A stretch of 64,000 nt of DNA from Mycoplasmatota bacterium (GTDB lineage Bacteria; Bacillota_I; Bacilli_A; Izemoplasmatales; Hujiaoplasmataceae), in assembly GCA_018622675.1 (NCBI GenBank), contig CP076020.1:1116001-1180000 (forward strand), written 5' to 3'. The notes beneath the pieces are model-generated. The model was not told where the DNA came from. It saw only the letters and a program-made list of their open reading frames with translations, and made no database searches. The first letter of the stretch is position 1, and the number at the start of each line of letters is the position of its first letter. This document shows, piece by piece, positions 1-64,000 of this stretch. The translations under genes were made by a program, and so were the position numbers.

Positions 1-938
1 AACTGAATCACGCTTATGGCTTTATGAATACGTGCTATAAATGATAAGTCTTCTAAACGATTAATATTAGAACTATCCTTAGGATAAAAGACCTTACAAG
101 GGTCATTTCTATAATACTTGTCTGCCAACCTAGCTAGGGGTAATAAATTAATCCCATAACCATCTTCAAATGTATCAAGATTATTATACCTAGCCGCCAT
201 ACGTATCATATTAGCAATCATAACTTTAGAACCACAACTAGCTCCTAAAAAAACGATATCATGATTCCCCCACTGTATATCAACATTCTTCATTCTTAAT
301 AGTTTTTCCATAATCATATGAGGCTTAGGTCCTCTATCAAAGATATCACCTACAATATGTAATTGGTCAATAGCCATTGAACGGATGAATCTAGAAAGTT
401 CTAAAATAAATTTATTTTCTCTTTTAGTTTTAAAAATAGCATCAATAATAGCTTCATAATATTTAATTTTATCTTCACTACTTCTTGATTCATAAATCAA
501 TTCTTGAATAATATAAGAAAACTCTTTAGGTAAAGTTTTACCAACCTTACTTTTTGTATATTTGCTGACAATATTTTTAGCAAGTTGTACCATGTAAAAC
601 AACTGCTCTTCTAATAACTTTTTAAAAGCATCAGAATCCAGCTTCTTTTGATACTTATTTAACATATCTGTTGGATAATAGATAAAAAATGCAATCTGAT
701 TTTTCTTCTTAACATTCAAATCACCAAAAAGTAATTCAATTTTTTCTTTAATAATACCAGAAGCATTTTTCAAATAATGATTAAACGCATCATATTCGCC
801 ATGAATATCAGTCACAAAGACTTCTGTTCCTTTGGGTAGATTCAATATTGCAGATAGGTTAATGAATTCAGTACTTACAGCTTGGACTGTTGGAAATTCT
901 TTGGCTAATAACTGTAAATATTTATTTTGATATGGCAT
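1..938 (-). CDS. fbp: Fructose-1,6-bisphosphatase class III, N-terminal part (runs off the window)
   Basis: The protein starts MPYQNKYLQL at 938 and stays open to base 1, so about 312 residues are present of a family usually near 640-670. Metallophosphatase motifs are visible: a DxH pair in TDIHGEYD (about residues 44-46), then GDIFDRGPKP and the GNHD motif in QWGNHD. These match the Firmicutes-type class III fructose-1,6-bisphosphatase, which removes the 1-phosphate of fructose 1,6-bisphosphate in gluconeogenesis in the cytoplasm. The start follows a purine-rich tract (GAAAGAGAGAACC). The C-terminal half is outside the window, so whether the gene is intact is unknown. Assignment is by motifs and overall resemblance. 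Confidence 0.88.
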   Translation of the reverse strand, partial: MPYQNKYLQLLAKEFPTVQAVSTEFINLSAILNLPKGTEVFVTDIHGEYDAFNHYLKNASGIIKEKIELLFGDLNVKKKNQIAFFIYYPTDMLNKYQKKLDSDAFKKLLEEQLFYMVQLAKNIVSKYTKSKVGKTLPKEFSYIIQELIYESRSSEDKIKYYEAIIDAIFKTKRENKFILELSRFIRSMAIDQLHIVGDIFDRGPKPHMIMEKLLRMKNVDIQWGNHDIVFLGASCGSKVMIANMIRMAARYNNLDTFEDGYGINLLPLARLADKYYRNDPCKVFYPKDSSNINRLEDLSFIARIHKAISVIQ

Positions 939-1013
939 TTTCGGTTCTCTCTTTCTTCTTGATAAATATATTGTAACAAATTACATATGACTAAACAATG
1001 AATTCAAAGAAAA

Positions 1014-1039
1014 AGACAATATTTTATCAAATATTGTCT
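1014..1039 (-). terminator. Rho-independent terminator of the EncFtn gene
   Basis: An 11-bp perfect stem (AGACAATATTT / AAATATTGTCT) with a TATC loop, followed on the minus strand by TTTTTC. It lies 24 bases beyond the stop of the ferritin-like gene. Confidence 0.8.
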
Positions 1040-1062
1040 CTCACCAATGTATCTAATTTATC

Positions 1063-1356
1063 TTATTCGTGCCCGTGATGACCAGCAATGTCACCATCTT
1101 TAAATAAATTATCTTTTAATTCTTCATCTAATTCAGGCATTCTTCTCCTTAGCCATTCCAAAGTCATAGCAGCGTGTTCTAATTCTTCATCTCTGTTATG
1201 TTTTAAGATTTCTTTTAATTCTGGATCTGATACAACATCCATTCTTTGGTTGTACCAATCTACTGCCTCAAATTCTTCGATTAATGATTTAAATGCTCTT
1301 GTAAAATCTCTTGTTTCTTTGCTTAATTCTTCATAAGGTTCATGATATTGACCCAT
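1063..1356 (-). CDS. Encapsulated-ferritin (EncFtn)-type ferritin-like protein
   Basis: A 97-residue helical protein that closely resembles the EncFtn family (the Rhodospirillum rubrum type): shared HEP near the N terminus, EEFEAVDWYNQR, HNRDEELEHAAMTLEWLRR. By alignment from memory, E28, E58 and H61 occupy the positions of the ferroxidase-centre ligands E32, E62 and H65. EncFtn forms an annular decamer that oxidises iron and normally works as cargo inside an encapsulin nanocompartment. No encapsulin gene is in the window: the neighbours are fbp downstream and a DUF998 gene upstream. The C terminus ends in a histidine-rich HHGHE instead of an obvious encapsulin cargo-loading peptide. The start follows a strong AAAGGAGG site. 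Confidence 0.88.
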   Translation of the reverse strand: MGQYHEPYEELSKETRDFTRAFKSLIEEFEAVDWYNQRMDVVSDPELKEILKHNRDEELEHAAMTLEWLRRRMPELDEELKDNLFKDGDIAGHHGHE

Positions 1357-1393
1357 AATAAATTCCTCCTTTTTATTTTGATAATCTACCTAT

Positions 1394-1422
1394 ATTATAA
1401 CACATAAAAAAATCAAAGTAAA
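1394..1422 (-). promoter_or_regulatory. Probable sigma-A promoter of the EncFtn gene
   Basis: On the minus strand TTTACT (1417-1422), a 17-base spacer and a consensus TATAAT (1394-1399) lie about 40 bases upstream of the EncFtn start. Confidence 0.5.
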
Positions 1423-1433
1423 ATTGCAAATCA

Positions 1434-2072
1434 TTATTGCTTAGTCTCATTTTCTTTAACATAAGACTCTATAATAGCTTTTTCATAAAGGATAAAAGTT
1501 AAGTATATTAAAAACAAAATCGTTGTAACAAAAAACCAAATTTCAAACATAGCAGTGATTCTAAAAAGGATTAATAATACAATAGATCCAAGTAAGATAA
1601 CTGCCAACCAAATATACATGAATATTTTAAAATCAGGAATGATAGTCACGATATATTTAATCAAAGGAATCATTGCTAAAAAGAAAAACAAAGCAATTAA
1701 GCCTGAAGAAATCACATGCAGGGTATGCCAAAATGGTAATTCGTTTTTCAAAGCCGGAATTAAACCTGTCAAAATAATAGAAATAGATGAAAGACCAATA
1801 AATAAAGAACATTTTCTATCATTATAATTAATCAGTTTCATAATAAAGATAAATGATATTTCAATGGCTAAACCAGATACGAAAGCCCAAATAATAAACA
1901 TGATTCGTGGCCCCCATCCGAATCTATTGCCTATATTACTTAAAGTATATCTAAAAGGATCTTCTAAGGTGCCAAAGGCAATTGTTAAAACAAGCGCAAA
2001 AAGCAAGAAACTCACAATAAACATTCTTTGCTTTCTTACTTGTTTTAGGGATAATTCTTTCGCATTCTCCAT
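1434..2072 (-). CDS. DUF998 family membrane protein
   Basis: The protein has 212 residues with about six predicted membrane segments. The N-terminal part contains the LSNIGN motif after the first membrane segment, typical of DUF998 integral membrane proteins, whose function is unknown. It starts after GGAG with a 7-base spacing. It reads in the same direction as the EncFtn gene but is separated from it by that gene's own promoter, so co-transcription is uncertain. No catalytic residues are recognisable. Confidence 0.65.
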   Translation of the reverse strand: MENAKELSLKQVRKQRMFIVSFLLFALVLTIAFGTLEDPFRYTLSNIGNRFGWGPRIMFIIWAFVSGLAIEISFIFIMKLINYNDRKCSLFIGLSSISIILTGLIPALKNELPFWHTLHVISSGLIALFFFLAMIPLIKYIVTIIPDFKIFMYIWLAVILLGSIVLLILFRITAMFEIWFFVTTILFLIYLTFILYEKAIIESYVKENETKQ

Positions 2073-2188
2073 ATCATCACTCCAATTTTTATATAGGTCT
2101 ATTTTATCAAATTAACAAAGTTTCCGCAATACGTCACAAGATAATATATTTTAAATATATACATATTACAATTAATGAAATTGATAAA

Positions 2189-2216
2189 GAAAACAGGTAT
2201 TTTTCAACCTGTTTTC
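2189..2216 (-). terminator. Terminator of the opp operon
   Basis: A 10-bp stem (GAAAACAGGT / ACCTGTTTTC) with an 8-base loop, just after the last gene of the opp operon. On the minus strand the stem ends in a T-rich tract. Confidence 0.8.
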
Positions 2217-2219
2217 GAA

Positions 2220-2576
2220 TTATAATATTTGTGAAATTTTTTCGGCTATAGTCACTGACACTATCACAAAGGTAATACCTGCAAATAATAGTGGATATCC
2301 AGTCACTCTTTCAGCTTTGTCTCCTTGTGTAAGTATGTAATCGTAAAAAGTCATACCTTCTACTTTTTTTGTAAACATTTTTTTTAACACAAAACCCATG
2401 CCGCGAAACATTTTAGTGGCCCCTGATACTGTTATTAATCCAACACTTAGCATAACCAACCCTACAGTAAAGGTTAGGTCTTCGTAAGGGTGAAGATTAT
2501 TATCATAGATAGTTTGAACCAATACAAACACTAATAATGATCCAACCACTAAATCAATTATATATTTTTTTATCAT
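2220..2576 (-). CDS. Small membrane protein of unknown function, last gene of the opp operon
   Basis: The protein has 118 residues with about four hydrophobic segments and a basic stretch (MFRGMGFVLKKMFTKK) in the middle. Its ATG overlaps the oppF stop as TAATG, so translation is probably coupled to oppF and the gene belongs to the oligopeptide transporter operon. I do not recognise the family. A small accessory or structural role in the transporter is possible by position only. Confidence 0.6.
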   Translation of the reverse strand: MIKKYIIDLVVGSLLVFVLVQTIYDNNLHPYEDLTFTVGLVMLSVGLITVSGATKMFRGMGFVLKKMFTKKVEGMTFYDYILTQGDKAERVTGYPLLFAGITFVIVSVTIAEKISQIL

Positions 2577-3739
2577 TATTTTAAAACTTTTTTATACTCA
2601 GCGATTTCTTCATCGTTAGCAAGGACCCAGTGATCCTCTTTAATTTCTTGAAGTACTGGTGGATTATTAATATAATTATGATCAGCTGGGTTATATACAA
2701 CTCTTTTTCTTGTTTTTTCATATCTAGGGTCAGGTTGTGGAACAGCTGATAACAATGATTTTGTGTAAGGGTGAAGTGGATTTAAGAATAATTCATCTGC
2801 ATCCGCTAATTCAACAAGATTACCAAAATACATAACACCAATTCTATCACTAAAGTATTTAATAACTGATAAGTCATGGGCAATAAACATAATAGTAATA
2901 CCCAATCTTTCACGTAAATCATTTAATAAGTTAATAACCTGAGCTTGAATTGAAACGTCAAGCGCTGAAATAGGCTCATCGGCAATGATGAATTCAGGAT
3001 TAACAATTAAAGCCCTTGCTATACCAATACGTTGTCTTTGTCCACCTGAGAACTCATGTGGATAACGACTGGCATGTTCAGGAAGTAAACCAACGGTTTC
3101 TAAAACGTCGTTGACTTGTTCTGAAATAACACGTGGATCTTTAATACCAGCAATTCTTAAACCTTCTGCAATAATTTCTTTAACTGTCATACGCGGATTA
3201 AGAGAAGCGATTGGATCCTGGAAGATCATTTGCATTTTCTTCATTAATTCATAATTAGCATCCAATTCTTTTTTCTTGCGTGCCATGTCATCTTTTTCAG
3301 CTTGAATTTTATCATCACGCTCTTGGTTAATTTTATCAGTATTTTCTTTAAATTCATTGTTTAATTTTTCTTTTTCTGCTTCATTATTAGTTGCGGCTAA
3401 AGCTTCATTTAAATCATGTTTTAATGATTTAATTTTGTCCTTAGCAACTACTTTTGCTTTTTTGATAGCTTCTTTATTACCAAGATATCCAGCAGAAATT
3501 AAATTCCCTAGGAAATATACTTCACCATCTGTTGGCTCATATAATTTGATAATAGATCGTCCAGTTGTTGTTTTTCCACAACCAGACTCTCCAACTAGTC
3601 CAAATACCTCACCTTTGTAGATATCAAAACTAATACCATCTACTGCTTTTACAACTAATTTATTTTTTCCAAAACCAGAAGAGAAATGTTGTTTAAGATT
3701 TTTAACACTCAATACCGGTGTTTCATTCTTTCTACCCAT
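2576..3739 (-). CDS. oppF: Oligopeptide ABC transporter ATP-binding protein OppF with charged helical insertion
   Basis: A 387-residue ABC ATPase of the oligopeptide/dipeptide class. Walker A is GESGCGKTT, the Q-loop is [12 protein letters not shown], the signature FSGGQRQR and Walker B FIIADEP. The C-terminal oligopeptide-type extension ([16 protein letters not shown]) is present. Between Walker A and the Q-loop there is a highly charged, Lys/Glu-rich insertion of about 75 residues (roughly 85-165) predicted to be a long helix or coiled coil. Normal OppF has no such segment. It energises peptide import together with OppD. Its ATG overlaps the end of oppD by 8 bases and GGAG lies inside the oppD end. 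Confidence 0.93.
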
Positions 3740-5786
3740 TTGACTTCACTCCTTTGTCTTGGTTTAGCATACGATTAATTCTGTTTTTAACAATCTCTGG
3801 CATTTCTGCTTTAGGTGCATTTTCATGCAATAACCATGTTGCAGCAGAGTGAGTTTCACTAACTTTAAACATTGGTGGTTGTTTTTCAAAATCAATTTTC
3901 ATTGCATATTGATTTCTATCCGCAAATGCATCTCCCTTAGGTGGGAACAACATATTCGGAGGCGTACCAGGAATTGCTAATAATCTTTCTTTAGTATTAA
4001 TGTCTGGCATTGAAGAAAGTAAAGCCCATGTATATGGATGTTTAGGATCATAGAAAATATCTTCCGTAGTTCCTAATTCAACAATTTTACCAGCATACAT
4101 AACACCAATTCTATCAGCCATGTTAGCAACAACACCAAGGTCATGAGTAATAAAAATAACAGATAAGTTTCTTTCAACTTTTAATTTATTAATTAACTCA
4201 AGAATTTGTGCTTGAATCGTAACATCAAGTGCAGTTGTAGGCTCATCACAGATTAAAACATCTGGATTTGCAGTTAATGCAATTGCAATAACGATTCTTT
4301 GTCTCATACCTCCAGAAAATTGGAATGGATATTGTCTAAAACGTTTTTCTGGTTGAGGAATACCAACCTCTTCCATAATCGTAATCGCTCTTTCGTAAGC
4401 TTCTTTTTTTGTAACTTTTTTAAAGCGATTTAGTTTTTCTTTTGCTTCAGCAATTTGAACTTTAAAATAATTTTTTTCTATCTTAAGTTCTTCTTTAGCA
4501 TTTTTAATTTCGCTTTCAAGTTCACTTAAATCAAAAGCATATTGATTCTTAATTTCTTCTTTTTCTCTACTTGTAATAGCATCACTATAATCTTGTTTAT
4601 AAGTTGATTTTAGTGTTTCTTTCTTTCCAAGTAAATCATTTAACTTAGCTTCTTTTTCAGCAACTTGCTCGCTGCGACCGCTAGAAGATTCTTGTTCAGC
4701 TTTGATTTTTTCAATTTCTTTTTCAGTTTTAGCTTTTTCTTCTTCCCATTCTTTTTTGACAACTTCTTTAGCTTCTTTTTTCGCATCTAAGAAAGCTTTT
4801 TTAGCTGGTTCAAATTTTTCTTTAAGTTCAGCCATGTTTCTTTCATAATTAAGTTTCTTTTCATGGAATAATGAAACTTCAGCTAACTTTTCTTTTAAAG
4901 CATCTGGGTCAGAATATTGACTTTTAACTTGAGCAATTTTTTCTTTTACTTCTTTTCTTTCATTAGACTTACTTTCTTTAAATTCAGCAATTTTTTGCTT
5001 CTTTTCTTCAGTAAGATTTTTCTTGTCTTCTTTATATTGCTCTTTAAAATTGATGATATCATTATTTAAAGCTTCAACTTTCTTTTCATACTCATTGATT
5101 TTTGCTTCATAAGATTTTCTTTCTGCTTCATTTTGAGCATCATTTAAACCTTTTTTAGCTGTTTGTATATCTAATTTAGTAAACTTGATATTATTCTTAG
5201 CGTCAAAGATATTAAATTCTTTTTGTTTTTTTGCATCTTCAATTTTGTTATTATATTCGTTTTTAATATCTCTTACACCAAAACGTATTGCGTTTCTATA
5301 ATTCTTTTTAAATGTTTTAAATTCTTCTTTTAATTGTTTTTGATCATTTAATAATTCATAGTAAACATTCTTTTGAGTCTTATATATACTTTTTTCTCTG
5401 TTTTTTAAACGGTGACCGTTTAAAAGCATACCTTCAGTAATCTGTTTACCTATACGCATAATTGGATTTAAACTTGACATTGGATCTTGGAAGATCATAC
5501 CGATCTTATTACCACGAAGTTCATGGAAATGTTCTTCAGTAACCTTAGTTAAATCTTGGCCTTCATAAATGATCTTACCATCTTTAATAAAACCGTTTGA
5601 AGCTAAAATCCCCATAATGGTTCTACTTGATACTGATTTCCCAGATCCAGACTCACCAACAATGGCAAGTGTTTCACCTTCGTATAAATCAAAGTTAATA
5701 CCACGTACTGCTTGTACCAGACCTTGGTTGGTTCTGAATGAAACAGCTAAATCTTCAACGTGTAATTTTAGTTTTCTATCATCCAT
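3732..5786 (-). CDS. oppD: Oligopeptide ABC transporter ATP-binding protein OppD with a ~330-residue coiled-coil insertion
   Basis: The protein has 684 residues, about twice the usual 320-350. Walker A is GESGSGKS (44-51) and the Q-loop is IFQDPMSSLNP (about 98-108). From about residue 128 to 456 an insertion of almost pure Lys/Glu/Ala/Gln-rich helix interrupts the helical subdomain. The fold then resumes with signature FSGGMRQR (about 490-497), Walker B CDEP and the His-loop FITHD. The C-terminal oligopeptide-type tail keeps GTPPNMLFPPKGDAFADRNQ but lacks the cysteines found in many homologues. All nucleotide-binding motifs are intact, so the ATPase should be active. It starts at the last base of oppC, in one operon. 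Confidence 0.93.
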   Translation of the reverse strand: MDDRKLKLHVEDLAVSFRTNQGLVQAVRGINFDLYEGETLAIVGESGSGKSVSSRTIMGILASNGFIKDGKIIYEGQDLTKVTEEHFHELRGNKIGMIFQDPMSSLNPIMRIGKQITEGMLLNGHRLKNREKSIYKTQKNVYYELLNDQKQLKEEFKTFKKNYRNAIRFGVRDIKNEYNNKIEDAKKQKEFNIFDAKNNIKFTKLDIQTAKKGLNDAQNEAERKSYEAKINEYEKKVEALNNDIINFKEQYKEDKKNLTEEKKQKIAEFKESKSNERKEVKEKIAQVKSQYSDPDALKEKLAEVSLFHEKKLNYERNMAELKEKFEPAKKAFLDAKKEAKEVVKKEWEEEKAKTEKEIEKIKAEQESSSGRSEQVAEKEAKLNDLLGKKETLKSTYKQDYSDAITSREKEEIKNQYAFDLSELESEIKNAKEELKIEKNYFKVQIAEAKEKLNRFKKVTKKEAYERAITIMEEVGIPQPEKRFRQYPFQFSGGMRQRIVIAIALTANPDVLICDEPTTALDVTIQAQILELINKLKVERNLSVIFITHDLGVVANMADRIGVMYAGKIVELGTTEDIFYDPKHPYTWALLSSMPDINTKERLLAIPGTPPNMLFPPKGDAFADRNQYAMKIDFEKQPPMFKVSETHSAATWLLHENAPKAEMPEIVKNRINRMLNQDKGVKSNG

Positions 5787-7885
5787 TATTCAGACCCCCT
5801 TAACGCTGGATTAAATGCATCTCTTAAGGCATTACCAAACATATTAAATGTAATCATAAGTATTGAAATAATAATGGCTGGGAATATAGTTAAATGTGGA
5901 TAATTTCTTAATTTATTACGTCCATCATTTAAAAGAACCCCAATAGAAACACCAGATAATTCTAATGCGTCTAAACCAAATAATTTGAAACTTTGTCCAT
6001 GTCCAATACCAAATCCTAAGTAAGATAATGTTGCCTCACTAAAGATTACAGTAGGAATTAATAAGATACTTGATGTAATAATTGTTCCAATACCATTTGG
6101 TAAAATATGACGGAAGATCAAACGACCATCCTTTGCACCTAATGTTCTAGATGCTAATACATATTCACGGCCTTTATATCTATAGAATTGGGTACGCGTA
6201 ATAGATGCTACACCAATCCAACCAGAAATAATCAAAATTAAGATTAAGGATGTAAATCCGGCCTCAAAATAAGCCATCATAATACTTAATGTAACAAGCC
6301 ATGGAATACGACCAATAATCTCTGCAAAACGTTGCATGATGATGTCGACTTGGCCACCATAGTAACCTGAGATAGCCCCATATACAACACCAATAGCAAT
6401 ATTAATGAATGATACCAATAAACCAATTAATAATGAAGTTCTTAGACCAATCCAGATTAACTTAACCATATCAAATCCAGCTGCACTCGTTCCAAATAAG
6501 TAATAAGGAATTTCATCATAACCAGCATAAACTCTATAATTTAAGTATACATCATATGTATAGTAGATTTCTCCACCAATATTAACCGCATCTTCATCGT
6601 TACGAGATACAAGTTCATAAATGGCACAATCATCACTCATTAATCCTGGTTGTGGATCATCTACATCATACGCAGTTCCATCAGCATAAGTACATCCCTG
6701 AACTAACTCAAGAAATTCTGAACCAGGGAAACCTTCTCTTAATACAGGACCAAATGCCTTAGCATAAGAATCAACTGTATAAGATGCAGTTAATCTTTCT
6801 CCACCAACTCTTAAAACACTTCCGACAAATACTGATTCGTTATCTTCAGTAAATACATCAGTCGTTAAAGCGAAGTTAGATAGTTCATAACCATCAGCAT
6901 AGATTAGGTGTCTTCCAAAAGGACCTTGATCACCATATCTTGTATTTCCTCTTCTAGCACTTAATCTAATATAATCAATTACAACAGAGTCTTTAATATT
7001 TGAATCATAACTTAGTACAAACTTATAATTATTATTATCAAAATCTAGATCAGGAAGATCAGAAAATTCAACAGTGTAAATTCCATCATCTGTCAATGAA
7101 TCATATGTAGATGAATCAGATGAATCAAAAATTTTAACCATTGTTTTTTCTGCGTCATTAGCTTGTAAATAAGCAACAACTTCTGCTCTACCATTAAAAA
7201 CATTATCATTAAAAGCGTTATTTATATCTAATTTAAGTTCTAAAATCGCTTCTGTAGGAGAAGATATTCCTGTAAATGTTTGAACATTAAATACAGTTTC
7301 TCCAGTATCATTAACGCTAGCTGCAGTTGAATAGAATGCAACCGGTTTATTTGCTACACCTTTAGAAAGCTGAACAAATCCACCTTCACAACCTTCATCG
7401 GCATCATTACATTCAATCACATAATTAATCAATGTACCTTCTTCAATAAATCTTGAATACTCACCCTCAGGTAAATATAAAGGATCTCCTGTCACAGGGT
7501 CAAGATAAGGTTCACCAGTTTCTTCATTAATGTAAGGATTGTCATAAGAAATAGGAATTTCTTCAAATTCACTTGTACCATCAGCAATACCAAAATTTTC
7601 TAATATTGGCATTCTAGGTGGTAAATGAGCTAATTGAGACTCCAAAGCCTCAGCATTCTTTGAACTTAATATCGGCACAAAAACTGATAAAAGAATCAAA
7701 GTACCTAAAATAGTCGTTGCTATAACATTCGTTTTATTTCTCGCGAAACGAATCATAGCATCTTTAAAATAACCTATTGGCTTAGTTTGAAATTTCTTAT
7801 CATAAATTTTTTCTTCTTTTTGGACGAACTGAAACTGATCTTTTTCTAATGATTCATCAGTTTTCTTGATATTTTCATCTGCCAT
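5786..7885 (-). CDS. oppC: Oligopeptide ABC transporter permease OppC with large extracytoplasmic domain
   Basis: The protein has 699 residues against about 300 for typical OppC. After a cytoplasmic N terminus and one membrane helix (about 45-68) there is a hydrophilic, beta-rich region of roughly 380 residues outside the membrane. The permease core with five helices follows (about 460-690). The EAA-type cytoplasmic loop is visible as REYVLASRTLGAKDGRLIFRH, and the C terminus is NMFGNALRDAFNPAL as in other OppC proteins. The insertion contains Asp/Asn-rich strands and two cysteine pairs that might form disulfides. It forms the channel with OppB. It overlaps oppB by one base. Confidence 0.92.
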   Translation of the reverse strand: MADENIKKTDESLEKDQFQFVQKEEKIYDKKFQTKPIGYFKDAMIRFARNKTNVIATTILGTLILLSVFVPILSSKNAEALESQLAHLPPRMPILENFGIADGTSEFEEIPISYDNPYINEETGEPYLDPVTGDPLYLPEGEYSRFIEEGTLINYVIECNDADEGCEGGFVQLSKGVANKPVAFYSTAASVNDTGETVFNVQTFTGISSPTEAILELKLDINNAFNDNVFNGRAEVVAYLQANDAEKTMVKIFDSSDSSTYDSLTDDGIYTVEFSDLPDLDFDNNNYKFVLSYDSNIKDSVVIDYIRLSARRGNTRYGDQGPFGRHLIYADGYELSNFALTTDVFTEDNESVFVGSVLRVGGERLTASYTVDSYAKAFGPVLREGFPGSEFLELVQGCTYADGTAYDVDDPQPGLMSDDCAIYELVSRNDEDAVNIGGEIYYTYDVYLNYRVYAGYDEIPYYLFGTSAAGFDMVKLIWIGLRTSLLIGLLVSFINIAIGVVYGAISGYYGGQVDIIMQRFAEIIGRIPWLVTLSIMMAYFEAGFTSLILILIISGWIGVASITRTQFYRYKGREYVLASRTLGAKDGRLIFRHILPNGIGTIITSSILLIPTVIFSEATLSYLGFGIGHGQSFKLFGLDALELSGVSIGVLLNDGRNKLRNYPHLTIFPAIIISILMITFNMFGNALRDAFNPALRGSE

Positions 7886-8961
7886 TATTTTTTCGCCCCC
7901 ATTCTAATCCTTGGATCCACGATTCCATATGACAAGTCAACTAACAATACTGCTGTTAAAGAAATAATCGTATAGAATGCCGTAATACCTAAGGCAAGAT
8001 TAAAGTCATAAGCACCTCTAGTAATTGCTCGAATGAAAATTCGACCAGTACCAGGAATACCATAAATTAACTCAATAACAACTGAACCACTTAATAAACT
8101 AACAAATGATCCAATAATACTTGGTACTAAAGGTACCATAGAGTTTCTCATAGCGTGTCTAATCACCGCTTGATTTTTAGTTAACCCTTTTGTTCTAGCA
8201 AGTAATAAGAATTCAGAGGTTAATACCTCAGTTAATTCTGCTCTTGTAAAACGAGTTAACCCAGCAATAGCACCAAACGAAAGCCCCATAACAGGTAATA
8301 TCATACTTGATACCTGCTTAGCAAAATCTGCTTGGCCGGAAACAAACTGTGTAGGAACCCATTCGAGTCCATACCCAAAAATCATTAATAAGAAAGTCAT
8401 TGTAACAAAACTCGGTATCGAAATAAATATCATAACACTCATCGAAATGACATTATCTGTAATACTATTTTTTCTTAACGCCGCTAATATACCTAATCCA
8501 AATCCGATTGGAATATAAAAGAATAACGCTATTAGGTTAAGTCTCAAGGTTACAGGTATTCTTGATTTAAGAATTTCAAACACAGGGATGTTAAATTGAA
8601 CCTTTGTAGAACGTCCCCAGTCCCATTCAGTTAAAATACCTTTTGCCCATATAAAATATTGATCAGAAATTGGTACTGGATTATACACAGTATATTGATC
8701 AATACCTTTTTCATTTAAAAACTTAACTTTTCCTTCTTCTTTAAGCTCTGAATTATCCATAGCACGAACAGCATCAATATTATTTTCGGTATACTTTGTC
8801 ATATACCCTCGATTAAATTGTTGTTCATAATAAATTTCAGCTTGATTTTGTTCAGTAGGCGGATATTCAGGAGCTAATTTTACCAATACAAAGTTCATCG
8901 ATAAAATAATTGATAAAACTATAAAAATCCACACAAAACGTACAATTACATATCTTAACAT
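7885..8961 (-). CDS. oppB: Oligopeptide ABC transporter permease OppB
   Basis: The protein has 358 residues, slightly longer than the usual 306-315, because the loop between the first and second membrane helices is extended (about residues 30-115). The conserved EAA loop FLLLARTKGLTKNQAVIRHAMRNS and the C-terminal DLSYGIVDPRIR identify OppB. I take ATG at 8961 as the start. It has no Shine-Dalgarno sequence of its own but overlaps the stop of an 8-codon leader (TAATG). An in-frame TTG at 8967 is the alternative. It pairs with OppC to form the membrane channel. Confidence 0.9.
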   Translation of the reverse strand: MLRYVIVRFVWIFIVLSIILSMNFVLVKLAPEYPPTEQNQAEIYYEQQFNRGYMTKYTENNIDAVRAMDNSELKEEGKVKFLNEKGIDQYTVYNPVPISDQYFIWAKGILTEWDWGRSTKVQFNIPVFEILKSRIPVTLRLNLIALFFYIPIGFGLGILAALRKNSITDNVISMSVMIFISIPSFVTMTFLLMIFGYGLEWVPTQFVSGQADFAKQVSSMILPVMGLSFGAIAGLTRFTRAELTEVLTSEFLLLARTKGLTKNQAVIRHAMRNSMVPLVPSIIGSFVSLLSGSVVIELIYGIPGTGRIFIRAITRGAYDFNLALGITAFYTIISLTAVLLVDLSYGIVDPRIRMGAKK

Positions 8962-8987
8962 TAGCAAATTTTATGTCTCATAGACAT
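8961..8987 (-). CDS. Eight-codon leader peptide preceding oppB
   Basis: AAAGGAG at 8991-8997 is followed by ATG at 8987 (or the next ATG at 8981) and the reading frame MSMRHKIC, ending in TAA. The stop overlaps the oppB ATG as TAATG. No other ribosome binding site is visible for oppB, so reinitiation after this leader is the simplest reading. No known peptide is recognised. Confidence 0.45.
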   Translation of the reverse strand: MSMRHKIC

Positions 8988-9136
8988 AAACTCCTTTCCG
9001 TATATTTTATCTGTATCTCTAACTAACAATAGAAGAAATGATTGGTTGCATTTGCTCTATTGTTAATAGAGTTAAAGATGTAACAATAAATAAAATTTTA
9101 TAAAATTTCACAATTTATAACTATACATAAAAATTT

Positions 9137-9189
9137 AAAGATACAGTAAACCACCACACCGAAGCATGGTGGTTCACATGCGTATCTTT
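9137..9189 (-). other. Long intergenic stem-loop between oppA and oppB
   Basis: The outer stem AAAGATAC/GTATCTTT and the inner stem AACCACCA/TGGTGGTT enclose a C(UUCG)G tetraloop on the minus-strand transcript. There is only a weak T tract after it, so it is more likely a stabiliser or partial terminator that raises oppA relative to oppBCDF than a full stop. Such hairpins are common after the first gene of binding-protein operons. Confidence 0.7.
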
Positions 9190-9238
9190 ATTGATTATTT
9201 AGTTAAATATCACTAAATATTTTAATTATTAAAGATTA

Positions 9239-12200
9239 CTATTCTTCTAAAGTTTCAAAAGTAAAGCTTTCAACTTCACCACTATCAGTAGTAACAGTAA
9301 CTGTATACTCTGTTTCAGCAGTTAATCCGTCAACTTCAAATTCAATACTTGAGAAATCAAATGCAGATAAATCAATAGTTTCACTGAATGTATCACCATC
9401 TGTAATAACAACGTTAGTAATAACTTCAGGAGTTAATGCAGTAACAGCATTCATTTCAAGATTGATTGTTGCCATATCAACATCTGCAGTAACTGTAGCA
9501 TCCGCAAAGATTGAAGCAGTTTCGAAAGCAACTAATTCAACTAAATCACCAGAAGTAATTTCTAGGTAATAAGCTGTTCCAGATTTAAGTCCGTCTTCAG
9601 TCATATTAACTCTAGTCATACCAGCAGGTAATGTATAAGCAGAAATTTCAGTTAATTCAGCATCTAATACACGTAACTCTTCAACGTATCTAGTAGCACC
9701 TGTAACATCATTCAATAATGTAACATCGAATGTAGCGCTAGCAGTTGTAGTTGCTATATCAGCAGCATCAACAATTGATCTAGTTGAGAATGCAAATTCT
9801 AAGTTAGTATAATATACATAAGGATCAGTCATAAACGCTTCACCAGTATCTGCAATGATAGTATAATCAGCACCAGCTTCTAAACCAGTAATATTAATAG
9901 TCCAGTCATCATTTGCATCTTGTTCTTTAACTACTGTAACATCAGCAGTAATATCTTCATCCCATGCATTGTAAACTGTAACACCATCGATATCGCGTTT
10001 TACGCCTGTAGCTTGATCATCATTATTGAAGATAATGTCAATTGCAGCTGAAGTTTCATCAGTTCTAATTTCACTATATTCAACTAATTCTGCTGTATAG
10101 AACCATTCTGAAGCTGTAGTAAATTCAGCATCATCAAGTGCAGGTACTGTGTAGTTGATTTCAACAACATAATCATATGGATATGGTTTAACACCAGTGA
10201 TATCAATAGTTTCAGTTGTTGCATCTATATCTACCATACCAGTAACGTCATCATATACACCAGTTACTTGATTGAACTCAGTAATTGTATATGTTAAGTT
10301 TTCATAAGCATCATTATCAAATTGGTCAATAGTGAATGAGAATCCTGTAGGTGTAATTGAAGTCATATCAATAACTGCATTAGGAACATCCGCTTCTTCT
10401 CCTTCTAAGATATAAGCTTCTCCATTAAGAACAGCAGTAATTGCATTAAATGACCATACTTCTTTAAGATCTTCTGTACCATCATTGTATTCTACACCAA
10501 TGTTAGCAGATGAAGTATCAATACCCCAGTTAAGAGTAAATCCACCGCGGTTGTCATCAGCGAAAACATCTAAGAAAGATGCAGCGTCTAATGTAGAACC
10601 AGAGATACCACCAACAGATAAGTCAAAGTTACCAGTCATCATGTAATCATAATAGATTCCTGGGAAGTCTTTAGGTTCAACGTTAATAACAACTTCGATT
10701 CCTAAATCTTCATTAACAAATGTTTCTTCAAAAGTAGTTTTAATATATTGTCCTAGTAAGTTTTGAGCTTCTGAACCAGAGAATACATAGAAATCCATTT
10801 CAATTGTATCGCCTTCTTCATAAACGCCATCGTCTACTAGTTTTTCGATTGCCATGTTCCATAAAGCAACAGCAGCATCTTTATTGTATCCATTTGATCC
10901 AGTCGCTAAACCTTCACCAACAGTTTGTCCTTGTTCAGTATTTCTATAAGGAACACCTTCTTCAGCTTCCACTAGATAAGCATCAGAGAATAGATACATT
11001 TGTGTTTGTGATGTTTTTAAAACAGTTTCAGCTAAATATTTTCTATCAATTGCAAAGAACATTGCATTTTTGAAATCATCATTAGCTAATAATGGTTCTG
11101 GAACCCAAGTTGATCCTGGGAATTGTGATTGTTGTTCATCAACAGTACCTAAACCATTAATCATCATTCTAAATGTTGTCGCACCAGGTACACGTTTTAA
11201 TCTAGGATCGTTTTTGTAATCATCAAAGTTTTCAGTAGGTAAAGAAACAGCTTCTAATTTACCTGCTTCAAATTCTTGGAATCTTACAGCAGCATCTTCG
11301 ATAATTTGAATTTCATATCCAGTAAAGAAGAATTCATCTTCATTATGATAATTAGGGTTTTTAGCTAAAACTAAAGTTTTATCTGGTTCATAATAATCTA
11401 CATAGTATGCACCATGATAAGCAATAGTTGTGTTTGTTGTACCATAGTCTTCGCCTAATTCATCAACCATTTCCATATGAACAGGAGTCATAACAAATGA
11501 TCCCATGAAATATCTTACATTCCATTCAGATTGGAAATTTAAGAATGTTAATTCAAATGTGTAGTCACCAGTTTTTCTAATACCAAGTGCATCTTCAGTA
11601 GCTGTAGTTTGTTCTTGGTTATAATCCGCAGCACCTTCAAGACCAGTTGTTTGGTTTAAGAAGTCTCCACCACCTGATACAGCTCTAAACCAGTTTTGAG
11701 CTAAAGCGTATTTGAAAGTATCTACAAAATCATCAGCTGTGATATCATTATCTGTGATGTATGATGTATCAGTGTCAGGATGATAGAACCATTCTAATCC
11801 TTCTCTAACTGTGAACTCCCAAGTTTTAGCAACTGTACCTTTTGCAGTTTCATCTGTTTCATATGGATCACCATTAATTGGGTTGTTTCCATCATCTGCA
11901 TCTTTCATAACAGGATTTGCGCTAAACATAGAAGGTAATAATTCATAACCAGTCTTGTCATTATTGAATTGGTATGTATATGGCATATCCATATAAATAC
12001 TCATGAAGTCAGAGTCAGTTGATGTATCATAGATCCATTGGTTCCATGTTACAGGGTTAGTTGTTCCTGCAGATCTGTAAGTGTAAGCTCCTGGTCTACC
12101 AGGTTCTCCATCAGCCATTAAAACAGTTGAGTCATCAGCTGTCATAGTAGAGAATGAAGTTCCGAATCCCATTACAGGAATGTAGCTAGATACAGGAAGT

Positions 12201-12529
12201 TGAAGTCTAGATGAATAAAGATTAAAACCTCCATTAGCAAATAGTGGAACCCCACCATACATTGTGTTCATTAAATACTTTTCAGCAGCTGCCATAAAAG
12301 TATGTCTAACTTCAGAAGTTTGGAATTTATAGTTATAAAGTCCAGTAGGATAGTCATATCCTTCAAATTGATCGTCTTCTGTGTCAGTTGATGGATCAGT
12401 AGTTTCTCCACCGTCTTCTGTCGTTGTGTCTTCTGTAGCTGGAGCTTCAGTAGTGTCATCGTCTCCGTTACATGCAGCGATTCCAACTAATAGAAAAGCT
12501 GCCATTAAAAACATAAATAGTTTTTTCAA
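9239..12529 (-). CDS. oppA: Oligopeptide-binding lipoprotein OppA with C-terminal beta-sandwich repeats
   Basis: The protein has 1096 residues, about twice the normal 540-600. It begins with a lipoprotein signal (MKKLFMFLMAAFLLVGIAAC, lipid-modified Cys20) and an acidic Thr/Asp/Glu linker. A family 5 solute-binding domain extends to about residue 650, with segments typical of OppA (EFTVREGLEW, DDFVDTFKYAL, NPNYH). From about 690 to the end are several Thr/Val/Asp-rich strand repeats resembling fibronectin type III or Ig-like modules (for example TSITPTGFSFTID and MNAVTALTPEVIT), probably four. It captures peptides outside the membrane for OppBCDF. It is the first gene of the operon, and the following hairpin suggests higher expression. 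Confidence 0.92.
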   Translation of the reverse strand: MKKLFMFLMAAFLLVGIAACNGDDDTTEAPATEDTTTEDGGETTDPSTDTEDDQFEGYDYPTGLYNYKFQTSEVRHTFMAAAEKYLMNTMYGGVPLFANGGFNLYSSRLQLPVSSYIPVMGFGTSFSTMTADDSTVLMADGEPGRPGAYTYRSAGTTNPVTWNQWIYDTSTDSDFMSIYMDMPYTYQFNNDKTGYELLPSMFSANPVMKDADDGNNPINGDPYETDETAKGTVAKTWEFTVREGLEWFYHPDTDTSYITDNDITADDFVDTFKYALAQNWFRAVSGGGDFLNQTTGLEGAADYNQEQTTATEDALGIRKTGDYTFELTFLNFQSEWNVRYFMGSFVMTPVHMEMVDELGEDYGTTNTTIAYHGAYYVDYYEPDKTLVLAKNPNYHNEDEFFFTGYEIQIIEDAAVRFQEFEAGKLEAVSLPTENFDDYKNDPRLKRVPGATTFRMMINGLGTVDEQQSQFPGSTWVPEPLLANDDFKNAMFFAIDRKYLAETVLKTSQTQMYLFSDAYLVEAEEGVPYRNTEQGQTVGEGLATGSNGYNKDAAVALWNMAIEKLVDDGVYEEGDTIEMDFYVFSGSEAQNLLGQYIKTTFEETFVNEDLGIEVVINVEPKDFPGIYYDYMMTGNFDLSVGGISGSTLDAASFLDVFADDNRGGFTLNWGIDTSSANIGVEYNDGTEDLKEVWSFNAITAVLNGEAYILEGEEADVPNAVIDMTSITPTGFSFTIDQFDNDAYENLTYTITEFNQVTGVYDDVTGMVDIDATTETIDITGVKPYPYDYVVEINYTVPALDDAEFTTASEWFYTAELVEYSEIRTDETSAAIDIIFNNDDQATGVKRDIDGVTVYNAWDEDITADVTVVKEQDANDDWTINITGLEAGADYTIIADTGEAFMTDPYVYYTNLEFAFSTRSIVDAADIATTTASATFDVTLLNDVTGATRYVEELRVLDAELTEISAYTLPAGMTRVNMTEDGLKSGTAYYLEITSGDLVELVAFETASIFADATVTADVDMATINLEMNAVTALTPEVITNVVITDGDTFSETIDLSAFDFSSIEFEVDGLTAETEYTVTVTTDSGEVESFTFETLEE

Positions 12530-12691
12530 TTTTTTCTCCTCTCTTTCTTTTCCTTAAAAATTTTACATTTTTCTTATATATAAAACCATTGTTATCTACA
12601 TCCAAATCAATTTGAATATAATAACAACGAAATATATAACTACCTAAATATCCAGAAAGCGTGATAAATAGATATCGAAAACTGTTAAGTA

Positions 12692-12720
12692 ATTATATCA
12701 TAGAAAAAACAAGGTGTAAA
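12692..12720 (-). promoter_or_regulatory. Promoter of the opp operon
   Basis: On the minus strand TTTACA (12715-12720), a 17-base spacer and consensus TATAAT (12692-12697) lie about 160 bases upstream of oppA. The 271-base gap 12530-12801 contains nothing else that I recognise. Confidence 0.7.
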
Positions 12721-12801
12721 GTTGTCTTTTAAAAAATACTGTAATAATAATCAATTTTGATACCCATTTTACTTTCTCTTGTACAAATTTATAGTTATGC
12801 G

Positions 12802-14520
12802 CTATTCTATTGAGTTTTTTGCTTTATTTACTGCGAAAACTATCTCGGTTTCACTCATTAAATCATATATCTTATAATCAACTTTTATACCTGATTCTAT
12901 GGACCTATATTCAAAACCATTATGAATGTCACCACTTCTTGAACTTAAAACATTATTTGTTGAGATCATAATCGCTGACCCATCAGGCAATATAAAAGCA
13001 CCAATTGAAGAAGCACCACCGCTAGAATCTTGCCCAATAATAGGGATATTTAATTCTTTAGCCATCGAAGCAAATAGATTGGCCGCACTAAAGGTTACAC
13101 CTGATGTCATTACATAGTATTGATAATCATAATGATTATATGAACTATCTATAAAGTATGAAACCGCTGACCCATCGGCCGGATTTTGTGAATGATAGGT
13201 ATACAAATCCTCTTCCATGTAACCAAAAATTCTTAATACAGCCCCTAAATTACCACCTGTATTAAAAGATAGATCAATAATTACATCTTCTACAGTATCA
13301 GGAAGTCTTTTTAAAATAACTCCAAAATCATCTGGTGTATCTATGTCAAAACCAGTCAGATGAATTAATGCAATTGTATCGTTATCAATGAGTGTATAGT
13401 CTGGCAAATCCAAACTTCCAAACTTATTGATTAGACCTTGTCTAACTTGATTAATATCTTGATAAAAATTAAAGGTTTTTTCACCAGTATCATACAAAGA
13501 TATCTGTGATTGTAAACGCGTATCATAATAACCGTGGAAAACATGGGAAGTATGCAAGTCATCCATCTCATAAACTAAGTCAAAAATCTGATCATATAAA
13601 TCTTGGTCTTCTCCATTAAGGTATTGGCTTTTTCTTGGTTCTAAAACCTCATAAAAAGATTGATAATCTTTTTCATTTTTTAGCCCGTAAAAATAATCCA
13701 TGATAAATGCCATGGCATTATAACTCGCTAGCTTAACATCCGCTGGCATCTCTTTATGATTATATGAAGAATTATGAATCATATCAATAATATCCTCATC
13801 AAAACCACTTAATGCAAAAGTATCTACTCCATATAAGGCATCGCCATTATAATAAACTTGATAATAGATATCACTCATAAATATAATATTAGCAATATGC
13901 AAGGGCATTAAAAATAGTGTATCTTCTTCCTCATCCAAAGTTAAAATATCAATGTCATAATCATTAAAATTAAAAACAACTTCTTCGCCATCAACATAAT
14001 CAGCATCGACATAATTTAAACCTTCTCCATAATCAGATTCAGTCTGAGCCATGTACCCTGAAAAAAAATCATAATTTGAAACAGTCATTGTATGATTTGT
14101 AAAGTCTAAAGACGCAGAATGAACATCAGTAATCATCGTGACACCATCTACATCTAAATACCGACTTTCATATGAAATCACTAATGAATCACTGCTATCG
14201 GATTCAAAGTTTAATAAATTTGGTTCTACCGCTCCCTCTACTAAAGAAAAGAAGGATTCAATATCAACATAAGGAACTTCTCCTTGACTTGTATAATATA
14301 AGGAAAAGTTCTTTTGATTATCAACAATATATTCATCAGAAGTTCCAATGAATGATAAATTTCTTTTATCAGATATTGTTATATCGTCAATAGACGTCTC
14401 TTCACTATCTTTGCTTGTACTTATATCTAATGTATTTGTATCCTCAGTATTTAATCCACAGCTTATCAAAGCTAAAAAGAAAAATACAAATACTGATAAT
14501 GTGATTATTTTTTTTGCCAT
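12802..14520 (-). CDS. Lipoprotein with peptidase S41-like (tail-specific protease) domain
   Basis: The protein has 572 residues from ATG 14520, chosen because AAGGAG lies 5-7 bases upstream. A GTG 6 bases earlier sits on the ribosome binding site. The signal peptide ends in LALISC with lipid-modified Cys21. The C-terminal third resembles the S41/TSPc catalytic core: DDLHTSHVF, DVIIDLSFNTGGNLGAV, and TSGVTFSAANLF, where the serine of FSAANLF is the likely nucleophile, followed by GQDSSGGASSIGAF. The N-terminal region of about 270 residues is Asp/Tyr-rich and not assigned. No PDZ domain is obvious. It is probably a surface-anchored serine protease or a relative. It lies upstream of the opp promoter and reads the same way but is transcribed separately. 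Confidence 0.75.
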   Translation of the reverse strand: MAKKIITLSVFVFFFLALISCGLNTEDTNTLDISTSKDSEETSIDDITISDKRNLSFIGTSDEYIVDNQKNFSLYYTSQGEVPYVDIESFFSLVEGAVEPNLLNFESDSSDSLVISYESRYLDVDGVTMITDVHSASLDFTNHTMTVSNYDFFSGYMAQTESDYGEGLNYVDADYVDGEEVVFNFNDYDIDILTLDEEEDTLFLMPLHIANIIFMSDIYYQVYYNGDALYGVDTFALSGFDEDIIDMIHNSSYNHKEMPADVKLASYNAMAFIMDYFYGLKNEKDYQSFYEVLEPRKSQYLNGEDQDLYDQIFDLVYEMDDLHTSHVFHGYYDTRLQSQISLYDTGEKTFNFYQDINQVRQGLINKFGSLDLPDYTLIDNDTIALIHLTGFDIDTPDDFGVILKRLPDTVEDVIIDLSFNTGGNLGAVLRIFGYMEEDLYTYHSQNPADGSAVSYFIDSSYNHYDYQYYVMTSGVTFSAANLFASMAKELNIPIIGQDSSGGASSIGAFILPDGSAIMISTNNVLSSRSGDIHNGFEYRSIESGIKVDYKIYDLMSETEIVFAVNKAKNSIE

Positions 14521-14552
14521 AAACACTCCTTCATGATGTCATTAAAAATTTC

Positions 14553-15269
14553 TTAAGATTTCTTTAAAACAAGACACAATTGATGAGCAAAACTAAAACC
14601 ATTCTCTTTCAAATATGCTTTTAAGCTTTCAGCTTCTTCCTTATATAAAGAATATTTATCATGGTCTTTTACATTTAATAGTAAGCCATCAATTAATTGA
14701 TATAAATCATCTATGGTTATTTCTTTATCAAAAGTCTTTGTTTCTAACTTCCAATAATCCACAATTGGCCAAGGTGAAAACATCTCTATGGCTTGAATAA
14801 TATTTTCTTTAGAAAAAACTTGTGAATGTAACATGCCTATTTCGTGATCAATTTTAGCTGCGAACGAATGCAATAATTGATGTGATATCTCTTTATCTGA
14901 TAAATCTTCTGCGGCCATAAGCTCATTAACTATAATCATTCCATTAGGTTTTAACATATAAACCATTTGCTCAAGCATGGATTTTATATCTTTGATATGA
15001 TGCAAAGTATTTGATAAAGAAATAATATCGAAACTATTTTTCGGAAAATTAGTATCAAGAACTTCTTTTCCCATCCATTTAATCTTAGGATTATGATTAA
15101 AGGCTGATTCATCCATTTCCAATAAATAATCCACAATATCTATACCTATTATTTCTTGATAATCTTGAAATATATAATCAATAAGTTTGATGAAGTCACC
15201 TTTACCAGAACCTATATCTAAAATTCTTGGGTTGTCATATTTTTCTAAATAATTTTTTAAGTTTTTCAT
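14553..15269 (-). CDS. SAM-dependent methyltransferase (class I)
   Basis: The protein has 238 residues. The SAM-binding motif I is ILDIGSGKGDF (about residues 15-25), followed by an acidic strand end in IIGIDIVDY and motif IV-like DIISLSNTLHHI, then the MVYMLKPNGMIIVNE region. This is the Methyltransf_11/25 pattern. The substrate cannot be told from sequence. It starts after GAGGTGAGCT and ends 32 bases before the S41-like lipoprotein start, so the two may be co-transcribed. Confidence 0.8.
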   Translation of the reverse strand: MKNLKNYLEKYDNPRILDIGSGKGDFIKLIDYIFQDYQEIIGIDIVDYLLEMDESAFNHNPKIKWMGKEVLDTNFPKNSFDIISLSNTLHHIKDIKSMLEQMVYMLKPNGMIIVNELMAAEDLSDKEISHQLLHSFAAKIDHEIGMLHSQVFSKENIIQAIEMFSPWPIVDYWKLETKTFDKEITIDDLYQLIDGLLLNVKDHDKYSLYKEEAESLKAYLKENGFSFAHQLCLVLKKS

Positions 15270-15362
15270 AGCTCACCTCTCTATACTAATTATACATATT
15301 TTATATGATTTATGTTAAGATAGAAGAAATTAATAAAAAAAAATATGAAGGAGCGAAAAAAA

Positions 15363-16046
15363 ATGAAAAAAAAAGACATAATTTTGATATTTTATATTCT
15401 TATAATCATTGCTTTGTTTGTTTTTGAATCAACAAGATTATATATTGAAACACAAACAAAAAATCATCCATATATTTTAGGATTTATCAAAACATCTATT
15501 TTAGCTACAACAGGTGAATGCATTGCATCTAGAATAACAAGTGGAAAGTATTTTAATAAAAAAGGTTTAATTTATAAATTCATTGTTTGGGGATTTTTAG
15601 GTTTAGGATTTGTCTTAATGTTTAACATTTATTCTAAGGGTGTCCTAGATTCTATCCATAATCAATTATTACCTCAATTAAATCAAACTGGTTTTATCAA
15701 TAACCTCTATCAAGCCTTTTTAATTTCTTTCATCATGAATTTGACATTTGCACCTGCTTTTATGTTATTACATAGAGTTACTGATACTTATATCGACTTA
15801 GGACAAGGACAAGTGAAAGAAATGGTTAAGATACCTATCCATAAAATTACCAATGAAATCAATTGGAAAAATTTCTTTGAATTTGTATTATTAAAAACAA
15901 TTCCATTCTTTTGGATACCTGCTCATACTATTACCTTTTTACTACCTGAACACTATCGTGTTTTAATGGCTGGTTTCTTATCAATCGCTTTAGGTTTAAT
16001 TTTGACTTTATCAAAAATTAAAAGCAAACAAATCCAAGAGAATTAA
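15363..16046 (+). CDS. Multi-pass membrane protein, possibly Mpv17/PMP22-like
   Basis: The protein has 227 residues from ATG 15363. AAGGAG at 15348-15353 sits 9 bases before it, and lies inside a frame starting at an earlier ATG (15345), which is therefore rejected. About five hydrophobic segments are present. The block HPYILGFIKTSILATTGECIASRIT near the N terminus and WIPAHTITFLLPEHYRVLMAGFLSIALG near the C terminus recall bacterial proteins annotated as Mpv17/PMP22-like. Function unknown. It is divergent from the methyltransferase gene. Confidence 0.55.
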   Translation: MKKKDIILIFYILIIIALFVFESTRLYIETQTKNHPYILGFIKTSILATTGECIASRITSGKYFNKKGLIYKFIVWGFLGLGFVLMFNIYSKGVLDSIHNQLLPQLNQTGFINNLYQAFLISFIMNLTFAPAFMLLHRVTDTYIDLGQGQVKEMVKIPIHKITNEINWKNFFEFVLLKTIPFFWIPAHTITFLLPEHYRVLMAGFLSIALGLILTLSKIKSKQIQEN

Positions 16047-16114
16047 GAAACTTGATTGATTTTTTATTTAAAAGTGATAAAATGTTAAAAAATATATTCT
16101 TTTAGGGGGGAAAT

Positions 16115-18136
16115 ATGAACTACTTAATTTATATTGCTGGTACATTAGCTTTACTAGCAATTATTTTTGCGATACTTTCATTTAAAAAAGTCTTATCTTA
16201 TGAAAGCGGGACTGATAAAGTTAAAGAAATAGCCGGTTTTATAAAAGACGGAGCCAATGCTTTTTTAACTAGAGAATATCGACTCATTATTATTTTTGTT
16301 GTTATTGGCTTTTTCGGCCTTTGGATAGCTTTAGGTTTAGGAAGTGCTATAGCCTTTGTTCTGGGCGCTACATTTTCAGGTGCCGCAGGCTTATTCGGAA
16401 TGAAAACCGCAACTGAAGCCAACTCAAGAACCGCAACTGCCGCAAATAACCATGGGATGAACCAAGCATTAAACGTTGCTTTTAAAGGTGGATCAGTCAT
16501 GGGAATGAGTGTTGTTGGATTTGGATTATTCGGTTTAATCATTGTATATTTTATGGCTAATACAGCCTTTGGATTAACTGCAGATGAATCCATCAGTATT
16601 GCTGCTGGTTACTCTTTGGGTGCTTCTACCATTGCTTTATTTAGCAGAGTAGGTGGTGGTATATACACTAAGGCCGCAGACGTAGGGGCCGATATGGTTG
16701 GTAAGATTGAATTAGATGTACCCGAAGATGATCCAAGAAACCCGGCGACTATTGCTGATAATGTTGGTGATAATGTTGGTGATGTTGCTGGAATGGGCTC
16801 AGACTTATTAGAATCATATGTTTCTTCAATCATTGGTGCTGCGACAATAGGTGCTTTATGGTTTGAAACACAAGGAGTCTTATATGTTTTAATGATTGCA
16901 GGCACAGGGATTTTATCTTCTATTCTTGGAAGTTTATTTGTAAAAAGCAAAGCCAATAGTGACCCCCATCGTTCTTTAAAACTAGGAACTTATATGAGTG
17001 CTTTATTCTTTGTTTTAGGCTCTTTTATCATTACACTTTTATTTAAAATTAACCAGTATGATACTGGACTTGCAAAACTACCATCAAACTTAGGACCATT
17101 TTATAGTATTATTATCGGTCTTGCAGTTGGATTATTTATTGCCTTTATTAGTGAATATTATACTTCTGAAAAATACAAATTTGTTAAAGAAATTGCCAAG
17201 CAATCAGAAACCGGTCATGCAACAAATATTATAGCTGGTGTGGCTACTGGTATGCAAAGCACTGTTTTCCCTATCTTAGCCATTGCCTTAGGTTCTATTT
17301 TAGCCTTTGAATTTGGAGGTTTGTTCGGTATTGGTTTAGCAGCTGTCGGTATGCTAGGAACCGCGGGAATGACTGTTAGTGTTGACGCCTATGGACCTAT
17401 CGCCGACAATGCAGGCGGTATCGCTCAAATGGCAAATATGGATCAAAATGTTAGAAAGATCACCGATAAACTAGATAGCGTTGGTAACACAACTGCTGCT
17501 GTGGCTAAAGGTTTTGCTATTGGTAGTGCAGCTTTGACTGCTCTTGCCTTATTCTCTTCATATGCTGTAAAAGCAAACTTAACTAAAATCGACTTAATTA
17601 ATTCACATGTCATTTCCGGTCTTGTTGTAGGTGGTATGCTAGCCTTCTTATTCAGTTCTATGACCATATTTAGTGTTGGAAAAGCAGCCAACAAGATGAT
17701 AGATGAAATTAGAAGACAATTTAGAGAAATTCCTGGTATATTAGAAGGTCAAGCCAAACCAGATTACTCAAAATGCGTGGCTATATCAACAGACTCTGCA
17801 TTAAAAGAAATGATAGCGCCAGCTTTACTTGCTATATTAACACCTATTGTTGTTGGCTTTGTATTTGGCGCTGAAGCCTTAGGCGGATTACTTGCTGGAA
17901 CCCTGATTACGGGTATCATGTTAGCTATTTTCATGGCTAATAGTGGTGGTGCTTGGGATAATGCTAAAAAATATATCGAAGATGGACATCACGGGGGAAA
18001 AGGTTCAGCTGCACATAAGGCTAGTGTTACTGGCGATACTGTTGGTGATCCTTTAAAAGATACATCGGGTCCATCACTGAATATCTTAATTAAGTTAATG
18101 ACTACAGTTTCTTTACTATTAGCAGTCATGTTTTAA
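16115..18136 (+). CDS. hppA: Membrane-bound, ion-pumping pyrophosphatase, K+-dependent type
   Basis: The protein has 673 residues and about 16 membrane helices, the normal size. It hydrolyses pyrophosphate and pumps H+ or Na+ out of the cytoplasm. Signature regions are clear: [20 protein letters not shown], then [22 protein letters not shown], and a C-terminal [17 protein letters not shown]. In the [20 protein letters not shown] block the residue after GNTT is Ala, which marks the K+-dependent subfamily (Lys marks the K+-independent one). Whether the pumped ion is Na+ or H+ cannot be decided here. AGGGGGGAAAT precedes the ATG. It is monocistronic, with a strong terminator. Confidence 0.95.
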
Positions 18137-18152
18137 ATAATAATGACTTCGT

Positions 18153-18184
18153 AAAATCCTAAGATTATTCTTAGGATTTTTTTT
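18153..18184 (+). terminator. Terminator of hppA
   Basis: A 12-bp perfect stem (AAAATCCTAAGA / TCTTAGGATTTT), TTAT loop and a T tract continuing to 18184. Confidence 0.9.
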
Positions 18185-18263
18185 AAAAGTCGTCACTAGC
18201 TATTCGCATATATAGATAACATATGGTAAAATTAAATTAATTATCGTTAAAGGAGAATTGAAA

Positions 18264-19955
18264 ATGAAATTTAAAGATTACAAGTACCAAAGACCAGATA
18301 TTGAAAAATATCAAAAACAAATGGAAGAATTACTAAGTAAAATTGGTGATGACATTGATTTAGAAAGTGAAATTCAAGTTATTGAAGAATACTTCAAAAT
18401 TAATGACGAACTAGATTCAATGTCCACTTTAGTATCAATTAGAAATAGTCTTGATACCAAGGATGAATTTTATCAAGAAGAACAAGATTTCTTTGATGAA
18501 AACGGGCCTAAGTTACAAATGTATAACAACCAGTTTTCAAAAAAATTAATTCAATCTAAAAATCGTAAAGCCTTAGAAGAAAAATTTGGTCAGTTAATAT
18601 TTAAACAAGCCGAATTACAAGAAAAAACCTTTTCTGAAGAAATCATTCCCGATTTACAAAAGGAAAATAGGTTAAGTACTAAGTATTCTAAATTATTGGC
18701 TAGCGCTGAAATTGAGTTTGAAGGTAAAATTTACAACCTAACGCAAATGGGACCGTTTTTACAAAGCCTAGATAGAGAAACAAGACATCAAGCTCAATTG
18801 AAAACGTCTGAATTCTTTGAACAAAACGAAAAAGAGTTAGATGACATCTATGATGAAATGGTAAAAACACGTCATAAAATTGCAAAAACACTTGGCTATG
18901 ATAATTTTGTACAACTTGGTTATGATCGACTAGGCCGAACAGATTACACTGCAAAAGATGTAAAAACCTACCGTGATCAAATCTATCATGAAGTTGTACC
19001 AGTAGTCAAAGAACTAGTTGAGAGAAAAGCAAAAAGAATCGGTATTGAATCACCAAAATCTTATGATTTAGCACTATCATTTAAAACAGGAAACCCTACA
19101 CCTAAGGGCGACTTAAAATGGCAAGTAAACATTGCTAAAAATATGTATGAAGAGATGTCTCAAGAAACTGGTGAATTCTTTAATTTCATGTTAGACCATG
19201 AATTGTTAGAATTAGACAGCAAGCCCGGAAAAGCTGGTGGCGGTTATTGTACTTATATTCCAAATTATAAGTCTCCATTCATCTTCGCAAACTTTAATGG
19301 AACAAGCCACGACGTGAATGTTTTAACCCATGAAGCTGGTCATGCTTTCCAAATATATTCAAGCAGAGACCTTCTACCGTCTTATCGTTGGCCAACCATG
19401 GAAGCTGCAGAAATACATTCAATGAGTATGGAATTTTTAGCTTGGCCATGGATTGACCAATTCTTTAAAGAAGATACAGATAAATATAAATTTTATCATT
19501 TAGACAGTTCATTATCTTTCTTGCCTTATGGTGTCACTGTTGATGAATTTCAACACGAAGTCTACAATAATCCAAATATGACACCTGATGAAAGAAAATC
19601 AACTTGGAGAAAGATTGAAAAGAAATATCTACCATTCAAAGATTATGATGATGATACTTTTATGGAAAAAGGAACTTATTGGTTTAAACAAGGTCACATT
19701 TTCTCAGTACCTTTCTATTATATTGATTACACACTCGCACAAGTTTTAGCATTTCAATTCTTTGTATTGAGTCAAGAAAATCATGACTTAGCCTTAGAAA
19801 AATACATCAAATTATGTCGCCTAGGTGGATCAAAGAGTTTTGTTGAACTAGTAGAGTCAACTGGACTAAACAATCCATTTAAAAAAGGCACTATAAAAGA
19901 AGTCATAGAGCCTATTAATGAATATTTAAATAAGGTTAATGATCAAGAACTTTAA
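18264..19955 (+). CDS. M3 family oligoendopeptidase (PepF-like)
   Basis: A zinc metallopeptidase of 563 residues. The active site HEAGH is at about residue 356 (VLTHEAGHAFQIYSS), with a downstream Glu in the MEAAEIHSMSMEFLAWPW block that supplies the third zinc ligand. Length and motifs fit the M3 family group annotated as oligoendopeptidases other than PepF. It degrades short peptides in the cytoplasm and could process peptides imported by Opp. I chose ATG 18264, with AAAGGAG 8 bases upstream; a TTG two codons earlier is too close to that site. Confidence 0.92.
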   Translation: MKFKDYKYQRPDIEKYQKQMEELLSKIGDDIDLESEIQVIEEYFKINDELDSMSTLVSIRNSLDTKDEFYQEEQDFFDENGPKLQMYNNQFSKKLIQSKNRKALEEKFGQLIFKQAELQEKTFSEEIIPDLQKENRLSTKYSKLLASAEIEFEGKIYNLTQMGPFLQSLDRETRHQAQLKTSEFFEQNEKELDDIYDEMVKTRHKIAKTLGYDNFVQLGYDRLGRTDYTAKDVKTYRDQIYHEVVPVVKELVERKAKRIGIESPKSYDLALSFKTGNPTPKGDLKWQVNIAKNMYEEMSQETGEFFNFMLDHELLELDSKPGKAGGGYCTYIPNYKSPFIFANFNGTSHDVNVLTHEAGHAFQIYSSRDLLPSYRWPTMEAAEIHSMSMEFLAWPWIDQFFKEDTDKYKFYHLDSSLSFLPYGVTVDEFQHEVYNNPNMTPDERKSTWRKIEKKYLPFKDYDDDTFMEKGTYWFKQGHIFSVPFYYIDYTLAQVLAFQFFVLSQENHDLALEKYIKLCRLGGSKSFVELVESTGLNNPFKKGTIKEVIEPINEYLNKVNDQEL

Positions 19956-20018
19956 AAAGCCAATATAATTGCTTATAAATTTATTTTTGTTATAATTAAT
20001 AGTGAAGGAGATGATTAT

Positions 20019-20501
20019 ATGAATGAAAAAATGGTAAAAGCCATCAACAAACAATTAAACTTTGAATTAGAATCTGCACATGTATATTTAGCTATGCAAA
20101 ATTATTTTGCTAGACAATCACTTTCAGGATTTGAACATTGGTTTAATGTTCAATACAAAGAGGAAGTTGAACATGCAGAAAAATTTATGACTTACTTAAA
20201 TGATCGCGGACAAAATGTAGAAATCACAGGTTTTGGTAATCCAAAAAATGATTTCAACTCTGTTTTAGAAGTACTTGAAACTTCATTAGCTCATGAAAAG
20301 AAAGTCACTAAGAAAATCAACGAACTTATGGACCTTGCAATTGAATTAAATGATTATGCAAGTGTTTCTTTCTTACAATGGTACATTGATGAGCAAGTTG
20401 AAGAGGAAGCAAATTTCTCTGAACTTATTGACAAAGTCAAAATGATGGACGGAAAAGGATTATATATTCTTAACCGTGAACTCGGAAGTCGTACTGAATA
20501 A
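20019..20501 (+). CDS. ftnA: Bacterial ferritin (FtnA-type iron storage)
   Basis: The protein has 160 residues, typical of bacterial non-haem ferritin. Ferroxidase ligands are visible by comparison with E. coli FtnA: E16 (NFELES), E49 and H52 (KEEVEHAEKF), and later E residues in SLAHEKKVTKKI and QWYIDEQVEEE. It forms a 24-subunit shell that oxidises and stores iron in the cytoplasm. GGAG precedes the ATG by 8 bases. It is the second iron-storage type protein in the window, after the EncFtn-type one. Confidence 0.95.
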   Translation: MNEKMVKAINKQLNFELESAHVYLAMQNYFARQSLSGFEHWFNVQYKEEVEHAEKFMTYLNDRGQNVEITGFGNPKNDFNSVLEVLETSLAHEKKVTKKINELMDLAIELNDYASVSFLQWYIDEQVEEEANFSELIDKVKMMDGKGLYILNRELGSRTE

Positions 20502-20523
20502 TATTAAGTCATATAAATGATTA

Positions 20524-20553
20524 ATGCATCGCTGATGAGCGATGCATTTTTTT
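20524..20553 (+). terminator. Terminator of the ferritin gene
   Basis: A 10-bp perfect stem (ATGCATCGCT / AGCGATGCAT), GATG loop and seven Ts. Confidence 0.92.
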
Positions 20554-21088
20554 ATATAAACAATTTTGAATAATCATTAATTAAATCATCAATAGATTCT
20601 TTTACAAAACCAGGAATAAAAACAACTGATAATAATATACCCGCTATCATCCTTGCATTCTTTTCAGAAGAAACTTTTAATTGATGATAATTTTCGTGTT
20701 TGGTAATAACATCTTTTAAATGTTTATAGATGATATCTGTGAACTTTAAGTCACTTGGCAAATGATCTGAAAATGATTCGTTAATAATTAACCTTAACAA
20801 CTTCTTTTTTCTAAGGGCTACTTGTATTCTGTTTTTTAATAAATTCCTATAAAAATCTTCTGTAGGTAATTGAATCATTTGATTAATTATATTTTCATTC
20901 ATTTGAACGGATAAGTGATACCGCAGACTGTCTTCAAACAAATCCTTTTTTGATTTAAAATTCCTAAACAAAGTCACTTCAGCAACACCAGCTAAATTTG
21001 CAATTTCAATCGTTGTGGTTTCCAAATATCCTTTTTTTTCAAAAAGTTTCATACTGGCATTCATAATCTTTTTTTTGGTATCTCTCAT
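20552..21088 (-). CDS. TetR family transcriptional regulator
   Basis: The protein has 178 residues. The N-terminal helix-turn-helix is clear: KKIMNASMKLFEKKGYLETTTIEIANLAG, then VAEVTLFRNFKSKKDLF. The C-terminal ligand-binding domain is not diagnostic. It is the last gene of the operon with the two MMPL genes, 12 bases behind them, with GAGG before the ATG. It most likely represses that operon by binding the perfect 20-bp palindrome next to the promoter (23863-23882). Confidence 0.9.
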   Translation of the reverse strand: MRDTKKKIMNASMKLFEKKGYLETTTIEIANLAGVAEVTLFRNFKSKKDLFEDSLRYHLSVQMNENIINQMIQLPTEDFYRNLLKNRIQVALRKKKLLRLIINESFSDHLPSDLKFTDIIYKHLKDVITKHENYHQLKVSSEKNARMIAGILLSVVFIPGFVKESIDDLINDYSKLFI

Positions 21089-21100
21089 TTTAAACCTCTT

Positions 21101-22453
21101 CTATTTTTGAAATTTCATTGACAGTTTCGTTTGAAAATATAAAACAACAGGCATGATTAGCAATGTAGACACTATCGCTAATACAAGGTTGATTACAGTC
21201 ATTATACCAAAGTTTTTTAGGATTTCAAAGTCAGAAATCATTAATGCACTAAAACCACCAATGGTTGTAATAGCGGATATTAAAATTGGTTTTCCTATCA
21301 TATGAACAGTTTCAGCAATGGTATCATCTATTGGTAAATAGTCTTTTTTATTTTTATAAAAACGATCCATAATTAATATGGTAAATTCAGTACCTATTCC
21401 AATAATTAAAGCCCCTAATGTCGCCGTTAATGGAGTATATGCAATATCTAAAGTATACATAATTAATCCTGACCATCCAACAATCAATGTGATTGGAATT
21501 AAAGGAGTGATTGCTTTTATAGGACTTCTATAAATAATCAATAAACCTAAAAACACCGCTAACATACCCAGTAAAGTAATTGTATATCTTCCGCTTGTTA
21601 GTGAAGAGACCATAGATACATCAATCACAGCTTGACCAGTGATAGAGATATTTATCTCATTAGATTCAATACCCTGGTAATATTTGTCTAACTCTGATAG
21701 AAACATATCTAAGTCATTAGTTTCCATTTTTTCTATCATTAATTGGACAACCATTTCACTATGGTCCTTGTTTATCCACACTTTAGTTTGTTCCTCGGGC
21801 AACGTCTGGATTAATTGATTCATACTGGTTTCGTTGATTTCATTTCCCATAGTATCAGCCAAAGATAGTAAAGAATTGACTTGAACAATACTATCAGCAT
21901 ACTGGTTTTTTAAATAATCAACTTCATGAGAGATTAAGACTAAATTTTCATCTGATATCATATTGTCTGATTTGAAAACAATGGCGATTTGATCAGTTGA
22001 ACCCATTCTATCTCTTAGTTCATGAATATCGCTTAACGCTTGAGAATCTTGTGGCATAAATGTTTCTATATCTGTTTCAACTCTAACCAACTGATCCAAC
22101 ACAATTCCTGTGATTGCTAAAGCAAAAGCAAGAATAATCATTAGATATTTGAGTTTTAAAATCTTCATTGTCATTCTATATAAGAATCCCTTATTTTCTT
22201 TTTTTGATTGACTTACTTGTTTCTCTTTGGGAAAATGCTGGTCTTTTACAAAGAGTAAAGGCAATAGAAAAAGAGAGGCCACAATAAAACTAACAACTAT
22301 ACCAATGGTTAACATTTTTCCAAAATCCGCAATCATAGGCACATCAGATGTAAATAAAGCCAAAAAGCCTAAACCTGTCGCTACCATTGCTACAAAAATA
22401 GCGGGTGTCATTTCAATATAAGTTTTTATTAAAGCTTTTTTATACTTATTCAT
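21101..22453 (-). CDS. RND/MMPL family exporter, C-terminal half (split gene)
   Basis: The protein has 450 residues. It begins in the middle of the first membrane domain: the first two helices (TPAIFVAMVATGLGFLALF and MLTIGIVVSFIVASLFLLPLL) correspond to TM5-6 of a full MMPL protein. Then come TM7, an extracytoplasmic domain (about 120-260) and five more helices with IGIGTEFTILIMDRFYKN, matching the repeat in the other half. The ATG lies inside the 3-prime end of the upstream gene (ATGAATAA overlap) with AGAGGAG 7 bases before it. Both halves are probably needed for one transporter of lipids, drugs or hydrophobic molecules. Confidence 0.85.
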   Translation of the reverse strand: MNKYKKALIKTYIEMTPAIFVAMVATGLGFLALFTSDVPMIADFGKMLTIGIVVSFIVASLFLLPLLFVKDQHFPKEKQVSQSKKENKGFLYRMTMKILKLKYLMIILAFALAITGIVLDQLVRVETDIETFMPQDSQALSDIHELRDRMGSTDQIAIVFKSDNMISDENLVLISHEVDYLKNQYADSIVQVNSLLSLADTMGNEINETSMNQLIQTLPEEQTKVWINKDHSEMVVQLMIEKMETNDLDMFLSELDKYYQGIESNEINISITGQAVIDVSMVSSLTSGRYTITLLGMLAVFLGLLIIYRSPIKAITPLIPITLIVGWSGLIMYTLDIAYTPLTATLGALIIGIGTEFTILIMDRFYKNKKDYLPIDDTIAETVHMIGKPILISAITTIGGFSALMISDFEILKNFGIMTVINLVLAIVSTLLIMPVVLYFQTKLSMKFQK

Positions 22454-23843
22454 TGATTTTCTCCTCTTCTAAAGCTAGGCTATAACGATGATGAAACTGA
22501 ATAGCATAATCAATCCCTAGCCCAATTAATATTGGAAAGACTGCCATAGAAACCATAGTGACAGGAATAGATAAATAACCCATCATACCAATAGTCATAA
22601 TGACAGCTAATACAACAGTTATAAGTGGTAAAATTCTCCATTTAACCTTAAAGGTTATGAGTAAGATAAATATCATTAAGCCCACTGATAACATTAACAT
22701 TTTTTGCATAGAAGTGACCATTGAATTTTGTATAGATAAATCTAAGACTGCTTTACCAGACAATAAATATTCTCCATCAAAATCACTATGAGCAATTCTC
22801 TCTTCAATCATATCTACCACTTCTTGTTTTTCATCTTTTGTAACATCGCCACTTAATGTGACTTGCATCATGACATAACTTTCATCAATAATAAACACGT
22901 CAAAAACAGGACGTCTTATGCCTGAATCATAAATGACATGATTCAATGTTTCTTCTGTCCTAGGAATCCCAGGGTAATAACTATCTGAAAAGGATTCAAT
23001 CATTAACAAAGTTTCAGACATTGTTTTTAAATTTTCAGATAAAACCAATAACTGATCAACAAATGTCTCCATTTCACTTAATTCACTAATTAAACTAGTG
23101 AATAATCCTGATAAATTTGTATTCATAGAATCAAGACCATCTATTGTTTGATTAGGAACTTCCTTTACTTGTGAAATCATGTTTAAAAGTTGTGACATTT
23201 GTGTATTAACAAGATTGAGTTGATTCGCATAAGCAGATTCACCATCGTTACTCAAATCAGATTCTAAAGCCACCAATACATCATCAATTGAAATTAAAGT
23301 TGTTTCTAACTCAACCATAGAATCAGACAAGTTATTTTGTCCAGTCTCTAAGTTGGTAAATGCTAGACTTAATTCTTCACTCGCTGAAAGAATGGCATCA
23401 CTATTTATAGCATTTAATTGATTAGCCTGATTGGCCAGCATATCGCTTAAATCATTTAGCCCTAAGGCAATTTCACTGATACCCAATCTAAATTGTTGAT
23501 ATTGTGTGCTTGATATATTCTTAACTATGCTTGCAGGACTTTGATAAGAAAATACACCACTTTGAAAAGATAAGTCAGTTTCTAAGTCACTAAATAATTG
23601 AATCACCTCTAAATCTAAGAGTTCTTGTCTAGGCTCTAAATGTAAAACAATCGTTTCTCCACCAAATTGTTCTTGATAATCTACATTTTCAATAAATGTA
23701 TCTGTATCATCTTTGACTAATGTTTCATTACCTGTCGCAACAGAAACACGAGTGACACCTATGACCGATATCATCAATAAAGCAAAAACAAATACCAATA
23801 CCCAAATAGGATGGCTTTGTATTATAGCCAATATTTTTTTCAT
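22446..23843 (-). CDS. RND/MMPL family exporter, N-terminal half (split gene)
   Basis: The protein has 465 residues from ATG 23843 (GGAG 8 bases upstream). A longer frame from GTG 23876 would place the start inside the operator and is rejected. It holds TM1 (ILAIIQSHPIWVLVFVFALLMISVIGV), a large extracytoplasmic region with a Ser/Asn/Leu-rich, coiled-coil-like stretch (about 120-300), then TM2-4 ending in GLGIDYAIQFHHRYSLALEEE. That last block is where intact MMPL proteins continue into TM5. This protein stops there and the next gene resumes in another frame. The promoter and TetR operator lie directly upstream. Confidence 0.85.
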   Translation of the reverse strand: MKKILAIIQSHPIWVLVFVFALLMISVIGVTRVSVATGNETLVKDDTDTFIENVDYQEQFGGETIVLHLEPRQELLDLEVIQLFSDLETDLSFQSGVFSYQSPASIVKNISSTQYQQFRLGISEIALGLNDLSDMLANQANQLNAINSDAILSASEELSLAFTNLETGQNNLSDSMVELETTLISIDDVLVALESDLSNDGESAYANQLNLVNTQMSQLLNMISQVKEVPNQTIDGLDSMNTNLSGLFTSLISELSEMETFVDQLLVLSENLKTMSETLLMIESFSDSYYPGIPRTEETLNHVIYDSGIRRPVFDVFIIDESYVMMQVTLSGDVTKDEKQEVVDMIEERIAHSDFDGEYLLSGKAVLDLSIQNSMVTSMQKMLMLSVGLMIFILLITFKVKWRILPLITVVLAVIMTIGMMGYLSIPVTMVSMAVFPILIGLGIDYAIQFHHRYSLALEEEKINE

Positions 23844-23862
23844 TTTTACGCTCCTTTTTTTA

Positions 23863-23882
23863 ATGTAAGTGTTCACTTACAT
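23863..23882. promoter_or_regulatory. TetR operator (20-bp perfect palindrome)
   Basis: ATGTAAGTG and CACTTACAT form a perfect 9-bp inverted repeat around TT. It abuts the -10 element of the MMPL-tetR operon, an ideal place for repression, and fits the half-site style of TetR-family operators. Confidence 0.8.
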
Positions 23883-23911
23883 ACTTTAACAAAATATTTA
23901 CATAATGTCAA
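23883..23911 (-). promoter_or_regulatory. Promoter of the MMPL-tetR operon
   Basis: Minus strand: TTGACA (23906-23911), 17-base spacer, TAAAGT (23883-23888). The operator begins at the next base. Confidence 0.75.
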
Positions 23912-23925
23912 CTTATATATTACAC

Positions 23926-23954
23926 TTGACAAAAAGACTTTTACAACTTAATAT
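23926..23954 (+). promoter_or_regulatory. Promoter of the ferric-reductase-like gene
   Basis: TTGACA (23926-23931), 17-base spacer, TAATAT (23949-23954). It is back to back with the MMPL promoter. Confidence 0.75.
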
Positions 23955-23988
23955 ATGTTAGTAACTACTTACAGAAAGGGATTAAAAA

Positions 23989-24579
23989 ATGATCACTTTA
24001 TTTATTGTACTCATTCTCAGTTTAATTGTTTATCTAAAATCAAAATCTATAAAAAAATACAATACTTACTTATACATTATCTTTATATTACTATCTTCAG
24101 TGAGCTTATTTTTTCCAAAATTTGTTATATTTATGCCTTGGATTAAAGGTTTTTTAGGCTTAGCTATATTTTACTTAGTGATGATGGCGGGTGCATTACC
24201 CGATTGGAAGTTTAAAAAGAAGCTATATTCTGTCAGAACAGAATTATCAATCCTAGGATTTATAGTGATTACTCCCCACGCTATATTTAATTTATTAAGG
24301 ATATTTAAAGGTGAAATTGACTTAACAATCTTTGGAATCATTGCATACCTTATCATGATCCCCTTGTTTATAACTTCTTTTATTACCATTAGAATAAAGA
24401 TGAATAGATTACATTGGAAAAATTTGCAAAGACTAGCATATATTGTTTATATTTTATTGTTTATTCACTTAATCATCCACTATACATTAGCTATTAATAG
24501 AATTCTTTATATTATTTTATTGATTTTTTATCTAGCTTTTAAAACTGTTAAAACCCTAAAATACATAAAGGCAAAATAA
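23989..24579 (+). CDS. Ferric reductase-like (MsrQ/YedZ-like) membrane haem protein
   Basis: The protein has 196 residues with about six hydrophobic helices. The pattern matches the ferric-reductase-like transmembrane domain: a histidine in FIVITPHAIFNLL, and two more in AYIVYILLFIHLIIHYTLA after the conserved HWKNLQRLAY motif. These would coordinate haem b. The family moves electrons across the membrane; MsrQ feeds the methionine sulfoxide reductase MsrP, but no msrP is next to it. AAAGGG precedes the ATG. It is followed by a small redox-type protein. Confidence 0.7.
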   Translation: MITLFIVLILSLIVYLKSKSIKKYNTYLYIIFILLSSVSLFFPKFVIFMPWIKGFLGLAIFYLVMMAGALPDWKFKKKLYSVRTELSILGFIVITPHAIFNLLRIFKGEIDLTIFGIIAYLIMIPLFITSFITIRIKMNRLHWKNLQRLAYIVYILLFIHLIIHYTLAINRILYIILLIFYLAFKTVKTLKYIKAK

Positions 24580-24592
24580 TTTTGCCTTTTTT
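24568..24592 (+). terminator. Terminator overlapping the end of the ferric-reductase-like gene
   Basis: Stem AAGGCAAAA / TTTTGCCTT with a TAA loop that is the stop codon itself, followed by a T tract. Confidence 0.8.
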
Positions 24593-24632
24593 ATCTATAT
24601 TTTGTTATAATACTAAATATTGAGGTGATCGA

Positions 24633-25025
24633 ATGAATATTGTCGATTTTAGAAAAAAACATAAACATTTAAATTGTAGTGAAACAATGCTATATTATGG
24701 GAACGAATATTATCAATTAAATTTAAATCAACATGCTTTAAAATCTATGTCTGGCTTTGGTGGCGGTATGTTTGAAGAAGATTTATGTGGTGTTGTTAGT
24801 GGTGGAATCAGCGTTATATCCATGGTATTAACCAATAAAACAGCCTATGAATCTGACCAACTAAGTCTAGCAGTAATAACATATAAAAAACGCATCAAAG
24901 ATGCGTTTCATTCTATAACTTGTTCTCCAATTAAAGCAAAATTTAGAGATGAAGAACTTGGTTGTGACAATGTCATCATCAAAGCATTAAAAATCATGGT
25001 CGATACCATTGATTCTTTTAAATAG
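24633..25025 (+). CDS. C_GCAxxG_C_C family putative redox protein
   Basis: The protein has 130 residues. Conserved features of this small redox-active family are present: an early Cys (HLNCSE), GFGGGMFEEDLCGVVSGGISV, then Cys in SITCSPIKAKF and ELGCDNVI. The CG-VSGG block is the family hallmark. Function is not established; a thiol or Fe-S role is assumed for the family. GAGGTGATCGA precedes the ATG. It converges with the nudix gene and overlaps its 3-prime end by 8 bases. Confidence 0.75.
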   Translation: MNIVDFRKKHKHLNCSETMLYYGNEYYQLNLNQHALKSMSGFGGGMFEEDLCGVVSGGISVISMVLTNKTAYESDQLSLAVITYKKRIKDAFHSITCSPIKAKFRDEELGCDNVIIKALKIMVDTIDSFK

Positions 25026-25575
25026 TCATTAATTTATCAAAAGCTTTTCTATAAATTGGAACCATTCTGGGTTCAGAAATTTTATTAAATACATCTTCTA
25101 ATTCAATCCAAGCAACTGCTTGATTTTCGTCTTTTTTTACCCTTAATTTTTGCGAATCATCTGCCATAAGTAAATAAGTCACATTTAAATGTAAATGATC
25201 GGGAACGCGTTTCCCGTTTTTTATATGGTTTTCCACATAAATGACATCAATCATATAAATATCTTCTAAATAAGGTTCTACTTCTAATATGCCAGTTTCT
25301 TCCTTAGTTTCTTTAATGGCGACTTTTAATAAATCACTATCACCATCATTATGTCCACCTACCCAACTCCATGAATCATAGATATTATGGTAAGCAAATA
25401 ATACTTTTGTTTTATCTTGATTGATAACAATTGCTGATGAGGTTAAATGTGCAGCTAAATTTTCTCTATATAGATGATCAGAATTATTCTTGATAAAATT
25501 TAAAATAAGTGCTTTATCTACTTTTTCTTGTTCATTAAAAGGTTGATAATTCTCTATGTCTTGAATGTATTTCAT
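25018..25575 (-). CDS. NUDIX hydrolase, in the NAD salvage operon
   Basis: The protein has 185 residues. The Nudix box reads GGHNDGDSDLLKVAIKETKEETGI in outline, with Asp in place of the first Glu and Lys in place of Arg of the consensus, while the metal-binding EExxG part is kept. It overlaps the pncB end (ATGA) and so belongs to the pncA-pncB transcription unit. A role on NAD-pathway or other nucleoside diphosphate derivatives is inferred from position only. Confidence 0.85.
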   Translation of the reverse strand: MKYIQDIENYQPFNEQEKVDKALILNFIKNNSDHLYRENLAAHLTSSAIVINQDKTKVLFAYHNIYDSWSWVGGHNDGDSDLLKVAIKETKEETGILEVEPYLEDIYMIDVIYVENHIKNGKRVPDHLHLNVTYLLMADDSQKLRVKKDENQAVAWIELEDVFNKISEPRMVPIYRKAFDKLMTI

Positions 25576-27020
25576 GATTCATCCTTAATACTTTCCAACA
25601 TATTATTTTTTACAGTCCATAATCCTCTAGATAAATCAACGTAATATTGGTGTGGGAAATCAAATCTTCTTACTTCAGGCCATAAAGCATTCAATTGATC
25701 TTGTGCATAATTTCTAACTTGTGACAAGCTAGGCAGTTCATAAACTCTTTTACCATTGATATATATGGTTTCTTGCATACATTTTAATTGATAATTCTCA
25801 AAAGTTTTTTGCTTCCATATATTATTTGGATCAAAGATAGTTAAAGGTTCTTTATCCTTAATTTTTTCATCATGAAGTGTGATTAAGTCAGCTTCAAAAT
25901 GTCCGTCCTCATCAATGATTCTATACACGGATTTAAAATCTGGTGTCGTGATTTTTTCTACATTATCACTCAACTTAATTTTAGGAATAATATGACCATT
26001 TTCTTCTATAGCAACCAACTTATATACAGACCCAAATACTGGGTCGCTTTTCGCTGTAATAAGACGTTCCCCAACGCCAAAGATATCTATTTCAGCTCCT
26101 TGTACCAATAAATCTTTAATGATTCTCTCATCTAGTGAATTACTCACTGTGATGGTACAATTTTCTAAACCAGCTTCATCTAACATTTTTCGTGCTTCTT
26201 TAGATAAATAAGTTAAATCTCCTGAATCAATTCTAATAGAATAGTGATTTATTCCCATTGGTTGTAGCACGTTTTTAATCACTTTAATTGCATTAGGAAC
26301 CCCTATTTTAAGGGTATCATAAGTATCCACTAGAAAAGTTGAATGTTTTGGATATATTCTGGCATAGGCTTGGAAAGCTTCATACTCGGAATCAAACATC
26401 TGTACCCAAGAATGCGCCATAGTTCCTCCTGAAGGAACTCCATACATTTGATCACTCAAAACATTAGACGTAGCGTCAACTCCACCTATATAAGCAGCTC
26501 TAGCACCATCAATACTTGATGTCAGTCCATGTGCTCTCCTAGCACCCATTTCTATAACAGTTTTTTCTTTTGAAGAATATTTTATTCTCGATGCCTTTGT
26601 AGCAATGAGTGTTTGATGATTTAATACTTGTAAAAGATAGGTTTCTAATATTTGTGCCTCGATAATTGGTGCTTTTATAGTCAAAATAGGTTCGTTTGGA
26701 AATACAACACTACCTTCTTTAAATCCATATACATCACCTGTAAACTTAAAGTCTTTCAAATAATCTAAAAAGCCTTGAGAAAACATATTTTTTGATCTTA
26801 AAAACTCAATATCTTCTTCGTTAAATTCTAAATTATCAATAAAATTAATTATAGATTCTAAGCCCGAATATAATGCATATCCTCCACCATCCGGGTTTTT
26901 TCTATAGTATAAATCAAAATATGCTATTTGATCTTTTTTTCCTGATTCAAAGTAACCATTTGCCATTGTTAATTCATAAAAGTCTATCATCATTGCTTTA
27001 TTCATAGTTTTTGACTTCAA
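25572..27020 (-). CDS. pncB: Nicotinate phosphoribosyltransferase
   Basis: The protein has 482 residues. The N terminus MIDFYELTMANGYFESG and the segments GARRAHG, GGVDATSN and HSWVQMF are typical of the enzyme that joins nicotinate to PRPP, giving nicotinate mononucleotide with ATP use. It follows pncA with a 23-base overlap if the TTG at 27020 is the start, which has GGAGG 9 bases upstream; an in-frame ATG 15 bases later is the alternative but has no clear site. The stop codon is TGA, which shows that TGA terminates in this genome. Confidence 0.95.
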   Translation of the reverse strand: MKSKTMNKAMMIDFYELTMANGYFESGKKDQIAYFDLYYRKNPDGGGYALYSGLESIINFIDNLEFNEEDIEFLRSKNMFSQGFLDYLKDFKFTGDVYGFKEGSVVFPNEPILTIKAPIIEAQILETYLLQVLNHQTLIATKASRIKYSSKEKTVIEMGARRAHGLTSSIDGARAAYIGGVDATSNVLSDQMYGVPSGGTMAHSWVQMFDSEYEAFQAYARIYPKHSTFLVDTYDTLKIGVPNAIKVIKNVLQPMGINHYSIRIDSGDLTYLSKEARKMLDEAGLENCTITVSNSLDERIIKDLLVQGAEIDIFGVGERLITAKSDPVFGSVYKLVAIEENGHIIPKIKLSDNVEKITTPDFKSVYRIIDEDGHFEADLITLHDEKIKDKEPLTIFDPNNIWKQKTFENYQLKCMQETIYINGKRVYELPSLSQVRNYAQDQLNALWPEVRRFDFPHQYYVDLSRGLWTVKNNMLESIKDES

Positions 27021-27528
27021 TATGAAGCCCCTCCATTACATCTAAAGATTTTTTGTGTAAGTCTTGATTCGCTGACGCTGTCGCTTGAGCATCAACAACT
27101 AAATGAGCATTAGGTAAAGCAGCTTTAGCAATAACTGCGTTTGATATAACACATATATTTGATACTAAACCACATAACTCAATTTCTTGATAATCACGTT
27201 TTTTTAAATAATTGCCTAATTCTAAAGATGGAAATGTACTTTTTTCGAAAACATAATCTTCTTTTTTTCTTAAAGCATCTACATCTTTTTCAATAGCATG
27301 TCCATCACTCCCTTTGAGACAATGGACTACATTTAAATATTGTCCCTCTTCTGTATCTAAATAATTCTTATCGTGAGTATCTTTAGTAAAAATTATATCA
27401 TCATGATTTTGACGGTATAACTTAATTTTACTCATAATCTTATCTTTTATGATTTGACCACCCTCAAAACCAAGGGATCCATCAATAAAATCACGCTGAT
27501 AATCAACGACAATTAAACACTTTTTCAT
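26998..27528 (-). CDS. pncA: Nicotinamidase
   Basis: A 176-residue isochorismatase-fold amidase. The catalytic triad is D9 (VVDYQRDF), K96 (FEKSTF) and C126 (GLVSNICVISN), and metal ligands are D50 and H52 (TKDTHD). It converts nicotinamide to nicotinate for the next enzyme, PncB. It is the first gene of a three-gene operon pncA-pncB-nudix. AGGTGG precedes the ATG. Confidence 0.95.
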   Translation of the reverse strand: MKKCLIVVDYQRDFIDGSLGFEGGQIIKDKIMSKIKLYRQNHDDIIFTKDTHDKNYLDTEEGQYLNVVHCLKGSDGHAIEKDVDALRKKEDYVFEKSTFPSLELGNYLKKRDYQEIELCGLVSNICVISNAVIAKAALPNAHLVVDAQATASANQDLHKKSLDVMEGLHIEVKNYE

Positions 27529-27590
27529 TACTTACCACCTTTACCATAAATATTATAACATTCACTATGAGAATTTCCATACATAAAGCA

Positions 27591-27622
27591 AAAAAAAGAG
27601 CCTACAACTTATGTTGTAGGCT
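27591..27622 (-). terminator. Terminator of the superoxide dismutase gene
   Basis: A 10-bp perfect stem (AGCCTACAAC / GTTGTAGGCT) with a 4-base loop and seven or more Ts on the minus strand. Confidence 0.92.
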
Positions 27623-27636
27623 AAATCATATCATGG

Positions 27637-28239
27637 TTATAGTAATTCTTTATAGTATTTTGAAACTTGCTCCCAATGAACAACATTCCAGAAATTTTCA
27701 ACATATTCTGGTCTTTTGTTTTGGTAATTTAAATAATATGCATGTTCCCAAACATCTAGGGCAAGTATTGGGCTACCAAATTCAAAAGGTGCATTTTGAT
27801 TTGGTGTAGAAACAACTTTTAAGCGTTTATCATCAGTGACGACTAACCAAGCCCATCCACTACCGAATTGGGTTTTAGCTGCATTTGAAAAAGCATCTTT
27901 AAATTGATCAAATGATCCAAAATCTCTATCAATCGCTTTAGATAAATCATCGCTCATTCGAGTTTTCTTTGGTGTCAAAATTGTCCAAAATAATCTGTGA
28001 TTATAGTATCCTCCACCATTATTTACAATAGCTTGTACAATATCTTCTGGAACATCTTCTAAATTTCTAAGTACATCTTCAACATCTTTTTCGAGTAAAT
28101 CACTACCTTCTAGTGCATTTACATATTTTGTAATATAACCTTGATGATGTTTAGTATGGTGAATCTCCATTGTCTTTGCATCAATGTAAGGTTCTAAGTC
28201 ATTATAATTAAAATTTAATTCTGGTAAATTATGTTTCAA
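27637..28239 (-). CDS. sodA: Superoxide dismutase (Fe/Mn family)
   Basis: The protein has 200 residues starting at TTG 28239, chosen because AAGGAG is 8 bases upstream and the sequence then begins KHNLPELNFNY like other family members. An upstream GTG overlaps the ribosome binding site. Metal ligands are H27 (MEIHHTKHHQGY), a His in GGGYYNHRLFW, and Asp and His in ALDVWEHAYYL. It converts superoxide to peroxide and oxygen in the cytoplasm. Metal choice (Fe or Mn) cannot be fixed from sequence by eye. Its presence shows some oxygen exposure. Confidence 0.95.
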   Translation of the reverse strand: MKHNLPELNFNYNDLEPYIDAKTMEIHHTKHHQGYITKYVNALEGSDLLEKDVEDVLRNLEDVPEDIVQAIVNNGGGYYNHRLFWTILTPKKTRMSDDLSKAIDRDFGSFDQFKDAFSNAAKTQFGSGWAWLVVTDDKRLKVVSTPNQNAPFEFGSPILALDVWEHAYYLNYQNKRPEYVENFWNVVHWEQVSKYYKELL

Positions 28240-28365
28240 TTTTCTCACTCCTTCTTTTTCTTTTCTATCTATATTATCTCATAGATTTATTTCGAATTCA
28301 AAAGATATGCTTGCTTATAATAAGATCTATTCATTTCATATCATACAAAGATATTTTTTATCCAT

Positions 28366-28394
28366 AAAAAAAATAAACCCTATTTTAAGGGTTT
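28366..28394 (-). terminator. Terminator of the hemolysin III gene
   Basis: Stem AAACCCT / AGGGTTT with a 6-base loop, then ATTTTTTTT on the minus strand. Confidence 0.82.
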
Positions 28395-28403
28395 AAATTA
28401 ATA

Positions 28404-29021
28404 TTATATAATATGATATATGACAATAAAATGAAAGACACTGCCTGCCATAACAAATAAATGCCAAACAAAATGATGGTACTTAAACTTAGATAAATAA
28501 AACACCACACCTATTGTATAAGCTAGTCCTCCTAGTACTAATGGCCACAATTGAGATTGAATAAATGGATAAACATCCTTCCATACAAAAATGACACTCC
28601 AACCCATTAAAAGATAAATTGCAAGATGTATATATTTATATTTTTTTATCCATATGGCTTTAAAAACGATGCCAGTAAAGGTTAATGACCACATGATTGC
28701 TAAATATATAAGAGCAAATTTAATTGGAAGAGTATGTAGAATAATCGGTGTATAAGTCCCAACAATTAGTAAAAAAATACCAGAGTGATCAAATCTTTGG
28801 AAGACAGCCCTTGTTCTTTTAAAATATTCTGGGAAACTATGAAATAAAGTGCTTGATAGATATAAAAATATCAAACAAAATCCATAAATACTTCCAGAAA
28901 CATAAGCTAAAGTATTATCTGCCTTAATCATAATTAATACTAAACCAATCATTGATGCTAATACGCCTATACCATGTGTCACCGCATCAGCAATCAATTC
29001 ACCTAATGATGTTTTTTTCAT
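28404..29021 (-). CDS. Hemolysin III family (PAQR-type) membrane protein
   Basis: The protein has 205 residues and seven hydrophobic helices. Family hallmarks are the N-terminal ELIADAVTHGIG, the SSTLFHSFPE block, FQRFDHSGIFLLI, and a C-terminal KYHHFVWHLFVMAGSVFHFI with the histidines proposed to bind zinc. Related proteins are annotated YqfA/TrhA; roles in membrane homeostasis are suggested for the family, and haemolysis is only a historic name. AGGAGG precedes the ATG. It is monocistronic. Confidence 0.92.
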   Translation of the reverse strand: MKKTSLGELIADAVTHGIGVLASMIGLVLIMIKADNTLAYVSGSIYGFCLIFLYLSSTLFHSFPEYFKRTRAVFQRFDHSGIFLLIVGTYTPIILHTLPIKFALIYLAIMWSLTFTGIVFKAIWIKKYKYIHLAIYLLMGWSVIFVWKDVYPFIQSQLWPLVLGGLAYTIGVVFYLSKFKYHHFVWHLFVMAGSVFHFIVIYHII

Positions 29022-29073
29022 GATGCCCTCCTGATTACTATGTCACACATAATACTTTAAAAATTAAATTTTG

Positions 29074-29778
29074 TCAATATTTAAATAAAAATTCATGATA
29101 AAATTCTTTTAAAGTCCCTTGTTGAAAACGGCTATAATCAAGGTTATTCGAATTTTTTATACAATCTGTAACCAAGAATGTTTTAATACCTAGCTCTGAT
29201 GCGACCATATCTTCATGAACATCATTTCCCACCATGATAGTTTCAGATGTTTTCAAATTGAACTTATCAATGATATCCTGATAATATTTAGTATTTGGCT
29301 TGGAATAACTTGAATTTTCGTAAGTGGTAATATGTGTAAAATCATCTGGACTCAATCCCGCCCATTTAATTCTTCTCATCGTAGCTACTTTAGGAAAAAT
29401 TGGATTGGTGAGCAAAAATATATTACATCCTTTTTCCTTTAAGTGTTCAATAATCTTTTTACTATAATCATTCGGACTTGTTGCATCGAATACATGGTTA
29501 AACTCATTCCGATAAAAATCCTCTAGTTTTGTTTTTAAGTCATCTTGCTTATTACTTTCCGTATAAAATATCTCCCAAAAAACATCTTCATTTAACCTTA
29601 AACCATTGTTTTCTACCATTGCTTTGGTTCCTTGCCACAATCTTCTAACCATTTCTTTTGAATCTAATCCCAATTCATAGAATTTTTTTCCTATTAAAGT
29701 CATGTATTTTTCAATAAATTCTTCTTCGTTTAACGGAAGTAATGTACCATCTAAATCAAATAAGTAGTTTTTAATCAT
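29074..29778 (-). CDS. HAD superfamily hydrolase (phosphatase)
   Basis: The protein has 234 residues from ATG 29778 (AAGGAG 5 bases before). A longer frame begins inside the preceding terminator region and is rejected. Motif I is FDLDGTLLPL with both catalytic Asp residues, motif II FLLTNP, motif III SKPNTKYY, and motif IV IMVGNDVHEDMVAS. A helical cap lies between motifs I and II. The phosphorylated substrate cannot be predicted. It follows rpiB but a terminator separates the two. Confidence 0.88.
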   Translation of the reverse strand: MIKNYLFDLDGTLLPLNEEEFIEKYMTLIGKKFYELGLDSKEMVRRLWQGTKAMVENNGLRLNEDVFWEIFYTESNKQDDLKTKLEDFYRNEFNHVFDATSPNDYSKKIIEHLKEKGCNIFLLTNPIFPKVATMRRIKWAGLSPDDFTHITTYENSSYSKPNTKYYQDIIDKFNLKTSETIMVGNDVHEDMVASELGIKTFLVTDCIKNSNNLDYSRFQQGTLKEFYHEFLFKY

Positions 29779-29814
29779 CCTGTCTCCTTTTTCGTGTTTT
29801 TTATTTTGAAAAAG

Positions 29815-29836
29815 AACCACTTCTAAAGAAGTGATT
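29815..29836 (-). terminator. Terminator of rpiB
   Basis: Stem AACCACTTC / GAAGTGATT (one wobble) with TAAA loop, followed by TTTTTC on the minus strand. It is 8 bases beyond the rpiB stop. Confidence 0.8.
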
Positions 29837-29843
29837 CAATTAC

Positions 29844-30293
29844 TTACTTTATTTCTCCTGTTTCATCGACTTCTTTAATTTGATCGACTCGGATTTGATG
29901 TCTTCCACCAAGAAATTCACCATTCAACCAAGTATCAACTATCATCTTTGCCAATTCATCGCCAACGACTCTTGACCCAAGAGCCAACATATTTGTATCA
30001 TTATGTTGTCTTCCCATTAAGGCTGAATAAGGTTCGGAACAATTGACACAACGAATCCCTTTTACTTTATTGGCAGAAATAGATATACCGACACCTGTTC
30101 CACAAAAAATAATACCTTTTTCGCATTCACCATTAGCAACTGCTTTGGCAGCTTTCACTCCATATTCTGGGTAATGAACACTTTCATTAGAATATGCACC
30201 ATAATCTTTATATGTTATTTTAAGATCATCTAAATGCTTCATAATAACCTTTTTAAGGGGCAAACCTGCATGGTCACTTCCTAAAGCTATCAT
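29844..30293 (-). CDS. rpiB: Ribose-5-phosphate isomerase B
   Basis: The protein has 149 residues, normal for the family. MIALGSDHAGLPLKK at the N terminus, the catalytic Cys in IFCGTGVGISISANK, and GSRVVG with ARQHNDTN-like GRQHNDTNML are typical. It interconverts ribose 5-phosphate and ribulose 5-phosphate in the pentose phosphate pathway. GGAG precedes the ATG by 7 bases. Confidence 0.95.
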   Translation of the reverse strand: MIALGSDHAGLPLKKVIMKHLDDLKITYKDYGAYSNESVHYPEYGVKAAKAVANGECEKGIIFCGTGVGISISANKVKGIRCVNCSEPYSALMGRQHNDTNMLALGSRVVGDELAKMIVDTWLNGEFLGGRHQIRVDQIKEVDETGEIK

Positions 30294-30340
30294 TAAATCA
30301 CTCCTTTACTTTAATTAAATATCTATTATATTATATCAAA

Positions 30341-31045
30341 CTATCTCACTTTTCGCATAAAATCTTTTAACTCTTGCGTTTTTGGATTATCTAATATCTG
30401 AGGTAAACCATGTTCCCATATCTGTCCTTGATACATGTAAACCACATAATCCGCAAAATCATGGACAAAACTTAATACATGAGTTACAAAAATGAATTCT
30501 TTGCCAATATCTCTGAGTTCTTCAACAGCAGTTAAGACTTCATGGGTTAAAATAGGATCCAACGAGGCTGTTGGTTCATCTAAAAAAACAATCTCAGGAT
30601 TAATACTAAGGGCTCTTGCAATAGAAGCTCTTTGAGCCTGTCCTCCAGAAACATTCTTTGGTAATTTATCCATTTGATCAGATAAATGAAGCATATTCAA
30701 ATACTTTTCAGCGATTTCATTTGCTTCTTCTTGAGTCTTATTCCTCGTTTTTTCTAAGACTAGGGTGATATTTTTCTTTAATGATAAGTGTGGAAAAAGA
30801 TTATGATTTTGAAAAACAAAACCCACTCTTTTTTTATGAGATTCATCAGAAACATTCATTCCATTAATAAAAATATTACCTTTCGTTGGTTTTTCAATAC
30901 CAGACATGAGGCGAATAAGCGTTGATTTTCCTGAACCAGAAACACCAATAATCGCTACTGATTTATATTTTTCTAAAAAGAAGTTTAGATCATGCAATAC
31001 TTCTACATCATATTCATGTGATAAATCTTTGATTTCTATTCTCAT
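30341..31045 (-). CDS. Polar amino acid ABC transporter ATP-binding protein
   Basis: A 234-residue ABC ATPase of the GlnQ class. Walker A is GVSGSGKST, the Q-loop VGFVFQNHNLFPHLS, signature VSGGQAQR, Walker B IVFLDEPTASLDP. ATG 31045 overlaps the permease stop (ATGA) and has GAAAGGAAG upstream; a GTG three codons earlier is too close to it. It powers import with the permease and binding protein encoded upstream in the same operon. Confidence 0.92.
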   Translation of the reverse strand: MRIEIKDLSHEYDVEVLHDLNFFLEKYKSVAIIGVSGSGKSTLIRLMSGIEKPTKGNIFINGMNVSDESHKKRVGFVFQNHNLFPHLSLKKNITLVLEKTRNKTQEEANEIAEKYLNMLHLSDQMDKLPKNVSGGQAQRASIARALSINPEIVFLDEPTASLDPILTHEVLTAVEELRDIGKEFIFVTHVLSFVHDFADYVVYMYQGQIWEHGLPQILDNPKTQELKDFMRKVR

Positions 31046-31794
31046 AAGGTCCACTTCCTTTCAATTAATTTAGTTAATTGAGACAAAGGAATTGTGATAA
31101 GTAAATATAATATCCACATCAATAAATATCCTTCAACAAATTCAAATGTTTTTGACTGTGCATTATTTAAGGCTTGGTATAATTCAAGGTATGTAATGAT
31201 ATGCAATAAAGCACTACCTTTTATAATTAAAGAAAAATTATTCATCATTGGTGGCATTAAAATCCTTAACACTTGGGGAATAATTATATAAAAGTACTTT
31301 TGAAAAGGGGTAAAACCAAATAAATCCATGGCTTGATATTGCTCCTCCGAAATACTAGAAAAAGCCGATTGATAGACATTTTTCATATACGGCGCCATAT
31401 ATATAATCAAAGCTAAAATCCCTAAAAACCCTAAGTTTCTAATGTTAAAGGCTGGTCCAACCAATAAGGCTGTAATAACAATCATAACCAATAAAGGTGT
31501 TCCATAAATAATTTCAGTAAAAACATCAATTAAAGCGTTAAAATATTTTATTTTAGATTTTTGTAAAAGATAAAAAAGAAATCCTAATATCATAGATCCA
31601 ACTAAAGCCAATACTGAAACAAAAATCGTATTTTTTATACCATTCAGAATGGTTTTCAAATAAGGCGTGTAAGCTTCAAACCTTAACTCAGAAGTTTGTC
31701 TATAGGCTACAAACAAAACAAAGGCAATAACTGTGAGTATTGCCAATATATAAGATATATAGGTTTTTGTTTTATTGGTTAATATAGAATTCAA
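31042..31794 (-). CDS. Polar amino acid ABC transporter permease
   Basis: The protein has 250 residues with about five helices. The HisM/GlnP-type membrane domain is clear: GIKNTIFVSVLALVGSMILGF at the start of the domain and an EAA loop in EEQYQAMDLFGFTPFQKYFYI. It probably starts at TTG 31794, with AGGAAGG 7 bases upstream, inside the end of the binding-protein gene. It ends in TGA, more evidence for standard stop usage. Confidence 0.88.
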   Translation of the reverse strand: MNSILTNKTKTYISYILAILTVIAFVLFVAYRQTSELRFEAYTPYLKTILNGIKNTIFVSVLALVGSMILGFLFYLLQKSKIKYFNALIDVFTEIIYGTPLLVMIVITALLVGPAFNIRNLGFLGILALIIYMAPYMKNVYQSAFSSISEEQYQAMDLFGFTPFQKYFYIIIPQVLRILMPPMMNNFSLIIKGSALLHIITYLELYQALNNAQSKTFEFVEGYLLMWILYLLITIPLSQLTKLIERKWTL

Positions 31795-32581
31795 GTCCGT
31801 ACCTTCCTAATTCTTCTAATAATACATCATCCCAAGTCTCAGCCAATTGATCATATAATCCACCTGCTTCATTAAAGGTGCTAATAAAAGCATTGGCTTG
31901 TTCTAGTAATTCATCATTTCCTTCTTTGACTGCCATACCAATCGGGCTAGATAAGAATGAATCCCAAACAACAATAGTATCATCTTTATTTGCGTGATAT
32001 CCATCAACAACTGGGTTTGCACTCATTAATAATATATCTGATTGTCCTTGTGCAACAAACTCTACTGCTGTTCCTATATCACTAGCTTCTACAACTTCTT
32101 TACCATAAGATGCTGGAATATTTGCAGAAACCTGAGATACTAGACCTACAAATTTAGCATCATCAATGGCTAATAAATCTTCTTTAGTTGAATCTTCATC
32201 AATATTATTTTCTAATGCAAAATCACTATTCACTAAAGAAATAATTTTGAAATAAAAATATGGATCTGTAAAATCAACCGACTTTTCTCTATCTTCAGTT
32301 ATACTCATTGATCCAATCACAATATCAATTGTATCAGCTTCTAAAGCTGGTATCAATGTTTTAAAATCCATATTAATAATTTCTACTTCTCTATCTAAGT
32401 ATTCTCCTAGAGCATAAGCAATATCTACGCTAATACCTTCTGGTGTTTGTTCACCTTCAACAGTGGTTTCAAACGGTGGATATCTTAAATCCATTCCAAC
32501 TCTTAATATATCATCACCTGAACAAGCAGAAATAGTTAATACTATAAACAATGATAAAACTAATGTTAACAATTTTTTCAT
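31772..32581 (-). CDS. Amino acid ABC transporter substrate-binding lipoprotein
   Basis: The protein has 269 residues from ATG 32581 (GGGAG 8 bases upstream; an earlier frame start lacks a site). The signal is MKKLLTLVLSLFIVLTISAC with lipid-modified Cys20. The family 3 solute-binding fold is shown by VGMDLRYPPFET, GISVDIAYALGEYL, DIVIGSMSITEDREKSVDFTDPYF. The ligand is probably a polar amino acid. It is the first gene of a three-gene import operon. Confidence 0.92.
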   Translation of the reverse strand: MKKLLTLVLSLFIVLTISACSGDDILRVGMDLRYPPFETTVEGEQTPEGISVDIAYALGEYLDREVEIINMDFKTLIPALEADTIDIVIGSMSITEDREKSVDFTDPYFYFKIISLVNSDFALENNIDEDSTKEDLLAIDDAKFVGLVSQVSANIPASYGKEVVEASDIGTAVEFVAQGQSDILLMSANPVVDGYHANKDDTIVVWDSFLSSPIGMAVKEGNDELLEQANAFISTFNEAGGLYDQLAETWDDVLLEELGRYGLEFYINQ

Positions 32582-32726
32582 CTCAATCACTCCCTTATTT
32601 ATATATATGTTATCATAATTATTCATTTTTATTTACTATAATAGCTTATTAATTTTTTAAGTTTGTCTTCTTCAACAAACCTATGATAAAATATAAATGA
32701 ATAAAATATAAAAAAAAGGATGTTTT

Positions 32727-33653
32727 ATGAATTCAAAAGACATATATAATCTGTTTTCACAAGATTTTGATTTAGTGAGGATTATCCAAACAAAAGAATA
32801 TATAAAAGTAGCTAAATCATTAAACAAGCATATACCATCTGTTGATTATCCAACCATGGTTGTTTTAGGTTTTGCTTATCCTAAACGCATCATCAAACAT
32901 AGTGATACACATTTAATTCCCTCTTTTTATACTTTTGGCAAGGACTATCACTTGGTAATGAAAGAAAAAATACAAAAAATTTGTGATAATCTCAATATAG
33001 CATATGATTATGGTGTTGATAACCATCCACTTGATGAACGCCTAGCTGCTCAAATTTCCGGTATCGGATTCTTAGGGAAAAACCAGCTTATTATCAACAA
33101 GGATTTTGGATCGTACATGTTTTTAGCTATGGTCTTACTAGACACAAGCATAGAACATGAAATCAAATTTCAAATCGATGATGATTGTGGCGATTGTAGA
33201 AAATGTATTGTTGCCTGTCCAAGTCACGCTTTAACAGATCAAGGCTATATACAAGACAAATGTATCAGCCATTATAACCAAACAAAAAAAGCATTAAGTA
33301 AAGAAGAAATAGAAAATAACTATTTACTCTTTGGCTGTGACATATGTCAACTTGTCTGTCCTAAAAATATCAATAAGGGCAAACTGATCCATCCTGAGTT
33401 TGCATTATCCGGTAAAGAAATGGTATCAATTGTGGACCTTTTCACTTTATCAAGTAAAGAATTCACTGAAAAATATAAAGATATGGCTTACTTATGGAAG
33501 GGTAAAACGATTTTAATGAGAAATGCATTAACTTTGTTGTACAATCAAAAAAACTCTAATTACAATCAATATATTCGAGCATCAATTGATAAATTCGATA
33601 TGCCTTGGTATAAGGAAACAGCTGAATTCATCTTAAAAAAATTAAGTTTATAA
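32727..33653 (+). CDS. queG: Epoxyqueuosine reductase QueG-like Fe-S protein
   Basis: The protein has 308 residues. Two [4Fe-4S] ferredoxin-type motifs, CGDCRKCIVACP and CDICQLVCP with a preceding Cys (DKCISHYN), follow an N-terminal cobalamin-binding domain (HPLDERLAAQISGIGFLGKNQLIIN). The family reduces epoxyqueuosine in tRNA to queuosine, the last step of the pathway. The C-terminal HEAT-like extension of longer QueG proteins is short or absent here. No other queuosine gene is nearby. AAAGGA precedes the ATG. Confidence 0.88.
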   Translation: MNSKDIYNLFSQDFDLVRIIQTKEYIKVAKSLNKHIPSVDYPTMVVLGFAYPKRIIKHSDTHLIPSFYTFGKDYHLVMKEKIQKICDNLNIAYDYGVDNHPLDERLAAQISGIGFLGKNQLIINKDFGSYMFLAMVLLDTSIEHEIKFQIDDDCGDCRKCIVACPSHALTDQGYIQDKCISHYNQTKKALSKEEIENNYLLFGCDICQLVCPKNINKGKLIHPEFALSGKEMVSIVDLFTLSSKEFTEKYKDMAYLWKGKTILMRNALTLLYNQKNSNYNQYIRASIDKFDMPWYKETAEFILKKLSL

Positions 33654-33678
33654 AAAAAAGATTTTAAATCTTTTTTTT
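33652..33678 (+). terminator. Terminator of queG
   Basis: Eight As, AGATTT/AAATCT hairpin, eight Ts, starting at the stop codon of queG. The symmetry would also allow function on the other strand. Confidence 0.7.
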
Positions 33679-33726
33679 ATTTGTTTAATACTTATATGTT
33701 ATAATCTTACTTTGTGGAGGCTGACT

Positions 33727-35004
33727 ATGAGAAATATCGTTAAAAAAATAAATCAAAAAATATACTATGGCTGGATTATAGTGCTTATTGGTAATCTTGC
33801 TTTTTTTATGAGCGCACCAGGACAAACGTATTCAATCAGTGTCTTTGTTAATGAATATGAAAACATCTTTCCTTATTCCAGTACAACCATATCTTCTGCT
33901 TACAGCATCGCTACTGTTTTTAGTGGATTGCTTTTAATTTTTATGGGAAAAGCATCCGATAAATATGGGCCAAGAAAAATGATGATGGTTGCGGGTTTTA
34001 TGCTGGCATTATCCACTCTATTTAGTAGTTTTACAAGTAATATATTGATGATCTTTTTTAGTTTTTTTATGTTAAGGTATTTTGGACAAGGTTCACTCAC
34101 ACTACTTCCCAATGCATTGGTTCCCCAGTGGTTTGAAAAAAATAGAGCTCTGGCAATTTCTTTAGCTGCCATAGGTGGCCTCATAGCCACCATGTTGATT
34201 CCATCTTTCAACTATTGGTTAATTCAAGAAATAGGTTGGGAAAATGCTTGGCGTATTTGGTCACTCATACTGATTGTATTATTTCTTCCACTTGTATTTA
34301 TTTTTAGCGCTGATAAACCTGAAGATTATCAAATAACCATGGAAAACCAAATTATCAAGGATCAAAAATTACATTTAAGTTCCTTAGAGAAAATGGAAAT
34401 AGAAAGTTTTACACTGTCTGAAGGTATAAAAACTAAAGAATTTTGGTTTGCTGGTATCATTTCAATGATTCCCTCAATGTTTACTACTGGAATGACCTTC
34501 CATTTTTATAAAATCATGGATTTAAGAAGCATTGAAAACGAAACAGCTGCCATCATCATTGGATTAGTTGCACTTCCATCCTTTATTATTCCATTTCTTG
34601 CAAAACCACTCATCGATAAACAACCTGTTAAACACATTTTATCGACGACTATGGCAATGATGATCATATCCATGTTCATACTCATGTATTTTATTTCAAA
34701 CGCTAGCCACGCTATTTTATTCATTTTATTCTATGGTTTGGCCATTGCAGTACAAGCTGTCACCCTAAATGTCTTATGGCCTAACTATTTTGGACGAAAA
34801 CATTTAGGGAGTATTAGGGGTGCTGCAACAATTTTCATGGTGATTGGTAGTGCCTTAGGACCCTTACCCTTTGGAATTTCCTATGACTTAACAAGTCAAT
34901 ACAACTATGCCATTGTAGGTATGATTATTTTTGCAAGCATTGCTTTCGTATTATCCTTTTTAATAGATAAACCTATAAAAGAAAGAAAAGATAATTTCAA
35001 TTAA
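33727..35004 (+). CDS. MFS transporter, oxalate/formate antiporter-like
   Basis: The protein has 425 residues with 12 helices, starting at ATG 33727 (GGAGG 6 bases upstream; an upstream GTG overlaps that site). The MFS motif A loop reads GKASDKYGPRKMM, and the N terminus YYGWIIVLIGNLAFFMSAPGQTYSISVFV resembles the OFA group of carriers. Substrate unknown; monocarboxylates are typical of the group. It converges with the ArsP-type permease genes. Confidence 0.85.
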   Translation: MRNIVKKINQKIYYGWIIVLIGNLAFFMSAPGQTYSISVFVNEYENIFPYSSTTISSAYSIATVFSGLLLIFMGKASDKYGPRKMMMVAGFMLALSTLFSSFTSNILMIFFSFFMLRYFGQGSLTLLPNALVPQWFEKNRALAISLAAIGGLIATMLIPSFNYWLIQEIGWENAWRIWSLILIVLFLPLVFIFSADKPEDYQITMENQIIKDQKLHLSSLEKMEIESFTLSEGIKTKEFWFAGIISMIPSMFTTGMTFHFYKIMDLRSIENETAAIIIGLVALPSFIIPFLAKPLIDKQPVKHILSTTMAMMIISMFILMYFISNASHAILFILFYGLAIAVQAVTLNVLWPNYFGRKHLGSIRGAATIFMVIGSALGPLPFGISYDLTSQYNYAIVGMIIFASIAFVLSFLIDKPIKERKDNFN

Positions 35005-35018
35005 GAAATTACCTTTTT

Positions 35019-35558
35019 TTATTTTGAATATTGATTGGCTTGCTCTAAGAATTGATCTTTCTCATCTTTTGTAAAAAGCTTATCTACCCATAAAGAAGAG
35101 ACGATAAATACAAGTAACATTGTTATATTAATGATCAATGAAAACTTCATACCCAAAGTTGTAATTTGATAAAATACAATGGGTAATTTTAAAGAAGACC
35201 AAACCATTAAAAAGAAAATAACATTTGAATATTTTGCCCCCTTCTTTAACATGAGCATGGCCAATGGAAAAGCAATCAAGGTAGGTCCAGCACTAAATGC
35301 TCCTAGTACAAAAGCTAAAATCATTCCTCTAGCTTTTGATCCCTCGCCCATCAGGCTAATGATGGTTTGTCTAGGAATCCAAACATCAAACAATCCAATT
35401 AAAACAAATATAGGTGGAACAATCATTAACATACTCAAAATCTGATTACCAGAATTTTCTAAAGCTGTATAGGTTAAATTTATATCAATGATGGTTATAA
35501 TGATTAATAAAATAATGGATAAAACTAAAAACTTATTCTTTTTTACAAAAGTCATCAT
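35019..35558 (-). CDS. Permease, ArsP_1/YraQ-like half protein (second gene)
   Basis: The protein has about 179 residues with five or so helices. It resembles one half of the two-repeat permease family PF03773 (YraQ/ArsP): VWIPRQTIISLMGEGSKARGMILAFVLGAFSAGPTLIAFPLAMLMLKKGA. The first gene encodes the matching half, so a two-subunit permease is likely. Three overlapping starts are possible (TTG 35561, ATG 35558, ATG 35555); ATG 35558 overlaps the stop of the preceding gene (TGATG). Transported substrate unknown. Confidence 0.75.
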   Translation of the reverse strand: MMTFVKKNKFLVLSIILLIIITIIDINLTYTALENSGNQILSMLMIVPPIFVLIGLFDVWIPRQTIISLMGEGSKARGMILAFVLGAFSAGPTLIAFPLAMLMLKKGAKYSNVIFFLMVWSSLKLPIVFYQITTLGMKFSLIINITMLLVFIVSSLWVDKLFTKDEKDQFLEQANQYSK

Positions 35559-36040
35559 CAATACACCACCAATACTACAAGAACAACAAAAATGGCACCT
35601 ATAAAGGAAATTAAGTTTCTGTAGATAGCTGCTTTTTTATTGAAAAACTTACTTTCCATAGCAAAATAGACCAAGCCAACACTCATCAAAGTAACCAAAA
35701 ATCCAGCAACCTGCGGATAAGCTGCACCATTAGCTAATAACTCTTGTCCCAATGGGTAAGCAACAAAAGGCGACATAAAAGTAATGCTACCGACACTCAT
35801 TCCAATGATATAACCTAAAAAGCCACTATCTTCTCCGAGAATACTTGATATAAATGCTGGTGTAATCACAGCTAGTAATATTCCAACAAACAAAAATAAA
35901 GGAATTAATACAGGCATGAGTTTCATAAAACTTTTTCCCGCTTTCATTAATCCTTTTTTAGTTTTGTTCTTATCTTTAAAAAATGATATTAGCAATAATA
36001 ATATGGCTAATCCATAAATGATATAAACTTCTATCGACAT
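35558..36040 (-). CDS. Permease, ArsP_1/YraQ-like half protein (first gene)
   Basis: The protein has 160 residues with four helices. MPVLIPLFLFVGILLAVITPAFISSILGE, then GSITFMSPFVAYPLGQELLANGAAYPQVAGFL, resemble the internal repeat of the YraQ/ArsP permease family. It is translationally coupled to the following half-permease gene. GGAG precedes the ATG by 6 bases. No arsenic genes are adjacent, so arsenic transport is not implied. Confidence 0.75.
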   Translation of the reverse strand: MSIEVYIIYGLAILLLLISFFKDKNKTKKGLMKAGKSFMKLMPVLIPLFLFVGILLAVITPAFISSILGEDSGFLGYIIGMSVGSITFMSPFVAYPLGQELLANGAAYPQVAGFLVTLMSVGLVYFAMESKFFNKKAAIYRNLISFIGAIFVVLVVLVVY

Positions 36041-36108
36041 ATTTCACTCCTTGTTAAATATTCTAAACAAAGGCTAATTTAAAGTCAAAACATACGCCTT
36101 AAAAAAAT

Positions 36109-36177
36109 TCATTGATCATGGTGTTGTCCAATTAATTTTTGCAAAGTATGAATATCTTTCCTTGCTTTTATTCTCAT
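36109..36177 (-). CDS. Small open frame of 22 codons with a strong ribosome binding site
   Basis: GGGAGG stands 6 bases before ATG 36177, and the frame reads MRIKARKDIHTLQKLIGQHHDQ, ending in TGA. It lies about 70 bases upstream of the permease pair on the same strand and could be a leader peptide or the remains of a lost gene. No similarity is recognised. The rest of 36041-36411 holds only AT-rich sequence, including a palindromic AAT/ATT run at 36356-36379. Confidence 0.3.
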   Translation of the reverse strand: MRIKARKDIHTLQKLIGQHHDQ

Positions 36178-36411
36178 TCTATTCCTCCCAAATGTTCTAG
36201 TTCTATTTTAATAATTGTTCCTTGTCTTAAATAACTGACTCTTTAAGTTTATATATCATATATAAATGATAGCTTCTTTTCCAACCATTGAAAACGATGA
36301 AATAAATCAAGTAATCGCATTCATTTTAATATATACATTGTCCTCTATCAGTATCAATAATAATAATATTATTATTATTTTACCATATATAATTCAATTT
36401 TATAGGTAAAA

Positions 36412-36438
36412 AAAACAGGCTCAAGAAAAGCCTGTTTT
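36412..36438 (-). terminator. Original terminator of fprA, now separated from it by the IS
   Basis: A 10-bp perfect stem (AAAACAGGCT / AGCCTGTTTT) with a T tract on the minus strand. If the IS and one copy of its target duplication are removed, this hairpin begins 4 bases after the fprA stop codon. Confidence 0.75.
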
Positions 36439-36445
36439 CAATTAA
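36438..36445. repeat. Target-site duplication, left copy (ISL3 copy 1)
   Basis: TCAATTAA, repeated at 37922-37929 on the other side of the element. Confidence 0.85.
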
Positions 36446-37921
36446 GGTTCTATAATTTTCTTAGGGGTGTTAATAAAAAGATGTTTATAAATTAAAAGTG
36501 CATGAATAGGAATCATCCTTTATAATTAAGTTACCTACTCCCAATCGAAAGGGGTCCTATTCATGCATGAACATTATATCAGTAAATTATTTAATTTGAA
36601 AGATGAAGATATTATTATTAAAGATATTTCTATAGAAAGAGGGACTAAGTATATTAAATTAGAACTTCCTATTAGAGAACATGTCTGTCCTCACTGTGGT
36701 TGTTTAACCAAGAGGGTTCATGATTACAGGATAAGAAAGATAAAACATCAATTTGATTTAGGATATAAAGTGATACTTCTATATAGGCGGCGAAGATATT
36801 TATGTAAAGATTGTCATAAACGTTTTCCTGAAGAGAATCAATTTGTAAGAAAATATCATAAGATAAGTAATTATACGAAACAACTAATTATCAAAGAATA
36901 TGGATTTAAACAATCAATCACAGATGTTGGTAGACATTTAAATATATCATTTCACACAGTTATGAGACACATTAAAACTCATATTAGACCTAGGAGGCAA
37001 GTTTTACCTGAAGTCTTGAGTATAGATGAGTTTAAAAATTTATCTCATGGCTATGGTAAATATGCTTTTCTTATGACTGATCCAGTCAATAAAAAACTGA
37101 TTGACGTTTTCCCTAACAGAAGAAAACATAACCTAGAGTATTACTTCTCCCATATTGACAAAAAAGAGCGAGATAAGGTCAAATGCATCATATCAGACTT
37201 ATGGGATCCTTATAGACAACTGGTTCACAAATACTTTCCTAAGGCCAAATTAATCGCTGATAAGTATCATTTTATTAGACAGATGTATTGGGCCGTTCAA
37301 GATGTTAGATTAAGGGTTATGAAGAAATATCGAAAAGGTACTTATGAATATCATTATTTAAAGAAATATTGGAAACATATATTGGCTTATACTTATAATC
37401 TTTCAACCAAGCATTTTAAAGATTATAAGCTTGGTTATCACATTACAGCGAGAGAGATTATTGATAAAGTAAGACACTTTGATCTAGATATGAAAAAGGC
37501 GATTGATTTAAAGGATTCCTTCTATGAAATGATGCATAGCACATCTTATTATGAAGCTAGAGATGTAATAAATCAATTTATAGATGACTTATATCAAACA
37601 AAGTTACCTGAATTCAAAACAGTCGCTAGGACTTATAAAAACTGGAAAGAAGAAATTATTAATTCATTTATTACCTATGACAAAAAACAATTAACCAATG
37701 GCTTTATTGAAGGTTTGAACAATAAAATCAAAGTGATTAAACGCATAGCCTTTGGCTATAGAAACTTTGATCACTTTAGATTAAGAATATTTGCATTAAC
37801 TCATAATGATTGCCCTATTACTTCACTTTAAAACAAAAAGAAAAAGACGATACTTCAAACGAAATATCATCTTTAAATTCTTTTCTTAAACATCAAAGAC
37901 CCCTATCCTTGACATTCAACC
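36446..37921 (+). mobile_element. ISL3-family insertion sequence, copy 1 (1476 bp)
   Basis: The element starts GGTTCTATAATTTTC and ends GACATTCAACC. The terminal inverted repeats are imperfect: GGTT at the tips and TAGGGGT at positions 17-23 from each end are in register. 8-bp direct repeats flank it, as expected for ISL3. It has one transposase gene. A second copy, differing at two bases in the leader (36539-36540), is at 55086-56561. An imperfect hairpin after the transposase may act as its terminator. Confidence 0.93.
36563..37831 (+). CDS. ISL3 family transposase (copy 1)
   Basis: The protein has 422 residues. The N-terminal zinc-binding region has CPHCG and CKDCHKRF cysteine pairs, followed by a helix-turn-helix region (GFKQSITDVGRHLNISFHTV) and the DDE domain: first Asp in VLSIDEF, second Asp in CIISDLWDPYRQ, Glu near NGFIEGLNNKIK. 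The second copy encodes an identical protein. AAAGGGG precedes the ATG. Confidence 0.96.
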   Translation: MHEHYISKLFNLKDEDIIIKDISIERGTKYIKLELPIREHVCPHCGCLTKRVHDYRIRKIKHQFDLGYKVILLYRRRRYLCKDCHKRFPEENQFVRKYHKISNYTKQLIIKEYGFKQSITDVGRHLNISFHTVMRHIKTHIRPRRQVLPEVLSIDEFKNLSHGYGKYAFLMTDPVNKKLIDVFPNRRKHNLEYYFSHIDKKERDKVKCIISDLWDPYRQLVHKYFPKAKLIADKYHFIRQMYWAVQDVRLRVMKKYRKGTYEYHYLKKYWKHILAYTYNLSTKHFKDYKLGYHITAREIIDKVRHFDLDMKKAIDLKDSFYEMMHSTSYYEARDVINQFIDDLYQTKLPEFKTVARTYKNWKEEIINSFITYDKKQLTNGFIEGLNNKIKVIKRIAFGYRNFDHFRLRIFALTHNDCPITSL

Positions 37922-37929
37922 TCAATTAA
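37922..37929. repeat. Target-site duplication, right copy (ISL3 copy 1)
   Basis: TCAATTAA. It contains the fprA stop codon (TAA at 37926-37928, minus strand). Confidence 0.85.
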
Positions 37930-39152
37930 TTAATCACTTTATTTTTCATATTTTCAATCAATTGGTGAATAGCAGATTCAATTTTAGATAAATCACTTTC
38001 TTCAGCTTTACCATTAAACTCTACTGATTCAACAAAATTCCATTTCATCTTATGATTTTCTATAATTTGTGCCAACTCTTTCTCGGCACCACCTGACCAA
38101 CCATAAGAGCCAAATCGAAAGACTTCTTTATTGGCAATTCTCTTTCTACCCAATTCATCTAAGGCATGTGCTACTGGTGGATACATTTTATATTCATATG
38201 TTGGTGTTGCCAAAATAATTCCTGCTGATTTAAATACACTGGTTACCATTTCACTTTGACTTGCTTGTGGCATTTGAATATCATTAACTTTTATCCCTTG
38301 ATTCTTTAATATGTCTTTGGCATAATCAACAGCTTTTTGAGTCATTCCATACATTGAACCCCAAAGAATTGTAATTTCGTTTTCTCCGTATCCTTTAGAA
38401 AACTGACAATACTTCTCATAATCTTTAATGATTTTTTGTGGATTATCTCTATAGATTGGCCCATGACCTGGAGCAATCACTGCGATATCAAATTCCTTGC
38501 TTTTTTTAATGGCTTTTTCTACCATCATAGAAAAAGTTGCTAAAACATTAGAAAAATATCTCTTGGCTTCTTCCTCATACAAATTCATTTCTTCTTCAGT
38601 CATTTCATCATCAAAGTAATGATTCTTCAATGAACCAAAGGCCCCATACATATCACAGGTGAAAAGCGTTTTAGAAGATGCTTCATAAGTCAACATTGTT
38701 TCAGGCCAATGTACATTTGGCGTTGGATGGAATGTTAAAACTTTTCCATCACCTAAATCTAAAGAATCTCCCTCTTTAACAACTTGTATATTGACACTGT
38801 CTCCATAAAAAGGCTCAATCATTTGTCCGCCTTTTTGTGTGACTAATACAGTAAAATTTTTATTGATTTTCTTGAAGTTTTCTAACCAACCAGAATGATC
38901 TGGTTCCATATGGTTAACAATCACATAATCTATTTCTTCTGGGTTAATATCAATTTCCCCTAAGCTTTTATATAATGTTTCAGGTACACCGTCCCAGCCA
39001 ATAATACCGTCAATGATAGCTGTTTTTTCTCCTTTAACAATAAATGAATTTAAAGACACACCATGGGGAAGTTCCCACATACCTTCAAATAACATATCAT
39101 CTATACTCATGGATAACATATGTATCCCTTGACTCATTTCTTTTATATTCAT
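37926..39152 (-). CDS. fprA: Flavodiiron protein (A-type flavoprotein, oxygen/NO reductase)
   Basis: The protein has 408 residues. An N-terminal metallo-beta-lactamase domain (about 1-250) has the diiron motif HMEPDHSGW, further ligands in PTPNVHWPETM, TCDMYGAFG and APGHGPIYR. The C-terminal flavodoxin domain (ILWGSMYGMTQKAVDYA) binds FMN. It reduces oxygen to water or NO to N2O in anaerobes. The 3-prime end abuts an IS element that has separated the gene from its terminator. AGGAGG precedes the ATG. Confidence 0.95.
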   Translation of the reverse strand: MNIKEMSQGIHMLSMSIDDMLFEGMWELPHGVSLNSFIVKGEKTAIIDGIIGWDGVPETLYKSLGEIDINPEEIDYVIVNHMEPDHSGWLENFKKINKNFTVLVTQKGGQMIEPFYGDSVNIQVVKEGDSLDLGDGKVLTFHPTPNVHWPETMLTYEASSKTLFTCDMYGAFGSLKNHYFDDEMTEEEMNLYEEEAKRYFSNVLATFSMMVEKAIKKSKEFDIAVIAPGHGPIYRDNPQKIIKDYEKYCQFSKGYGENEITILWGSMYGMTQKAVDYAKDILKNQGIKVNDIQMPQASQSEMVTSVFKSAGIILATPTYEYKMYPPVAHALDELGRKRIANKEVFRFGSYGWSGGAEKELAQIIENHKMKWNFVESVEFNGKAEESDLSKIESAIHQLIENMKNKVIN

Positions 39153-39242
39153 TCATATCCTCCTGATTAATCTATTATCACCATACATTATAGCGAATAA
39201 GTTTTTATTATTCAAGTTTTTAGATGTATGGTTTTAAAAAAC

Positions 39243-39270
39243 AAAGACTCCATTTAAGAAGTCTTTTAGT
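39243..39270 (-). terminator. Terminator of the EIIC-like gene
   Basis: Stem AAAGACT / AGTCTTT with a 10-base loop and a following T-rich tract on the minus strand (TGTTTTTT). Confidence 0.7.
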
Positions 39271-39292
39271 ATATATTTTTTGTCGATTAGCT

Positions 39293-40300
39293 TTATACAA
39301 TTAAATCTCCCTTGACAATCCATCCTTTTTTTCTAAAGATGATATCAATTAGCAAAACAAGTATAAAAGGTAAGACAAGATGCAATAGAATTATCACTAA
39401 AAATGCATTAAGATTATAACCCATTGCTTCTAATGTTTGTAGCTGTCCAACAAGGCCTGAAGTTCCCATCCCTGCACCTGACGATGTGACTTTTGCTTTA
39501 AATATAAGGGTAGCTAGAGGTCCTAAAATTGCTGAAACAATGATTGTAGGCAACCAGATGATTGGTTTCCTTAAGATATTTTTAAATTGTAACATCGAAG
39601 TACCTATAGCAATGGATATTACTGTACCAATATTATTATCTTTCCTAGACATAATAGCAAACCCTATCATTTGAACACTACCACCAACAACTGCCGCACC
39701 ACCGGCAATACCACCTATAGAAATGGCAATTGCGATTGCTGCACTAGATATCGGCATAGTGAGTAACATTCCCATAATCACTGCAATAATAATCCCCATA
39801 ATAAATGGTTGTAATTCAGTAGAGTAATGAATAAATTCACCTATATAATTCATAGCGTTTTGAACAGGGGCCCCAATTAATTTAGCGACAATAAGGGCAG
39901 TTAATACACCAAGCAATGGTATTAAGATAATATCAATGGGTGTTTTCTTTTTAATTAAAAAACTTAAAACAAAATAAACAAAAATTGTTACTAAATAAGC
40001 AACCATTGGATCATTATAAAATCCCGTAGCTATACCACCAGATATTCCAGTAACAACCAACTTAAGTCCTTCTAATTTTAAGGAAAAAGCGATTCCAAAA
40101 CCTATACCAATACCCATCATTTGTTTGAGTATTGAGGATAAGGTCAAAAGACTTGACTCTACACCACTTAATGAAGAAATTAGACCCACTAATTGGGCTA
40201 ATTGACCAATAATAACACCAATAATTAAAGTTGCAAATAAACCTATAGCCATTCCGTTAAAGCTTGTTGTAAAAAAATTAAGTGCTTGTTTTTTATTCAT
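39293..40300 (-). CDS. PTS EIIC_2-type membrane protein
   Basis: The protein has 335 residues and about nine helices, starting at ATG 40300 (TGAGG 6 bases upstream). Gly-rich helices such as MMGIGIGFGIAFSLKLEGLKLVVTGISGGIATGF and MPISSAAIAIAISIGGIAGGAAVVGG match the PTS_EIIC_2 family. No EIIA or EIIB gene is adjacent, so it may be a stand-alone transporter of unknown substrate. It is transcribed alone. Confidence 0.75.
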   Translation of the reverse strand: MNKKQALNFFTTSFNGMAIGLFATLIIGVIIGQLAQLVGLISSLSGVESSLLTLSSILKQMMGIGIGFGIAFSLKLEGLKLVVTGISGGIATGFYNDPMVAYLVTIFVYFVLSFLIKKKTPIDIILIPLLGVLTALIVAKLIGAPVQNAMNYIGEFIHYSTELQPFIMGIIIAVIMGMLLTMPISSAAIAIAISIGGIAGGAAVVGGSVQMIGFAIMSRKDNNIGTVISIAIGTSMLQFKNILRKPIIWLPTIIVSAILGPLATLIFKAKVTSSGAGMGTSGLVGQLQTLEAMGYNLNAFLVIILLHLVLPFILVLLIDIIFRKKGWIVKGDLIV

Positions 40301-40415
40301 AAGAAACCTCATTTATATAAATTTTTTTTGACTCTTCTATTGTAACAAAAAAAAGCTTTTTTTTTAAATAAATTTTTTATCATTCGACTATATTAAAGTC
40401 ATCAATAAAAAAATA

Positions 40416-41138
40416 TTAGATATCCACAATTAAAAAGCCAGGTCTTTCATCTCCTAATTCACTGATAACTTTTCCATTTATAAAATAACAAGCGCCACCA
40501 TCGCTTGAGTCACATATATTATTAACCATTAACACAGGCTTATTTAATTTGGATGATTGTTTTTCATATAATACTTTTTCCTTGTCCCACATGTCAATAG
40601 AGTAATCAATATGAAGGGGCCAAAGAATGATATCTTTTTCTAACATATTAACTTTTTTTATATTTTTCTTATACCAAAGGTCTCCACATAAAGCAACAGA
40701 AATCCTTTTCCCCAAGTATGTAAAGACTCCAAAATCATGACCTTCTCTATAATGAAAGTCAGTTTTTTGATGTTCTTTCCAACCGATAGATACTCTCCTA
40801 TAATGATATATGATTTGACCAAAATGATCGATGACCATATAAGAACAATATATTGATTTACCATCTTCATCCAGTTCAAAATAGCCAAAAGATATGGCAA
40901 GATGATATTTTTTGGCTATATTTTTAATGAAAATAATGGCATCACTGTCACGTGACACAGCAATGTGTTTATCCTCTTCAAATTTCCACGTTAATGCATC
41001 AAATCCTTGAAGAAAACCTTCACCAAAAGAAATCATATCAACATTTCTAGCTAATGCTTCAGCTCGATGCTGAATGACCCTTAAATTATATTCCGTTTTC
41101 TTGTTTTTAAACTCTTCAGATACTAAAGCAATTTTCAA
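40416..41138 (-). CDS. Carbon-nitrogen hydrolase (nitrilase fold) with Lys-to-Arg at the catalytic position
   Basis: The protein has 240 residues, starting at TTG 41138 with GAGG 6 bases before. The nitrilase-fold Glu is E40 (SFGEGF) and the nucleophile C151 (VALCGDLW). The usual catalytic Lys motif (YRKxHL) reads YHYRRVS, so the Lys appears replaced by Arg (R114 or R115). Either the activity is altered or the Lys is supplied elsewhere. Substrate unknown. It follows the AmmeMemoRadiSam genes on the same strand after about 105 bases. Confidence 0.72.
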   Translation of the reverse strand: MKIALVSEEFKNKKTEYNLRVIQHRAEALARNVDMISFGEGFLQGFDALTWKFEEDKHIAVSRDSDAIIFIKNIAKKYHLAISFGYFELDEDGKSIYCSYMVIDHFGQIIYHYRRVSIGWKEHQKTDFHYREGHDFGVFTYLGKRISVALCGDLWYKKNIKKVNMLEKDIILWPLHIDYSIDMWDKEKVLYEKQSSKLNKPVLMVNNICDSSDGGACYFINGKVISELGDERPGFLIVDI

Positions 41139-41243
41139 ATTTAACCTCTTTCACATAGTATTTATCGTTTTCCACATAAGGATTACTTATCTAGTATAGA
41201 GACTTTTAAAAAAACAAAAACTCTATCTAAAACTATTACACCA

Positions 41244-41759
41244 TTACTCATGTCTAATGACTTCGAATTTTTCAATCTTATAATCTGAATTTGGCCGAAT
41301 ATGAGCTTTCTTTAAAGCAATATTAATCTGATCATCAATACTATTAATACCTTCTAGATTAGGTAGTAACAATGCTCTTCTTTGATGATAGCTAACAATG
41401 ATACCAAACTTTTTAGGATTCAATTCAGACTTATCTTTTATTGGTATAGCTTTCTTTAATATGTCTACACTAAAAGATAATTGGTCTAACTCAATTTCTT
41501 GAATCGGATAAAATCTTGGATCCCTGATACCCGCACTGATAGCGTTTTGAATAATTTCATCCGCAATCGATTCAGTGGTCGCTTGTATTGTACCTATACA
41601 ACCCCTTAAATTTCCTTGTTTTTTTATAGATACAAAAACACCCGCTTTTTCTTCTAGTAGTTCTTTTGCGAGTGTATCTGATTTCTCCATTTTTCTCTTA
41701 TATTTTATATAATAAAATAATGATTCTTTTGCTAATTTTATATAAGGATCCTTCTCCAT
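41244..41759 (-). CDS. amrA: AMMECR1 domain protein (AmmeMemoRadiSam system protein A)
   Basis: The protein has 171 residues, a complete AMMECR1 domain. The hallmark LRGCIG motif is present (KQGNLRGCIGTI), followed by the conserved IQNAISAGIRDPRF and ISVDILKKA-like segments. Its biochemical role is not settled. It is encoded together with the Memo-like and radical-SAM proteins, 15 bases after the former. GAGGTGG precedes the ATG. Confidence 0.92.
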   Translation of the reverse strand: MEKDPYIKLAKESLFYYIKYKRKMEKSDTLAKELLEEKAGVFVSIKKQGNLRGCIGTIQATTESIADEIIQNAISAGIRDPRFYPIQEIELDQLSFSVDILKKAIPIKDKSELNPKKFGIIVSYHQRRALLLPNLEGINSIDDQINIALKKAHIRPNSDYKIEKFEVIRHE

Positions 41760-41774
41760 ATGACCACCTCACCT

Positions 41775-42569
41775 TTATGGTAGAAAACTAGCTACACTAT
41801 AACCTACTCCAAAAGGACATTCATAAGATATCAATTCGGATTTAAAAGCTTCTTTTTGGATGACTCCAGCCATGATAACAAATGACCTTAATCCACATTC
41901 TGCAGCTTTTTCTACTAATGTATCATCTAAATTCAATAAACTCTCTAGTTGGTTATTTCTTATGGCTTCAATGACATATTCATCAAATATCGGGCCTTCC
42001 TTTATATAGCCATAAGGACCATCTTCTTTTAATTTATGGGATAAGTCCCCACTAGCAATAAAAACATATTTTTTGTCAAATGTTTCCATAGCCTCCCTGA
42101 TCATTTGTCCAAATTCAAAATGTTTTTTTAATGACAAGCCAGACAATGATATTCTTACCATATCATATTCTTGATATTCTTTATTGATAAAATATAAGGG
42201 TATCAATGTGCCATGATCTAAATGTTGGTCTCTTTCACCTTTAACACCAGCAGGAATATGATTCATTGTTGAATATTTCTCTAAGGTTTTAACAAGTTCA
42301 TAATCATATGTAACATTCAATTGGATGTTTGCATTAAATCGATTAAAATTCCCACTTGCCTTTTTTCCAGGTGAAATATGAAAATAATCATAATAATTTA
42401 CAGAATGAGGAGAACAAATGATTATGGTATCCGGTTTTAGTTTTTTAATCTTTTTTGCAATACTTTTATAAGCATTGGTAGTCTCTTGAATCTTTTTTTC
42501 TTGACCTTTTCCAACCTCAGGTATAATCAATGGCGGATGAGGCACTATAAAACTTCCTAATAATGACAT
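41775..42569 (-). CDS. amrB: Memo-like / LigB-fold protein (AmmeMemoRadiSam system protein B)
   Basis: The protein has 264 residues from ATG 42569 (GGAG with AGAAGAT spacing; a longer frame lacks a site). SFIVPHPPLIIPEVGKG at the N terminus, the histidine-containing SPHSVNYYDYF, DHGTLIPLYF, and SGDLSHKL belong to the extradiol dioxygenase class III subunit B fold shared with human MEMO1. In this family the metal-site residues are usually kept, as here (H in PHPP, H in SPHS, D/H in LDHG, SGDLSH). Function unresolved. Confidence 0.9.
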   Translation of the reverse strand: MSLLGSFIVPHPPLIIPEVGKGQEKKIQETTNAYKSIAKKIKKLKPDTIIICSPHSVNYYDYFHISPGKKASGNFNRFNANIQLNVTYDYELVKTLEKYSTMNHIPAGVKGERDQHLDHGTLIPLYFINKEYQEYDMVRISLSGLSLKKHFEFGQMIREAMETFDKKYVFIASGDLSHKLKEDGPYGYIKEGPIFDEYVIEAIRNNQLESLLNLDDTLVEKAAECGLRSFVIMAGVIQKEAFKSELISYECPFGVGYSVASFLP

Positions 42570-42591
42570 ATCTTCTCTCCTTAAATAATGA

Positions 42592-43473
42592 TTACACATT
42601 ACCTATATGAATATGCTTTATACCTTTTTTATGGCCCATACTTTTTGCATCATATAACAAATTCACATCCGTTGGCAAAACATCAGTCATTTTCCATGCC
42701 GGATAAAATCTTGTAATATGCCACGGAACTTCTAAACTCAAATCATTGATAATAAAATCAGCTATTTTTTCTAACTCTTCTAAATCATCATTAAAACCTG
42801 GTACTACAAGTGTTGTTATTTCTAGATGGACACCATATTGATATATTGTTTTTAAATTATCTTTAACAACCTTACTTGACCCACCACAATATTTTATATG
42901 TTTTGCCTCATCAAATCCTTTAAAATCAACATTCATTGCATCGACTAAAGGTAAAATTAAAGATAATGTTTCATTGGACATGTATCCATTAGAAACCCAA
43001 ATATTCTTTAAACCATTTTTATGGGCTAAGTTCATCACATCATAAGCATATTCAAGAAAAATCGTTGGTTCTGAATAAGTATAAGCAATGGAAGAGCATG
43101 ACTCTATTAAGGCTCTTTGAATATGATCTTTGGGGCTTATATAGTTTCCAAGAATTTTTTTGTTTGTTTTAGGACTTTGAGATATTTGCCAATTTTGACA
43201 CCAACGACAATTAAAATTGCAGCCTACTGTAGCTATTGAATAAGCCAATGTATGTGATAAATAGTGATATATCGGTTTTTTTTCTATGGGATCAATACCA
43301 CATGATATCGTTTTACCATAATTTAAAGCATATAATTTTCCATTGATATTCTCCCTTACACCACATAGACCACGTTCATTATTTTGAATTAAACACAAAT
43401 GATGACATACATGGCATCGAACAATATGATGATCTAATTGTTCATACAGGAAAGCTTCCTTCAATTTAAACAT
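42592..43473 (-). CDS. amrS: Radical SAM enzyme of the AmmeMemoRadiSam system
   Basis: The protein has 293 residues from ATG 43473 (AAGAG 6 bases upstream; a TTG 6 bases earlier is the alternative). The Fe-S motif CNFNCRWC (CX3CX2C) lies in TVGCNFNCRWCQNWQIS. An additional N-terminal cysteine set (CHVCHHLC...GLCGVREN) is typical of the PflA-related group to which this family belongs. The SAM-binding GE-like segment is YTYSEPTIF. It cleaves SAM to form a radical; target unknown. It is the first gene of the three. Confidence 0.93.
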   Translation of the reverse strand: MFKLKEAFLYEQLDHHIVRCHVCHHLCLIQNNERGLCGVRENINGKLYALNYGKTISCGIDPIEKKPIYHYLSHTLAYSIATVGCNFNCRWCQNWQISQSPKTNKKILGNYISPKDHIQRALIESCSSIAYTYSEPTIFLEYAYDVMNLAHKNGLKNIWVSNGYMSNETLSLILPLVDAMNVDFKGFDEAKHIKYCGGSSKVVKDNLKTIYQYGVHLEITTLVVPGFNDDLEELEKIADFIINDLSLEVPWHITRFYPAWKMTDVLPTDVNLLYDAKSMGHKKGIKHIHIGNV

Positions 43474-43570
43474 CTCCAACTCTTATTTCTTTATAATGTC
43501 ATTATATCATAATTAATATTTATCCTTGATAATTCTTTATTGGAAGATAAAATCTTCATTTATATATATA

Positions 43571-43596
43571 AAGAAGCTTCTGATGAGAAGCTTCTT
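43571..43596. terminator. Bidirectional hairpin terminator after exonuclease III
   Basis: An 11-bp perfect stem (AAGAAGCTTCT / AGAAGCTTCTT) with GATG loop, 48 bases beyond the exonuclease stop. Confidence 0.75.
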
Positions 43597-43643
43597 TTCT
43601 ATATACTTAGTAAGATAAAAAAACGAATATGTATAGTCAATGT

Positions 43644-44474
43644 TTATAAATCAATATCTAGAATAATAGGTGTATGGTCTTGTCTTTTACCTGAATCTAA
43701 CATTTCTGATTTATTGATTTTATCTGCAATTCGATTACTAACTAACCAGTAGTCAATCCTCCAACCTGAATTATTGATTTTACTGGTTCTAACTCTTTGA
43801 GCCCACCATGAATACTGTCCTTCTACATCACCATGAATGTACCTAAAACTATCTGTGAAACCCTTACTTAATAAATGAGTAAAGCCTTGTCTTTCTTCAT
43901 CTGTAAATCCAGCAGATTGATGGTTATTTTCCGGATGAGCTAAATCAATCTCATGGTGAGCAACATTATAATCGCCGGTTGCTAATACAGGTTTATCTTT
44001 ATCTAATTCAGCTAAATAATCAGCATAACGTTGGTCCCAAACTTGTCTTTCTTTCAATCTTTTTAAACCATCACCAGCATTAGGTGTATAGACTTGAGTT
44101 AAGTAAAATTCTCCAAAATCTAGAGTAATTATTCTACCTTCCAAATCCATAGTATCAGGTGCATCAATATTTGGATAAGATACTTCTGGTTTATATTTTT
44201 CTTTATATAAAAACATTGTCCCAGCATAACTTTTTCTTGCAGGTTGTTTTGAAGATCTCCATACATATGCATAGCCTTTAAAATACTCAGCTAAATGTTC
44301 AATGTGTTTTTTATTCGGCCCTTTTTCAGGTAATTTTGTTTCTTGTAAAGCAATAACATCAGGATCTTCTTTCATGATCGTATCAATCACTTGTCTTGAT
44401 AACAATGCTCTATTAGAATCACTTGTTAAAGCTGCGTTTAATGAATCAATGTTCCATGAAATAAATTTCATCAT
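43644..44474 (-). CDS. xth: Exodeoxyribonuclease III (AP endonuclease)
   Basis: A 276-residue EEP-fold nuclease. Motifs FISWNIDSL, IALQETKLP, GDYNVAHHEIDLAHP, GFTDSFRY, and WRIDYWLVS...DHTPIILDI carry the catalytic Asn, Glu, Asp and His residues. It cuts at abasic sites and trims 3-prime ends in base excision repair. AGGGGG precedes two tandem ATG codons; either may be used. Confidence 0.94.
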   Translation of the reverse strand: MMKFISWNIDSLNAALTSDSNRALLSRQVIDTIMKEDPDVIALQETKLPEKGPNKKHIEHLAEYFKGYAYVWRSSKQPARKSYAGTMFLYKEKYKPEVSYPNIDAPDTMDLEGRIITLDFGEFYLTQVYTPNAGDGLKRLKERQVWDQRYADYLAELDKDKPVLATGDYNVAHHEIDLAHPENNHQSAGFTDEERQGFTHLLSKGFTDSFRYIHGDVEGQYSWWAQRVRTSKINNSGWRIDYWLVSNRIADKINKSEMLDSGKRQDHTPIILDIDL

Positions 44475-44739
44475 AGTCCCCCTTATTTTTCTTTAACGTT
44501 CATTCAATATTATAGCATCATCACACAATAAATTAAACTGACTTACCTGTTTATCATAAATAAAGATGTATTAAATACTCAAGAGACATGTAAGATATCT
44601 TGCATACAATAAATATCTTAATTAAGGTTTATCACAATATATATGATATGATTAAATCTTTTATAATACTGGAAGTAAATCCTAGATACTTTAATACGAT
44701 TATGATAGAATATCTTTGGCAAAGAAATGGAGGTATTAT

Positions 44740-45582
44740 ATGTTTAAAAATATAAAAGAATTTATATTTATTAATATTGGAGTTATTTTAGTAGCTGCTG
44801 GATTATATTTCTTTTTAATTCCAAGTGATTTAGCAACTGGGGGAGCTACGGGGTTAGCCATTGTTATTAATTATTTTTTACCTCTTCTTCCCATCAGTGT
44901 CTTGCTACTAATTATTAATATTATTTTATTTATCACTGGATTTCTCATCATCGGAAAAGCCTTTGGCTTTAAAACAATATATGCAAGTCTTTTATTATCT
45001 CTTGTTATGTTTATTTTCGAGACCTTTTTTGTTTTAGATACAGCTTTATCTGTTGACTTACTACTGAATTTAATCTTTGGTATTATCATATCAGGAATAG
45101 GGATGGGCATTGTTTTTAACCAAGATGCTTCTACTGGTGGCACTGATATTCTAGCAAAAATTATTAATAAATTTACACATTTACCACTAGGAAGAGCTAT
45201 ATTTTTAGCAGATCTATTAATTGTTATTTTCGCAGGATTTGCTTTTGGTGTTACAAAATCAATGTATGCTTTGCTTGGTGTTTTAATGAATGGTTTTGTG
45301 ATTGATTATATCATTGATGGATTGAATGTAAAAAAAGAGCTTACAATTATTAGTGATAACAATCAAGTTTATAAACAATACATTATTGATACCTTAGATC
45401 GTGGTTTTACAATATATTATGGTAAGGGTGGCTATTCTGATAAAGAAAAAGAAATCCTAGTTGTCGTTACTTCAAAAAGAGAGTATATTAAATTAAGAAA
45501 TTTTATTCATGAAACTGATCCTAATGTATTTTTGACTGTTAACACTACTCATGAAGTTTATGGTGAAGGCTTTACAAGATAA
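44740..45582 (+). CDS. YitT family membrane protein (DUF161 + DUF2179)
   Basis: The protein has 280 residues from ATG 44740 (GGAGG 6-7 bases upstream; a longer frame to 44716 is rejected). Five N-terminal helices with ATGGATGLAIVINYF and FNQDASTGGTDILAKII are the YitT membrane part. The C-terminal cytoplasmic DUF2179 domain is about residues 195-280 (DRGFTIYYGKGGYSDKEKEI). Function of the family is unknown. It is monocistronic with a strong terminator. Confidence 0.9.
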   Translation: MFKNIKEFIFINIGVILVAAGLYFFLIPSDLATGGATGLAIVINYFLPLLPISVLLLIINIILFITGFLIIGKAFGFKTIYASLLLSLVMFIFETFFVLDTALSVDLLLNLIFGIIISGIGMGIVFNQDASTGGTDILAKIINKFTHLPLGRAIFLADLLIVIFAGFAFGVTKSMYALLGVLMNGFVIDYIIDGLNVKKELTIISDNNQVYKQYIIDTLDRGFTIYYGKGGYSDKEKEILVVVTSKREYIKLRNFIHETDPNVFLTVNTTHEVYGEGFTR

Positions 45583-45607
45583 TTCACTATTTAATCATAT
45601 ATCATTA

Positions 45608-45639
45608 AAAAACCATCATTACAAAATGATGGTTTTTTT
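45608..45639 (+). terminator. Terminator of the YitT gene
   Basis: Stem AACCATCATT / AATGATGGTT, extended by A/T pairs, loop ACAA, seven Ts. Confidence 0.92.
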
Positions 45640-45681
45640 ATGATTCACCAGGCTTTTATAATATAGCAAAATGAATTAATT

Positions 45682-46016
45682 TTATTTTCTTTCCTTTGCT
45701 ATTACATTCATATATACATTGATTAAAATAAGTGAAAAAACTATAACAATAATGAATACTATCGCAAATATAAGCATATATTTTTCTTTTAGAATCCCCT
45801 GATTAACGAGATATCCCAAATATCCCACGATACAAATCATGATAGATCAGACAATAAAAAAATGCCAACATCCCTAAATAAACTTAACTTGTCATATTAA
45901 TCTTTTTCTTCTTTAGACAAGGTATTATATCCCGCAATTAACCATCCGCCTTTTCCTGCAATTAAAAAAATGCCTATAAGAAAAAATAATGAAGCTAATA
46001 TAATAATCGCGGCCAA
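45682..46016 (-). pseudogene. Decayed DUF3784 small membrane protein
   Basis: From a TTG at 46016 (GGAG 9 bases before) the frame gives a hydrophobic helix and then GKGGWLIAGYNTLSKEEKD, the hallmark of DUF3784, followed by an in-frame TAA exactly where the family continues with a KYD-like stretch. Translation resumed after it reads YDKLSLFRDVGIFLLSDLS and stops again. The last two helices are in another frame (MICIVGYLGYLVNQG to 45682). One nonsense codon and one frameshift therefore break a gene of about 110 codons. The last 52 codons form an intact frame from ATG 45840, but a functional product is unlikely. Confidence 0.7.
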
Positions 46017-46141
46017 GTATCATCACTCCTAATCTATCAATCTAATGCAAATAGATGCCTTATAGAACTTTCTTTAAATTCTTCATAAATTATCTATATA
46101 AAGACATAGTCCTTACAAAAAAAAGCAAATTAAATCAATGT

Positions 46142-46825
46142 CTATTGAGTCATTTTCGATAATTCTTGAACTCTTAATGAATCTATTACAAATTTTTTAA
46201 ATTCATCATATGTTTGAAAACTATTATCAAATTTTTCTAATTTGCGATTGTTAAAAATAACTATTTCATCAGCCAGTTCATAAGCAACATTTAACATATG
46301 CGTTGAAATGATAAGACTTCTTCTGTTTTTTCTCATTTTTTTAAAAAAATCAATCATGAATGCTTGACTATCAGGATCTAGTGAAGCTAAGGGTTCATCA
46401 ATTAGATATAACTGATAATTCAATGATAAAGCCGTTAGTAAGGCTAACTTATGTTTCATGCCTAGTGAATATGCTGATATTAGTTTATTCATTGAAGTTG
46501 ATAATTCTAAATCTTCAATCAACTCACTTAAATTATCAATCATTTGTCTATTGCCAATCCTTTTAATTAATTCAATATATTCATCACCAGTTAAATATTC
46601 ATAAAGATAAGGATTATCATAAATATATATAGGATCATCTTCTTTAATGATGTGACCATCATTATGTGTTAGATAGCCATCAATCAAACTTAACAATGTA
46701 GTTTTACCAATACCATTTTTACCTAAAACAACAGTAATCTTATGCTTATCAAAGGTCATATTGGCTTTTTCTAAGATAACATCATCTTTTGAATATTGAA
46801 ACGATACATTTTTCAATTCTACCAT
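46142..46825 (-). CDS. ABC transporter ATP-binding protein
   Basis: The protein has 227 residues, starting at ATG 46825 (GAGGTG with 7-base spacing). Walker A is GKNGIGKTT, signature SAYSLGMKHKLAL, Walker B YLIDEPLASLDPD, His-loop IISTHM. The LSLGMK-like signature is typical of ABC-2 type exporters. It is followed by no other gene; the partner permease is just upstream, 4 bases away. Confidence 0.9.
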   Translation of the reverse strand: MVELKNVSFQYSKDDVILEKANMTFDKHKITVVLGKNGIGKTTLLSLIDGYLTHNDGHIIKEDDPIYIYDNPYLYEYLTGDEYIELIKRIGNRQMIDNLSELIEDLELSTSMNKLISAYSLGMKHKLALLTALSLNYQLYLIDEPLASLDPDSQAFMIDFFKKMRKNRRSLIISTHMLNVAYELADEIVIFNNRKLEKFDNSFQTYDEFKKFVIDSLRVQELSKMTQ

Positions 46826-46829
46826 ATCT

Positions 46830-48431
46830 TTACACCTCAACTTGTTTAAAACTTCTTCTAATATACAAGAAACGAATTTTAATTGAAATCATCACCATAA
46901 ATATCAAGCCAATGAAAACCCAGTAAATATAAGAATAATCAGAAAGATAAGAACTTTCTGTCATAAATGTTAGTAAAATTGATAAGCCCATACCCTGTAT
47001 AAAGAAAACAAACATGATTAAATCACCCGCACTCATAAACAATAGATCTTTATACTTAGTAAGTATTGTTTTTTTTGCATCGTTGATTAGTGGATATTCT
47101 AATATAACGATGGCATAAGTGATAATAAATATCATTCGAGTGAATGCATATATGATGGCCGTATCATTGTATGTCATTATAAAAAATATTGGTGAAAGGG
47201 CATAAAAAAGAATCATTGGCAAAAGAATTATGGCATTGAGTTTAATCTTTGATTTATATAAACTCATAACTTGATGTTTTAACCTTCTAAATAATTCTAA
47301 ATTCACACCTTCACTGCTATACCAATTAATTTCTTTATATCTATAATGAGTAATAATAAAAAATATCATGATGATGGATAAAAGGATATTATCTATAGGT
47401 ATCACTGTTTTAATAGGATCGCCACTTTGAAGTGCAGATATCAAAAAGCCAGAATATACTAAAGACATTAAGGATACAAATATCAAAGAGTGGGTTTCTC
47501 TTTTATCTTTTCTATAAAAACTAAGTAGATCTTTTGTTAGAATAAGATTAGAAAAATCATCTTTTGAATAAAACATGCCAACAAAAAACGGGGGTTCTTT
47601 TATCTTGTTTCCTTTATAATTCTTCTTACTAGCAACTAGTAAAGTATTTGTAATACTATAATTAAACGTCTCTTTATAAATGTATTTTTTTAAACTCCAC
47701 AAAAGAAAAATTATTAAAACTGATAAGCTTGTATAAATGAATAAATTCCCAGTATAATCAGCAAAAAGTTCAGCTGTCACTAGAATTAAAATTTGTAATA
47801 ATATGGGAAAAATGACGATGAGGATACTAAAAACATAAATGAGTATATCGCTAATAATGACAGTTTTCTTTAAATATTTAAATAATAATTTTTGAGTAGA
47901 AAAAACAATAATAAAGAGAAACAAGTAATATAAGGAGAAAAGCACAATATATTGAACAATTAAATAGAAATTTGTGAGTATTGCCGCAAACAAAAACAAA
48001 GGGAAGATCATTGGTATCATCCAATTTAAAAAGCCATAGTTTATTCTTCTCAAAATGATTTCTTTTAAAAGTTCATTTCTATTTGTAGACAACATTCTAA
48101 AATAATGATCATGTTCTACATCTTTTAGTGATTCTTTATTATATGATAAGCATACAAGCGCAATAAAAAAACCAATAAAAGCAAAGATGGAATAGCCAAT
48201 TGTGTGTAAGGAATCATGATTAAAATTAACTGATAGAATGATTATTAAATAGATCAATGAAAAAACTAAAAATTTAGCAATTCTTATTAACTGATCTATC
48301 CATATATAATTGTATTCTCTATAATGAAGCAAAATAAAATCCTTAAGTTTCGCTGAAAAAGACTCTAAAAAATAACTATTTCGTATTTTACTTCTGTTCT
48401 TATAATAAAAGAATAAATTAAAATTTTGCAT
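46830..48431 (-). CDS. ABC-2 type transporter permease
   Basis: The protein has 533 residues with about 12 hydrophobic segments, starting at ATG 48431 (GGAG 6 bases before). Charged N terminus (MQNFNLFFYYKNRSKIRNSYFLESF) then paired helices; a long cytoplasmic loop is around 240-300 (KKNYKGNKIKEPPFFVGMFYSKDDF). No family name is recognised beyond large ABC exporter permeases. It forms an operon with the following ATPase gene. Confidence 0.75.
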   Translation of the reverse strand: MQNFNLFFYYKNRSKIRNSYFLESFSAKLKDFILLHYREYNYIWIDQLIRIAKFLVFSLIYLIIILSVNFNHDSLHTIGYSIFAFIGFFIALVCLSYNKESLKDVEHDHYFRMLSTNRNELLKEIILRRINYGFLNWMIPMIFPLFLFAAILTNFYLIVQYIVLFSLYYLFLFIIVFSTQKLLFKYLKKTVIISDILIYVFSILIVIFPILLQILILVTAELFADYTGNLFIYTSLSVLIIFLLWSLKKYIYKETFNYSITNTLLVASKKNYKGNKIKEPPFFVGMFYSKDDFSNLILTKDLLSFYRKDKRETHSLIFVSLMSLVYSGFLISALQSGDPIKTVIPIDNILLSIIMIFFIITHYRYKEINWYSSEGVNLELFRRLKHQVMSLYKSKIKLNAIILLPMILFYALSPIFFIMTYNDTAIIYAFTRMIFIITYAIVILEYPLINDAKKTILTKYKDLLFMSAGDLIMFVFFIQGMGLSILLTFMTESSYLSDYSYIYWVFIGLIFMVMISIKIRFLYIRRSFKQVEV

Positions 48432-48443
48432 CAGTCTCTCCAA

Positions 48444-48846
48444 TATAAAAGTGATTTATCAAAGTTTTATTTAAAAAGTTCAATCTAAGCAATAAATATA
48501 AAATATATTCAATCAGTTTATAGTATGTCTTCTATTAATTATAGCATTATGATCTATAAAAATAAATCAACTATCTATATTTCTGAAAATATTCTTATAT
48601 AGACAGATCATTACTTAGAAGATATATATTTATATTCATGACCTGACCACAAAACTAAATATATCATTTAAAAAAAATAATTCTTCGTATAAGTTGAATT
48701 AAAGCAAATATAGAGAATAATTATCATACAATTCATAAATAATAAGAAGTCATCTCTTATCAAATATCACTTGATAGAATGAAGTTCCATATTCATTGAT
48801 AGATTCATTGATAAATATAAAATTCTTAAAGAATCACTAAGAAAAA
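48444..48846. other. Gene-free stretch upstream of the ABC permease gene
   Basis: AT-rich sequence with stop codons in all frames and no recognisable RNA, repeat or strong promoter. It may hold the promoter of the ABC operon. Confidence 0.5.
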
Positions 48847-48873
48847 AACTGTGCTACAAGCACAGTTCCTTGA
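48847..48873 (-). terminator. Terminator of pit
   Basis: Stem AACTGTGCT / AGCACAGTT with a 3-base loop and TTTTTTTC on the minus strand, about 22 bases beyond the pit stop. Confidence 0.9.
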
Positions 48874-48889
48874 TTATGAAATGATATGA

Positions 48890-49942
48890 TTAAGCGACTA
48901 CAGTTTGTAAGAAAACATTTTGTAGAATACTTAATGCAACAAATGAAATAACCATTGAAATGAGAGGTGTTAAAACCCAACCGACACCAATACTACCTAT
49001 CTTGGATACATCAATATTTCTACCGCCTTTTACTAAGGCAATACCCATAATAGCACCGATAACTGCTTGCGACTGTGATACAGGAACAAGCGGTAAGGCA
49101 GGTAAATTTCTAGAAGTCAAGAAATTATATAATCCTTCTGATGAAAATATAAATAGAACAAATGATGTAGCAAGCACTACCACAAAAGCGTTAATAGGTG
49201 AAATCTTAAATAGACTTTTCCCTACTGTCATCATCACTTTCTTAGAATATGTAAAGACACCTACAGCGATAGCAATACCACCTAGTAAAAATAATTGTTG
49301 AACACCTGTAAAAACAACATTACCAACAACAATATCATTAAATGGTGATACCTGTATAAAAACACCCATAACATTGGCGATATTATTGGCCCCTAAACTA
49401 TAAGACCCAAAAGCCCCAGCAATAATAAGACCCCAACGTGTATATTTATCCATTTTAACTACATGAATTTTTGTATGCTCTATTATATACTTAACAATCC
49501 AATAGATGATTATAGCAAAAATAGCCGCAAGAATTGGTGTGAAAACCCAAGTTTTGATAATATCAACGACAACACCAGTATCTGTTTGTAAACCAGCAAA
49601 TACATTCCATCCAATAATTGCTCCTACTATCGATTGTGAAGTAGATACAGGTAGTCCTCTTTTTGTCATCAACATAACCGTAAAAGCTGCAGAAGCAGAA
49701 ACTGCAAAAGCTCCAGCTAAAGCATTAATTGCACCTAACTTCCCAAGTGTATGTGATGTCCCAGATCCACCTACAACAGCACCAATAATTACAAACACAC
49801 TACAAATGATGGCTGCTTTTCTAAAACTAACCATTTTAGTGCCTACAGCAGTCCCAAAAATATTAGCCGCATCATTAGCACCAAGCGACCATCCCATAAA
49901 AAGTCCTGCTGAAAGAAATAAACCAATAACTAAAAAATCCAT
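48890..49942 (-). CDS. pit: Low-affinity inorganic phosphate transporter (PiT family)
   Basis: The protein has 350 residues from ATG 49942 (GGGGG 10 bases upstream; a TTG three codons earlier is too close). The duplicated PiT signature is present: GWSLGANDAANIFGTAVG near the N terminus and GSYSLGANNIANVMGVF in the second half, plus RGLPVSTSQSIVGAI. It moves phosphate (or metal phosphate) with H+ or Na+. It follows the DUF47 gene with 31 bases between, a common pairing. Confidence 0.94.
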   Translation of the reverse strand: MDFLVIGLFLSAGLFMGWSLGANDAANIFGTAVGTKMVSFRKAAIICSVFVIIGAVVGGSGTSHTLGKLGAINALAGAFAVSASAAFTVMLMTKRGLPVSTSQSIVGAIIGWNVFAGLQTDTGVVVDIIKTWVFTPILAAIFAIIIYWIVKYIIEHTKIHVVKMDKYTRWGLIIAGAFGSYSLGANNIANVMGVFIQVSPFNDIVVGNVVFTGVQQLFLLGGIAIAVGVFTYSKKVMMTVGKSLFKISPINAFVVVLATSFVLFIFSSEGLYNFLTSRNLPALPLVPVSQSQAVIGAIMGIALVKGGRNIDVSKIGSIGVGWVLTPLISMVISFVALSILQNVFLQTVVA

Positions 49943-49973
49943 AGGCGACAAACCCCCTTGAAACTAACCAGCA

Positions 49974-50624
49974 TTATATACTCCTTTTAAATCTATATAC
50001 AGACAATTTACTAGCTACTTTTTCTGCAATGTCTGATAATTCAGCTAATTCATCTGCAAATCTATCTAAAAGAAGTTTTTCACTAAGAGAACAATTCATT
50101 TTGTCATCAAAGATTTTCAACTTTACATTATGTAGTAAAGTATCTACTTCTGATTCAAAGAGATTCGTTTTTGTAATATAATCTTCAACAGTCCTAAATT
50201 CAGTTAAATAAAGCCTAACACCCTTAATAAGTGTTTCAACAGCTTTGTTAGATTTTTTAGCAATGTGACCAAAGTCATCAACTAATGAATGATCAATGGT
50301 TGGTTTTATAACCTGAAGGTCCAAAAGGACTTCTTTGGCAACATCATTAATATCATCCATAGAATCCATGAGTTCTAAAAGATCTGCACTTAAATCAGGA
50401 ATAAGATTATATCTAAATAGAACATACTTTATATTCACTAAGTGTTCATCAGCTTCTCTCTCCTCATCAGTAATTTGTTTAACACGGTCATTAAATTGTT
50501 TTTCTTCATTGCGAAGGTATGACTTTACACCTTCTAAAAAAGTATTAGAACCTTTTTGTAAACTATTTAAATATAAATCAATATCCATTTCTAACTCTTT
50601 ATTACGATCCTTAAAAATTTTCAT
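49974..50624 (-). CDS. DUF47 family (PhoU-like) protein
   Basis: The protein has 216 residues, all helical and charged, with ITDEEREADEHLVNI and DLLELMDSMDDINDVAKEVLLDL segments typical of the DUF47 PhoU-like family. Such proteins are usually encoded next to PiT transporters and may regulate them. GGGAG precedes the ATG. It is the first gene of the DUF47-pit operon. Confidence 0.9.
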   Translation of the reverse strand: MKIFKDRNKELEMDIDLYLNSLQKGSNTFLEGVKSYLRNEEKQFNDRVKQITDEEREADEHLVNIKYVLFRYNLIPDLSADLLELMDSMDDINDVAKEVLLDLQVIKPTIDHSLVDDFGHIAKKSNKAVETLIKGVRLYLTEFRTVEDYITKTNLFESEVDTLLHNVKLKIFDDKMNCSLSEKLLLDRFADELAELSDIAEKVASKLSVYRFKRSI

Positions 50625-50654
50625 TTATCTATCTCCCATTCTTATAATTTATTA

Positions 50655-50993
50655 ATATCCCTATATTTAATCATTTTAAATTAACTACCCTTAACTTAGG
50701 TAATCATTTATTATAACAAAAAATGTAAGCATTTTCAATCCCATATTTCTACACAAAAACCAAATAAAGAAATTTATAAACTATATAATATTTTTTCATA
50801 TTTTCTAAATAAAAAAATCTGATACGACTGTATCAAAACGCAATAATTTTATAGATTCCCTGAAGCTTATTTTAGTAAAAATATACTGACACTGTGCATT
50901 ATAAGTATTTTTAGCACACTGCATATCCTTGACTTATCTCTGACAATATGTTTTTTTCTCATCTCTATCTTTTCTTTTATGTGATTTTCATAT
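50655..50993. other. Gene-free stretch before the toxin-antitoxin locus
   Basis: AT-rich; I see no gene or RNA here. The structured repeat begins at 51000. Confidence 0.5.
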
Positions 50994-50999
50994 AAAAAA

Positions 51000-51056
51000 G
51001 CTCCCTCCATTAGAGTGTATGGTTTTCTATACCATATCTCCAACTTTTGGAAGCCA
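51000..51056 (-). repeat. Structured 57-bp repeat, copy 1
   Basis: It is 55/57 identical to 52004-52060 and also preceded by an A-run (Ts on the minus strand). The minus-strand RNA can form a basal stem GCTTC/GGAGC-type, three short arms (CAA-AAG-TTG, TATGG...CCATA, CTC...GAG), then a T tract. The two differences from copy 2 turn A-U pairs into G-U pairs without breaking a stem. Confidence 0.7.
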
Positions 51057-51117
51057 GTTCAAGTCCAGATGGTGGAGCTGATAGTCCATGAAACTTATCC
51101 GTATCAAGTCTATTAAT

Positions 51118-51438
51118 TTACGTATCTAGATATCCCTTTAAACCATCAATGTGTCTTGTCGCTATTTCATATATAATCTCTAATCTTATACCTTCATACT
51201 CATGTGAAATCATATTTCTAAGTCCAATAATACTCGACCAATTTATCTCAAAATATTCTTCTTTTGTTTCTTTAGAAAGTTTCTTAGCTGTTTCGCCTAT
51301 TTGCTCTAGATTCAATATAACAGCATCTACTTTCTCGGGTTTTGAAATAAATTCATTAAAAGACTTTACTGGTTTCATATATTCATTAATTTTATCGCAA
51401 TACTTAATTAGCCTTTCAATATATTGATTATCTATCAT
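51118..51438 (-). CDS. hepT: HEPN-domain toxin HepT (type VII toxin-antitoxin)
   Basis: A 106-residue DUF86/HepT protein. The HEPN active motif R-X4-H-X-Y is intact: R74, H79 and Y81 in RNMISHEYEG. In studied pairs HepT is a tRNA or mRNA ribonuclease that the partner MntA silences by adding AMP groups to that tyrosine. It overlaps the mntA end by 11 bases, so translation is coupled and the antitoxin is made first. Confidence 0.93.
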   Translation of the reverse strand: MIDNQYIERLIKYCDKINEYMKPVKSFNEFISKPEKVDAVILNLEQIGETAKKLSKETKEEYFEINWSSIIGLRNMISHEYEGIRLEIIYEIATRHIDGLKGYLDT

Positions 51439-51922
51439 ATATAATCACGCCTGTTTTATTTATCTCATTTTCAATCGCTGAATTAGCTTCGACAGTTCTA
51501 TTACTTAATAACCCTATTTTTTTACCTAATTTTTCTCTTAAGGTTTCTGCAAACCCAAAATAATCAAGACCATATAATGTTGATTCAATAAATAAATCTA
51601 TATCACTGTCCTCTGTGGCAGTACCTTTTATATATGATCCAAACAAATATACTTTATCAATATCATAATTTTTAGCCAATTCATTTACATTTTCTTTAAT
51701 TGTTAAGAACGACAAAACACCTGTGGATTCATCAATATTTGCATATTCTTCCATTTTCACTCTTAGTAATCTGTCCATAACTAAGTCAATTGTCCACTCG
51801 CTTGGTTTCCTTACTTCTTGTTCCCAGTTTCTTAATGTTTTGACTGGTACGCCAGTTAATAATGAAACTTGTTCTTGTGTTAGTTCTAAGTTTTCTCTTA
51901 TTATTTTTATATTATTAGACAT
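51428..51922 (-). CDS. mntA: MntA-type nucleotidyltransferase antitoxin with N-terminal HTH
   Basis: The protein has 164 residues from ATG 51922, 23 bases after the -10; a longer frame would begin inside the promoter. Residues 1-60 are an XRE-like helix-turn-helix (LTQEQVSLLTGVPVKTLRNWE). Residues 65-164 are the MNT domain with the GSX10DXD motif: G95 S96 in VYLFGSYIKG and D107, D109 in DSDID. It should adenylylate HepT and, through the HTH, bind its own promoter, which carries two matching palindromes. Confidence 0.92.
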   Translation of the reverse strand: MSNNIKIIRENLELTQEQVSLLTGVPVKTLRNWEQEVRKPSEWTIDLVMDRLLRVKMEEYANIDESTGVLSFLTIKENVNELAKNYDIDKVYLFGSYIKGTATEDSDIDLFIESTLYGLDYFGFAETLREKLGKKIGLLSNRTVEANSAIENEINKTGVIIYDR

Positions 51923-51944
51923 AGTATTCACCACCCACACCATT

Positions 51945-51973
51945 ATTATATACCCCAATGGGGTAGTTGTCAA
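51945..51973 (-). promoter_or_regulatory. Consensus promoter of mntA-hepT
   Basis: Minus strand TTGACA (51968-51973), exactly 17 bases, TATAAT (51945-51950): both hexamers are perfect. Confidence 0.92.
51951..51965. promoter_or_regulatory. Operator 1 (palindrome in the spacer)
   Basis: TACCCCAATGGGGTA, a perfect inverted repeat lying between -10 and -35. Likely bound by the HTH of MntA. Confidence 0.8.
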
Positions 51974-51981
51974 TAAAGTTA

Positions 51982-51996
51982 TACCCCATTGAGGTA
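51982..51996. promoter_or_regulatory. Operator 2 (upstream palindrome)
   Basis: TACCCCATTGAGGTA, the same palindrome with one mismatched pair, centred 31 bases (about three helical turns) from operator 1. Confidence 0.7.
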
Positions 51997-52003
51997 AAAA
52001 AAA

Positions 52004-52060
52004 GCTTCCTCTATTAGAGTGTATGGTTTTCTATACCATATCTCCAACTTTTGGAAGCCA
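52004..52060 (-). repeat. Structured 57-bp repeat, copy 2
   Basis: A near copy of 51000-51056 in the same orientation on the other side of the toxin-antitoxin genes. The basal stem GCTTC/GAAGC and arm CTCT/AGAG are fully paired here. It is followed on the minus strand by eight Ts. Confidence 0.7.
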
Positions 52061-52181
52061 CTTCATTGCTAAATGTCTTATCATTATGGACTTTATCACT
52101 ATTTTTGATAACCTCTAGACTAACTTTACTATAAATATTGCTAAAAAGTTCATATTTTATTTATATATTTATTTTTCACAA

Positions 52182-52676
52182 CTAATTCATACTATTCTCA
52201 TTGAGGTGGTTCTCAATTACTGAAATTTTATCTTTTCTATTCATAGCTGTATAAGCTTTTAGCCATTCTTCTAAAGAAGATAAATAAATGGTAACTCCTT
52301 GTATCTTTATTTCATCAGTTGATGATGAATCATCGAATGTATATAAGCTACCATCTGTACTGATTTTAAAACCAATCATTATATCTATATCAACATTATC
52401 TATATTTAGTTCATAAAAATGTGTTGTACGATACTTATCTGAACTAACTTCTTTTTTAAAATTATATATACTTATGATTTTTTCAAGTCTCTTAATTTCA
52501 TCTGTCTGTATAATAATGTCAAGATCATCCACAGATACATCTAGTCCTCTCAATTTCAACATCATAGATGCCCCTAGCGACCATTTAAAACCATATCTAT
52601 TTAATAAACTCGCTATCTTAATTAAGGCATTCAGTTGTTCTTTTTCATTAAAGTTGCCTATACTCAAATCGTTCAT
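52182..52676 (-). CDS. Nucleotidyltransferase-fold protein without obvious partner
   Basis: The protein has 164 residues from ATG 52676 (AGGTG with 6-base spacing). The segment KWSLGASMMLKLRGLDVSVDDLDIIIQTDE resembles the GS...DxD core of polymerase-beta-type nucleotidyltransferases. A further acidic DNVDIDIMIGF follows. No toxin is encoded beside it, so it could be a resistance-type enzyme or an orphan antitoxin. Function unknown. Confidence 0.6.
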   Translation of the reverse strand: MNDLSIGNFNEKEQLNALIKIASLLNRYGFKWSLGASMMLKLRGLDVSVDDLDIIIQTDEIKRLEKIISIYNFKKEVSSDKYRTTHFYELNIDNVDIDIMIGFKISTDGSLYTFDDSSSTDEIKIQGVTIYLSSLEEWLKAYTAMNRKDKISVIENHLNENSMN

Positions 52677-52724
52677 TGATAACACCTAATCTTTCATTGC
52701 TCTTTTAAAATTATTAATCTCTCT

Positions 52725-53849
52725 TTATTCAGTTTTTACTAACTCAAACAATCCAGTTACTTCGTTTATTTTGTTATAAGAAATTTTGTAATAATTCTTT
52801 AAATCACTTTTTTGATAAATATCTAGTATTGGATAATACTCTTCATCATCCCAAATAGAATCATACTTTTCATGTAGTTTATTCATATCTTCTCTATTCA
52901 ATGTTGATACGTCGCCAATGATTATACTTCCTTGACTACTAAGGTTTTTATGAATTTTTAGAAGCAAGTCTATTTGAACTTGATATTCAAGATGATGAAT
53001 CGAATAATTGAATATGATGAAATCATACTGATCATTTAATTTTGTTATAGAGTTTTGGAAAGTATCACAAATAAACATTGCATTCGGCATTTTCTTTTTG
53101 GCTAAATCTATCATCTTTTCTGATAAATCAACACCTGTTACTTTATATCCTAGATTGTATAAAGGACTCATAATTTCACCAGTCCCCACACCCATATCAA
53201 GAATATGTGCAAATGATCTTTTTGTAACAATATCAATGATTTGATATTTGACTTTAGAGTATCCAGCAAATGGATATGTTTCTTCCTGTTCTGATTTGAT
53301 GACACTTTTATTATAGTTTTTCGCCCAATGATCAAACAACTCTTTTCTTACTTGATCCTCAACATTTAGGACAAATATAGTATCTTCATCATCCTTACCT
53401 TTTACTTCAAATCCGTTTTTATAATGAAAGTTTAACGACTTATTGTTGTGATTTCTTACAATGGAATAGATGGTTTTTATATTGTCCCTTTTTAATTCAT
53501 ACAAAACTTTGTTTAATAACTTACTTGCATAACCTTTCTGATAATAATTTCTGTGTGTTTCAAGTCCTTCTAGATAGTATTTACCATCAACAATCACTAT
53601 TCTACAAACAGATACAATCGTTCCATCATCTCGCAAAATAAAATAAGCATATGTGTTCTGATTGTTTCCACAACTTTTTAAATAATCAATATAATCCTTT
53701 TTAATAACCGCTCTAATACTTTCTATGTTGGGATCTGATAAATCAAATCCTCTATCTTTTTCAAGCCCATGATTAAGAACATCAAACCACTGTTCAATAT
53801 CTTTTTGAAAGAGATTATTAATTTTAGATTTATTCCAAGTTTCAAACAT
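52725..53849 (-). CDS. GNAT acetyltransferase fused to a YrrT-like methyltransferase
   Basis: The protein has 374 residues in one frame. The N-terminal half (about 60-165) is a GNAT domain: VCRIVIVDGKYYLEGLETHRNYYQKGYASKLLNKV with the Q/RxxGxG/A-like acetyl-CoA motif, then NHNNKSLNFHYKNGFE. The C-terminal half (about 172-374) is a class I SAM methyltransferase with HILDMGVGTGEI and NYSIHHL; DHWAKNYN and YPFAGY recall YrrT. Two transferase activities in one protein suggest modification of one small-molecule or RNA target. It is divergent from the IS3 element. GAGGTGG precedes the ATG. Confidence 0.78.
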   Translation of the reverse strand: MFETWNKSKINNLFQKDIEQWFDVLNHGLEKDRGFDLSDPNIESIRAVIKKDYIDYLKSCGNNQNTYAYFILRDDGTIVSVCRIVIVDGKYYLEGLETHRNYYQKGYASKLLNKVLYELKRDNIKTIYSIVRNHNNKSLNFHYKNGFEVKGKDDEDTIFVLNVEDQVRKELFDHWAKNYNKSVIKSEQEETYPFAGYSKVKYQIIDIVTKRSFAHILDMGVGTGEIMSPLYNLGYKVTGVDLSEKMIDLAKKKMPNAMFICDTFQNSITKLNDQYDFIIFNYSIHHLEYQVQIDLLLKIHKNLSSQGSIIIGDVSTLNREDMNKLHEKYDSIWDDEEYYPILDIYQKSDLKNYYKISYNKINEVTGLFELVKTE

Positions 53850-53924
53850 AAAGCCACCTCTTCTTATAAATTATACCATCTAATGTATAATATTAAAGTT
53901 GAAAATTAGAAAGGTGGTAAATAA

Positions 53925-55043
53925 ATGATTTACACATTAGAGTTAAAAAAGAATATCATTACAAAATACCAGAAAGGAGAAAGCGTATCCAACTTATCAA
54001 AATATTATAGTATTCCAAAGACATCTATCTATAACTGGATTGATAAGCAAAAAGACAAATCATTTCAAGAGTTATCTATTAGCAAAAGACAAATCTATGA
54101 TTATCAAAGAAAAATTGAAAAACTTGATAGAGAAAATAAAATCCAACAATACATTATATCAAATCTTGATATCGCTAAAAGAAATAAGATTGATTTGGTA
54201 TACTTACTGCAAGAAAAGCAATATCCAATCAAAGCAATTTGTAGAGTACTTAATTTAAACACTTCTACATTCTATCATGATAAAAATAGAAAACCTGCGG
54301 TATATCTCGTTGATGAAGAAGATGAACAATTTAAACCATTAATACAATCTATTTTTAAGGATTCAGATGGTAGATTTGGCGGCCGTAAAATTCGTATTCT
54401 ATTGAAAAAGGATAATTACATTATTAGTCACGCTCGTGTTGTGAGATTAATGAAGGAAATGAATCTTAAACCTAATCAACCTGATGAAAACTATAATAAC
54501 TATCATAAAAGAAAATACTCATATAAACCAAATATCATGTCTAAATCCGAGTACTATCCAGAAGTCAATAAAATATGGGTTAGCGATATCACTTACATTC
54601 GTGTAAGGAAAGAACATTATTATTTAATTGTTATTATTGATTTATACTCAAGAAAAGTTATCGGTCATAGATTGGCTAAAACATTAGAAGCATCAGAGTT
54701 AATCGAATTGATGAAAAAGACATATAAATCTAGAAGCAAACCAAAGGAATTAATATTTCATAGCGATCAAGGTCAACAATATACTGCCAAATCATTCAAG
54801 AAATTACTCAAAGAAAACAAAATTACACAATCCTTTTCAAAAAAAGGTTGTCCATATGATAACTCTGTAGTTGAGAGTTTCTTTGCAAGTTTAAAAAAAG
54901 AAGAAATTTATCGTCACATCTATAATAGCTTTAAAGAATTAGAAAAAGCTATTGACGAATACATCATCTTTTTTAACACACAACGTCCACATGCATCTCT
55001 TAAATATAATACGCCTGGAGAATATGAAAAAATCTCTAAATAA
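53925..55043 (+). CDS. IS3 family transposase in one continuous frame
   Basis: The protein has 372 residues. An N-terminal OrfA-like part has a helix-turn-helix (KYQKGESVSNLSKYYSIPKTSIYNW) and a coiled coil (about 50-85). The OrfB-like part has the HTH_21 region and the rve catalytic domain with D in WVSDITYI, D in HSDQGQQY and E in VESFFASLKKEE. IS3 elements normally make this protein by frameshifting between two genes; here no shift is needed. Ends of the element are not clear; the right side is occupied by the second ISL3 copy. Confidence 0.93.
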   Translation: MIYTLELKKNIITKYQKGESVSNLSKYYSIPKTSIYNWIDKQKDKSFQELSISKRQIYDYQRKIEKLDRENKIQQYIISNLDIAKRNKIDLVYLLQEKQYPIKAICRVLNLNTSTFYHDKNRKPAVYLVDEEDEQFKPLIQSIFKDSDGRFGGRKIRILLKKDNYIISHARVVRLMKEMNLKPNQPDENYNNYHKRKYSYKPNIMSKSEYYPEVNKIWVSDITYIRVRKEHYYLIVIIDLYSRKVIGHRLAKTLEASELIELMKKTYKSRSKPKELIFHSDQGQQYTAKSFKKLLKENKITQSFSKKGCPYDNSVVESFFASLKKEEIYRHIYNSFKELEKAIDEYIIFFNTQRPHASLKYNTPGEYEKISK

Positions 55044-55056
55044 AGCCAAAAAAAAG

Positions 55057-55080
55057 ACCATCATTGCTGATGGTTTTTTT
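55057..55080 (+). terminator. Terminator after the IS3 transposase
   Basis: Stem ACCATCA / TGATGGT, TTGC loop, T tract up to 55080. The second ISL3 copy is inserted against it. Confidence 0.88.
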
Positions 55081-55085
55081 ATTAA
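55078..55085. repeat. Target-site duplication, left copy (ISL3 copy 2)
   Basis: TTTATTAA, identical to 56562-56569. Confidence 0.9.
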
Positions 55086-56561
55086 GGTTCTATAATTTTC
55101 TTAGGGGTGTTAATAAAAAGATGTTTATAAATTAAAAGTGCATGAATAGGAATCATCCTTTATAATTAAGTTACCTACAACCAATCGAAAGGGGTCCTAT
55201 TCATGCATGAACATTATATCAGTAAATTATTTAATTTGAAAGATGAAGATATTATTATTAAAGATATTTCTATAGAAAGAGGGACTAAGTATATTAAATT
55301 AGAACTTCCTATTAGAGAACATGTCTGTCCTCACTGTGGTTGTTTAACCAAGAGGGTTCATGATTACAGGATAAGAAAGATAAAACATCAATTTGATTTA
55401 GGATATAAAGTGATACTTCTATATAGGCGGCGAAGATATTTATGTAAAGATTGTCATAAACGTTTTCCTGAAGAGAATCAATTTGTAAGAAAATATCATA
55501 AGATAAGTAATTATACGAAACAACTAATTATCAAAGAATATGGATTTAAACAATCAATCACAGATGTTGGTAGACATTTAAATATATCATTTCACACAGT
55601 TATGAGACACATTAAAACTCATATTAGACCTAGGAGGCAAGTTTTACCTGAAGTCTTGAGTATAGATGAGTTTAAAAATTTATCTCATGGCTATGGTAAA
55701 TATGCTTTTCTTATGACTGATCCAGTCAATAAAAAACTGATTGACGTTTTCCCTAACAGAAGAAAACATAACCTAGAGTATTACTTCTCCCATATTGACA
55801 AAAAAGAGCGAGATAAGGTCAAATGCATCATATCAGACTTATGGGATCCTTATAGACAACTGGTTCACAAATACTTTCCTAAGGCCAAATTAATCGCTGA
55901 TAAGTATCATTTTATTAGACAGATGTATTGGGCCGTTCAAGATGTTAGATTAAGGGTTATGAAGAAATATCGAAAAGGTACTTATGAATATCATTATTTA
56001 AAGAAATATTGGAAACATATATTGGCTTATACTTATAATCTTTCAACCAAGCATTTTAAAGATTATAAGCTTGGTTATCACATTACAGCGAGAGAGATTA
56101 TTGATAAAGTAAGACACTTTGATCTAGATATGAAAAAGGCGATTGATTTAAAGGATTCCTTCTATGAAATGATGCATAGCACATCTTATTATGAAGCTAG
56201 AGATGTAATAAATCAATTTATAGATGACTTATATCAAACAAAGTTACCTGAATTCAAAACAGTCGCTAGGACTTATAAAAACTGGAAAGAAGAAATTATT
56301 AATTCATTTATTACCTATGACAAAAAACAATTAACCAATGGCTTTATTGAAGGTTTGAACAATAAAATCAAAGTGATTAAACGCATAGCCTTTGGCTATA
56401 GAAACTTTGATCACTTTAGATTAAGAATATTTGCATTAACTCATAATGATTGCCCTATTACTTCACTTTAAAACAAAAAGAAAAAGACGATACTTCAAAC
56501 GAAATATCATCTTTAAATTCTTTTCTTAAACATCAAAGACCCCTATCCTTGACATTCAACC
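55086..56561 (+). mobile_element. ISL3-family insertion sequence, copy 2 (1476 bp)
   Basis: Same ends and length as copy 1 at 36446-37921, in the same orientation 18640 bases downstream. The only differences I found are two bases in the leader (AA here, TC in copy 1). Its own 8-bp duplication shows an independent insertion. Confidence 0.95.
55203..56471 (+). CDS. ISL3 family transposase (copy 2)
   Basis: A 422-residue protein identical to that of copy 1, with the same zinc-binding cysteines and DDE residues. Identity implies recent transposition or gene conversion. Confidence 0.96.
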   Translation: MHEHYISKLFNLKDEDIIIKDISIERGTKYIKLELPIREHVCPHCGCLTKRVHDYRIRKIKHQFDLGYKVILLYRRRRYLCKDCHKRFPEENQFVRKYHKISNYTKQLIIKEYGFKQSITDVGRHLNISFHTVMRHIKTHIRPRRQVLPEVLSIDEFKNLSHGYGKYAFLMTDPVNKKLIDVFPNRRKHNLEYYFSHIDKKERDKVKCIISDLWDPYRQLVHKYFPKAKLIADKYHFIRQMYWAVQDVRLRVMKKYRKGTYEYHYLKKYWKHILAYTYNLSTKHFKDYKLGYHITAREIIDKVRHFDLDMKKAIDLKDSFYEMMHSTSYYEARDVINQFIDDLYQTKLPEFKTVARTYKNWKEEIINSFITYDKKQLTNGFIEGLNNKIKVIKRIAFGYRNFDHFRLRIFALTHNDCPITSL

Positions 56562-56569
56562 TTTATTAA
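56562..56569. repeat. Target-site duplication, right copy (ISL3 copy 2)
   Basis: TTTATTAA directly after the element. Confidence 0.9.
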
Positions 56570-56662
56570 AATGGGTATGATTCCCAAAATAAGTGTTGGA
56601 AATACCCTATACAGTCCATTTGTGTTGTCATTACTAAGTTTATGCCGATTTTAAGGGTTAAC

Positions 56663-56699
56663 GACCTAAGTTTACTATGGTGTCAGACCTAAGTTTACT
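56663..56699. repeat. Tandem GACCTAAGTTTACT repeat
   Basis: The 14-mer occurs at 56663-56676 and 56686-56699. The second copy is preceded by TGTCA, and TGTCAGACCTAA recurs at 57913-57924. It resembles the repeated ends of some insertion sequences, but no transposase is beside it. Confidence 0.5.
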
Positions 56700-56793
56700 T
56701 TCTTATACGCAATTAAGAAAAAATATAAAATCTAGCTTCTATAGTATTAATTCTTCAAAACAAACACTTTAATCAGTCTCACATTAAATCATA

Positions 56794-57684
56794 TTAATCT
56801 TTGGAAAAGCAATCAGTATGTTCTTGTTCGAAATCAATTTCAATAGTAACATGCTCAAAATCTTGCTTCTTCGTAATCATATGAGCTTCACGTTTTATTC
56901 TGTTAATATCTTTCAAATCAGAAGATGACTTAATGATAAGGTGTGTTGTTAAAACGTGATGTTCACTATCTAAAGACCAAACATGAGTGTGTTGAACATC
57001 TTGTACATTTTTAATGTCTTTGAACATCTCATCAAGTTTATTAATGTTGATATCTTCTGGTACAGCTTGTAAAAAAAGTAAAATCGTTTTTCTAAAGTTA
57101 ATAAAGACATTATATAAAATGTATACCGTGAATACAATAGCGAGAATAGGGTCCAATATATGGATATCTTTGACAAACATTATCAGTCCAACAATAAGTA
57201 CACCAATCCATCCAAGAACATCTTCGAGCAAGTGCCAACTTATTACTTTTTCATTTAACGTTTTTCCTTTTTTAGTTTTCAATACTGCAAAACCATTTAC
57301 CATAATCCCAATGATAGCAAACCCTATCATTCCCTTTGCATTCGCATGTACAGGATCAAGTAATCTAGGAACAGCATTCCATAAGACAATAAAAGAGCCA
57401 ACAATCAAAACAATTGTATTAATCAATGCAGCTAAAAGAGAATATCTTTTATAACCATAAGTGAATTGCTCATTATGATCTTTTTGAGATAATTTACCAA
57501 ATACCCATGCTAACCCCAAAGATATGCTGTCGCCTAAATCATGAAGGGCATCTGATAAGATTGCCATACTATTAAATAATATACCACCAATCAATTCAAG
57601 TACTGTGAAAAAGAAATTTAACAAAAAGGCAACTTTGATATTAGAAACACTATGATTGTGACTATGCGATGATTTCTCTTTCAT
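56794..57684 (-). CDS. Cation diffusion facilitator (Zn/Cd-type exporter)
   Basis: The protein has 296 residues with six helices and a histidine-rich N terminus (HSHNHS). CDF metal-site motifs are SDALHDLGDS in TM2 and SWHLLEDVLGW in TM5 (HxxxD pairs). The cytoplasmic C-terminal domain is about 205-296, with further histidines (HTHVW, EHHVLTTHL). It exports Zn2+ or similar ions in exchange for protons. GAGGG precedes the ATG. It stands apart from the ATPase operon but reads the same way. Confidence 0.93.
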   Translation of the reverse strand: MKEKSSHSHNHSVSNIKVAFLLNFFFTVLELIGGILFNSMAILSDALHDLGDSISLGLAWVFGKLSQKDHNEQFTYGYKRYSLLAALINTIVLIVGSFIVLWNAVPRLLDPVHANAKGMIGFAIIGIMVNGFAVLKTKKGKTLNEKVISWHLLEDVLGWIGVLIVGLIMFVKDIHILDPILAIVFTVYILYNVFINFRKTILLFLQAVPEDININKLDEMFKDIKNVQDVQHTHVWSLDSEHHVLTTHLIIKSSSDLKDINRIKREAHMITKKQDFEHVTIEIDFEQEHTDCFSKD

Positions 57685-57902
57685 AAACTAACCCTCTCTA
57701 TTCTTTTGGCATCTCATTATTGCATTATGAGACGTCTTAATTTTATAAATTAATTAATATGTTATTTGTCTAAAATAATTTCATATCTTTGTTGCATACA
57801 CAAATGCATCATCATACGTATCCTAATTTTATCACAGTCAGCATTATCCCTCAATCAAAAGATTGAAAGTATCCAAATAATTTAGCGGTTTTATAAAAAA
57901 AA

Positions 57903-57936
57903 TTGGAATGGATGTCAGACCTAACAACCATTCCAA
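57903..57936 (-). terminator. Terminator of the ATPase-thioredoxin operon
   Basis: A 9-bp perfect stem (TTGGAATGG / CCATTCCAA) with a 16-base loop, followed by eight Ts on the minus strand. The rest of 57685-57995 holds no gene. Confidence 0.8.
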
Positions 57937-57995
57937 AAAAATTACAATAATATTAAACTTGACAAGTTTTTTGAGAAGAGCGGTCACACTAGAAT

Positions 57996-58454
57996 CTATT
58001 CATATGCAATATTTCCAATAGAAACTGCTTCATAAAAGTTCGTTATTTCAGTTGTCCCAACGAAATAATCTACCAAACTATTGTTTTTATATATTAGCAG
58101 CGTTGGTGTAGAATTTAAACTATTACCATTCAAATTAATATCACTCCGGTTACCTGTAGTTCTTTGAGCATCCATCATGAATAAATCAATTTGCAAGTTA
58201 TTATTTGTTCCAAATTGAAAAGTTTCTTCTTTAATAGATATACATGCTCCACAAGTCTCACTATAAAAGTATACTCCATATAATTCATTTTCTTGTCTGC
58301 TAGCCTCTGAATATTCTATAATCCTTGTAAAATCTGAATAAGAGTCTTTTAATTCTGAATCATTGTTTACAATCACTAAGGTGAGTATTATCAACACAAA
58401 AACTCCTGCAAATCCAATTAATATGTTTCTTATAAAATGATCTTTTTTAGTCAT
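57996..58454 (-). CDS. Membrane-anchored thioredoxin-like protein
   Basis: The protein has 152 residues. A single N-terminal membrane helix (about 9-30, IRNILIGFAGVFVLIILTLVIV) is followed by an extracytoplasmic thioredoxin-fold domain with the CxxC motif CGAC (YFYSETCGACISI) and the cis-Pro region NSTPTLLIYKN. The GGAG for its ATG is inside the end of the ATPase gene, 6 bases away, so the two are coupled. It may handle thiols of metal-exposed surface proteins; that is inference. Confidence 0.82.
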   Translation of the reverse strand: MTKKDHFIRNILIGFAGVFVLIILTLVIVNNDSELKDSYSDFTRIIEYSEASRQENELYGVYFYSETCGACISIKEETFQFGTNNNLQIDLFMMDAQRTTGNRSDINLNGNSLNSTPTLLIYKNNSLVDYFVGTTEITNFYEAVSIGNIAYE

Positions 58455-58459
58455 ATTGT

Positions 58460-60793
58460 TTAAACTCCTTCACTCATAGCGCAACTCTTATGTTCTTGGG
58501 CTAATTTCAGGATTGACTTAATATGATTATCAGCAATTTTAAATTTTGTTACGCCATTTTCAGGAATCTTAACTACAATTTTTAAATCTAATAGTTTTTT
58601 TAATTTTTTCATTAAAAATCCTGAAGATTTTTTTAATGTTTCATTTAGTTCGCTTAAAGTGCATTCTTTTTGATAAAGTGTGTCTAACATACTTAGCATA
58701 GTTGCATCACTGAGTACATTGAATAATTGTTCTCTATATTTATTATCAACGTGAGCATTCTTACCAAATATAATACGTAGAGAATTCAAGACTGCAATTA
58801 ATGAGATACCTACATCAGCAAAGATAGCTGCTAACATTGAACTCATACCTAATGAAGCTAAACCAAGTACAATGAATTTTACCCCCAAGGTTAGAACAAT
58901 ATTTTGGATTACAATTCTGCGAGTTTTTGAAGCAATTGAAAATGATTTACTAAGTTTTGTTAAATCATTATCCATAATTATGATGTCTGCGACATCTATG
59001 GCTAACTCTGATCCTTCACCCATAGCTACACCGATATCAGCCTGTTTTAATAGAGGCGCATCGTTGATTCCATCGCCGACAAACATTTTATACCCATTAG
59101 AAGATATATTTTCAAATTTTGAAATCTTTTCTTGTGGTAGTAATGAACTGTAATATGACATTCCTCCAAGTTCATTGGACACACTTTTTGCTGTTGATTC
59201 ATTGTCACCTGTTAACATCGTAAAATTCAGATTTGAATGATTGTTAAAAAATAAGTAAGAACTATCTTTAATTTCGTCTTTGATGGTTAAATTTCCTATA
59301 TACTTATTGTTCTTTGCCACATATATAATTGTTCCTATTTCATTTGAACTGTCATAATCAATTTGGTTATCATCTAAAAGTTTATGGTTCCCAACTAATA
59401 CAATTTCACCATCAAGTGTTCCTTTTATCCCTTTTCCTGGTACCTCAATAATATCTGCCATTTTGTAGAGGTTATCTTCACTCTTTGCCAACACTGATTT
59501 TGCAATTGGATGAGTTGAATATTTTTCTAAAGAGGCTGCTAATTTCAACGTTTCTTCACTAGTGTATGAATCAACCGCAAAATTTCCTTTGGTGATTGTA
59601 CCAGTTTTATCTAGAGCAACTTGATCAACATGCAAGATCATATCTAAAAATGAACTACCTTTAAACAATATTCCTTCGCGAGCACTCGCTCCTATACCAG
59701 AAAAATATGATAGTGGAACACTCAAAACAAGTGCACATGGACAACTAATTACAAGAAATGTTGCAGCTCTATAAGCATAAATATACATGTTTTCTGGATA
59801 AATAATTGTTGGAATACTAAACATCAAAATAGCTAATATTGTAACTAATGGTGTATAATATTTTGAAAATTTAGTGATAAACTGTTCTGTTTTTGCTTTT
59901 TTGTTCGTTGAATTTTCTATCAGATCAATTATTTTTGCCACAGTGGAATCTTCATATTTTTTTTCTGCAGTGATTTCAACAACTCCTCCAACATTTATGT
60001 TTCCACTAAGTACTTTATCTCCAACTGATACAGAGGAAAGTTTTGATTCACCTGTTAATGCAGACGAATTCAAATCTGTATCACCCTTAGACACTATTCC
60101 ATCCACAGGAATTTTCTCTCCATTTTTCACTACAATAATATCTCCAACTTGTACTTCATTTGGATCTTTTAAAAGAATTTTATCTTGGTATTTCACGTTT
60201 GCATAATCTACTTTTAAATCCATCAGACCTTTAATTTCATTTTTAGAGGATTTTACCGCATAATTTTGTAAATATTCACCAAAACTATAAAATATTACCA
60301 CAAGCAATGCTTCTAAATACTCACCTAGTAACATTGCTGCAATCGTCGCAATTACCATTAATGTATTTTCATTGAAGAAATCTTTTCTTCGTAATCCTTT
60401 TATAGTTTTCACTATAATATTCTTCGCTACTAGAAAATAACTAATGTAAGTTCCAATAAGCAAATATATTCCACTTATTGGAAAAATATAGTTAATTAAG
60501 ACATAAAGTACCAACCCAATGAAAAAGGTACTGTAATATCTGTGTTTCTTGTTCTCACTGGGACCTTCGTGTGGTAAATATGTATCTACACCAGTTTCGA
60601 TTGAATTAACAATTTTTCTTATTTCTATTACTTCTTTATTTTCAACAAAGTCATCCTTTGTTTCTAATAGCATAATTTGATTTGTAAAATTGAATGTTGC
60701 GTTATGAATATTTTCTCTTTTCATTAATGCATCTTCAATTTTACCCGCGCATCCACTACAAGTTAGGTTCTCCATTTTGATTTTCTTTATCAT
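58460..60793 (-). CDS. P1B-type Zn/Cd/Pb ATPase with C-terminal ArsR-like winged helix
   Basis: The protein has 777 residues. The N-terminal HMA domain has C12 and C15 (TCSGCAG). Then come the actuator loop LTGES (about 247-251), the CPC motif (351-353), the phosphorylation site DKTGT (395-399), TGDNESTAKS and GDGINDAPLLK. Lys in LGVKFIVLG and Asp in FADVGISLIAVLNSLR are those of the P1B-2 Zn/Cd/Pb group. After the last helix, residues about 690-777 form a winged-helix domain (LSDATMLSMLDTL, SELNETLKKSSGFLMKKLKKLLDL) like ArsR/SmtB repressors. AGGAGG precedes the ATG. It is first in the operon, divergent from the two-component genes. Confidence 0.92.
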   Translation of the reverse strand: MIKKIKMENLTCSGCAGKIEDALMKRENIHNATFNFTNQIMLLETKDDFVENKEVIEIRKIVNSIETGVDTYLPHEGPSENKKHRYYSTFFIGLVLYVLINYIFPISGIYLLIGTYISYFLVAKNIIVKTIKGLRRKDFFNENTLMVIATIAAMLLGEYLEALLVVIFYSFGEYLQNYAVKSSKNEIKGLMDLKVDYANVKYQDKILLKDPNEVQVGDIIVVKNGEKIPVDGIVSKGDTDLNSSALTGESKLSSVSVGDKVLSGNINVGGVVEITAEKKYEDSTVAKIIDLIENSTNKKAKTEQFITKFSKYYTPLVTILAILMFSIPTIIYPENMYIYAYRAATFLVISCPCALVLSVPLSYFSGIGASAREGILFKGSSFLDMILHVDQVALDKTGTITKGNFAVDSYTSEETLKLAASLEKYSTHPIAKSVLAKSEDNLYKMADIIEVPGKGIKGTLDGEIVLVGNHKLLDDNQIDYDSSNEIGTIIYVAKNNKYIGNLTIKDEIKDSSYLFFNNHSNLNFTMLTGDNESTAKSVSNELGGMSYYSSLLPQEKISKFENISSNGYKMFVGDGINDAPLLKQADIGVAMGEGSELAIDVADIIIMDNDLTKLSKSFSIASKTRRIVIQNIVLTLGVKFIVLGLASLGMSSMLAAIFADVGISLIAVLNSLRIIFGKNAHVDNKYREQLFNVLSDATMLSMLDTLYQKECTLSELNETLKKSSGFLMKKLKKLLDLKIVVKIPENGVTKFKIADNHIKSILKLAQEHKSCAMSEGV

Positions 60794-60916
60794 TTTTTTT
60801 ATCCTCCTATGATGAATTAAGTTTTTATGATAATATGTATATGAACTTTAAGTCACATGTATTATATTTTTCAAATGTGTGTCAAATATGTGTAAAACAT
60901 ATATTAGGAGGAAATG

Positions 60917-61597
60917 ATGAATATATTAGTTGTTGAAGACAATCTTGAAATTAACAAAATAATTACAAAAATGCTTCAATCAGAAGGGTACAATGTCACC
61001 TCTTGCACAAATGCTTTTGATGCATTGAAATCTTTTTCTAAAAACGATTACTTTTGTGTTATCACTGATTTGATGATGCCTATTATGTCTGGAGAAGAGT
61101 TGATTGAAAAACTACGACCAAATTATCTTGGCTTAATCATTGCAGTGACCGCAAAAACAGGAATTGATGATAAACTATATACACTATCAATAGGTGCAGA
61201 CGATTATATTATTAAGCCATTTAATAGAAATGAAATTTTATTCAAAATCAAAAATTACTACAATAAATTTATACAAACAAGGAAAAATATATCATTTAAT
61301 AATGGAGAACTTATTTTCAACTTTAATGATAACCAACTTATTGTTTGTAATAATATTGTAGAGCTTACTGCAATTGAATTTTTGATAGTAAAATTTTTTG
61401 TTCAAAATGTGAATCAAGTTCTCTCAAGGGATCAAATTATGAAAAACGTTTATTATGAAGACTTCAACGTTTTTGATCGAGCAATAGATGGTCATATCAA
61501 AAATATACGAAAAAAAATTGCTGATTTTGTATCAAAAAAATACATCCATACGGTTTACGGATTAGGTTATAAGTTTGTAGGTGAAATCGATGCATAG
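60917..61597 (+). CDS. OmpR-family response regulator
   Basis: The protein has 226 residues from ATG 60917 (AGGAGG 5 bases upstream; the ATG at 60914 is only 2 bases away). The receiver domain has acidic residues in VVEDN, phospho-acceptor D51 (VITDLMMP), Thr in AVTAKTG and Lys in IIKPF. The C-terminal winged helix (about 130-226) contains ELTAIEFLIVKFF, RDQIMKNVY and the RAIDGHIKNIRKKI recognition region. It overlaps the kinase gene by 8 bases and is divergent from the ATPase gene, which it may control. Confidence 0.93.
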   Translation: MNILVVEDNLEINKIITKMLQSEGYNVTSCTNAFDALKSFSKNDYFCVITDLMMPIMSGEELIEKLRPNYLGLIIAVTAKTGIDDKLYTLSIGADDYIIKPFNRNEILFKIKNYYNKFIQTRKNISFNNGELIFNFNDNQLIVCNNIVELTAIEFLIVKFFVQNVNQVLSRDQIMKNVYYEDFNVFDRAIDGHIKNIRKKIADFVSKKYIHTVYGLGYKFVGEIDA

Positions 61598-62825
61598 TTT
61601 ATTCTTGTTATCAAGAAAACGCATTCTGTTTCTATATTTTGCTATTTTTATTCTAGTAATCATTGGAGTAAATATCGGAACAAGAATTGTAAATAATTAT
61701 TACCGAGATGAAATAATCGAACAAGAAAATGTAGAGTTTATGGAAATGTTTTTTCATATGATGTCATATAGTGATGAGGAAACCGCAATTGAATCTGCTA
61801 TTCACTTTAGCCATATTAATAATACAACATATAGAATCTTAAAAAATGGTGACCTATTTATCGAGTCTACAACAACCCCCTCTGATTTCAAATCATACTA
61901 TAACTTAGTAAATGGAGATGAATATGTCTTTGAAATTGACAATAGCAATAATACCTCGACGATAATCAGGGAAAATGAAGTCTTTATTATTAATATCATT
62001 GTTTTTACAGCATTATCACTTGTCGCTTTATATTATATATATAGTCGCAGACAAAGAGAAGTGAGGACGGTTCATGACATAAAACTCATACAAAAGCTTT
62101 TAGAAAACCATGAAGAGTGCAATCATCAATTTAAGTTCCACGAGTTTCATCAAATATATCATGATGTTTTGCAAAACTTGAATACAATTGACCTACTTAT
62201 GGAAAAAAGAATTGATAATTTAAATGCCTTAATTCATGATCTCAAAACTCCTTTAACCATATTAAAACACCATCTTCAAGAAGATGAAAATATTACTAAA
62301 AATAAGCAAGCAATAATAAGTTCATTGAATGATTTAACAACGATAGCCTCAGATTTAATTGCTGAGAAATTTCATGGCGTACACATTAAAATCAATGCCT
62401 CTAAACTTATATCCAATGAAATTGAAAAGTATATCCAAACTTTTCGAACGAAAAACATCAAACTTGATATTGATATCGCTTTAAACTTATATATAAAATT
62501 TAATAAAAGAGACTTAATTAGAGTCCTTCAAAATATTTTAACAAATGCCTATTACTATTCTTATGATGATTCAGTTGTTACAATTTCATTACAAAAACAA
62601 GAAAATTATGTTAAGCTTCTAATAACCAATATTGGAGACAAAATGGATAAAATGCAAATTGCTAACATCTTTAATAAAGATACTAGCACTAGGCAAGATA
62701 AACAAAAAAATGGTCTTGGCTTGCATGTAACCAAGTTACTTTTAGAAGATGCAAATGCAAATATTACAGTTTCAAGTGATGATTCCGGAAATCACTTCCA
62801 TATTAATTTCCCTTCTCTTGATTAA
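61590..62825 (+). CDS. Sensor histidine kinase
   Basis: The protein has 411 residues from ATG 61590, inside the end of the response regulator (ATGCATAG). TM1 is about 11-30 and TM2 about 131-151, with a sensor loop of some 100 residues outside. The phospho-acceptor is H216 (LNALIHDLKTPLTILKHHL). N box NILTNAYYYS and G box NGLGLHVTKLLLED complete the ATPase domain. It senses an unknown signal; metal stress is inferred from the neighbouring ATPase. Confidence 0.92.
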   Translation: MHSLFLLSRKRILFLYFAIFILVIIGVNIGTRIVNNYYRDEIIEQENVEFMEMFFHMMSYSDEETAIESAIHFSHINNTTYRILKNGDLFIESTTTPSDFKSYYNLVNGDEYVFEIDNSNNTSTIIRENEVFIINIIVFTALSLVALYYIYSRRQREVRTVHDIKLIQKLLENHEECNHQFKFHEFHQIYHDVLQNLNTIDLLMEKRIDNLNALIHDLKTPLTILKHHLQEDENITKNKQAIISSLNDLTTIASDLIAEKFHGVHIKINASKLISNEIEKYIQTFRTKNIKLDIDIALNLYIKFNKRDLIRVLQNILTNAYYYSYDDSVVTISLQKQENYVKLLITNIGDKMDKMQIANIFNKDTSTRQDKQKNGLGLHVTKLLLEDANANITVSSDDSGNHFHINFPSLD

Positions 62826-62850
62826 ATTACATAAAATTTTGAAACATTTC

Positions 62851-63450
62851 ACAATAAATACATCAAACAAACACAAAAAAGTATGTGAAAATGATACAAT
62901 CTTTGCGGATACATTTGATACCATTTTACTAAAACACATTAACCATATTATTAAGGATAATAACAAGTTTATAAATACCCTTTCTAAGGCACTTACTGAA
63001 CATCCATCAATCATTGAACTAACTTTAAACTTGAATGCGACACAAGCAAAAATAAAGGCCATTGACTCAAAACTTGGAACACTAATCACATCAGATAGTG
63101 AACTAGATAAACTCGTGAAAAATGAACTTATCAAATCTAAAAATGGATTGCAATCAGAATATATAACATACAAGAATAAGATATTAACATCCCACAATAT
63201 TTCTAACATTATTCGAACAGTTAAATTGCTTTTAAAACCTTATGATGAACCAATAAAGTCCATAAACGATTTTCCATTTAATGAACTATTTACAAAAGTC
63301 ATCGTTCATAGTAGACACGAGATTGAGTTTGTTATTGATATATTTAATTCTGGATCAAGTGAACCTATGTATGCTTTTAGAAGAATGTCGACCCCGTTCA
63401 TGATTAGAAAAACAGAACATGTCACAAAAAGTCGAGTTGTGATTTATTAG
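62851..63450 (+). pseudogene. C-terminal remnant of a large serine recombinase
   Basis: About 200 codons without a catalytic domain. The sequence reads like the end of a serine integrase: a last zinc-ribbon-like Cys (HKKVCENDT), a long coiled-coil (LNLNATQAKIKAIDSKL to EYITYKNKIL), then FNELFTKVIVHSRHEIEFVID, the typical final strand block. The frame continues upstream into the kinase gene without meaning, so I place the start at about 62851 where homology begins. The N-terminal resolvase and DNA-binding parts are missing. Confidence 0.7.
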
Positions 63451-63470
63451 TATACCCGAAAGGATATTAT

Positions 63471-63499
63471 TTGGTAATAAAACTAATAAGAAGTATAAT
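63471..63499 (+). promoter_or_regulatory. Promoter of the GDCCVxC gene
   Basis: TTGGTA (63471-63476), 17-base spacer, TATAAT (63494-63499), just upstream of the ribosome binding site GAGGTG. Confidence 0.65.
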
Positions 63500-63520
63500 A
63501 GAGGCAAGAGGTGACAAATT

Positions 63521-63724
63521 ATGGAAACTAAAAGTGTATTAACATGTCCTCATTGTGGATATAAAGAAGAGCTGACTATGCCAACAGAAACATGCCAGTT
63601 TTTTTATACTTGTTCTAACTGTAAAAAAACAATAAGGCCTAAAGATGGAGATTGTTGTGTATTTTGTTCTTATGGAACAAATCCCTGCCCTTCGATTCAA
63701 GAAGCACGTCAGTCAGAGCAATAA
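63521..63724 (+). CDS. GDCCVxC domain small protein
   Basis: The protein has 67 residues. Two cysteine pairs (TCPHCGY and TCSNCKK) form a zinc-ribbon-like part, followed by PKDGDCCVFCSYGTNPCPSIQ, the hallmark GDCCVxC segment. Relatives include selenoproteins and are often encoded beside mercury or other metal resistance genes. The function is not known; a thiol-based metal-binding role is plausible. It is transcribed from its own promoter. Confidence 0.85.
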   Translation: METKSVLTCPHCGYKEELTMPTETCQFFYTCSNCKKTIRPKDGDCCVFCSYGTNPCPSIQEARQSEQ

Positions 63725-63851
63725 CATTTGTATCAATTAACGCTACTAGCGTATTGTAATCATATGTAGATTATGCTATATTTAAAGTGCGACTTAGTCG
63801 CAACTTATCCCTTACATAGCATGTGTGTATTTACACACACATCCCCTTCCT

Positions 63852-63877
63852 AAAGATTGCTGAGAAGCAATCTTTTT
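63852..63877 (+). terminator. Terminator downstream of the GDCCVxC gene
   Basis: A 10-bp perfect stem (AAAGATTGCT / AGCAATCTTT), GAGA loop, then TT. Before it are two more inverted repeats, TGCGACTTAGTCGCA and a TGTGTG...CACACA hairpin near 63805-63840. No gene is seen to the window end. Confidence 0.75.
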
Positions 63878-64000
63878 CATTTTCCAATATTCCGTGATTT
63901 TCAACATTTTTGATTAATAAAGCCAACCATTTACAAACCGCTATATTTAGGTAATATTTGCATATTATGATATTTATTTACAACTCCCCTCAACTCCACG

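Follow-up and report, generated by a model that had tools for sequence, protein, structure and literature searches.

A P1B-2 metal ATPase fused to an SmtB/ArsR-type winged helix that has lost its DNA-reading residues

The window, a stretch of 64,000 nucleotides from a Mycoplasmatota bacterium (contig CP076020.1), contains a gene in which a P1B-2 ATPase continues without interruption into a winged-helix domain of the SmtB/ArsR type. The fused gene lies in a cassette of metal-transport and regulatory genes, the features of which are as follows.

56794-57684, minus strand: cation diffusion facilitator, a Zn-type efflux carrier (Pfam Cation_efflux)
57996-58454, minus strand: membrane-anchored thioredoxin-like protein with a CGAC motif, in the same operon, 5 nt past the pump gene (Pfam Thioredoxin)
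58460-60793, minus strand: fused gene of 777 codons, P1B-2 ATPase with C-terminal SmtB/ArsR winged helix (translation)
58769-60793, minus strand: ATPase part, residues 1-675, with HMA domain (5-66), CPC, DKTGT and GDGIND (Pfam, NCBIfam)
58463-58768, minus strand: predicted winged-helix domain, residues 676-777 (AlphaFold2, domain and full length; Foldseek)
58586-58624, minus strand: alpha4, residues 724-736, the former recognition helix, with S-G-F-L-M-K-K in place of Q-S-x-x-S-H-Q (alignment counts)
58481-58531, minus strand: alpha5 zinc-site pattern D755-x-H757-x10-H768-x2-C771 (alignment)
60839-60858, minus strand: candidate ArsR-type operator, a 6-8-6 palindrome ATGTGA-N8-TCATAT (motif search)
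60871-60892, plus strand: two 11-bp direct repeats, TCAAATGTGTG and TCAAATATGTG, candidate response-regulator boxes (read from sequence)
60914-61597, plus strand: divergent OmpR-type response regulator (Pfam Response_reg and Trans_reg_C)
61581-62825, plus strand: sensor histidine kinase (Pfam HATPase_c)

Residues 1-675 of the fused protein comprise HMA, E1-E2 ATPase and hydrolase domains (Pfam) and carry the marks of P1B-2 ATPases, namely the P-type core motifs DKTGT and GDGIND and a CPC motif in a transport helix. The protein scores 487.8 bits against a cut-off of 313.5 with TIGR01512, the NCBIfam model of cadmium-family P1B ATPases, and is likewise above the curated cut-off of TIGR01525. Both the motifs and the TIGR01512 score bear out the full Zn/Cd/Pb ATPase that an earlier note had read at this locus, and the pump would export Zn/Cd/Pb, judging from its family and from the adjoining cation diffusion facilitator. 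The HMA domain, the three motifs and the transport helices are common to ZntA/CadA-type P1B-2 Zn/Cd/Pb ATPases; however, the known members of this group end soon after the last transmembrane helix, whereas in the window pump this helix is followed by 102 residues of winged helix.

The match of this tail to the ArsR family is weak at the level of sequence. The window tail is below threshold with HTH_metalloreg (E = 8e-7; 28.7 bits against a cut-off of 55) and with Pfam HTH_5 (16.1 against 22 bits), and its matches among PDB sequences are SmtB (E = 0.0045) and CzrA (E = 0.03-0.06); the homologous tail in G039 exceeds the HTH_5 cut-off (30.5 against 22 bits). The structural match is unambiguous. 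The AlphaFold2 model of the tail, built with 28 related sequences as input, has a mean pLDDT of 88.7 and the element order helix-helix-helix-helix-strand-strand-helix, which is the alpha1-alpha2-alpha3-alpha4-beta-wing-beta-alpha5 order of the SmtB/ArsR fold, and the best solved structures found by Foldseek are SmtB (1smt, E = 3.4e-6) and CzrA (TM about 0.80), alpha5 zinc-sensing repressors of the ArsR family. The predicted structure thus rules out a chance likeness to a winged helix and agrees with the fold proposed in the earlier note, in which the tail had been taken to be about 88 residues long instead of the about 102 (676-777) modelled here. The tail differs from SmtB and CzrA in being covalently joined to a pump and the membrane and in the loss of recognition-helix and wing residues. 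In the full-length AlphaFold2 model, the last transmembrane helix (653-676) is separated from the start of alpha1 at 678 by about two residues; because the pLDDT of the linker (678-687) is below 50, contacts between the tail and the ATPase domains cannot be read from this model.

The same uninterrupted fused frame occurs in independent assemblies of two other genomes, G023 and G088 (loci L087 and L083), where the cassette has more than 98% protein identity to that of the window. Diverged homologues in G041 (L051, 55%) and G039 (L049, about 53%), with about 52-55% identity overall, are fused as well. A missed stop, a sequencing error or a frameshift near codon 680 is therefore excluded, and the single 777-residue frame noted previously stands. 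Fused frames were found, among the matches listed from roughly 600 genomes, only in the window genome (G000) and in these four, all of which belong to one order. The partly overlapping surveys covered 90 genomes of the order, 395 of the class, 392 of the phylum and 48 of other phyla, and no fusion appeared elsewhere among the matches listed for the class sample, the phylum sample and the 48 named genomes of other phyla. In another scan, of named genomes, the listed matches represent the ATPase part, with no fusion among them and none extending past residue 136 of the 205-residue query, and the pumps listed in a plasmid search align only up to about residue 699. Since the surveys seek C-terminal fusions like that of the window and list the best matches, distant independent fusions could be missed. 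One row of the search alignment was a self-written generic ArsR-like consensus, which served as a search aid only. A further candidate fusion, in G097, was rejected because the match runs through a genuine TAA between two genes. A description of an ATPase-ArsR fusion was not found in the open-access literature, and an Rfam search of the window gave no match. G041 also contains a near-identical fused copy (L050, 8061-10541), which an IS3-like element has truncated near residue 380, leaving the C-terminal half; this truncated copy adjoins an intact thioredoxin-like gene and carrier.

The unfused state is preserved in the sister family f3, in which the pump gene is directly followed by a stand-alone arsR that overlaps the pump stop or begins a few bases past it, within a tyrS-arsR-pump-pepV neighbourhood kept in most loci. 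In G039, G088, G076 and G077, pump and arsR even share one frame with a stop codon between them, the frame being deduced from read-through matches with one TAA. Because the two genes adjoin, sometimes with only a stop between them in one frame, loss of this stop is very likely to have produced the fusion, for which a single such loss would suffice. The f3 locus and the cadC-cadA and ziaR-ziaA pairs are tandem operons with the same two components as the fusion; they encode two proteins, one of which is a functional-looking repressor, whereas the window encodes one protein without DNA-reading residues. When closer outgroups are used, the tree places the fusions outside the clade of stand-alone f3 proteins (100/99), which indicates that the fusion is old. 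A single origin is possible, with the fusions forming one group in only 26% of bootstrap trees. The tree alone would also accommodate fission, the reverse event in which stand-alone repressors split off from a fusion, but such repressors would have to regain a shared recognition helix.

The family of the window genome, f1, has a native pump without arsR (L002, L024-L036). These native loci are also without an ArsR-type operator, and many keep the tyrS/pepV neighbourhood. The fused copy of the window is an acquired paralogue, because the native f1 pump has no arsR and the fused copy is near-identical across f1 and f3 and flanked by mobile elements. The whole cassette (56794-62825: kinase, regulator, fused pump, thioredoxin-like protein and carrier) is near-identical in genomes of two families (L083, L087, L050). 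Insertion sequences and a recombinase-like remnant (62749-63450) border it, and it has thus moved between the families recently. Next to the cassette, at 53925-56471, transposase genes of two kinds (IS3-like and ISL3) lie in tandem. A relative of the thioredoxin-like protein adjoins the diverged fused pump of G041.

The fused domains were compared with 23 stand-alone ArsRs, in all of which (23/23) Q724, S725, S728, H729 and Q730 of the recognition helix are invariant. None of these five residues is kept in the window (S, G, M, K and K instead) or in the G039 fusion (T, V, Y, R and H), and one of the five is kept in the G041 fusion (T, S, E, N, R), so that the replacements differ from fusion to fusion. 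The Q-S-x-x-S-H-x-L recognition helix conserved in SmtB/ArsR repressors is hence absent from the window tail, and the fused domains have also lost Arg/Lys residues from helices 2 and 4 and from the wing. By contrast, all four ligand positions of the alpha5 zinc site are kept in the window as D755, H757, H768 and C771, the last of which corresponds to Glu in SmtB and His in CzrA. These include candidate metal-binding Cys and His residues of the kind sought in the tail, and their pattern, D-x-H-x10-H-x2-[E/H/C], has the spacing of SmtB D104, H106, H117 and E120, which sit between two subunits (PMC1665450). The contrast between four of four metal positions and none of five DNA positions gives p = 0.008, for sets of positions defined by known family function but picked after the alignment had been seen. 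The G039 fusion has D, C, H and E at the zinc-site positions, whereas the G041 fusion keeps Asp alone; not all fusions therefore have the zinc site, which counts against a general zinc-sensing role of the tail.

The pump promoter retains a palindrome of the type that stand-alone ArsRs of this kind may recognize. The palindrome at 60839-60858 is the sole match in the window, across which 0.10 would be expected, and its TGA-N8-TCA spacing is that of 12-2-12 SmtB/ArsR operators (PMC8790569), which makes it a candidate operator. In a survey upstream of pump genes that accepted small variants of the motif, ATRTGA-N8-TCATAT-type palindromes precede 15 of 16 arsR-linked pump genes of f3 and none of seven arsR-less f1 loci (p = 3e-5), and an ArsR-type operator is present in every fusion promoter read. 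Between palindrome and response-regulator gene, the window promoter has 11-bp spaced AAATGTGT-type repeats, which recur in both L051 promoters. A repeat spacing of 11 bp is typical for OmpR-type regulators. The divergent response regulator and kinase also occur at L051 and L049. Four fusion loci have intact flanks, and each of them adjoins two-component genes; no such genes lie next to any stand-alone locus that was read. This neighbouring system is likely to be the replacement regulator of the pump; neither it nor the tandem-gene ancestor had been considered in the earlier note. The donor family f3 has three genomes with a fusion (G039, G041 and G088), each of which also encodes a stand-alone ArsR, and no stand-alone SmtB-type ArsR of this family was found in G000 or G023. 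In G023, the place of the response regulator, upstream of the fused pump, is taken by a transposase-like gene (L087, 5545-6111), and the contig ends there; two-component control of this pump may thus be lost.

Since the domain has kept both its fold and its zinc-site ligands, the best fit is the metal-domain part of an option raised in the earlier note, that the regulator became an autoinhibitory metal domain. We give about an even chance to the view, drawn from sequence comparison, that the former repressor now serves the pump as a regulatory domain in the cytosol, responding to metal or mediating dimerisation. Such a domain would no longer repress transcription and would sit on the cytosolic face beside the membrane exit helix, binding Zn(II) at its inter-subunit alpha5 site and thereby coupling cytosolic zinc to pump activity or dimerisation. 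An alpha5 site takes two subunits to form, which tells against this view unless the pump dimerises, as we infer that it does. Pump transcription would be run by the divergent two-component system via the 11-bp repeats and, in genomes with a stand-alone ArsR, this repressor would also act in trans at the retained operator.

The main rival, which is rather unlikely, holds that after loss of the stop the pump works with or without its tail and that the winged helix is a passenger eroding under two-component control. The tail has diverged fast: fusion lineages share 23-24% identity in it, compared with 45-72% for stand-alone ArsRs, and the ATPase parts of the three fusion lineages are about 52-59% identical. 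Between G000 and G088 there are 20 synonymous and 4 nonsynonymous changes in the ATPase part and 3 of each in the winged helix; this raised nonsynonymous share, a contrast of p = 0.12 on small numbers, points to a weaker constraint on the winged helix than on the ATPase without proving it. Erosion would also suit the zinc site mostly lost in G041 and the sub-threshold family scores of the window tail. Despite this deep divergence, however, the tail is open and foldable, with high confidence in the predicted fold, in three deeply separated lineages, whereas a neutral 100-codon stretch of this base composition would stay open with a probability of about 0.0004 in each, and in the window all four metal ligands are kept against 16 of 37 conserved positions overall.

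It is improbable that the domain is a membrane-tethered autoregulator that binds the operator of its own promoter in the manner of ToxR/CadC, a DNA-binding sensor having been another option of the earlier note. The retention of the operator in every fusion promoter would favour such binding, as would the lack of another SmtB-type repressor of this family in the window genome, but the recognition residues are lost and differ between fusions while the operator stays the same, which makes tethered DNA binding unlikely. The stand-alone ArsR accounts for operator retention in G039, G041 and G088, the cassettes of G000 and G023 are recent near-identical arrivals, and a spacer of about two residues from membrane helix to alpha1 gives the domain little reach. 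ToxR/CadC-type membrane-bound one-component regulators use an N-terminal OmpR-type domain; the window pump has a winged helix and a membrane part and has lost the DNA-reading residues. A protein-protein module, the remaining option of the earlier note, is a possible role. Little credence can be given to a decoy or docking module, in which the domain would pair with the stand-alone ArsR or some other partner and keep it at the membrane, so that the amount of pump would set the degree of repression. The kept fold and dimer-interface alpha5 pattern and the stand-alone ArsR of all three donor-family genomes would speak for such a module, but the recipients G000 and G023 are without such an ArsR.

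Building on the conversion to a metal-responsive domain of the pump, we tentatively suggest that a transcriptional metal repressor was incorporated into the pump it had controlled, so that a DNA-bound zinc switch became an allosteric zinc switch of a transporter while control at the DNA passed to a two-component system. Control of metal pumps of this type is thought to lie mainly in transcription and in their own metal-binding domains, and the suggested incorporation, if true, would mean that evolution turned transcriptional feedback directly into post-translational feedback. The repressor became part of the pump, with its DNA-reading surface lost and its metal-site pattern kept, and the unfused ancestral state survives in close relatives. 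Because both forms exist in close relatives, they make a natural before-and-after pair for how the repressor of a gene turns into a regulator of that gene's product. A winged helix also accompanies a metal transporter in the case of FeoC, a small partner of the GTP-dependent iron importer FeoB that is proposed to act on the transporter rather than on DNA; FeoC is not known to be an ArsR-family metal sensor.

In the diverged cluster of G041 there is an additional protein with a single HMA domain, and another promoter of this cluster likewise carries an operator-like palindrome and 11-bp repeats (L051, 9625-9885 and 6742-9060).
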